Below are positions 1 to 35,847 of a stretch of DNA of 35,847 nt, in pieces. Source of the stretch: Actinomycetota bacterium (GTDB taxonomy: Bacteria > Actinomycetota > AC-67); NCBI GenBank assembly GCA_020201525.1, contig JAIVGO010000100.1:1-35847 (forward strand), written 5' to 3'. The translations under genes were made by a program, and so were the position numbers. Positions within the stretch are counted from its first letter, which is position 1; each line of letters begins with the position of its first letter. The notes below the pieces were generated by a model that searched no databases, was not told the origin of the DNA, and was given only the letters and a program-made list of their open reading frames with translations.

Positions 1-623
1 CCCGCCAGCACGAGCGGCATGCCCGCCCGCTTCGCCACCTCGATCGCGAGGTCCTGCCCCTTGCGCTCGCACACGCGGCCGAGACACAGCAGGTAGTCCT
101 CCTTGTCGCGCGAGAACGGCATCGAGTCGACGTCGACGGCGTTGTGCACCGTGCCGCTCCATGGAAGATCCGGCACCTCGCCGCGCTGGTAGTCGCTGAT
201 CGCCGTGAGATACACCTCGGAGGAGAACCGACGGTAGAACGACGCCCGGGCCTCATCCAGCACCATGTGCACCGTGTGGAGCACCGGCGTCGAGAGGCAG
301 GACGCGAACGCCACGCCCAGGTAGTTCGTGTGGTCGTGGATCAGGTCGAACCCATCACCGTCGCGGTAGATCGCCGCGGCGTGCGTGTACGCCGCGCCGA
401 CGTGCACGGCGTCGGGCTCGACCTCCCAGATCCGCTCCGTGGGGGCCTCGTCGTACACGGAGCGCAGGTTGGCCTTCGTGTGAGAGTCGCCGGAGGCGAA
501 CAGCGTGACATCGTGCCCGCGGGCCACGAGCTCCTCGACGAGCAGGCTCACGACCTGCTCGACGCCACCGTAGCCGGGCGGCGGCACGGGGATCCACACG
601 GGGGCGACGATGCCGATCCGCAC
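1..623 (-). CDS. Glycosyltransferase family 4 (GT-B fold), 3' end outside window
   Basis: This open frame starts at GTG 623 and is still open at the window edge, giving about 207 N-terminal residues. The start of the protein reads RIGIVAPVWIPVPPPGYGGVE, the glycine-rich nucleotide-sugar-side loop typical of GT4 retaining glycosyltransferases. Further on come IHDHTNY, HTVHM and LLCLGRVCERKGQDLAIE, the last marking the start of the second Rossmann domain. GT4 enzymes transfer a sugar from a nucleotide donor to a lipid, protein or glycan in the cytosol. The acceptor cannot be told from this fragment. Its place beside an alpha-glucan operon makes a glucan role tempting, but the PPPGYGGVE-type start is shared by many actinobacterial GT4 proteins, and I see nothing specific to GlgA or GlgM. 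No strong Shine-Dalgarno precedes the GTG. Confidence 0.85.
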   Translation of the reverse strand, partial: MRIGIVAPVWIPVPPPGYGGVEQVVSLLVEELVARGHDVTLFASGDSHTKANLRSVYDEAPTERIWEVEPDAVHVGAAYTHAAAIYRDGDGFDLIHDHTNYLGVAFASCLSTPVLHTVHMVLDEARASFYRRFSSEVYLTAISDYQRGEVPDLPWSGTVHNAVDVDSMPFSRDKEDYLLCLGRVCERKGQDLAIEVAKRAGMPLVLA

Positions 624-658
624 GATCGGTAAGGGTACTCGCCGGGCGTCGGCGGGGG

Positions 659-1207
659 CTACGCGACCGGGTTGGCGGCTGCGTAGTCCGAGCCGAGGTA
701 CACCGCGACCTGCACGAGCGGGCCGACGGCCGGCGTGGTGCCGGTGAGGCCCTCCGCCGGGATCGGGACCACCGCGCCGGTCGGGAAGAGCTTCTTCTTC
801 ACGCACCGGGCGGCGATCTTGTTGTCCGGCCCGCGGAAGTAGACGGTGGTGGTGGTGGACTCGCTCGGGGCGTTCCCGATGTCGGTGTCGGGATTCACGT
901 TGTACCCGGTGTTCGTGAGCTTCGTGGCCGTGGCGGCGGCGAGCCCGGCGGTCGAGGTGGCGTTCTCCACCGCGACCCGGACACTCGACGGAGCGGGACA
1001 CTGCAGCTTGGGCGGCTTCGGCGAGTTGGAGGGACCGGGGCTATGGGACGGCGACGGCGACTCCGTGGGCTGGGTGATCTCGGACGGCCCACCGGAGCTC
1101 GGGAACGCGTTGGCGATGACCACGCCCCCCACGACGACGGCAGCGACGAGGATGGCGCCTCGCACGGCGCTCGCCCTCAACGGAGCCTCTCCATCGTCAC
1201 TGACCAC
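659..1207 (-). CDS. Membrane-anchored LytR C-terminal (LytR_C) domain protein
   Basis: The protein has about 182 residues from the chosen GTG at 1207. A single hydrophobic segment at about residues 16-33 (AILVAAVVVGGVVIANA) follows a short basic N-terminus. A Pro/Ser/Thr-rich linker then runs to about residue 65. The C-terminal 110 residues start SVRVAVENATSTAGLA and contain a GYNV segment, the usual layout of the LytR_C domain (V-x-V-x-N-A/G-T...GLA...L...GY.V). These domains sit outside the membrane, often C-terminal to LCP cell-wall ligases; here the domain stands alone without an LCP catalytic part. A TTG at 1180 with a GGAG eight bases upstream is an equally good start and would shorten the cytosolic tail by nine residues. 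The gene lies 34 bases downstream of the DUF3263 gene on the same strand. Confidence 0.75.
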   Translation of the reverse strand: MVSDDGEAPLRASAVRGAILVAAVVVGGVVIANAFPSSGGPSEITQPTESPSPSHSPGPSNSPKPPKLQCPAPSSVRVAVENATSTAGLAAATATKLTNTGYNVNPDTDIGNAPSESTTTTVYFRGPDNKIAARCVKKKLFPTGAVVPIPAEGLTGTTPAVGPLVQVAVYLGSDYAAANPVA

Positions 1208-1241
1208 ATGGCGGCGCCATCTTCCCCCGCTCGCCACGGGC

Positions 1242-1490
1242 CTACAACTCGCGCCGCGAGAGGCCGGCGAACCGGGCCCGGCGCCTGGCATCGCGGAGCC
1301 GCCGCAGCCTGCCGACCAACATGGGGTCGTAGGCCAGGGCGTCCGCTCGGTCGATGAGCTCGTTCAGCAGGCGGTGATAGCTCGCGGCAGACAACCCGAG
1401 GCGTTCCCGGACCACCCGTGCCTTGGGAGCCCGGTGACGCCACCAATCGCGCTCGACGTCGAGGATCGACCGGTCGCCCTCCGAGAGCAT
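1242..1490 (-). CDS. DUF3263 family small protein
   Basis: This 82-residue protein matches the actinobacterial DUF3263 pattern throughout: LSEGDRSILDVERDWWRH near the start, then LGLSAASYHRLLNELIDR, DPMLVGRLRRLRDARRRAR and a basic C-terminus. The middle resembles a helix-turn-helix (LSAASYHRLLN), so a DNA-binding role is often assumed, but the function of the family is not established. I chose ATG 1490, two codons after an in-frame GTG at 1496; a TTG at 1526 is also in frame. None has a convincing Shine-Dalgarno, so the N-terminus is uncertain by up to 12 residues. The gene sits 62 bases downstream of glutamate dehydrogenase and just upstream of the LytR_C gene, all on one strand. Confidence 0.8.
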   Translation of the reverse strand: MLSEGDRSILDVERDWWRHRAPKARVVRERLGLSAASYHRLLNELIDRADALAYDPMLVGRLRRLRDARRRARFAGLSRREL

Positions 1491-1552
1491 CTCCACGAGG
1501 CCGAGGCTAACAGCCAGGTGTGACAAATCAACGAACCGCGTGGAGTGGCGAG

Positions 1553-2797
1553 CTACGGGAACAGGCCGCGGGTGACGTGGGCCTCGGCCACCCTGGAGAC
1601 GCCGAGGATGGTGGCGGCCATGCGGGTCGGGATCTTGCGCTCCTCGGCGATGTCGAGCACGTCGACGTAGGCGCGCTCCATGATCCGGCGAAGCTTCATG
1701 TTCACCTCGTCCTCGTCCCAGAAGTACGCCTGGAGGTCCTGGACCCACTCGAAGTAGGACACCGTCACGCCGCCGGAGTTGGCCAGGATGTCCGGTACCA
1801 CCAGCACGCCCCGGTCCTCGAGGATCGCGTCGGCCTCGGGCGTGGTCGGTCCGTTCGCGCCCTCGATGATGACCTCCGCCTTGACCCGTTCCGCGTTGTT
1901 CTCGGTGATCTGTCCCTCGAGCGCCGCGGGCACGAGCACGTCGCAGGGGATCTCCAGGAGCTCCTCGTTGGTGATGGACTCCCCGCCCTCGAATCCCACG
2001 ACCGTGCCCGTGTCGTCCCGGTGGGCCTCCAGGCCCGTCGGCGACAGGCCGCGAGGGTTGTACACGCCGCCGTTCACGTCGGACACCGCCACCACGATGC
2101 AGCCCAGCTCGGTCAGCAGACGCACGGCCGGGGCACCGACCTTCCCGTAACCCTGGATGGCGACGCGCGTCTCGTCGACCTTCGCTCCGCGATGCTTCAG
2201 CGTGGCCTCCGTGATGTACATGACGCCGCGCGAGGTGGCCTCGCCGCGGCCGAGCGATCCGCCGATCGACAGCGGCTTCCCCGTGACGACCCCCGGCACG
2301 GAGTGCCCGGCGATCATGGAGTACGTGTCCATGATCCAGCCCATGATCTGCTCGTCGGTACCGAGGTCGGGCGCGGGCACATCGCGCTCCGGACCGATCA
2401 GCGGGCCGATCTCCGCGGCGTAGCGCCGTGTGAGCCGCTCGAGCTCGTCGCGCGACAGCGCCTTCGGGTCGACGACCACGCCGCCCTTCGCGCCGCCGTA
2501 CGGGATGCCGGCGATCGCGCACTTCCAGGTCATCCACATCGCGAGGGCCTTGACCTCGTCGAGTGTCACGGCAGGGTGGTACCGGATGCCGCCCTTCGAC
2601 GGCCCGCGCGTGGTGTTGTGGTGCACGCGGTAGCCGGTGAAGACCTTCACCAGCCCGCTGTCGAGCTTGATGGGGACGGCAACGGTCAGGGAGCGCTTGG
2701 GGTTGCGCAGGACGTCGTGGACGCCCGGGTCCAGATTCATGATGCGCGACGCCTCGTCCAGTTGCGAGAGCGCCGATTCCCACGCGCTGCTCGTCAC
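1553..2797 (-). CDS. gdhA: Glutamate dehydrogenase (Glu/Leu/Phe/Val dehydrogenase family)
   Basis: This enzyme interconverts glutamate and 2-oxoglutarate plus ammonium using NAD(P) in the cytosol. The N-terminal substrate domain carries VFTGYRVHHNTTRGPSKGG, with the conserved glycine-rich and lysine substrate site, then WKCAIAGIPYGGAKGG with the catalytic lysine region. The Rossmann domain begins around RVAIQGYGKVGAPA. The C-terminus has NSGGVTVSYFEWVQD, typical of the roughly 415-residue hexameric bacterial class. The length (414 residues) is full. GTG 2797 is preferred over GTG 2803, two codons upstream, because a GGGAG lies five bases before it. The gene follows the anti-sigma gene after 75 bases and may be read from the same transcript. 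NAD versus NADP preference cannot be decided from what I can see. Confidence 0.93.
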   Translation of the reverse strand: MTSSAWESALSQLDEASRIMNLDPGVHDVLRNPKRSLTVAVPIKLDSGLVKVFTGYRVHHNTTRGPSKGGIRYHPAVTLDEVKALAMWMTWKCAIAGIPYGGAKGGVVVDPKALSRDELERLTRRYAAEIGPLIGPERDVPAPDLGTDEQIMGWIMDTYSMIAGHSVPGVVTGKPLSIGGSLGRGEATSRGVMYITEATLKHRGAKVDETRVAIQGYGKVGAPAVRLLTELGCIVVAVSDVNGGVYNPRGLSPTGLEAHRDDTGTVVGFEGGESITNEELLEIPCDVLVPAALEGQITENNAERVKAEVIIEGANGPTTPEADAILEDRGVLVVPDILANSGGVTVSYFEWVQDLQAYFWDEDEVNMKLRRIMERAYVDVLDIAEERKIPTRMAATILGVSRVAEAHVTRGLFP

Positions 2798-2872
2798 ACC
2801 CACTCCCTGATCAGGCCAGGCGAGTCTAACAGTGACCCTTCGGGAATCTCGGAGCTGCGGACGGGGGCGGCC

Positions 2873-3298
2873 TCAGACCGCCGCCTCATGCCCCCTGCGA
2901 GCTCCGAGGTGCTTGACGAAACGCACGACCGTGCCGGGCTTGGCCGGCGTGCCCTCCTGGATCGTGACCTCGTCCACCACCGCGAGCATGATCGGGATGC
3001 CGCGCCCGGCCGTGCCATCGAGCTCGGGGATCGGAATCTTGCGCTCGAACACGCCCTCGTCGCGGACGAGGATCTCGATCGCGTGATCCTGCGATCGCCA
3101 CGACAGCTCGATGCGGGCGCTGCCGGTGTGGATGACGGCGTTGACACAGGCCTCGGAGACCGCCAGCAACAGGTCGTCGCAGACCGTCTCGGGAAGCCGG
3201 TCGGCGTCGGACTGTTCGCGGATGAACTCGCGAACCTGGGAGAGGGCCGAGGGGTGCGCGCGGAAGCTCTTGTTGACCGGAAACCTGGTGACGCTCAC
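2873..3298 (-). CDS. RsbW/SpoIIAB-like anti-sigma factor serine kinase (HATPase_c)
   Basis: This 141-residue single-domain protein has the GHKL ATPase signature. The N-box is LLLAVSEACVNAVIH at about residues 44-58, the G1-type box is VRDEGV, and the G2-type box is GTAGRGIPIMLAVVDEV. Proteins of this size in actinobacteria are typically RsbW-like kinases that bind a stress sigma factor and phosphorylate an STAS anti-anti-sigma partner. Neither partner is in the window, so the target is unknown. The GTG start at 3298 has GAGGGAG eight bases upstream. That Shine-Dalgarno is inside the 3' arm of a perfect 11-bp hairpin (3304-3333), and the start overlaps the stop of a small leader ORF as GTGA. 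Its position 104 bases after treY suggests that it may be co-transcribed with the alpha-glucan operon. Other GHKL regulatory roles are possible. Confidence 0.85.
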   Translation of the reverse strand: MSVTRFPVNKSFRAHPSALSQVREFIREQSDADRLPETVCDDLLLAVSEACVNAVIHTGSARIELSWRSQDHAIEILVRDEGVFERKIPIPELDGTAGRGIPIMLAVVDEVTIQEGTPAKPGTVVRFVKHLGARRGHEAAV

Positions 3299-3372
3299 CC
3301 GATGCGCTCCCTCGTTCGGAGACGAGGGAGCGCGCGCGACCTACTCACAACGCGTGGATTCCCTCGACGCAT
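3295..3372 (-). CDS. Possible 25-residue leader peptide upstream of the anti-sigma gene
   Basis: An ATG at 3372 follows AGGAGG by ten bases and opens a 25-codon, arginine-rich frame (MRRGNPRVVSRSRALPRLRT...). Its TGA (3297-3295) overlaps the GTG of the anti-sigma gene as GTGA. The frame runs through both arms of the hairpin at 3304-3333, so a ribosome translating it would melt that structure and could then reinitiate on the anti-sigma gene. It is too short for homology or coding statistics to be meaningful, so it may be chance. The strong ribosome-binding site and the exact stop/start overlap are the reasons to list it. Confidence 0.35.
   Translation of the reverse strand: MRRGNPRVVSRSRALPRLRTRERIG
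3304..3333 (-). promoter_or_regulatory. Hairpin covering the Shine-Dalgarno of the anti-sigma gene
   Basis: GCGCTCCCTCG (3304-3314) and CGAGGGAGCGC (3323-3333) are exact reverse complements, giving an 11-bp stem with an 8-base loop. Read on the minus strand, the 3' arm contains the GAGGGAG ribosome-binding site of the gene starting at 3298. The hairpin could hold that site closed, or it could act as a terminator after treY, but no T-run follows it on the minus strand. The position right against the start codon favours translational control. Confidence 0.6.
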
Positions 3373-3402
3373 GAATCGTAATCCTCCTGGCGCAGATTTC
3401 CA

Positions 3403-5880
3403 TCACACGGCGATCAATGCAAATGGGAGGCGATCGAGCAGATCGACAAGTCCGATCACGCCGTCCGTGACGGAGATCTCCGCTCCCGTGAACACGTTGC
3501 GCCACCGATGCGGCGCACGGTCGGGCAACGCGAGCGTCGTGTCGTTCCACGTCGCGGGCCCGATGGGGAAACGGTCGGGTTCGGTCGCATCGAGGACGAG
3601 TCGCGGGACCACGGCGACGGCCCAGCGCGATCGCAGACGACGCGCGAACGCGAGAACGCTGTTCGCTCGTGGACCTCTCGCCTCGATCGGGATGTACGAA
3701 CCCCGCGTGAAGAGCTCGGGATCGTTGCGCCGCAAGGCCAGGGCGGCCCGCACCACGTGCAGCTTCAGTCGTCCGTCGCGCCACCCTCGCAGGAGCTCGT
3801 CCGGATCCTCTGGAAGGGACGCGAGCATCTCGGCCGCTCGATCGAGGTCGAACGGCTCTCGGTTGTCGGGATCGACGAGACGAAGGAACCAGGTCTCGGT
3901 TCCGCGATAGAAGTCGGGGATACCGGGCGCGGCGACCTTCACCACCACCTGAGCGAGCGCGTTGACGACGCCGGCGATCTCGATCCGGCGGCGGAAGGCC
4001 TGGAGATCCGACCGGAGGTGTGCGCCCTCCGGGCCCATGAGGGCTCGAACGAATCCGAGCAACGCATCCTCGTGTTTCTCGTTCGGTTCCATCCAACTCG
4101 TGTGGACCTTGGCCTCGCGGGCAGCCTTGCGCGCGAATGACTCGATGCGCGCCGCGAGACCCGCTTCGTCGGCCGCATCGAGTGGCCAGACGCCCACGAG
4201 GGTCTGGTAGATCAGGAGCTCCTCCGAGGCGTCGGGGACGAGCTCGCCGTCGACCGGCTGCTTCCAGCGCGCCGCCATGTCGCTCCATCGCCGCACGGCG
4301 CTGCTCCACGCCGACGGCTCCTCCGAGAGGACGGAGAGCACCGCACGGACATCCTCGCTCCGCTTCGAGTCGTGCGTCGAGGTCGCCGACAGCGCGGTCG
4401 GCGCCGCCCTCGCTCTCGCTCGACACATGCGGTGGAAGGCCTCCGGTCCCCCGGCCGCCGTCCCCGGATGCGCCCCGACGTCGTTCCGCGAGATGAGGAG
4501 CGGGTAGTCGTACAGCGCCGTGTCCTCCACGCCCTTGGCCGTCACCGGGCCGGTGAGCTGCTGCCAGCGCAGCACGAGCTCGAGGGCGTGCCGTCCGCCG
4601 CGCTCGAGGAGCAACACCGATCGCACGAGCTCGACGGCGGCCCGGGACCTGCCCCGCAGGCCGCGGCGGGCATCCCGTGCGGCGCGCTCGATGAAGCGGC
4701 GATCTCGTTGCGAGACCTCCCGCCCTCGGATGTACGTGCGGTACACGGGGAGCCGGGCCGTGACCTCGGCGAGGGCCGCACGGAGGCTCTCGTCGTCGGA
4801 GGCATGAGGGCCGAGCGCCGCCCGCAGGTCGGCCACGACGCTTCCGAGCTGGCCGCTGAACAACTGATCCATGACCTGCCGCTGCTTCTTCGCCGCGAGC
4901 TCCTCGAAGTCCTCGGGCCGCTCGCTGAACGACGCGCCGAACACCCGCAGCTCCTCCACGCCGTCCGGATCCACGAACACATCGCCCAGCGCGCTCGCGA
5001 ACTCGTAGCCGGTGGTTCCCTGCACCGGCCACTCGGGGGGCAGCGTCTCGTCGTCGCCGAGGATCTTCTCCACCCAGATCGGGACGTCGGGGCCGACGGC
5101 GCCGCGGAGTCGTTCGAGATAGCCGGTCGGATCGCGCAGCCCATCCACGTGATCGACCCGCAGTCCCGTCACGCGGCCCGCCTCGACCAGCTCCAGGACC
5201 AGCGCGTGCGTCGCCTCGAACACACGCGGATCCTCCTGCCGCAACGAGACGAGATCCGAGATGTCGAAGAACCGCCGGTAGTTGATGCGCTCGGCGGCGT
5301 CGCGCCAGTGGCCGAGGATGTAGCCCTGCGCCTCCAGCACCGCGGGGACGTCGCGCCCGCCGCCGCCCGTGCCGGGTGCCACCGGGAACACGTGCTCGTG
5401 GTACCGCAGGACGGGTTCGTCGCCCTCGTCGTCGGCGACGAGCTCCCCGCACTCCAGGACCTCGTCCAGCGAGGCACCGAGGACCGGGACGAACAGCTTG
5501 CCGCCGTGGCGCTCCCAGTCCACATCGAAGAACGAGGCGTACTGTGACTCCCGTCCCCGGCGCAGGACGTCCATCCACCAGCGGTTCTCCGACGACGCGG
5601 CCATGTGGTTGGGCACGATGTCGAGCACCAACCCCATACCTCGCTCGCGCAGCTCGCCGGTGAGGGCCTCGAACGCGGGCGAGCCGCCGAGCTCCGGTGC
5701 GATCTGCGTGGGATCCGTCACGTGGTACCCGGACGTGCCGGGCCGGGCAGCGAGGAGCGGCGACGCGTACAGGTCGCTCACCCCGAGCGACTGCAGGTAC
5801 GGCAACGCGCGCCGGGCGTCATCCAGAGCGAAGCCGTCGCCGAACTGCAAACGGTACGTGGCGACCATGGCGCGGGTCAC
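3403..5880 (-). CDS. treY: Malto-oligosyltrehalose synthase
   Basis: TreY turns the reducing-end glucose of a malto-oligosaccharide into a terminal alpha,alpha-1,1-linked (trehalose) unit, which TreZ then cuts off. The 825-residue protein opens with ATYRLQF and has LYASPLLAARPGTSGYHVTDP, the family hallmark. GLVLDIVPNHMAA follows, then the GH13 nucleophile region GLRVDHVDG (Asp243) and the acid/base region IWVEKILGDDETLP (Glu271). Later come TSTHDSKRSEDVRAR-like STHDSKRSEDVRA and PGIPDFYRGTE, both typical of TreY. The GTG at 5880 lies 12 bases after the glgX stop; ATG 5868 (MVATYRLQF) is an alternative with a similar lack of Shine-Dalgarno. It is the last catalytic gene of the alpha-glucan operon. 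No key residue appears missing. Confidence 0.95.
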   Translation of the reverse strand: MTRAMVATYRLQFGDGFALDDARRALPYLQSLGVSDLYASPLLAARPGTSGYHVTDPTQIAPELGGSPAFEALTGELRERGMGLVLDIVPNHMAASSENRWWMDVLRRGRESQYASFFDVDWERHGGKLFVPVLGASLDEVLECGELVADDEGDEPVLRYHEHVFPVAPGTGGGGRDVPAVLEAQGYILGHWRDAAERINYRRFFDISDLVSLRQEDPRVFEATHALVLELVEAGRVTGLRVDHVDGLRDPTGYLERLRGAVGPDVPIWVEKILGDDETLPPEWPVQGTTGYEFASALGDVFVDPDGVEELRVFGASFSERPEDFEELAAKKQRQVMDQLFSGQLGSVVADLRAALGPHASDDESLRAALAEVTARLPVYRTYIRGREVSQRDRRFIERAARDARRGLRGRSRAAVELVRSVLLLERGGRHALELVLRWQQLTGPVTAKGVEDTALYDYPLLISRNDVGAHPGTAAGGPEAFHRMCRARARAAPTALSATSTHDSKRSEDVRAVLSVLSEEPSAWSSAVRRWSDMAARWKQPVDGELVPDASEELLIYQTLVGVWPLDAADEAGLAARIESFARKAAREAKVHTSWMEPNEKHEDALLGFVRALMGPEGAHLRSDLQAFRRRIEIAGVVNALAQVVVKVAAPGIPDFYRGTETWFLRLVDPDNREPFDLDRAAEMLASLPEDPDELLRGWRDGRLKLHVVRAALALRRNDPELFTRGSYIPIEARGPRANSVLAFARRLRSRWAVAVVPRLVLDATEPDRFPIGPATWNDTTLALPDRAPHRWRNVFTGAEISVTDGVIGLVDLLDRLPFALIAV

Positions 5881-5892
5881 GGGGTGCCCGCG

Positions 5893-7997
<2,105 letters not shown>

Positions 7998-8001
<4 letters not shown>

Positions 8002-9773
8002 GGTCGGTCGCCCTCCGTCTTCGACAGCACGACGAAAGAAACCCCCCTGGCGTGAGCGGGGGGGCCGTTCGTGGAGCCCATGAGGACCGTCCACTCGCCC
8101 GCCGGCAGGGACACTTCCTGCTCGTTGGTGCCGAAGTTGAAGACGGCGAGAGCCTCGTGCGCGCCAGCTTTGCGGTGGACGGTCATGAGGGCTCGGTCCT
8201 TGTCGGTGGCGACGTCCATGGTGGTCCTGTCGAGGGATCGGAGGGCGGGGTGATCCTTTCGGATGCGGAGGAGGTCACGGTACAGGGCCAGGATCGAGGC
8301 GTGCGGTTCCTTGTGCTTGAGGCGGTGGTCGAGCTTGGAGGACTCGAAGGTGGTCTCGTCCTGCGGATCGGGGACGTCGTCGGCCCAGCCGAAGGAGGCG
8401 AACTCCTCGCGGCGTCCTCGACGGACGTTCTCGACGAGGTCGGGATCGGTGTGGCCGACGAAGTACTGGAAAGGGGCGAGCTCACCGTACTCCTCGCCCA
8501 TGAAGAGCAGGGGAACGAAGGGCGCGAGCAGGAGAACACCGGCGATGAGCTTCAGGTGCTCGGTGGAGAGCGTGCTCGACAGGCGGTCGCCGGTCGACCG
8601 GTTGCCGACCTGGTCGTGGTTCTGGGCGAACACCACGAGGCGCTCGCCGGGAATGGCACGCGACGAGCTGCCGAATTGGCGTCCGCGGAACGGCGAGTAC
8701 TGGCCGGAGTACACGAACCCCTCGCGGTACGCCGTCCCGAGCTGCTCGAGCGAGCCGAAGTCCTCGTAGTAGCCCTGCCGCTCGCCGGTCACGTACGCGT
8801 GCAGCGCGTGGTGGAAGTCGTCGGACCACTGCGCGTGGAGGCCGAGCCCGCCGAGATCGCGGGGCGCCACGACCCGGGCGTCGTTCTGGTCGGTCTCCGC
8901 GATGAGCAGCAACGGCCGGTCGTGCGCGTCGGCTGCCTCGGAGAGCTCCTGGAGGAAGGGACGTGCCGACGTGTCCACGATGCCGTGGATCGCGTCGAGC
9001 CGGAGCGCGTCGACGTGGAACTCGTCCGACCACCGCAGAGCGTTCTCGATGAAGTACCGCCTGACCTCGTCCGAGCCGGGCCCGTCGAAGTTGATGGCCC
9101 CGCCCCACGGCGTGCGGTACCGGTCCGTGAAATAGGGGCCGTACTCCCCGAGCACGTTCCCCTCGGGCCCGAAGTGGTTGTAGACGACGTCGAGCACCAC
9201 GGCCAGGCCTCGCCGATGACACTCGTCGACGAGGCGCTGCAACCCGGCGGGCCCACCGTAGGAGTCCTGGACCGCGAAGGGGAAGGCGCCGTCGTAGCCC
9301 CAATTCCTCGATCCGGGGAACTGTGCCACGGGCATGATCTCGACGGCGGTGATCCCGAGGTCCGCGAGCTCGTCGAGATGCGGCACGACGGCGTCGAATG
9401 TCCCATCCGTGGTGAACGCTCCCACGTGGAGCTCGTAGATCACGAGGTCAAACAGCGCGATGCCGCCCCACTCCTCGTCCGTCCACCGGAAGCGCAGCGG
9501 GTCGATGACCTCCGAGGGACCGTGCACGCTCTCGGGTTGGAAGCGGGACGCCGGGTCCGGCAGATCCCGCCCGTCCAGGCGAAAGAGATACCGCGCCCCC
9601 TCCCCGACGCCTTCCACGACCGCCCTGCGGTACCTGCGCTCGCCGGAGTCCATCTTCACCACGGTTTGCTCGGGTTCCACGACGTGCAGCTCCACCTCGC
9701 GGGCGCGGGGAGCCCACACCACGAACTCGGTTCCGCCGTCGCCAAGGGGGGTCGCGCCGAGCAACGAGCTCAC
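7998..9773 (-). CDS. treZ: Malto-oligosyltrehalose trehalohydrolase
   Basis: TreZ releases free trehalose from maltooligosyl-trehalose made by TreY. The 591-residue protein has an N-terminal early-set domain (TEFVVWAPRAREVELHV), YELHVGAFTTDGTFDAV, GSRNWGYDGAFPFAVQ and VVLDVVYNHFGPEGN. The nucleophile motif HVDALRLDAIHGI (Asp260) and acid/base region LLIAETDQND (Glu293) follow, with HDQVGNRSTGDRLS as the transition-state region. The LRLDAIH form and NHFGPEGN distinguish it from branching enzymes. The start is GTG 9773, 12 bases after the glgB stop, and the stop overlaps the glgX start by four bases. It works with TreY, which in this operon is two genes downstream rather than adjacent. Confidence 0.95.
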
Positions 9774-9785
9774 GTCGAACGTCCG

Positions 9786-11702
<1,917 letters not shown>

Positions 11703-13683
11703 GGTCTCCCTTCCTCGTGCGTCGTCGCCCGGGCCGTTCCCCGGTCCCGGGACACCTCTTGCAACGTACCCAGAACCTCCGGCATCTCACGGAATCGCTC
11801 GAACGGATGCCTGGCCTTCCGGACCCAGTTCCGGCGCTCCTTGCTCGTGCCGGGCGTGTTCTGGGGGCGCGTCTCGTCCCACAGGTCCTCCAGGTTGACC
11901 AGGACCGTGCGGGACTCGCTCCGAGCCAGGTACCGGAGGGCGGCGACCATCGCGTCGTGGCCGGAGGTCGCGCGCTTCGCCAGCAGGCCGGCACTGCGGA
12001 GGTACGCCGCGAGCGACCGCTTGAGCTTGCTCCGCTCCGCGCGCTCCTCACGGGCGCCCTTCGCGTCGAACAGGCCGAGGTCGACGCGGTCATCGATGTC
12101 CAGCCCGTCCCAGATCGCGGCGAACGGCGGCATGTCGTGCGTGTTGAGCGACGCCTGTGAGCTCTCCGGTACCCGGCCCAGGGGGACGCGGTGCTCGGGC
12201 CGCAACTCGTACTGCAGCACGTACGAGCGACGCACGCCACGACGTTTCATGGTGCGGCGCACCTCCTTCGGGACCGTGCCGAGGTCCTCGCCGACGACGA
12301 CCGTCCTCGCCCGGTGCGACTCCACGGCGAGGACGGCGTAGAGCTCCTCGTGGGGATAGGTGACGTACACGCCTTCCTTGGGACCCATGCCCTCCGGGAC
12401 CCAGAACAGCCGGTGCATCCACATCACGTGATCGATGCGGAGCAGGCTGGCGTGCCGCATCAGGTGCCTGAGGCAGGCGATGGGATACGTAGAGCGCCCC
12501 TCGCGCAGCGCGCGGGGGTTGAGCGGCGCGAAGCCCCAGTTCTGGCCCTCGCTGAAGAACGGGTCCGGCGGGGCGCCGCCGGTGACCCCCTGCGCGAAAA
12601 CGTGCTGATGCCGCCACGCGTCGTAGCCGTCGGGGTGGACCCCGAGCGGAAGATCGAGGAACAACGCGTCGCCGCCCTCGGACCGGCGATCGAGCTCCTT
12701 GAACTGCCGCTCCGCGAGGAGCTGGACGTACGTGTGATAGCGAACGACGGCCGGGTCGAGGTCCGCGGCGCGCAGCTTCCCGGGTGTCGCGCTGAACGGC
12801 CACTCGTCGCGCTCGGGTCCGAATCGCTCGACGGCGGCGCGGAACCGCGCGTACTCCTGGACCTGACCGAGACGCTCCCGTCCGACGCCGGACGGAACGT
12901 CGTCGGAGACATCCGCGAGGTGCTCGAGGACCCTTCGCTTCAGCGACGCCACGAGGCGGTAGTCGACGTGCCGCTTCCGTCGGGCCGCCGCGATGTCGTC
13001 GCGGAATCGCTTCGATGCGAGGAGACGCCTCGCCTTCGGCGAACGCTCGAGCTCCGGGGCGCGCTCGACATCGACGTAGAGCTCGTTCCAGAACATGCGG
13101 CTGACCGGGGAGTACGGGCTGGGCTCGAACGGCTCGTCGAGGAAGGCCGCGAGCATCGGCAGCGTGCCGACCACCCCGCCACCGAGTGACTGCATCCACT
13201 CCATGAGCGCGGTGAGATCCGTCAGGTCCCCGGCCCCCCAGTCGCGGGCGGTCCGGAGCGCGTACAACGGGAGGAACACGCCCCATCCGTGGTCGTCCTC
13301 GCGCTCGTAACAGCGGCTCGGGGCCGAGATCACGAGGCGCTGCAGGGGCCCCGCGCCCGTGCGGTGGTAGCCGAACGGCAGCCGGGCATCGAGCGGCGCC
13401 TCCGAGCCATCCTCGAGCAGGACCCTCCCGCGCGCCGACGGAGGAAGCCCCAGGACCCCGTCCCAAGCCACGAGCGGCGTCACACGCTCGACGTCGGCCT
13501 CCTCCTCGAGGGCGGGCCCAACATCAGCCATCGACTCGACGGGCGCACCGAGCGCCCGCAGCGCGGCGAGGAGGGCCTCGTCGGATGCCCGGCGCCGGAC
13601 GTGCGTGACGTCCTCGTAGGACGTCTGGACCCCGTGGAGCTTCGCGAGGCGTCGGAGCGCACTCGCCTCGGAGCGACGGGTCG

Positions 13684-16600
13684 TCAACCGGAGAGCAGCT
13701 GCAGGATGCCCTGCATGGGGATGGCCACCCAGTCCGGGCGGTTGTTGACCTCGTAGCTGAGCTCGTACACGGCCTTCTCGAGCAGGAACGAGTCGAGCAG
13801 CACGGCGAGCTCCGTCCGGTCGGCGGGAACGAAGCTCGATCCGTCGGCGTTCTCGAGGTAGCTCCCCAGGAATGCCGCCTGGACCCACGCGTTCCAGAAC
13901 CGCAGCCACGGCTCGAGCCGTTCGGGGTGCTCGGGTCGCACGCCACCCGGAGGGCCGTGCAGCAGCGACAGCGCCGCGTAGTGGTACGAGCGGAGCATGC
14001 CGGCGACGTCGCGCATCGCGGAGCGCTTCAACCGCCGCTGCGAGACGGGCCGGGCCGGCTCTCCCTCGAAGTCGATGATCACGAAGTCCTTGCCGGTCCA
14101 CAGAACCTGCCCGAGGTGGTAGTCGCCGTGCGTGCGGATGAGCGTCGCGGTGATGCGCTCGTGCAGCAGCCGCTCGAAGCGCTTGAGGATCTCGTCCTCC
14201 TTGTCCGCGATCTCGGCGGCCTGCGGCATGCGAGCGAGGCGTCCCCGCAGCGTGCGGAACACCTGGCGGGTCATCGTCCGCATCGACTGGTAGGTGGAAC
14301 GACGCTTGAACGGCGTGAACGGCTCGGGCGCGAACGCGGGGTCGTCCGCGTCGGATGCCAGCGCGACGTGCAGCTCGGCCGTCCGCTTGCCGAGGAGCCG
14401 GGCCGACTCGAGATACGCGCCGATCGTCTCGAACGCGAGGTCCGGCGGGCGCAGCGACATCAGGTCGACCGGGCGCATCCGGTCGGGGATCGGGGGATGG
14501 GTGTCGGGGCGGGCCAGCGCCTGTTCCACGAAATCCTCGAGCGCGTCGTGCGTGTACTTCCAGGCGTCGCCCTCGTTCTGCACGTACCCCTGGAGGATGC
14601 CGAGCGTGAGCGGCTCACGGGACCCCCCGACGTACTCCAGGGCACCCGTGGCCGGAGGGATCGCGTCGAACCCGACCCGCTCGGTGAGGAACGCGCCGAT
14701 CTCGAGGTCGGGGTTGAGTCCCTCCTCGAGCCGCCGGAAGAGCTTGAGGATGAGCTTGTCGCCGTAGACGATCGACGTATTGCTCTGCTCGGCCTGCACG
14801 ACCTGAGGCTCGAGCGCGGCGCCCGCCTCCCGCACGATGCGGCGGAGCGACCGGCCGGGCAGCGCCGCCAGGCGTCCCTCCGACCCGGCGATGCGGCGGC
14901 GCCGCACGATCGCGTCCAGCAACGCCATCGAGAAGTCCCTGTCGAAGATGGCGTCGAAGAGCACCACATCGCCCTCCGGCGTGGACAGGCGGGTGATCGC
15001 GGAAAGCTCGTGGATCTCCGCTCCCGGCTCGATGGGCTGCGCCGCGATCGGCAGCACGTAGCTCTCGGGGTCGCCCTCGGCGTACTCCACCTGGACCATG
15101 GCCACGCATGCCTCGCCGCCCGCGTCCCCGGTCGGCACCGGGATCGTCTCCACGATGTGCGCATGCTTCACCCGGCGCGCCTTGCCCCCGAACCACCGGC
15201 GAGTGGGCAGGTACCGCGGCAGCGCCGTCTCCAGCTGATTGCGGGCCCGGCCCGTGAACACCCGCTGCCACGGGCCGTTCACCGTGATCGTGGGCGGATC
15301 CCACGGCTCGCCGGCCCTCACCTCCTCCGGCTGGGCCTGCAGCGCGAACCAGTAGAACCCGTGCGGCGAGAGTGTCAGGAAGTACGGGAGCTCCCCGATC
15401 TTCGGGAACTCCGTGCCCCCGAACAGCTCGACCGGCACCATCTCCCGGTACTGCGAGAGGTCGAGCTCCACGTACTGCGCATGCCGCGACAGGTTCACCA
15501 CCACGAGGATCCGCTCGTCGCCGAAGGAGCGCAGGTAGGTGAGCACCTTGCGGTTCTCCGGGTACAGGAACTCGAGTGAGCCGCGGCCGAAGGCCTGGTA
15601 GCGCTTGCGAAGCGCGACCATCCGTTTCGTCCACCACAGCAGGGAGTTCGGGTTGGCCTGCTGCGACTCCACGTTGATCGACTCGGCGTGGTACTCGGGA
15701 TCGATGATCACCGGCGCGTACAGCCGCTGCGGGTTGGCCTTCGAGAACCCCCCGTTGCGGTCGGCCGACCACTGCATCGGCGTGCGGACGCCGTTGCGGT
15801 CGCCGAGGTAGATGTTGTCGCCCATGCCGAGCTCGTCGCCGTAGTAGACGACCGGCGTCCCGGGCATCGAGAACAGCAGGCCGTTCATCATCTCGATGAG
15901 GCGGCGGTCGTTGCCGAGGAGCGGCGCGAGACGGCGGCGGATCCCGAGGTTGATGCGAGCCTGAGGATCCTGGGCGTACACGCGGTACATGTAGTCGCGC
16001 TCCTCGTCGGTGACCATCTCGAGCGTGAGCTCGTCGTGGTTGCGCAGGAACAGCGCCCACTGCGCGACTTCCGGGACCTGCGGCGTCTGCGACATGATGT
16101 CGATGATCGGGAAGCGGTCCTCCATGCGCGTGGCCATGAACATGCGCGGCATGAGCGGGAAGTGGAACGCCATGTGGCACACGTCGCCGTCGCCGAAGTA
16201 GGCCACGGCGTCCTCCGGCCACTGGTTCGCCTCGGCCAGGAGCATGCGGTCGTCGAACCGGTGGTCGACGTGGGCGCGAAGCTCACGCAGGAACCCCAGC
16301 GTCTCCGGGAGGTTCTCGCAGTTCGTCCCCTCCCGCTCGAACAGATACGGGACGGCGTCGAGTCGCATGCCGTCCACGCCCATCTCCATCCAGAAGTCGA
16401 CGACCTCGAACATGGCCCGGCGGACCTCGGGGTTGTCGAAGTTGAGATCCGGCTGATGGGAGTAGAAGCGGTGCCAGTAGTACTGCTGCGCGACGGGATC
16501 CCACGCCCAGTTCGACGACTCGAAGTCCTTGAAGATGATGCGGGCGTCGCCGTAGCGATCCGGGCTGTCGCTCCACATGTAGAAGTCCCGGGCCGGCGAG

Positions 16601-16989
16601 CCGGGCTTCGAGCGGCGCGCCCGCTGGAACCAGGGGTGCTGGTCGCTCGTGTGGTTGAGCACGAGCTCGGTGATCACGCGCAGCCCGCGGCGGTGGGCCT
16701 CGCGCAGCAGCTGCCTGAAGTCGCGAAGCGTGCCGTACTGCGGATGGATCTGCTTGTAGGCCGCGATGTCGTAGCCGTCGTCGCGCAGGGGCGAGGGATA
16801 GAAGGGCAGGAGCCACACGGCGGTCACGCCGAGGTCCTGGATGTAGTCGAGCTTCTGGATCAGGCCCTTGAGATCGCCGATGCCGTCGGCGTTGGAATCG
16901 TGGAACGCGCGGACGTGCAGCTCGTACACGACCGCGTCCTTGTACCAGAGCGACGGAGCGGGTTCGGTTCGTGCCCTGGGCGCCTCCAT
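13684..16989 (-). CDS. treS: Trehalose synthase (maltose alpha-D-glucosyltransferase) fused to maltokinase
   Basis: This 1101-residue fusion isomerises trehalose to maltose and then phosphorylates maltose to maltose-1-phosphate, the GlgE substrate. Residues 1 to about 550 are TreS: LWYKDAVVYELHVRAFHDSN, WLLPFYPSPLRDDGYDIA, VITELVLNHTSDQHPWFQ, the nucleophile motif MRLDAVPYLFEREG (Asp211), LLAEANQWPEDA and LRNHDELTLEM. From about residue 590 the maltokinase starts (LPTRRWFGGKARR). It has VYGDKLILKLFRR and the kinase catalytic loop HGDYHLGQVLW from His954, with the metal-binding IIDFEGEP just after. ATG 16989 has GGGAGG four bases upstream and lies eight bases after the glgE stop. TreS-maltokinase fusions are known in many actinobacteria; both halves look intact. 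Confidence 0.96.
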   Translation of the reverse strand: MEAPRARTEPAPSLWYKDAVVYELHVRAFHDSNADGIGDLKGLIQKLDYIQDLGVTAVWLLPFYPSPLRDDGYDIAAYKQIHPQYGTLRDFRQLLREAHRRGLRVITELVLNHTSDQHPWFQRARRSKPGSPARDFYMWSDSPDRYGDARIIFKDFESSNWAWDPVAQQYYWHRFYSHQPDLNFDNPEVRRAMFEVVDFWMEMGVDGMRLDAVPYLFEREGTNCENLPETLGFLRELRAHVDHRFDDRMLLAEANQWPEDAVAYFGDGDVCHMAFHFPLMPRMFMATRMEDRFPIIDIMSQTPQVPEVAQWALFLRNHDELTLEMVTDEERDYMYRVYAQDPQARINLGIRRRLAPLLGNDRRLIEMMNGLLFSMPGTPVVYYGDELGMGDNIYLGDRNGVRTPMQWSADRNGGFSKANPQRLYAPVIIDPEYHAESINVESQQANPNSLLWWTKRMVALRKRYQAFGRGSLEFLYPENRKVLTYLRSFGDERILVVVNLSRHAQYVELDLSQYREMVPVELFGGTEFPKIGELPYFLTLSPHGFYWFALQAQPEEVRAGEPWDPPTITVNGPWQRVFTGRARNQLETALPRYLPTRRWFGGKARRVKHAHIVETIPVPTGDAGGEACVAMVQVEYAEGDPESYVLPIAAQPIEPGAEIHELSAITRLSTPEGDVVLFDAIFDRDFSMALLDAIVRRRRIAGSEGRLAALPGRSLRRIVREAGAALEPQVVQAEQSNTSIVYGDKLILKLFRRLEEGLNPDLEIGAFLTERVGFDAIPPATGALEYVGGSREPLTLGILQGYVQNEGDAWKYTHDALEDFVEQALARPDTHPPIPDRMRPVDLMSLRPPDLAFETIGAYLESARLLGKRTAELHVALASDADDPAFAPEPFTPFKRRSTYQSMRTMTRQVFRTLRGRLARMPQAAEIADKEDEILKRFERLLHERITATLIRTHGDYHLGQVLWTGKDFVIIDFEGEPARPVSQRRLKRSAMRDVAGMLRSYHYAALSLLHGPPGGVRPEHPERLEPWLRFWNAWVQAAFLGSYLENADGSSFVPADRTELAVLLDSFLLEKAVYELSYEVNNRPDWVAIPMQGILQLLSG

Positions 16990-16997
16990 CGACCTCC

Positions 16998-18992
16998 CTA
17001 GAGGTAGTACTCGAAGTCGTGCTCGTTGCGGACGTGGTGACGGATCCGGAACACGTGCGCCGGCACCACGTGCGGGTTGAGTTCGACGAAGTTGTGCTCG
17101 CCCTCCCACAGGAACCGGGCGTCGGTGAGCAGATCGTGGACCTGGAACGACCCCGACGGGTCGAGCCCGAGGTCGGCCAGCGGAAGGCCCAGCCATCCCG
17201 ACTGCGTGTGCCCGGGATCGAGGTTCACCACCATCACGATCACGTTGTCGCGGTCCTCGGTGAACTTCGTGTACGCGATGAGCTGGTCATTGTCGATCGG
17301 CAGGAACCACAGGCGCTCGTTCGACTGCAGCGCAGCGTTCTCCCTGCGGATGCGGTTCACCCGCGCGATGAACGGCGCCAGCGAGTCGTCCCGGTCGAGA
17401 TCCCAGTGCCGGATCTCGTACTTCTCGGAGTGCAGGTACTCCTCGGACCCCGGCCGGATCGGCTCGTGCTCCATCAGCTCGAACGCCGGCCCGTAGATGC
17501 CGTAGCTCGCGCCCAGCGTCGCGGCGAGCACGAGGCGGTTCATGAAGGCCGGACGACCGCCGAGCTGCAGGTACTCGTTGAGGATGTCCGGAGTGTTCGG
17601 CCACAGGTTCGGCCGGAAGTACTCCCGCACCTCGGTCCGCGTGAGCTCCGTGAGGTACTCGATGAGATCGTGCTTCGTGTTGCGCCACGCGAAGTACGTG
17701 TAGCTCTGCGTGAACCCCGCCTTGGCCAGGCGATACATGACCTTCGGCCGCGTGAACGCCTCGGACAGGAACACGATCTCGGGGTGGTCGCGCTTGACCT
17801 CACCGATCAGCCACTCCCAGAACCGGAACGGCTTCGTGTGCGGGTTGTCGACGCGGAAGATGCGAACGCCGTGCCCGATCCAGAACTCGACCACGCTCTT
17901 GAGCTCGTCCCACAGCTCACGCCATGACTCCGACTCGAAGTCGAGGGGGTAGATGTCCTCGTACCGCTTCGGTGGGTTCTCGGCGAACTGCACCGTGCCG
18001 TCCGGGCGGTGCTTGAACCACTCCGGGTTCGTCTTGACGTACGGGTGATCCGGGGAGCACTGGAACGCGACGTCCAGCGCGACCTCGATGCCGTGGCGGT
18101 CGCGGGCCGTCGCGACGAGATGATCGAAGTCCTCGATCGTTCCCAGGTCCGGATGCACGGCCTTGTGGCCGCCCTCCCCCGATCCGATGCCCCACGGGCT
18201 GCCGGGGTCGCGCTGCCCGGCGTGCGACGTGTTGTTCGGGCCCTTGCGGTTGGTGTGCCCGATGGGATGGATGGGCGGCAGGTACAGCACGTCGAATCCC
18301 AGGTCCTCGACGTACCCCAGGCGAGCCTCGACGTCCTTGAAGGTGCCGTGCCGTCCGGGCGTCGGCGCCGTCGAGCGAGGGAAGAGCTCGTACCAGGTGC
18401 TGAACCTGGCGTCCGGCGGATCCACCAGCACCTCGAGCTCGCGCTCGTACGTCACGGCCTCGGAGCGATCCGGGGCGCGAGCCACGAGCGCGGCCAGCTC
18501 GTCGTCGAGCGCGGCGTCGACGTCGCCGTCCTTCACCAGGGTGCAGAACCGGCGGAGCTCGCGGCCGACGCCGCCCTTGCCGCGGCGGATGGCGCGCTCC
18601 ACGAGCTCGGCGCCGGTCAGGATGTCCACAGAGACGTCCTGTCCGGCCTCGACCTTCCTGCCGAAGTCCCGGCGCCACGACGCGAAGCGGTCGACCCACC
18701 CGCGGACCGTGAAGCGGTACCGGCCCAGGTCGGTCACTGGGAACCGCCCCTGCCACCGGTCGTTCTCCACGTGAGCCATCGGGGCGTCGAGCCAGTCCCG
18801 ATCCTGGGCGCGCCGGAACCGGATCTCGGCTGCGAGCACGTCGTGGCCGTCGCAGAACACGTCGGCCTCCACCAGCACGTCCTCGCCCACCGAGCGCTTC
18901 GCCGGGAAGCGGCCGGCGTCGATCTCCGGCGTGACGCGCTCGATCACGACCCGGCGCCTCCCGTTCCGGGGGTTGCTCACGTCTGCGGCCAT
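16998..18992 (-). CDS. glgE: Alpha-1,4-glucan:maltose-1-phosphate maltosyltransferase
   Basis: GlgE adds maltosyl units from alpha-maltose-1-phosphate to the non-reducing end of alpha-1,4-glucan (GH13 subfamily 3). The 664-residue protein begins with RRVVIERVTPEIDAGRFP. It has LYLPPIHPIGHTNRKGPNN and GSPWGIGSGEGGHKAVHPDL, both strongly diagnostic. The nucleophile motif is RIFRVDNPHTKPFRFWEW (Asp382) and the acid/base is FLSEAFTRPKVM (Glu411). The 29-residue spacing between the two equals the Asp394/Glu423 spacing known for the Streptomyces enzyme. ATG 18992 is the first gene of the operon; GTG 18995 is directly adjacent, and only a weak AGG lies upstream. The gene is divergent from the hydrolase at 19067, leaving 74 bases for both promoters. 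I could not identify convincing -10/-35 boxes there. Confidence 0.96.
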   Translation of the reverse strand: MAADVSNPRNGRRRVVIERVTPEIDAGRFPAKRSVGEDVLVEADVFCDGHDVLAAEIRFRRAQDRDWLDAPMAHVENDRWQGRFPVTDLGRYRFTVRGWVDRFASWRRDFGRKVEAGQDVSVDILTGAELVERAIRRGKGGVGRELRRFCTLVKDGDVDAALDDELAALVARAPDRSEAVTYERELEVLVDPPDARFSTWYELFPRSTAPTPGRHGTFKDVEARLGYVEDLGFDVLYLPPIHPIGHTNRKGPNNTSHAGQRDPGSPWGIGSGEGGHKAVHPDLGTIEDFDHLVATARDRHGIEVALDVAFQCSPDHPYVKTNPEWFKHRPDGTVQFAENPPKRYEDIYPLDFESESWRELWDELKSVVEFWIGHGVRIFRVDNPHTKPFRFWEWLIGEVKRDHPEIVFLSEAFTRPKVMYRLAKAGFTQSYTYFAWRNTKHDLIEYLTELTRTEVREYFRPNLWPNTPDILNEYLQLGGRPAFMNRLVLAATLGASYGIYGPAFELMEHEPIRPGSEEYLHSEKYEIRHWDLDRDDSLAPFIARVNRIRRENAALQSNERLWFLPIDNDQLIAYTKFTEDRDNVIVMVVNLDPGHTQSGWLGLPLADLGLDPSGSFQVHDLLTDARFLWEGEHNFVELNPHVVPAHVFRIRHHVRNEHDFEYYL

Positions 18993-19066
18993 CACCGGCA
19001 ACCTATCGCACGCCCCCCCGCTCCCACGAAACCGTGCCCGGGATGCGGCCGGTCTACGCTCGGAGC

Positions 19067-19717
19067 GTGACGGAGCGGGAGATCCTGATCGACGCACGCG
19101 GAGCCGCTCTGGCCGGCGATCTCTCGGTGCCGGACGGCGCGCGAGGCGTGGTGACGTTCGCCCACGGCTCGGGCAGCAGCCGCCACAGCCCGAGGAACCG
19201 GGCGGTGGCGACCGCCATGCAGCAGCGCGGGTTCGCCACGCTGCTCATGGACCTCCTCACCGAGGACGAGGAGCGCCAGGAAGCGCGCGCCGGCCACCAG
19301 GGGTTCGACATCGAGCTGCTGGCCCAGCGGCTGGCGGCCGCGATCGACGGACTGCCGTCGCTGGCGCCGGGCCTTCCGATCGGCCTGTTCGGCGCGAGCA
19401 CCGGCGCCGCGGCGGCGCTGGCGGCGGCGGCCGTCAGGCCCGCGATCGGTGCGGTCGTCTCCCGCGGCGGGCGACCGGACCTGGCCGGCGACGTCCTCGG
19501 CGACGTATCGGCTCCGACACTGCTGATCGTGGGAGCGCGCGACGACCAGGTGCTGGAGCTGAATCGCCAGGCGATGTCGCGGATGCGGTGCCAGGTCTCC
19601 CTCGAGATCGTTCCCGGCGCAGCGCATCTGTTCGAGGAGCCCGGCGCCCTCGAGGAGGTCTCCCGGCTCGCCGGGGATTGGTTCGAGCTGGCGGTCGGAT
19701 TCGAACCGACGACCTAG
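19067..19717 (+). CDS. Alpha/beta hydrolase (dienelactone-hydrolase-like)
   Basis: This 216-residue protein has the alpha/beta-hydrolase order. An oxyanion-side motif FAHGSGSSRHSPRN comes first, then the nucleophile elbow GLFGASTGAAAALAA with the serine in GASTG. The acid region LIVGARDDQVLELN and the histidine region PGAAHLFEEPG complete a catalytic triad. Such proteins cleave esters or lactones in the cytosol; the substrate is unknown. The GTG at 19067 is chosen because conservation appears to begin at TEREILIDARG; ATG 19043 is possible. The natural fold should end near SRLAGDWF. The last ten residues (ELAVGFEPTT) are antisense to the tRNA-Thr gene, where the TAG stop lies. The gene is divergent from glgE and convergent with rlmB. 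Confidence 0.85.
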   Translation: MTEREILIDARGAALAGDLSVPDGARGVVTFAHGSGSSRHSPRNRAVATAMQQRGFATLLMDLLTEDEERQEARAGHQGFDIELLAQRLAAAIDGLPSLAPGLPIGLFGASTGAAAALAAAAVRPAIGAVVSRGGRPDLAGDVLGDVSAPTLLIVGARDDQVLELNRQAMSRMRCQVSLEIVPGAAHLFEEPGALEEVSRLAGDWFELAVGFEPTT

Positions 19718-19759
19718 CGATTACAAATCGCTTGCGCTACCGGACTGCGCCACGCCAGC
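19686..19759 (-). tRNA. tRNA-Thr (anticodon TGT)
   Basis: Read on the minus strand, the cloverleaf is complete over 74 bases including the discriminator base. The acceptor arms GCTGGCG and CGCCAGC pair perfectly, and the D-arm is GCGC/GCGC around AGTCCGGTA. The anticodon stem AGCGA/TCGCT holds loop TTTGTAA with anticodon TGT (19725-19723). The variable loop AGGTC is followed by the T-arm GTCGG-TTCGAAT-CCGAC. TGT reads ACA threonine codons. No CCA is encoded after the discriminator T. The 5' half is inside the 3' end of rlmB (same strand) and the 3' half is inside the opposite-strand hydrolase gene. I see no separate promoter or terminator, so it is probably processed from the ispD-ispF-rlmB transcript. 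Confidence 0.97.
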
Positions 19760-20575
19760 GTCCTCCGAGTCTACGCGCTCGCTCTGCCGATCCATGGATG
19801 GAAGGACGTAGGCGAACAGCGCCGCGGCGAGTGCGGCCGACGCGTTGAGCGACTCCACCCGCCCGCGCATCGGAAGGGACACCAGGATGTCGCACCCCTC
19901 TCGGACCAGACGCGACAGACCGGCACCCTCGGACCCGATGACCAGGGCCGCCGCACTCTCGGGCCCGGGCGCGTCGTAGATGGTTGCGCGGGCCGACCCG
20001 TCGAGCCCGATCACCGTGACCCCCCGGTCCTTCAGGTTCTCGAGGGTCCGTCGGAGGTTGGTGACTCGCGCGAGCGGGAGATGCAGCAGCGCGCCGGCCG
20101 AGGCCCGGATGGCCGCGGGGGAGATGCCGGCCGAGCGCCGCTCGCGGGTCACCATCACCCTGACCCCGGCCGCCTCGGCCGCGCGGGCGGCAGCGCCGAG
20201 ATTGTGCGGATCGGTCACGCCGTCCAGCACCACGAGGATGTCGCGCGGGCCGAAGGATCGCTGCAGGATGTCGGACTCGCGGAGCTCGCGGGGGAGGTGC
20301 ACCCGCGCCGCGACGCCGTGATGGTCGGTCCCCATCCCGTCCAGCGTCGACCGGGGGACCTCGCGCGGCTCGAGTCCGGCCTGCTCGGCGGCATCGAGCA
20401 CGCCGCGCAGCGCAGGCGTGGATCGCACCCACCCGCCGACGAGCACCTCCCTGGCCAGCCCGCCGCGGATCGCTTCGGCCACGGCTCTGCGGCCGGTGAT
20501 CCACAGCGGCTCGTCGCGGCGGTCCGGCCCGCGACGGGTTCCGTTGCGTCGTTCCGACGTGCGCCGGGGCTTCAC
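19721..20575 (-). CDS. rlmB: 23S rRNA (guanosine-2'-O-)-methyltransferase RlmB (SpoU/TrmH family)
   Basis: This 284-residue SPOUT methyltransferase uses SAM to methylate the 2'-O of a guanosine in 23S rRNA, as in the RlmB family. After a basic N-terminus (KPRRTSERRNGTRR) comes the substrate-binding domain starting LWITGRRAVAEAI. The three SpoU motifs follow: VVLDGVTDPHNLGAAARAAE, ALVIGSEGAGLS and SLPMRGRVESLNASAALA, which form the knot. GTG 20575 overlaps the ispF stop as GTGA. The fold should end near LFAYVL. The remaining tail runs into the tRNA-Thr gene, so AGVAQSGSASDL is translated from tRNA sequence and the TAA stop is in the anticodon loop. A tRNA-type 2'-O-methyltransferase of the same superfamily is a less likely reading. 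Confidence 0.9.
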   Translation of the reverse strand: MKPRRTSERRNGTRRGPDRRDEPLWITGRRAVAEAIRGGLAREVLVGGWVRSTPALRGVLDAAEQAGLEPREVPRSTLDGMGTDHHGVAARVHLPRELRESDILQRSFGPRDILVVLDGVTDPHNLGAAARAAEAAGVRVMVTRERRSAGISPAAIRASAGALLHLPLARVTNLRRTLENLKDRGVTVIGLDGSARATIYDAPGPESAAALVIGSEGAGLSRLVREGCDILVSLPMRGRVESLNASAALAAALFAYVLPSMDRQSERVDSEDAGVAQSGSASDL

Positions 20576-21048
20576 GCGAGGTCCAGGACGGCCAGCGCGA
20601 TGCACCCGACGCCCTCGCCGGTGAGCCCGAGTCCCTCCGGCCGGGTGGCCTTCACCGAAGTTCGGTCCGGGGTCGTTCCGAGGACCCGAGCGAGGTTCAC
20701 GCGCATCTCGTCCCGGATGGGAGCGACGGCCGGGCGCTCGGCGATCACCGTGATGTCGCACGAGCTCACGGCGCATCCGCCATCCCGGGCCATCGCCACG
20801 ACGCGACCGAGCAGGTCGAGCCCGCCGATCCCCTCGAAGGCGGAGTCGGTCTCGGGGAAATGCTGGCCGATGTCACCGAGGCCCGCCGCGCCGAGCACGG
20901 CATCCGCCACAGCATGGCAGACCACGTCGCCGTCGGAGTGACCGGCGAGCCCCGGCGCGTCGGGGATGGTGACGCCACCGAGATGCAGCGTCCGCCCCTC
21001 CTGGGCCGCGTGAACGTCGAACCCGAGCCCGACGCGTGTCTCACTCAT
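20572..21048 (-). CDS. ispF: 2-C-methyl-D-erythritol 2,4-cyclodiphosphate synthase
   Basis: IspF catalyses cyclisation of CDP-methylerythritol 2-phosphate in the MEP isoprenoid pathway. The protein has 158 residues, the usual trimer-forming size. Metal ligands are visible as Asp11 and His13 in GLGFDVHAA and His45 in GHSDGDVVCHAVADA. GDIGQHFPETD and VKATRPEGLGLTGEGVGC are the other signature segments. ATG 21048 lies eight bases inside the 3' end of ispD, the normal partner in this pathway, and its own stop overlaps the rlmB start as GTGA. No residue of the active site appears altered. Confidence 0.97.
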   Translation of the reverse strand: MSETRVGLGFDVHAAQEGRTLHLGGVTIPDAPGLAGHSDGDVVCHAVADAVLGAAGLGDIGQHFPETDSAFEGIGGLDLLGRVVAMARDGGCAVSSCDITVIAERPAVAPIRDEMRVNLARVLGTTPDRTSVKATRPEGLGLTGEGVGCIALAVLDLA

Positions 21049-21766
21049 GCGTGGCGCGAGCGCCGGGGTACAGGACGTAGAGCTCGGCCCGGGCCAGGTC
21101 GTCCGGGGACGTGATCTTGAAGTTCACGGGCTCGCCGGCGATGACCCGCACGCGGTGTCCGGCCCACTCGAGCAGCTCCGCATCGTCGGTCGAGCGGACG
21201 CCGGCCGCCGCGGCCCGCAGGTGCACCTCCCGCAACACGCGGGCCACGAAGGCCTGGGGGGTCTGGGCGAGCCGCAGGCCGTCGCGGGGAACCGTGGACT
21301 CCACGAAACCGTCCCCGACGCGCTTGACGGTGTCCGCGGGCGCGAGCGCCGAGATCGCTCCCTCCGCCTCCGCGAGCCCCGCGATGACCGAGGAGAACAG
21401 CTCGGGGGCAGCGAAAGGTCGCGCCGCGTCGTGACAGACGACCACCTCCACCGTGGGAGGGATCTCCTGCAGGGCGACGAGCACGGACTCCTGCCGGCTC
21501 CTTCCTCCGGCGATGACCCTGACCTCCTTCGGGCCCGGCGCCATCCCGGCGGCGCGGGCCTCGAAGCCCTCCGGCACGGCCACCACGAGCGACGAGACCT
21601 CGGGACACGCCGCGGCGGCCTGCATCGCGATCTCGAGGATGGTCCGTCCTCCGATCTCCAGGAACGCCTTCGGGCCCTGTCCGATGCGTTCGCCCTCGCC
21701 CGCTGCCAGCACGATGGCCACCACGCCGGCAGCCCGGTCGCCGGAACCCGGGCCGGCGCGCGTCAC
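21041..21766 (-). CDS. ispD: 2-C-methyl-D-erythritol 4-phosphate cytidylyltransferase
   Basis: IspD attaches CMP from CTP to methylerythritol 4-phosphate in the MEP pathway. The 241-residue protein has the nucleotide-binding loop AIVLAAGEGERIGQGPKAF, then VVAVPEGF, GGRSRQESVLVAL and VVCHDAARPF, all typical. Late motifs DTVKRV and LAQTPQAFVARVL are also present. GTG 21766 overlaps the stop of the PIN-TRAM gene as GTGA, so it is probably translated by coupling. An in-frame GTG at 21724 (VVAIVLAAG) would remove a non-conserved 14-residue start and is a reasonable alternative. It overlaps ispF by eight bases, making PIN-TRAM/ispD/ispF/rlmB one transcription unit. Confidence 0.96.
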   Translation of the reverse strand: MTRAGPGSGDRAAGVVAIVLAAGEGERIGQGPKAFLEIGGRTILEIAMQAAAACPEVSSLVVAVPEGFEARAAGMAPGPKEVRVIAGGRSRQESVLVALQEIPPTVEVVVCHDAARPFAAPELFSSVIAGLAEAEGAISALAPADTVKRVGDGFVESTVPRDGLRLAQTPQAFVARVLREVHLRAAAAGVRSTDDAELLEWAGHRVRVIAGEPVNFKITSPDDLARAELYVLYPGARATHE

Positions 21767-22830
21767 GGCGACACGGCTTCGGAGAGCGTCGCGAAGAGCA
21801 TCCGGCCGGTCGCCGTCTGCAGGACGTTCGTGACCCGGACCTCGACCTCGGTCCCGATGAGCTCACGACCCTCCTCGACGACCACCATCGTGCCGTCGTC
21901 GAGATAGCCGATGGCCTGGCCGTGCTCGCGGCCCTCGCGCGTGAGACGCAACCCGACCTGCTCGCCGGGCGTGAACGGCGTGCGCATCGCCGCGGCCAGG
22001 GCGTTGATCGATCTCACCGGCACGTTCAGCACCTCGGCCACCTTGGCGAGGTTGGCGTCGGCGGTCACGACCGCGCCGCCCCGGTCACGGGCCATCCGAA
22101 CGAGCCCGGCGTCCACGTCGCCCATGGCCTCGTCCTCAACCAGGATCACCTCGACGGTCGGATCGCGCTGGAGGGTGGCCAGGAGGTCCATGCCCCGGCG
22201 GCCCAGGGCGCGGCGCCGGGGATCGGAGGAATCGGAGATCCGCTGGAGCTCCCCCAGGACGCCGCGCGGGATGAGCAGGACGCCGCCGAGGAACCCGGTC
22301 TGGACGAGTTGGTGCATGCGCCCGTCGAGGAGCGCGCTGGTGTCGATGACGTTGACCTCGGACCGTCCGACCCCCGCCGCCCGGGGTTTCAGGCCGAGCA
22401 TCGAGAAGATGTCGCCGTGCTTCGTGCGGGCCACGCGATACCCGAGGTACGGGAGCGTCAGGTAGATGAAGGCCACCGCCGGCCACACGGCCTGGTCGGG
22501 GAGCTTGAACAGCGGGAACGTCACGAGCAGGGCCATGATGAGCCCGAGGAGCAGCCCGAGAGCCCCGGCAACGATCTCGGCTGCCGGGGTGCGCCGAAAC
22601 TCCCGCTCGACGGTGTGCATGGCCGTGGCCGTTCCCCGCCCCAGGACCCCGCCCGCCACGTAGCCCACCGCGGACCCCAGGATGATGCCGAGGACCACCC
22701 TGCTGCCGGAGGTGATCTGCTTGGCCACGGCATAGCCCGCGGTCGCCACGATCACCACGATGATGAGGCGGACGAACTCGACGAGCGCCCCTCGGGGCGT
22801 GGGACCGGTACCCTGCCGCTCTCTGTTCAC
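21763..22830 (-). CDS. Membrane-anchored PIN-TRAM domain protein (YacL-like)
   Basis: The 355-residue protein has three parts. Hydrophobic segments at about residues 17-38, 44-62, 86-107 and 115-130 form an N-terminal membrane domain. A PIN nuclease-like domain starts at NVIDTSALLDGRM and has acidic residues in LVEDEAMGDVDAGLVRMA and VVTADANLAKVA. A C-terminal TRAM domain (LTREGREHGQAIGYLDDGTMVVVEEG) would bind RNA. This layout matches the YacL family, widespread in Gram-positive bacteria beside ispD. The PIN acidic cluster suggests metal-dependent RNase activity, but the biological role is not established. The GTG at 22830 has only a close AGGAC upstream. Its stop overlaps ispD as GTGA. Confidence 0.9.
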   Translation of the reverse strand: MNRERQGTGPTPRGALVEFVRLIIVVIVATAGYAVAKQITSGSRVVLGIILGSAVGYVAGGVLGRGTATAMHTVEREFRRTPAAEIVAGALGLLLGLIMALLVTFPLFKLPDQAVWPAVAFIYLTLPYLGYRVARTKHGDIFSMLGLKPRAAGVGRSEVNVIDTSALLDGRMHQLVQTGFLGGVLLIPRGVLGELQRISDSSDPRRRALGRRGMDLLATLQRDPTVEVILVEDEAMGDVDAGLVRMARDRGGAVVTADANLAKVAEVLNVPVRSINALAAAMRTPFTPGEQVGLRLTREGREHGQAIGYLDDGTMVVVEEGRELIGTEVEVRVTNVLQTATGRMLFATLSEAVSP

Positions 22831-22839
22831 GTCCTACAA

Positions 22840-22859
22840 AGGTGCCCCTTGCGGGACCT
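22840..22859 (-). terminator. Weak stem-loop after carD
   Basis: On the minus strand AGGTCCC and GGGCACCT-type arms pair (AGGT/ACCT and CCC/GGG with one bulge) around GCAAG, followed by TTTGT. It lies between the carD stop (22888) and the start of the PIN-TRAM gene (22830). It could partly end carD transcription or be chance structure. Confidence 0.3.
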
Positions 22860-22887
22860 CATGGCAAGCGTGCTCAGGGATGACGAT

Positions 22888-23373
22888 TCAGTGGGATTCG
22901 TCGAGGACCTTGTCGATCATGCCCTCGGCATTCTCCTCCGACTGATCCACGGCGAAGGCGAGCTCGGAGACGAGGATGCGCCTCGCGGAACTCAGCATGC
23001 GCTTCTCGCCCGCAGACAGGCCCTTCTCTCGCTCGCGGATGGCGAGGTTGCGAACGACCTCGGCGACCTGGAGGGGATCACCGGACTTGAGCTTCTCGTT
23101 GTTGTTCTTGAACCGGCGGCTCCAGTTGGTGGCCATCTTGGTCTCGTCCTCGCGGAGGACGTCGAGGATCTTCTTCACCTCGCGCTTGCTGACGACCTGC
23201 CGGAGCCCCACCTCGTTGCACGAGTCCACCGGCACCATGAGGGTCAGGTCCCCGTGTTGTGGCCGGATGACCAGGTATTCCTTGGTTTCGCCGAGAAAGT
23301 CTCGTTCCCGTAGATCCTCGATGACTGCGGCCCCATGTTCTGGATGAACTACTGTGTCGCCCTTACGGAACAA
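22888..23373 (-). CDS. carD: CarD-family transcriptional regulator
   Basis: CarD binds the RNA polymerase beta subunit and stabilises the open promoter complex. The 161-residue protein starts FRKGDTVVHPEHGAAVIEDL, the polymerase-interacting domain. The C-terminal DNA-contacting helical domain includes NWSRRFKNNNEKLKSGD, VAEVVRNLAIREREKGLS and MLSSARRILVSELAFA. The start is TTG 23373: it gives MFRKGDTVVHP, matching the usual beginning of CarD, and a GAGGTGG lies upstream. The frame stays open further upstream but that part is intergenic. A possible promoter is at 23421-23450. It is downstream of radA; the disA gene often seen between them in actinobacteria is absent here. Confidence 0.95.
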   Translation of the reverse strand: MFRKGDTVVHPEHGAAVIEDLRERDFLGETKEYLVIRPQHGDLTLMVPVDSCNEVGLRQVVSKREVKKILDVLREDETKMATNWSRRFKNNNEKLKSGDPLQVAEVVRNLAIREREKGLSAGEKRMLSSARRILVSELAFAVDQSEENAEGMIDKVLDESH

Positions 23374-23420
23374 AACACCACCACCTCGCCTGAGAGTGCT
23401 CGGGAACGGAAGCAATACCC

Positions 23421-23450
23421 AGGATAACACGGGCCATTGGGCCGGAGCAA
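23421..23450 (-). promoter_or_regulatory. Possible vegetative promoter of carD
   Basis: On the minus strand TTGCTC (23450-23445) and TATCCT (23426-23421) are separated by 18 bases, a fair match to -35 and -10 boxes. They lie about 50 bases before the TTG start, in the 115-base gap after radA, whose composition is less GC-rich than the genes around it. Confidence 0.4.
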
Positions 23451-23488
23451 ATGAAAATCCCTGGTCAGAGGGCTATTTCCCCGATCCG

Positions 23489-24808
23489 TCAGCCCTTTCG
23501 AGACCACCGCAGCGCATCGCCAACGTGACCCACAGGCACGACTCGGACCCCATCAGCGGCGGGCACGGGGCTCGGCGCGAACACCGTCGCCACACCGCTC
23601 GCGGCCGCCGCTGCCAGGCGTTGCGGCATGCCGTGGACCGGCCGGACCGCCCCGGTCAGGCTGAGCTCCCCCACGAAGGCCGAGGACTCGGGTGGCGGCC
23701 GTTGGGTGGACGATGAGGCCAGCGCGGCCGCGATCGCGAGGTCGGCGCCCGGATCCTCGAGTCGGACTCCGCCCGCCGTGGCCCCGAACAGCTCGGCGCG
23801 CCCGATGGCCACACCGCCGGCCCGTTCCAGCACGGCCGCGATCAACGAGAACCGCCTGACGTCGAGCCCGGTGGCCTGGCGCCGCGCGGGGCCGTCGGTC
23901 TTGACGGCCAGGGCCTGGACCTCGAGCGCGTAGGCGCGCCTCCCGGCGAGTGGCAGAGCCGTTGCCGCGCCGGGCACGGCGCCGGCGGGTGACCCCAGCC
24001 CTGGCGGCCCGACCTCCGCGAGGCCGTCCGGAGCCATCTCGAACCACGCAACCTCGCCCTCCGCTCCGAACCGGTTCTTGCCGCCCGCGAGCCGCCGCAG
24101 CCCGGAGTGGGGGTCGCCCTCGAACGAGAGGACGGTGTCGACGGCGTGCTCCAGGGTGCGCGGGCCCGCGACGTCGCCGTCCTTCGTGACGTGGCCGGTG
24201 AGCAGAACGGCGATGCCCTCCGATTTCGCCATGCCCACCAGGGCGTCGGCGCAGGCGCGGACCTGCCCGGGCCCGCCGGCAGCACTCGGCGAATCCGCGT
24301 CGCGGAGGGTCTGGATCGAATCCACGGCCAGGAGGAACGGGCGTCGAGCCCGCGCCGACTCGATCACGTCGCCCAGGTCGCGGCCGGGAACGAAGGCGAT
24401 CTCGGCGCCGTCGATGCCGAGGCGCTTCGCCCGCCCCGCCACCTGGGCCCGGGACTCCTCGCCCGACGCGAGCAGGCAGGCGTGCCCGGCAACCGACAAG
24501 CGCGCGACCACGTGGAGGAGGAGCGTCGACTTGCCGATGCCGGGCTCGCCGGCAAGCAGCGTCACGGACCCGGGCACGATGCCGCCCCCGAGCACGCGAT
24601 CCACACCGGCGCTCCCCGTGGACACGCGGTCCTCGACGCCACCCTCGGTCTCGAGGGTGGCGACCGCGGCCAGGGCCCGGCCGAGGCCGGCCGGATGCGA
24701 GCGCTCGCCGATGGATCCCCACGCGCCGCACGAGGCGCAGCGGCCGACCCACTGGGAGGCCGGCTGGCCGCACTCCGAGCACGCGAGGAGCTGCTTGATC
24801 CTGCCCAC
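23489..24808 (-). CDS. radA: DNA repair protein RadA (Sms)
   Basis: RadA is a RecA-like ATPase that drives branch migration in recombinational repair. The 439-residue protein begins with a C4 zinc finger (Cys10, Cys13, Cys24, Cys27: LACSECG...GRCASCG). Walker A is GEPGIGKS at residues 87-94. LLAVDSIQTL is Walker B. The RadA-specific motif GGKNRFG follows, and the C-terminal Lon-like domain includes FVGELSLTGAVRPVHGMP. GTG 24808 gives the expected N-terminus just before the zinc finger. The gene is divergent from the secreted-protein gene at 24937 and lies 115 bases upstream of carD on the same strand. Confidence 0.97.
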   Translation of the reverse strand: MGRIKQLLACSECGQPASQWVGRCASCGAWGSIGERSHPAGLGRALAAVATLETEGGVEDRVSTGSAGVDRVLGGGIVPGSVTLLAGEPGIGKSTLLLHVVARLSVAGHACLLASGEESRAQVAGRAKRLGIDGAEIAFVPGRDLGDVIESARARRPFLLAVDSIQTLRDADSPSAAGGPGQVRACADALVGMAKSEGIAVLLTGHVTKDGDVAGPRTLEHAVDTVLSFEGDPHSGLRRLAGGKNRFGAEGEVAWFEMAPDGLAEVGPPGLGSPAGAVPGAATALPLAGRRAYALEVQALAVKTDGPARRQATGLDVRRFSLIAAVLERAGGVAIGRAELFGATAGGVRLEDPGADLAIAAALASSSTQRPPPESSAFVGELSLTGAVRPVHGMPQRLAAAAASGVATVFAPSPVPAADGVRVVPVGHVGDALRWSRKG

Positions 24809-24936
24809 GAGCCGACCCTAGCGAGGGGGTGTGACACGGAATCGGGCCCCCTCATTTGTGCACCCGACCAAAGGGGACGACTCGCCCGGCCCCGAATGGC
24901 TTCGACCTGAGGACCTCGACCACGACAGGAGGACCC

Positions 24937-26355
24937 ATGCGCCCGCGCCGACTGCCGCTCGCCCTCGTATCCGGGCTGCTCGTCGCGTCCCTTCTCCCGG
25001 CGCAGGCCGGCGCGGCCGACCGCAGCTACAGCCGCGCCTATCTCATGGCCGACGAGGGCAACGAGTACTACTGGAGCGTCGATCCCGACGACCCCGAGCT
25101 CAGCGTGGGCACCATCTCCGTGCAGTGCGGGGGGACGGTGTGGGGCACACCCGACGCGAAGCCGTGTCTGCACGGAACCGATATCAACAACAAGCAGAAC
25201 ATCTTCGCGCTGTTCTTCCTGCCTGCCACGCTGTTCGACGCACCCACCGCGTGGACCTCGGCCGAGCCGATCCGCTTCCACCTTGCCCTGCATGTCACCT
25301 CCCCGCTCCCCTACACCGTGCACTTCGGCCTGCAGGAAGGGGTGGCGCAGCTCGAATCCGACCCGGCCACGGAGACCGCGCCCGACGTGTGGGAGGGGAC
25401 CCTCGCAAAACCGGGGAAGATCGACGGGAGCGCCTTCGTGATGCCCTACGTGCGGATCAGGACGCTTTCGCCGGTCGTGGCGATCGACATGAAGACGGCG
25501 GGCCGGACGTGGTTCGATCTGCCGCACGCCGTACCCGGGCACTCCGTCCCCGAGCTCCTTGCGCGCAGCACGTACCGCCCCGAAGCCCAGAGCTTCTCGA
25601 CACCGCAGCGCTCGTTCACATTCAACGACAGCCAGTGGAAGGTGGAGACCTTCACCGGCGACCTCACCGTTGCCCGATCGTTCGACATCTCCCTGGACCG
25701 GGACGCCGAGTTCCTCTACGCCTGGGCCGAGGACTACGAGTCCCCGCTCGTGTACGACCTGGCGAAGGGCCGGTCTCCGGAGTCGCGGAAGGCCACCGAG
25801 GGGCTCACCCTCGAGCTGACACAGAACGGTGAACGGCTCGACCGGACCACGGGGAGTCCCGGAAAGGGCTCCACGACCTCATCCGCGCCCGACGTGCCCG
25901 CCGGTGCGGCGCAGCTCACCGTGACCCCGGTGGGCACCCAGGCCAGCTCCGCGTACAAGGCCTACGTGCTCGAGGTGTTCGGTCCCAGGACCCTCGCGAG
26001 CTTCCGCGAGACGTTCACCGCCGACACGATGCGCGCGGTCACGATCGCCACCTGTCCGGCCGGCACCGAGCCCGTGCCCGTGACCGAGGAGGTGACGACG
26101 TTCTCCGTCGATCTCGACTGGGACACGGTCGCGCCGGGGCTCCCGAAGTGGACCCTGCGCTACGGCCTGCCCGGCGTGGGTGACTTCCCCTGCGGCGAGT
26201 TCGGAACCGGTGACCGCATGCGCTTCACCTACCCCACCGACCAGGTCTGGTGGATGGGGGCCACGACGTCCCAGGACTCCATGACGGTGTCCCACTTCGA
26301 CACCGTCTTCGAGCTGAAGGTCCGCTACGCCTACACGCCCCTCCCCACAGCGTAA
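24937..26355 (+). CDS. Secreted protein of unknown function (472 residues)
   Basis: I do not recognise this family. A clear signal peptide is present: RPRR, then a hydrophobic stretch LPLALVSGLLVASLLPA and an AQAGAAD cleavage region near residue 27. The mature part is rich in beta-forming and acidic residues and has few cysteines: CGGTVW and PCLHGT early, CPAGTE and PCGEFG late, which could form two disulfides. Two similar stretches of about 200 residues may be separate beta domains, the second starting near TLASFRETFTADTM. ATG 24937 has AGGAGG six bases upstream. The next gene starts 11 bases after the stop, so they are very likely one operon with the two other exported proteins that follow. 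No membrane anchor or sorting signal is seen at the C-terminus. Confidence 0.85.
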   Translation: MRPRRLPLALVSGLLVASLLPAQAGAADRSYSRAYLMADEGNEYYWSVDPDDPELSVGTISVQCGGTVWGTPDAKPCLHGTDINNKQNIFALFFLPATLFDAPTAWTSAEPIRFHLALHVTSPLPYTVHFGLQEGVAQLESDPATETAPDVWEGTLAKPGKIDGSAFVMPYVRIRTLSPVVAIDMKTAGRTWFDLPHAVPGHSVPELLARSTYRPEAQSFSTPQRSFTFNDSQWKVETFTGDLTVARSFDISLDRDAEFLYAWAEDYESPLVYDLAKGRSPESRKATEGLTLELTQNGERLDRTTGSPGKGSTTSSAPDVPAGAAQLTVTPVGTQASSAYKAYVLEVFGPRTLASFRETFTADTMRAVTIATCPAGTEPVPVTEEVTTFSVDLDWDTVAPGLPKWTLRYGLPGVGDFPCGEFGTGDRMRFTYPTDQVWWMGATTSQDSMTVSHFDTVFELKVRYAYTPLPTA

Positions 26356-26366
26356 GGAGCCCTGCC

Positions 26367-27872
26367 ATGCGACGACTGCTGACCGCACTCACCCTCGCCA
26401 TCTCGCTGATCCCGGCCGTCGGCGTCCGAGCGACGCCGGTGATGGAGACGGGCGCCTCGGTGACGGCAGCCGGCCCTGCCGTGATCCGCGACCATCAGGC
26501 AGGCATGCACACGCTCAAGGCCGTCGGCCAGCAGCAGCAGGACACCGCCATCGAGCCGTCCGTCGCCGTGAACCCCGGGGATCCGCTGAACGCCGTGATC
26601 GGCTACCAGGCGGGCCGGGTGGACGGCGGGTGCGCGCAGACCCTCGGCTACGGCGTGACCTTCGACGGCGGCGAGACGTGGTCGTGGGGCCCGTTGCCGA
26701 AGCTCACGACGGCCAACGGCGGGACGTATCCGCTCGCGTCCGACCCGGTGATCGCCTTCGGGCCGAACAACACCGTGTACTACAGCGAGCTCTTGTGCAG
26801 CCCGTCGGATCTCGCCACGAGCGTCTCGCACGACGGCGGCAAGACGTGGAGCGATCCCATCGTCATCCCTTCCGCGCAGACGTTCGCGAGCGACGACAAG
26901 AACTGGATCGTCGTGGACAACGGCACCGGCATCGGCCACCACCCGGGACGCATCTACCTCGGGTGGGACGACGTGGAGCCGGTCGTCGCGCTGTACTCCG
27001 ACGACGAGGCGAAGACCTGGAACGGCCCGTACGTGATCTACCCCTACCAGGGAATCGGCACCCTCACCATGGTGATGCCGAACGGCGATCTCTCCGTGGT
27101 CCTCAACACCGGCACCTACGTCAACCATCTGCCGTCGGACCAGGAACCGGAGACCGACTTCGTGGGGGCCGAGATGATCGTGGCCACGGCGAAGGGCGCA
27201 GGCGCGGTTCCCACCGGTGGCCCGCTCGTGTTCACCGTGCCGCTCGCCGCGGGATCCGACCGGAGCACCGACGTCCCGTTGCAGCGAGCGGGCGAAGGCC
27301 TGCCGTCGGCGGCCTTCGATCCACGCAACGCCAGGATCTACGTGGCGTGGCAGGACGGCCGGTTCCGGAGCGACGGCTCGAACGACATCGTCATCTCGTG
27401 GAGCGACACGACCGGCGTGACCTGGAACAACCCGGTGCGGGTGAACCCCGGGCCGACGGGTGATGGCGTCGAGCACTTCACCCCAGCCCTGGGCGTCGGG
27501 CCCGACGGCAGCGTGCGGATCTCCTATCGGGTGCAGGAGGAGGGCTCGGACTTCGTCGACACCGCGTACCAGCAGTCGACGGACGGTGGACAGACGTGGA
27601 CGGCGCCGCTGCTCGTCAACACCGGGTCGATCCCGGAGCTCCTGCCGACCGCGGTCCCGGTCCGGACGGACATCCATTTCGCGGCGTACTCGCGAAGCAG
27701 CGCCTTCCTCGGCGACTACAGCGAGGTGGCGCCCGCCGGATCCTGGACCTACATCGTGCGGTGCGAGGCCTACCGGATCTCGCCCAACGACCCCGTCGGG
27801 TTCCCGCCGAAGATCCACCACCAGCGGGCGTGGGTCGCCGTGGTCGACACCGACGGCGATGGGGTCCGCTGA
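26367..27872 (+). CDS. Secreted Asp-box (BNR) beta-propeller protein, sialidase-like
   Basis: The 501-residue protein has a signal peptide (RRLLTALTLAISLIPAVGV) with cleavage likely near residue 22. Five Asp-box motifs (S/T-x-D-x-G-x-T-W type) are visible: TFDGGETW (about 98-105), SHDGGKTW (154-161), YSDDEAKTW (about 210-218), WSDTTGVTW (about 345-353) and STDGGQTW (404-411). Asp boxes mark turns of sialidase-type propellers, but also occur in non-enzymatic binding propellers. I do not see the three-arginine sialidase site clearly, so enzymatic activity is open. ATG 26367 has AGGAG seven bases upstream. The C-terminus ends DTDGDGVR, a short calcium-loop-like acidic tail. Its TGA shares one base with the ATG of the next gene (TGATG). 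Confidence 0.85.
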   Translation: MRRLLTALTLAISLIPAVGVRATPVMETGASVTAAGPAVIRDHQAGMHTLKAVGQQQQDTAIEPSVAVNPGDPLNAVIGYQAGRVDGGCAQTLGYGVTFDGGETWSWGPLPKLTTANGGTYPLASDPVIAFGPNNTVYYSELLCSPSDLATSVSHDGGKTWSDPIVIPSAQTFASDDKNWIVVDNGTGIGHHPGRIYLGWDDVEPVVALYSDDEAKTWNGPYVIYPYQGIGTLTMVMPNGDLSVVLNTGTYVNHLPSDQEPETDFVGAEMIVATAKGAGAVPTGGPLVFTVPLAAGSDRSTDVPLQRAGEGLPSAAFDPRNARIYVAWQDGRFRSDGSNDIVISWSDTTGVTWNNPVRVNPGPTGDGVEHFTPALGVGPDGSVRISYRVQEEGSDFVDTAYQQSTDGGQTWTAPLLVNTGSIPELLPTAVPVRTDIHFAAYSRSSAFLGDYSEVAPAGSWTYIVRCEAYRISPNDPVGFPPKIHHQRAWVAVVDTDGDGVR

Positions 27873-28045
27873 TGCGCCCGCGCGTCGTCTCCTCGGTCAT
27901 CCGACCCTTGGTGATCGTGCTCGTCGGCTCCCTCGCTGCGGTCATGGCGCCGTCGCTCGCGACCGCGGCGGAGCGGGGGCGACCGGACGGCGCCGCCTTG
28001 CAGCGGCAACTCGCGGCTCGGGAGCGAGCCTGCGCCAGCTCTTGA
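27872..28045 (+). pseudogene. Signal-peptide fragment of the frameshifted FG-GAP protein
   Basis: ATG 27872 overlaps the previous stop (TGATG) and encodes a good signal peptide: RPRVVSSVIRP, hydrophobic LVIVLVGSLAAVMAP, then ATAAE as the cleavage region. The frame then runs AALQRQLAARERA and stops at TGA 28045 after only 57 residues. In the -1 frame the sequence continues smoothly from CTG 28030 (LRQLLKRLDPTDVRS) into the large exported-type protein below. The simplest reading is one missing base between about 28013 and 28030, in the genome or in the assembly. Whether the gene is truly broken cannot be decided here. Confidence 0.7.
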
Positions 28046-29988
28046 AGCGGCTCGATCCGACGGACGTCCGGAGCTATCCGGATGTGATCAGGGCCCTCAT
28101 CGAATCGCGAACCGGCACCAGGTTGCCGGACCTGCGGCCGCAGCATTCGCTGGCACCGACCCCACGTTCGCACCTGGCTCGCACCGGTGACACCGGTGAC
28201 ACGGGCGAGGGCGGCGAGGGCGCGCCCGCCCCTGAGCCCGTCGGGACCGTCTCGTACCCATCACCCGTGGGCGACCTCTCCGGCGACGGCCTCGACGACG
28301 TGCTCGTCTACGACATCCAGCTTCCCGCGGAGCGGCTCAGCCTTCGGGCGCTTCGCGGCACCGACGGACAGGAGCTGTGGCAGGCCTCCTTCGGCGCCGG
28401 CGTGGATGCGATCGCCGAGACGGTCGGAGACCTGACCGGCGACGGCAAGGAGGAGCTCCTGGTCGAGGAACTCGAGATCACGGACTCGGTCTTCGACAGC
28501 AACTGCGACGATTCGGGATGCACCTTCAACGACGACGAAACCTACGACTGGCACGTCTCGATGCGCTCGGGCGCGACCGGCAAGTCCCTGTGGAGCAAGC
28601 GCTACGACGGCTCGTACACGGACCGATTCGGCGTGAGCGGCGAGAGCCCCACCCCCGTCTCCGTCGTCTCGACCGCCACCGAGGACTTCCAATCCTCGAA
28701 CGTCGTCGTGCTGCCGGAGGTCGCCGGCGACCACGACGGTGACGGCCACCCCGACGTGCTCGTGGACGAGCTCGATGTCGGCTGGCACGCCGCGGACCGG
28801 TACGAGGAAACGGCCATCGTCACCTCGAAGGACAACGGCGAGGAGTCCCTCAGGACCGCCACGCGCTCCACCCTCCTCGACGGGTCCCGCGGACAGATCA
28901 TCGTCGGACGCTCCTTCGATACGGCGCCGAGGATCGGCCTCGCGTGGCCGGTGAGCGACCTGGCCGGCACCACCACTCCCGACGTGCTCTGGGACGGGAT
29001 CAACGTCCCCGATACGAGCTACTCGTGCACGACCATCGCCGTGAAGGAGGACTGCACGAGCACCGGCGCGGGGCCAACCCTCGACGCCGAGGCCCTCGAC
29101 GGCGCGACCCTCGCGACCACCTGGCACGTCGGGGGAGCCGTGAGCGATGCCTACACCGTTCCTGTCGAAGCCGATCTCTCCGGGGACGGCGTTGAGGACT
29201 TCCTCGTGGAACTCGCGCAAGACGGGCAGACGTACGGACTGCGACTGCTTTCGGGAGTCGACGGCACCGAGCTGTGGAACCGGAGCACGGCCACCGCGGA
29301 GTACCTCGTCCTCGTCGACGACATCGGAGGGTCGCCCGGCGCCGACCTCGCGGTGGTGAGCCTGGCAGACGCGCCGGGAGCCTACGCCATCAGGTTCACG
29401 CGACTCGACGGCCGCACGGGCCAGCCATTCCTCGACACCGTGCGCGAGTTTCCGATACTCGACGGATCTCACGACGACGAGTTCGTCTTCCTCTACGCCG
29501 GTGGGATGGACGACGTCGACGGTGACAGGATCGGTGACCTCTTCTCGGGAGCTGTCAACGCCGCGTACGACTACAACGAGGAGACGGGCGAGGCAACCCT
29601 CGCCGACGTCAGCTCGGCCAGCGTCGTCGAGTCCTCGGCAACGGGGACAACGGTGCGCGAGAGTCGCACGAAGGACACCCGCCTGCTGTGGCCCTCCGTG
29701 GATCTGAGCGACGACGGGAACGCCGAGATGTTCGAGACTCGCTGCCCGGGCCTCGAGAGCGGACCGTGCGACATCTCGACGCTGAGCCTCACCCCCCAGA
29801 AGACGCTCTGGACCCGGACCTTCGCTCCGGACGAGGGCTTCAGCATCGATGCAGCGGGCGATGAGGACGGCAAGCCGGGCAACGAGGCGCTCTTCGGCCG
29901 GATCACGACCACCGGGAACCACGTTGTCTCATCGGTGGCGAGCCTGACGGGAGCAACCGGAGCCGTTCGCTGGCAACGTCAGCGCTGA
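28030..29988 (+). CDS. FG-GAP/VCBS-like repeat protein, main body (separated from its signal peptide by a frameshift)
   Basis: About 650 residues carry repeated calcium-loop blade motifs of the integrin-like propeller type: GDLSGDGLDDVLVYD, GDLTGDGKEELLVEE, GDHDGDGHPDVLVDE, ADLSGDGVEDFLVEL, DDVDGDRIGDLFSGA and GDEDGKPGNEALFG. These occur in extracellular proteins, but this frame has no signal peptide; the matching one is in the 27872 frame, one base out of register. Coordinates start where the two frames can be joined. If it is translated separately, TTG 28042 (overlapping the upstream stop as TTGA) or GTG 28084 could start it, giving a cytosolic product that makes little sense for this fold. 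A short Asp/Gly/Glu-rich stretch (GDTGDTGEGGEG) separates the N-terminal helix region from the propeller. Confidence 0.75.
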   Translation: MRQLLKRLDPTDVRSYPDVIRALIESRTGTRLPDLRPQHSLAPTPRSHLARTGDTGDTGEGGEGAPAPEPVGTVSYPSPVGDLSGDGLDDVLVYDIQLPAERLSLRALRGTDGQELWQASFGAGVDAIAETVGDLTGDGKEELLVEELEITDSVFDSNCDDSGCTFNDDETYDWHVSMRSGATGKSLWSKRYDGSYTDRFGVSGESPTPVSVVSTATEDFQSSNVVVLPEVAGDHDGDGHPDVLVDELDVGWHAADRYEETAIVTSKDNGEESLRTATRSTLLDGSRGQIIVGRSFDTAPRIGLAWPVSDLAGTTTPDVLWDGINVPDTSYSCTTIAVKEDCTSTGAGPTLDAEALDGATLATTWHVGGAVSDAYTVPVEADLSGDGVEDFLVELAQDGQTYGLRLLSGVDGTELWNRSTATAEYLVLVDDIGGSPGADLAVVSLADAPGAYAIRFTRLDGRTGQPFLDTVREFPILDGSHDDEFVFLYAGGMDDVDGDRIGDLFSGAVNAAYDYNEETGEATLADVSSASVVESSATGTTVRESRTKDTRLLWPSVDLSDDGNAEMFETRCPGLESGPCDISTLSLTPQKTLWTRTFAPDEGFSIDAAGDEDGKPGNEALFGRITTTGNHVVSSVASLTGATGAVRWQRQR

Positions 29989-30052
29989 CCGGCAGCTGAA
30001 GCGGCGAAAGGAAGGGGTTCGCGGCCCGAATCGCGAATACCAAGGCATGCAG

Positions 30053-31438
30053 ATGCGCGTAGCTGAAGCCCTGCCGGTCCCCCGGGCACGGATGGCTGCG
30101 GGAAGCCGGCTCGCGCGCTCGGAGATCGTGCTCGCGATCTTCGCCCTGGCCATCGCCTACGGGGTCTTCGCCCAGGGCGCCTTCTACTGGGCCCAGGCCA
30201 CCTTCGTGGCAGGCGCGTTCCTCGTGCTCCTCGTCCTGACGGGAGCCGGAGCCTTCCGAGGCTCGGCTCCTCTGCTGGCCGGTTTCGGGCTACTCGCGGT
30301 CGGGCTCCTCGTGAGCACGGTCGCCAACGGCACCTGGTCCATCCCGGCCAGGCTCCCGCTCGTCAGCCTGATCCTCGCGTGCTGCGTGCTCCTCGTGGTC
30401 CGGACCCTGGTCACGTGGGGGCTGCGGTCCGATCTGCTGGAGCTGGCGTCGTGGTTCGGGGCCGCGGTCGCAGCGATGGGGATCGTCGGCGTCGCCTGGC
30501 ACGCGGCGGCGTTCGCGCAGGAGGCGCCACCGATGTGGCGATTGGCCGGAACGTTCACCTACGTCAACGCGGCCGCCTCGTTCCTCGTGCTCACCCTCCC
30601 GGCCACGCTCCTTCGATGTGCGAGGCGCCCCGGCGCGACCTCGAGGTTCCTCCTGTACCTGACGTTTGCCGGCCTGCTGGCAACGGTCTCCCGGGGCGGC
30701 GTGGTGGCCGGGGCTGTCATGGCCGCGGTCCTGTTGGCCACGGGGCAACGCGGACTGCTCCGACATGGCGTGCGAGCGCTGGCCGGCGCCGTCGTCGCGT
30801 TCGCCGGCCTCGTGCCATCCATCGCCGACGCCCAACCTCATCCGCTCCCGGCGCTGCTGGGATTCGCCGCGGGCGCCGGCCTCGCGGTGGCCTCGGTGCG
30901 CGTGAAGCTGCCCGCCCGCGCCAGACGCGCCCTCCAGGGAGGAGGCGTCGTGGTGGTCATCGCACTCGCCGCCGTCCCGTTGCTGACCCACCGCGACTCG
31001 ATCCTCGCCTCCCGCATCAACTTCCGCTCCGAGGCAAGGCTGACCAACTGGTCCGAGACCATTCATCACATCGCCGGTGACCCCATCCTGGGATCCGGGC
31101 CTGGCACGCTGGAGCTCTACTTCCCAGCCGGCGCCGCGACGATCCGCACCCCGTTCGCCCACAACGAGTACCTCCAGACGCTGGCGGAGACCGGCGTGGT
31201 CGGGTTGGTATCGGTCCTCGCTGCGATCGCGCTGTTCGCCACGACAGCGATCCGCCGCCGGCCGAGAGACGACAGGCCGCATGAGCGCATGGTGTGGGCC
31301 GCAGCCACCGCGTGCTGCGCCGGATTCCTGGCGCAGAGCGGCGTGGACTTCACGTGGCGATTCCCGATCCTGATCGTGCTGGCCTTCTCATGGCTCGCGA
31401 TCGCAACGACGAGAGGTGCCGAGGAGGAAACGAGATGA
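30053..31438 (+). CDS. O-antigen ligase/polymerase-like membrane protein (Wzy_C family)
   Basis: The roughly 460-residue protein is mostly hydrophobic, with about eleven or twelve predicted membrane segments. The key family signature is late in the protein: DPILGSGPGTLELYFP, then AHNEYLQTLAETGVVGLVSV, the histidine-containing extracytoplasmic loop of O-antigen ligases and Wzy-type polymerases. Such proteins join or polymerise lipid-linked sugar chains at the outer face of the membrane. In an actinobacterium the product would be an exopolysaccharide or cell-wall glycan rather than LPS. ATG 30053 has AAGG seven bases upstream; ATG 30047 is two codons earlier. A small hairpin (30018-30037) precedes it. 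The stop overlaps the next gene as ATGA. Confidence 0.85.
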   Translation: MRVAEALPVPRARMAAGSRLARSEIVLAIFALAIAYGVFAQGAFYWAQATFVAGAFLVLLVLTGAGAFRGSAPLLAGFGLLAVGLLVSTVANGTWSIPARLPLVSLILACCVLLVVRTLVTWGLRSDLLELASWFGAAVAAMGIVGVAWHAAAFAQEAPPMWRLAGTFTYVNAAASFLVLTLPATLLRCARRPGATSRFLLYLTFAGLLATVSRGGVVAGAVMAAVLLATGQRGLLRHGVRALAGAVVAFAGLVPSIADAQPHPLPALLGFAAGAGLAVASVRVKLPARARRALQGGGVVVVIALAAVPLLTHRDSILASRINFRSEARLTNWSETIHHIAGDPILGSGPGTLELYFPAGAATIRTPFAHNEYLQTLAETGVVGLVSVLAAIALFATTAIRRRPRDDRPHERMVWAAATACCAGFLAQSGVDFTWRFPILIVLAFSWLAIATTRGAEEETR

Positions 31439-32115
31439 GGAACAGGATCGCAGCGCTCTTCCGTCGCATGGGAGGCCGGAACCGAAAGATCATGCTGATC
31501 GGTGCCGGGCTCGGCGTCGTGGTCGCGGTGGCGGGGCCGGCCGGCATCGGCATCGGCTCCTATTACTCGGTCGGCTATTACTACTCCTACTACCAGCCTT
31601 ACTGCACGACAGCTCATGGGCCCGGATCATCGGTGCCGCGGTGTCCCACGCCGACGCCGAAGCCGACACCGACGCATCATGTGGACGACGATCGCACACC
31701 GCCCCCGACGGAGAGTCCGAGCCCCACTCCCACGGAGAGCCCCACACCCACTCCAACCGCGAGCGACGAACCATCTCCTGCCCCGAGCCTCGAGGCCGCG
31801 AGCCCCACGCCGGTCCCCTCGCCCCCGCCCGGTGCGAGCGGCCGTGTCACGTCCACGGTTCGGCCCCACACCGGCCCGCCGGGCGCCCACGTCCGGCTCA
31901 TCGGGCACGGATGGAAGCCGGACTCCACGGTGCGCATCAGCTTCGCCGGGCATCGACTGGGCCGGGCGCACACCGGACCGAACGGCGGTTTCAACGTCTC
32001 GCGTCGCATCCCGGCGGGGGTGAAGCCGGGGAGTCACGCGTTCCTGATCCGCGGGTCCGGCCCGACGGGAGACCGCGTGCTTCGGAAGGCCTGGTTCGGC
32101 GTCCTGAGACTGTAG
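31435..32115 (+). CDS. Membrane-anchored protein with Tyr-rich and Pro/Thr-rich stalk and C-terminal beta domain
   Basis: The 226-residue protein starts with a basic segment (RNRIAALFRRMGGRNRK), a membrane segment at about 22-43 and then a tyrosine cluster (YYSVGYYYSYYQPY). A Pro/Thr/Ser stalk follows with PTPKPTPT and SPTPTESPTPTPT. The last 90 residues form a compact Gly-rich beta domain (GPPGAHVRLIGHGWKPDSTV, then HTGPNGGFNVSRRIPAGVKPG). It resembles the IPT/Ig-like domains found at the end of many actinobacterial surface proteins. It is probably held on the outer face of the membrane. ATG 31435 overlaps the ligase stop (ATGA) and has GAGGAGG seven bases upstream. No catalytic motif is seen; a structural or glycan-associated role is only inference. 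Confidence 0.75.
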   Translation: MRNRIAALFRRMGGRNRKIMLIGAGLGVVVAVAGPAGIGIGSYYSVGYYYSYYQPYCTTAHGPGSSVPRCPTPTPKPTPTHHVDDDRTPPPTESPSPTPTESPTPTPTASDEPSPAPSLEAASPTPVPSPPPGASGRVTSTVRPHTGPPGAHVRLIGHGWKPDSTVRISFAGHRLGRAHTGPNGGFNVSRRIPAGVKPGSHAFLIRGSGPTGDRVLRKAWFGVLRL

Positions 32116-32121
32116 CGCCGG

Positions 32122-32144
32122 GGGGCGGGGACGAGCCCCGCCCC
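32122..32144. terminator. GC-rich hairpin between convergent ends
   Basis: GGGGCGGGG (32122-32130) and CCCCGCCCC (32136-32144) pair perfectly around ACGAG, between the stop of the plus-strand gene (32115) and the minus-strand clpC tail stop (32157). No T-run follows, but the position fits a bidirectional terminator. It is absent beside the right-hand clpC tail. Confidence 0.6.
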
Positions 32145-32156
32145 AAGGATCGCTGA

Positions 32157-32297
32157 CTAGCTCTCCTGCTGGCCTGCGAGCTCCACGGGCGGAGCGTCGG
32201 GGGTCAGCGGGGCGGCCTCGAAGACGATCTCGCCGTCGTGCGCGTCGACGATGATCGTCTGCCCGGCCTTGAACTCCTTCCACAGCAGCTTCTCGGA
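32157..32297. repeat. Left direct repeat of the island (clpC 3' end)
   Basis: It aligns without gaps to 35707-35847, with 138 of 141 bases identical. The mismatches are at 32175/35725, 32190/35740 and 32199/35749. The true repeat probably extends beyond 32297, because the right copy is cut by the window edge. Confidence 0.95.
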
Positions 32298-32312
32298 CAG
32301 CGGATCCTCCAG
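32157..32312 (-). pseudogene. clpC: Detached 3' end of a clpC-type gene (left copy)
   Basis: The minus strand encodes LEDPLSEKLLWKEFKAGQT and continues to a GQQES-stop end, about 51 residues. This is the C-terminus of a ClpC-type AAA+ unfoldase (family pattern IEDPLSE.LL..E...G). The homology ends near 32312; beyond it lies an unrelated istA-like fragment, so the rest of clpC is missing here. The protein sequence equals the right-hand copy (35707-35847) wherever both are visible. Because the neighbouring GC-rich hairpin and the plus-strand gene look like ordinary chromosome, I infer that this is the original end of clpC, cut off by the insertion. Confidence 0.75.
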
Positions 32313-32418
32313 TCTCCCCGAGACATCTGTCCCCACCCGTTTGGCGATGGTCGCTTGATGCTCAGTCGTTCGGAGAAGTTCAGACGCCTGATCTCGGCCC
32401 ACTGATGTACGTTAATCA
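32313..32418 (-). pseudogene. IS21-type transposase (IstA) N-terminal fragment
   Basis: ATG 32418 follows GGGGAAGG closely and encodes MINVHQWAEIRRLNFSERLS, which closely resembles the start of IstA transposases of the IS21 family. After SIK the frame appears to shift: with one extra base the sequence would continue ATIAKRVGTDVS, in keeping with the helix-turn-helix that follows in IstA. It then runs straight into the clpC tail near 32312. Only about 35 residues remain, so it is non-functional. I did not find IS21 terminal repeats. Confidence 0.55.
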
Positions 32419-32424
32419 TTCCTT

Positions 32425-32497
32425 CCCCCTGACCGGCTTGGGCTGCCGGTCAGGCTCACCCTCCGGGCACCGGAGTCCCGGAAGGAAGCCCAGGGGG
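32425..32497. repeat. Nested inverted repeats at the left island border
   Basis: A perfect 10-bp palindrome arm pair, CCTGACCGGC (32428-32437) and GCCGGTCAGG (32445-32454), is followed by TCCGGG/CCCGGA (32462-32467 and 32477-32482). An outer pair, CCCCCTG (32425-32431) and CAGGGGG (32491-32497), competes with the first stem. It may be a terminator, a recombination-site structure or a leftover transposon end. The rest of the gap up to 32703 shows no gene and no clear promoter. Confidence 0.6.
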
Positions 32498-32703
32498 ATC
32501 AGAATTCAACCGACGCCGACACAAACGTTCACGGGACATTTCGCGCAAACACTGTGCATTGGCACAAAGGAATCAATACAGGCCCGACGAACCTCGTCTG
32601 GAGAGCCCGCGCTGCAAGAGAGGAGACGCCAGCAAGTTCGACGAGTTTTTCGCGCCGACATCCCAGCGGGCCCCTCTGAGACTCGCGCCCTGAAGGAGAT
32701 CTT

Positions 32704-34530
32704 GTGCTCAGTTTCTCTCTACGTTTGCGCACCCGTTGGATTCTGTCCGTCCTGCTCGCAGCCTCTTGTCTGTTCGCACTAGTTCCTCCATTCTCCTCGA
32801 AGGCTTCGGCGTCTCCACGCTCAGCCCCGCAAACAGGGTTCCTGGGCTCCGGCCGGAGGGCAGTGATCCGAGTCGACCAATCGCCCCGGAGCGGACCGTT
32901 GGATGCGCCATACATCACATGGATTGACCTAGACCCGAACCCCGGCCACGGACATCCTTACCCTCCGTACGCCGGAGACTGGCTAATGTTCACTGTTCAT
33001 TGGGGAACAAATCACCCTGCCTTTGTCAAAGCGCTTATCTGCCGAACTCCCGATGGCGTAGGCCCAGGCGGCGAATGCTCTGGTGGCGGCGGATGGGCTG
33101 ACGGAGCCTGGCCATACAACGATTCAGGCGTAGCGCACACAGGTTACGTCTACGGGAATAATGACGGCCAAGTCCACGCCTCGACGGCCTTGTACATGAC
33201 CCTTCCTCAGGACATAGGAACCCACGATTTCTGGGCATACGCTTGCGATATCACCGCAATATGCTCAGCCGCCTTCCATGGGACTTTCGAAGTCATCGGG
33301 CCCGAGGCCCCCTACCACAATGTGCTCGATCCTGTTTGCTCCTCGATCCGAAACATCAATCGAGATGACGGGGATTTCTGTAGTGGCGCGACGCTGGCAG
33401 CGCAAGGAGTAGCTACCGAAAGAACCTGCGGCCTCATTGGCGGCGGCTTGGGGGAAGGCTGTAAGTATTACGCTCGAGAGGCTGAGACCTCAGACCCCTG
33501 CTTGACTGTGCTCTGGGCGACAGGAAATCCCGGATGGATGGGAGGGTGCTATTACTGGACAGGGCAGATGGGTCCCATCGTCGGCGTGACATGCCAACAG
33601 GCCGCTGCGTTGGGCCACCTAGTGCCCGGCATGAGGATCATGGACGGAGGAGTAGGAGTAACTGTGCCCGACCCCGGCGACTACGCCTTCGCTTCACTTT
33701 ATGAAGTTAACGGTATCGAAGAAGTCGGAGTTACTCTCTTGTCGGACTTTACAGCCAGGATTTACGCCTGCGGTCCTGATTCCGGAAACGACGTATCAAG
33801 CCTCACGGCGGACGCCGGCGAAGTGCTCGATCTTGGCGATGGCCCAACCCCGACCGTTGACAGCATTATCGATGACTTGCTTTCAGATGACCCAGAGAAC
33901 CGCAAAAAGGGATCCCAAAAAACATGCGGCGACGGTAGATATAACCTCGAAGACTGGCACTGGACCCACTACTACGACTGGCACTTCAACGCTGGGTCAG
34001 CTCCTCCGAACGTCAATCAAGATAACGCCGAACTAGGTATTCTCTCCGGGGCGAGTAATGTAACGAACGCCTTCAATCCATGTGGTCTTGCCGACAACGT
34101 CGACGCAGGATGGAACTACCAAGGCAGAACCGACAGACCAGCGAATGCTACCGGCAACAATTGCGATATGCCCGACCAGTACAGCGTCGTGGATTTCGGG
34201 CCGCTGACCGGTTCATCCATCGGGCTAGCCTGCACATATGCACACTGGTATGACCTTGTGAATGGAGGCTTGGCGACGGATGAGTCGGATATTCGCCTCG
34301 ACTCTCGAAGCAAGTGGTTTATGGGCACAATTATTCCTGCAGATTGCCAGGACCGGTGGTCCATCGAAGGGGTCATGACCCACGAGTTTGGGCACGCATA
34401 TGGCTTGGCACATGTAGGTGAGGAACGACATGGGAATCTCACCATGAGTACAGACAACAATGGTACTTGCCAGACCTCGGAGGAAACACTGGGACTGGGA
34501 GATGTTCATGGCCTTGAAGCGCTGTATTAG
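32704..34530 (+). CDS. Secreted metzincin-like zinc metalloprotease
   Basis: The 608-residue protein has a signal peptide (RLRTRWILSVLLAASCLFALV, cleavage near ASAS). The zinc site THEFGHAYGLAHVGEE begins at His560, giving the HExxHxxGxxH motif of metzincins (His560, Glu561, His564, His570). LTMST soon after supplies a Met-turn methionine, and the end LGLGDVHGLEALY matches the close of matrixin-like (M10-type) catalytic domains. The roughly 500 residues in front are unfamiliar. They contain many Cys (CRTPDG, CDITAICSA, CSSIRN, CGLIGG) and probably form one or two disulfide-bonded beta domains, the first near YAGDWLMFTVHWGTN. GTG 32704 has GGAG five bases upstream. It is the largest cargo gene of the AT-richer island and its base composition differs clearly from its flanks. 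Substrate unknown. Confidence 0.85.
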   Translation: MLSFSLRLRTRWILSVLLAASCLFALVPPFSSKASASPRSAPQTGFLGSGRRAVIRVDQSPRSGPLDAPYITWIDLDPNPGHGHPYPPYAGDWLMFTVHWGTNHPAFVKALICRTPDGVGPGGECSGGGGWADGAWPYNDSGVAHTGYVYGNNDGQVHASTALYMTLPQDIGTHDFWAYACDITAICSAAFHGTFEVIGPEAPYHNVLDPVCSSIRNINRDDGDFCSGATLAAQGVATERTCGLIGGGLGEGCKYYAREAETSDPCLTVLWATGNPGWMGGCYYWTGQMGPIVGVTCQQAAALGHLVPGMRIMDGGVGVTVPDPGDYAFASLYEVNGIEEVGVTLLSDFTARIYACGPDSGNDVSSLTADAGEVLDLGDGPTPTVDSIIDDLLSDDPENRKKGSQKTCGDGRYNLEDWHWTHYYDWHFNAGSAPPNVNQDNAELGILSGASNVTNAFNPCGLADNVDAGWNYQGRTDRPANATGNNCDMPDQYSVVDFGPLTGSSIGLACTYAHWYDLVNGGLATDESDIRLDSRSKWFMGTIIPADCQDRWSIEGVMTHEFGHAYGLAHVGEERHGNLTMSTDNNGTCQTSEETLGLGDVHGLEALY

Positions 34531-35101
34531 ATCTAAATCGCGCCCCGGGTCAGTCGGCAGTGGGCGGGCCCTCCTTCCAACGGGTGTCTTAGCCTTGTTT
34601 CTCGTTCTCGTAGCTGGGCCTGTGGCTAGCGCTGACGACTCCGCACCGCCACAGCTAACCATGCTAGTGGGGTCCGCACATCAGAATGGGACAATGTTGA
34701 GCTATTGCTGGTCTCACGGAGGCCTATTGGAGTTCACGAGGACATGCGTTGACGGTTCGCTCGCCTTCCCTCGGGCAATCCGCACCTCATCGCCTGAGGC
34801 GCGCATATTCGTCCCTCGCGTCGATCTACCGAAGGAGTTTACGATTACTTTGTGGGCCCGTACCTCGGACCGATGGCGAGTCCGGGGATCAATGAAACCC
34901 AGCTGGACTCCGGGCCTATATCATGGGATCGTTGGGTGGTTCGCTGAGTTCTCTATCGAGAGTAACCCAACTCAGATTTACCTCGAATGCTTCGGAATCT
35001 GGAGGGACGATGGCCTGACACCTACTGATGAAGACGCGTCTTGGTCGTTTCACATCCAGAGGCGACAACCACATGCAGCTAACGCAGTCCCTCGGTCGTA
35101 G
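34508..35101 (+). CDS. Small secreted protein of unknown function in the clpC island
   Basis: The 197-residue protein starts at ATG 34508, inside the end of the protease gene, with GGGAG six bases upstream; ATG 34502 is two codons earlier. After a basic N-terminus (KRCIRSKSRPG) comes a signal-peptide core TGVLALFLVLVAGPVASA with cleavage likely before DDS. The mature part has three Cys (SYCWSHGG, TRTCVDGS, YLECFGIW) and several Trp, and ends in a hydrophilic tail. I recognise no family. The overlap with the protease gene suggests co-expression; an inhibitor, chaperone or partner of the protease is possible but is pure inference. Confidence 0.65.
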   Translation: MALKRCIRSKSRPGSVGSGRALLPTGVLALFLVLVAGPVASADDSAPPQLTMLVGSAHQNGTMLSYCWSHGGLLEFTRTCVDGSLAFPRAIRTSSPEARIFVPRVDLPKEFTITLWARTSDRWRVRGSMKPSWTPGLYHGIVGWFAEFSIESNPTQIYLECFGIWRDDGLTPTDEDASWSFHIQRRQPHAANAVPRS

Positions 35102-35104
35102 ACC

Positions 35105-35488
35105 GTGCCCAAATCTCATCGCGTAATATATCTGGCGGCGCTGATACTTCTCATCCCTGGGACCCTCATTGGAGCGTCCATCATTGGGAGCAACACCCCC
35201 CGGCCGACCCCTCAACCAGCGTTTCAAGCAGTTCTCCGTGAAGCGAAGTGCGTCGTTCCAGACAACAAGGTGTGCCTTCGAGGGAGAATACGGAACGTCG
35301 GCGACGCTGCAGGCAGCGGTGCTTGCCAAGTTATCGGAACAACGACCGACCATCGGATTGTGTTTGGTCCACAAATCACGATTCCCAGACTGCTTCCCGG
35401 CCACAGCGTGGAGTGGCGACCGGTCTGGAGCCTACGGCGTGCATCGCTGGGCTACCGCGCAGCTTGCGAGCCCGGCGCGAAGATGTAG
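35105..35488 (+). CDS. Small membrane-anchored or exported protein of unknown function
   Basis: The 127-residue protein starts at GTG 35105, three bases after the previous stop, with no good Shine-Dalgarno. One membrane segment (VIYLAALILLIPGTLIGASII) is followed by a Pro/Thr spacer (NTPRPTPQP). A small domain then has two Cys near its start (AKCVVPDNKVC), GRIRNVGDAAGSGAC and a PGHSVEWRPVW end. This looks like the small extracytoplasmic beta domains that describe themselves by a V-x-G-x-V/I-x-N-x-G core (FxLYD-like), but I cannot assign it. It closes the three-gene plus-strand cargo of the island. The next 218 bases hold only a doubtful 56-codon frame. Confidence 0.55.
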   Translation: MPKSHRVIYLAALILLIPGTLIGASIIGSNTPRPTPQPAFQAVLREAKCVVPDNKVCLRGRIRNVGDAAGSGACQVIGTTTDHRIVFGPQITIPRLLPGHSVEWRPVWSLRRASLGYRAACEPGAKM

Positions 35489-35520
35489 CTTATCCTCGAT
35501 CGTACCGTCCCCCAGAGTTT

Positions 35521-35691
35521 TCAGACCCCCGAAAAGAAAGAGTCGCCTGCATCCAGGGTGGCAGCAGCCCCCCGCGGCAGCCTTGTTCGATTAATCAGGT
35601 CGCGCACGCTGCTAGCCGGTTTCGGGCCGATGACGCCATTCAACTGGGCGAAGGAATTGCCGATGTTGTCAGGATGGACCCGACCCGTCAT
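35521..35691 (-). CDS. Doubtful 56-residue ORF downstream of clpC
   Basis: ATG 35691 has TAGGAG two bases upstream, which is too close to be a good site. It encodes a 56-residue frame (MTGRVHPDNIGNSFAQLNG...) ending at TGA 35521. It begins 16 bases after the clpC stop, on the same strand. I recognise no family, and it may be a remnant of something displaced by the insertion or simply chance. Confidence 0.2.
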   Translation of the reverse strand: MTGRVHPDNIGNSFAQLNGVIGPKPASSVRDLINRTRLPRGAAATLDAGDSFFSGV

Positions 35692-35706
35692 AGCTCCTAG
35701 GATTCG

Positions 35707-35847
35707 CTAGCTCTCCTGCTGGCCGGCGAGCTCCACGGGGGGAGCGTCCGGGGTCAGCGGGGCGGCCTCGAAGACGATCTCGCCGTCGTGCGCGTCGACG
35801 ATGATCGTCTGCCCGGCCTTGAACTCCTTCCACAGCAGCTTCTCGGA
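35707..35847 (-). CDS. clpC: ClpC-type ATP-dependent Clp protease ATP-binding subunit, C-terminal end (5' part outside window)
   Basis: The last 46 codons are visible: SEKLLWKEFKAGQTIIVD, then GEIVFEAAPLTPDAPPVELA and the end GQQES-stop. The pattern DPLSE/SEKLL...G..I.VD..DGEIVF is that of the C-terminal D2 small domain of ClpC, a hexameric AAA+ unfoldase that feeds substrates to ClpP. The gene runs off the right edge on the minus strand, so I assume, but cannot see, that it is complete. The tail here appears to be supplied by the inserted element, because the copy at 32157 lies in the more chromosome-like context. It differs from that copy at three bases only, none changing the protein. Confidence 0.75.
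   Translation of the reverse strand, partial: SEKLLWKEFKAGQTIIVDAHDGEIVFEAAPLTPDAPPVELAGQQES
35707..35847. repeat. Right direct repeat of the island (clpC 3' end)
   Basis: Partner of 32157-32297 at a constant offset of 3550 bases, cut by the window edge. Just past the stop codon the two copies share only a scrap (TAG, then a CGA-ATCC-like string) before diverging. Confidence 0.95.

Follow-up and report, generated by a model that had tools for sequence, protein, structure and literature searches.

Displaced gene ends beside newly acquired DNA are known from several bacterial systems. In homology-facilitated illegitimate recombination and single-crossover integration, described in Acinetobacter, Pseudomonas stutzeri, Streptococcus, and E. 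coli, one junction is homologous and the other lies in unrelated sequence, and homology-facilitated illegitimate recombination is rare where it has been measured. Single-homology integrations in E. coli often partially duplicate the anchoring locus, over 109-950 bp (PMC3240628). Events of this type have been proposed as the source of the displaced gene ends in T6SS effector/immunity arrays and Rhs loci, where a conserved upstream part anchors new downstream DNA and the old ends remain as strings of displaced 3' ends (PMC5361080). The same geometry can also arise through an integrase, as in the e14 prophage, which like phage 21 targets the 3' end of the icd gene of E. coli; e14 brings a new gene end, and the displaced one, of 163 bp, remains (PMC6379469). 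The locus analysed here lies at the right-hand end of a window of 35,847 nt (1-35847), which is an entire contig (G000:C13), and carries the 3' end of a clpC-type gene on both sides of DNA of foreign composition. Its features are as follows.

32118-32148, no strand assigned: strong G+C-rich hairpin separating the left clpC tail from the convergent gene upstream, from folding
32157-32309, minus strand: left copy, a displaced 153-nt clpC 3' end including the stop codon, from the repeat and from homology in relatives
32310-32521, minus strand: truncated 5' end of an IS21-family element, from an istA N-terminus match and a terminal repeat
32490-32521, minus strand: putative terminal inverted repeat of the IS21 remnant, from its likeness to a Rhodococcus antarcticus IS21 repeat
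32704-34530, plus strand: secreted matrixin-like metalloprotease of 608 aa (Pfam PF00413, 26.6 bits against a cut-off of 24)
34460-35101, plus strand: ORF for an exported protein of no known family, with a signal-like N-terminus read from the sequence
35105-35488, plus strand: ORF for a small exported protein of no known family, with a hydrophobic N-terminus read from the sequence
35707-35847, minus strand: right copy, the 3' end of a clpC-type gene that runs off the contig end, from the repeat and the contig limit

A preliminary description of this DNA had claimed that the end of a clpC-type gene occurs twice in direct orientation, and this is borne out: the segments at 32157-32297 and 35707-35847 are 98% identical over 141 nt, lie 3550 nt apart, and form a real repeat for which chance is excluded. 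Both come from a minus-strand clpC-type gene, each starting at its stop codon, and identity sets in precisely there (CTA at 32157 and at 35707), being lost with the very next base beyond the stop. The three mismatches, at 32175, 32190, and 32199, are confined to the distal 51 nt of the repeat, leaving the proximal 90 nt identical, and all are synonymous, so that the two copies share the translation SEKLLWKEFKAGQTIIVDAHDGEIVFEAAPLTPDAPPVELAGQQES. Had one copy drifted freely, an all-synonymous pattern would be expected in about 1% of cases; both tails were thus probably coding when they diverged and come from two working clpC genes, although an argument from three differences is thin. The right copy comprises the terminal 141 nt of the contig, where it is cut off, whereas the left copy can be followed by homology to other clpC genes as far as about nt 153-155, that is, to 32309. 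The possibility that the two tails belong to two complete clpC genes, which the preliminary description had named, if seen in relatives, as fatal to its reading, is ruled out, because the left copy stops at nt 153.

The DNA between the tails (32310-35706, about 3.4 kb) has a GC content of 57.7%, compared to 69-72% in the rest of the contig, and its tetranucleotide usage is also unlike that of the remainder. The difference in composition reported earlier is therefore real, as is the cargo of a secreted metalloprotease and two small exported proteins: all three ORFs are present, and the Matrixin domain of the first scores above the cut-off, with the motif HEFGHAYGLAH matching HExxHxxGxxH at about 34381-34413. 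Other actinobacteria, among them families of the class most like the contig, have relatives of the catalytic domain at 31-58%, and the matches on plasmids, in Streptomyces and one Miltoncostaea, are to the catalytic domain only. Searches of GTDB 220 contigs, IMG/VR, and phages recovered no relatives of the metalloprotease. Its N-terminal domain (residues ~79-199, at ~32960-33300) recurs at 40-45% identity, in repeated form, in large proteins encoded on contigs C85, C150, and C109 of the same bin. Neither exported ORF has a match in Pfam or NCBIfam, and the first of them probably begins at an ATG near 34505. Consistent with the preliminary description, searches of the insert by ORFs, Pfam, and NCBIfam revealed no recombinase or integrase, only the protease, the two exported ORFs, and a fragment of istA; nor does the insert contain an excisionase or att arms, or an int gene adjoining the clpC stop codon.

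The istA fragment defines the left edge of the insert. A minus-strand ATG at 32419 opens the peptide MINVHQWAEIRRLNFSERLSIK, with a frameshift near codon 22 followed by ATIAKRVG, and the resulting 37-aa peptide aligns with the N-termini of istA proteins, beginning at the start codon, at 63% across 30 aa. Because the E value is only ~0.02, the assignment to IS21 comes from agreement among the matches and not from any single score: among the matches listed, those that are annotated are IS21 istA transposases. The fragment itself falls below detection by Pfam and NCBIfam. About 100 nt upstream of the istA ATG, the stretch at 32490-32521 resembles a sequence of Rhodococcus antarcticus, with an alignment no stronger than the best of 200 shuffles; the Rhodococcus sequence, however, is a genuine terminal repeat of an IS21 element, with an inverted counterpart at the opposite end of that element. 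Thus, the segment at 32310-32521 shares an istA start and a terminal inverted repeat with IS21-family elements, but differs from them in being a frameshifted fragment of ~212 nt; istB and a target duplication are absent from the insert, the window holds no second IS21 end, and no other copy of the fragment was found in the bin. The similarity to istA is lost by ~32330, leaving about 20 nt unassigned before clpC begins, and at 32309/32310 the interior of clpC is joined to the truncated, frameshifted istA with no word shared between clpC and IS21 at the join. On its sequence, the left edge is the broken 5' end of an IS21 element and not a clean att boundary. The IS fragment ends inside istA where the clpC scrap starts, making this a deletion or an illegitimate junction and not an attachment site.

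The left copy sits in what is supported as its native flank. Directly to its left, the segment 32112-32162 folds with -31.6 kcal/mol (z = -3.6), and the hairpin within it is probably the native bidirectional terminator common to the clpC tail and to the convergent gene ending at 32115; no comparable hairpin was found beside the right copy (fold z = -0.14). Furthermore, the same contig encodes radA (23492-24817), a carD-like gene, a PIN/TRAM-like gene, ispD, ispF, and rlmB, the usual neighbours downstream of clpC. Together, the terminator and the radA-carD-ispD-ispF-rlmB set support a native location for the left copy. Relatives (the nearest 65% identical in RadA) have a single clpC tail at 0.1-3.7 kb from radA with various genes between. 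The interval itself is variable, holding unrelated genes in different lineages, and in the window the region between radA and the clpC end (24856-32115) contains five plus-strand genes that encode secreted proteins, proteins with FG-GAP repeats, a Wzy_C-type membrane protein, and a proline-rich protein. No remnant clpC tail that would mark earlier insertions was found on the radA side of the genes at 24.9-32.1 kb.

The origin of the contig bears on how the two junctions are read. The bin to which it was assigned is of metagenome type, with 209 contigs, and the GC content of the window contig (68.4%, against a bin range of ~59-68%) is the highest among the 62 bin contigs compared. The clpC locus proper to the bin lies on contigs C86 and C26, which have 62-63% GC and are syntenic with the family of the bin. 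The right end of C86 (L082 8214-8285) overlaps the left end of C26 (L041 1-72) by exactly 72 nt, and the joined contigs give the bin's own locus carD-disA-mutY-clpC-lysS. The window contig has its own carD, the second in the bin, and a comparison covering carD, radA, ispD, ispF, rlmB, and the PIN/TRAM gene showed 57-73% amino-acid identity to another actinobacterial family versus 39-57% to that of the bin. The nearest named RadA relatives, at 65% identity, are metagenome-assembled Actinobacteria. The window contig is very probably a misbinned contaminant from another uncultured actinobacterium of soil type. The remainder of the right-copy clpC is absent from the contigs of the bin; the intact clpC on C26 was considered as the partner of the right copy and ruled out, as it has 77% DNA identity and lies in the bin-family locus C86-C26.

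We tentatively favour an explanation, held at somewhat less than an even chance, in which recombination anchored in clpC brought in the low-GC DNA next to that gene, with the other end joined illegitimately and the old tail left in place. The donor would have carried the segment of IS21 remnant, protease, and two ORFs directly downstream of a closely related clpC, and this segment would have entered the genome together with the end of the donor clpC. Homologous recombination within clpC would then have fixed the right junction, the resident gene gaining a donor tail with three synonymous changes, while the left junction would have formed illegitimately, inside the decayed IS21 copy on one side and 153 nt into the resident clpC on the other. 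The old tail and its terminator would stay behind as non-functional scrap. At the right junction, clpC does show donor-like synonymous differences, over 141 nt only, and an intact gene beyond them is presumed; at the left junction two unrelated sequences do meet, the interior of clpC and the truncated istA. A junction that is internal to both genes, in an insert with no recombinase, favours an illegitimate join, because site-specific integration alone would not make it. In having one homologous and one unrelated junction, the locus resembles the homology-facilitated events outlined above, and the duplicated piece falls within the 109-950 bp range of the E. coli integrations; those are selected laboratory events, in contrast to the single contig without a donor seen here. 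The likeness to Rhs/T6SS effector loci extends to the conserved upstream part that would anchor new DNA and the old end that remains, with the difference that clpC is a housekeeping gene whose new end is synonymous, so the protein is unchanged.

A somewhat unlikely alternative is that the arrangement is present in no cell, the assembler having merged into one contig the sequences of two strains that differ in the DNA following clpC. Such a chimera would be in keeping with the misfit between the contig and its bin, in GC content and in the second carD and clpC found on bin-family contigs, and with an insertion sequence, a sequence class that causes misjoins, at one edge. Furthermore, the contig stops exactly 141 nt from the stop codon, as it would at a graph branch located at the stop, and 141 is a common final k. 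The exact overlaps between contig ends in the bin, one of them the 72-nt overlap noted above, range from 25 to 123 nt, and a final k of 141 is neither proved nor excluded by them. If the last word size of the assembler was 141, then some other sequence in the sample would share this tail but differ in the DNA downstream of it, a possible sign of strain variation here. However, the join at 32309/32310 offers no clpC-IS21 word that an assembler could have used, and the IS fragment is decayed and single in the bin, not an active multicopy element.

The reading first proposed for this locus, the integration of an element that replaces the tail of clpC, stands only in its geometry of old tail, foreign DNA, and new synonymous tail. 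Cast in the form of e14 in icd, it would have an integrase recombine the chromosomal clpC tail with one carried by the element, which would supply the new 3' end, and would require later loss of the integrase by an IS21-associated deletion ending in the old tail. As with e14, a protein-coding gene is targeted at its 3' end, which is repeated directly on both sides of the insert; the displaced end is of similar length (~160 bp for e14 and phage 21, with 163 bp for e14 being close to the 153 nt here), and the replacement end is slightly different. The restriction of differences to the distal 51 nt, with an identical proximal 90 nt, is what would be expected of a crossover inside the tail, and the truncated IS21 is independent evidence of a deletion at the left end. 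In contrast, e14 has an integrase, phage genes, and known empty sites, none of which were found here, and one edge of the present insert is a broken IS21; such elements often keep int beside the gene they target, a position that is vacant at the clpC stop codon. Relatives of the insert were lacking in viral, phage, and GTDB 220 collections. No second clpC tail beside clpC emerged from the search of other actinobacteria suggested in the preliminary description, whether among the matches listed for 397 genomes across the phylum or in 15 named relatives, and a class-level search of 27 genomes also gave none. In the open literature searched, clpC was not found as an attachment site, and the one prophage paper recovered has clpC only as a phage gene. 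Site-specific integration is a rather unlikely reading, and the claim of a mobile element is the part of the original reading that lacks support.

Quite doubtful is a two-step history in which a tandem duplication or plasmid integration gave a longer second piece of clpC, most of which was then deleted by a nearby IS21 copy to leave 153 nt. Deletions adjacent to insertion sequences are common, and such a history accounts for an istA cut in its interior and for a clpC scrap that ends at no recognisable site, but it adds a step and supposes an intermediate that has not been seen, and side-by-side clpC genes were found neither in the 15 named relatives nor among the matches listed from the 397 genomes. 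It is very improbable that small tail-replacing elements moving in trans truly use the clpC 3' end as their site, with the contig end marking further tail copies with other cargo in the population.

The locus looks like an unusual but explicable scar of a single recombination event, or a join made in assembly, and there is only partial support for reading it as a site-specific mobile element. Confidence is lowered by the reliance on a single contig, which moreover ends at the very feature described. If the junctions are real, clpC-anchored capture would be a natural record of the conserved end of a housekeeping gene anchoring the acquisition of unrelated downstream genes, achieved without a dedicated integrase and with the protein unchanged. 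Duplication of a gene tail beside foreign DNA is, by itself, not proof of site-specific integration.

Contigs that end inside clpC are not confined to this assembly: those of three other metagenome genomes (G078, G065, and G063) also terminate within the last 106-146 nt of the gene.
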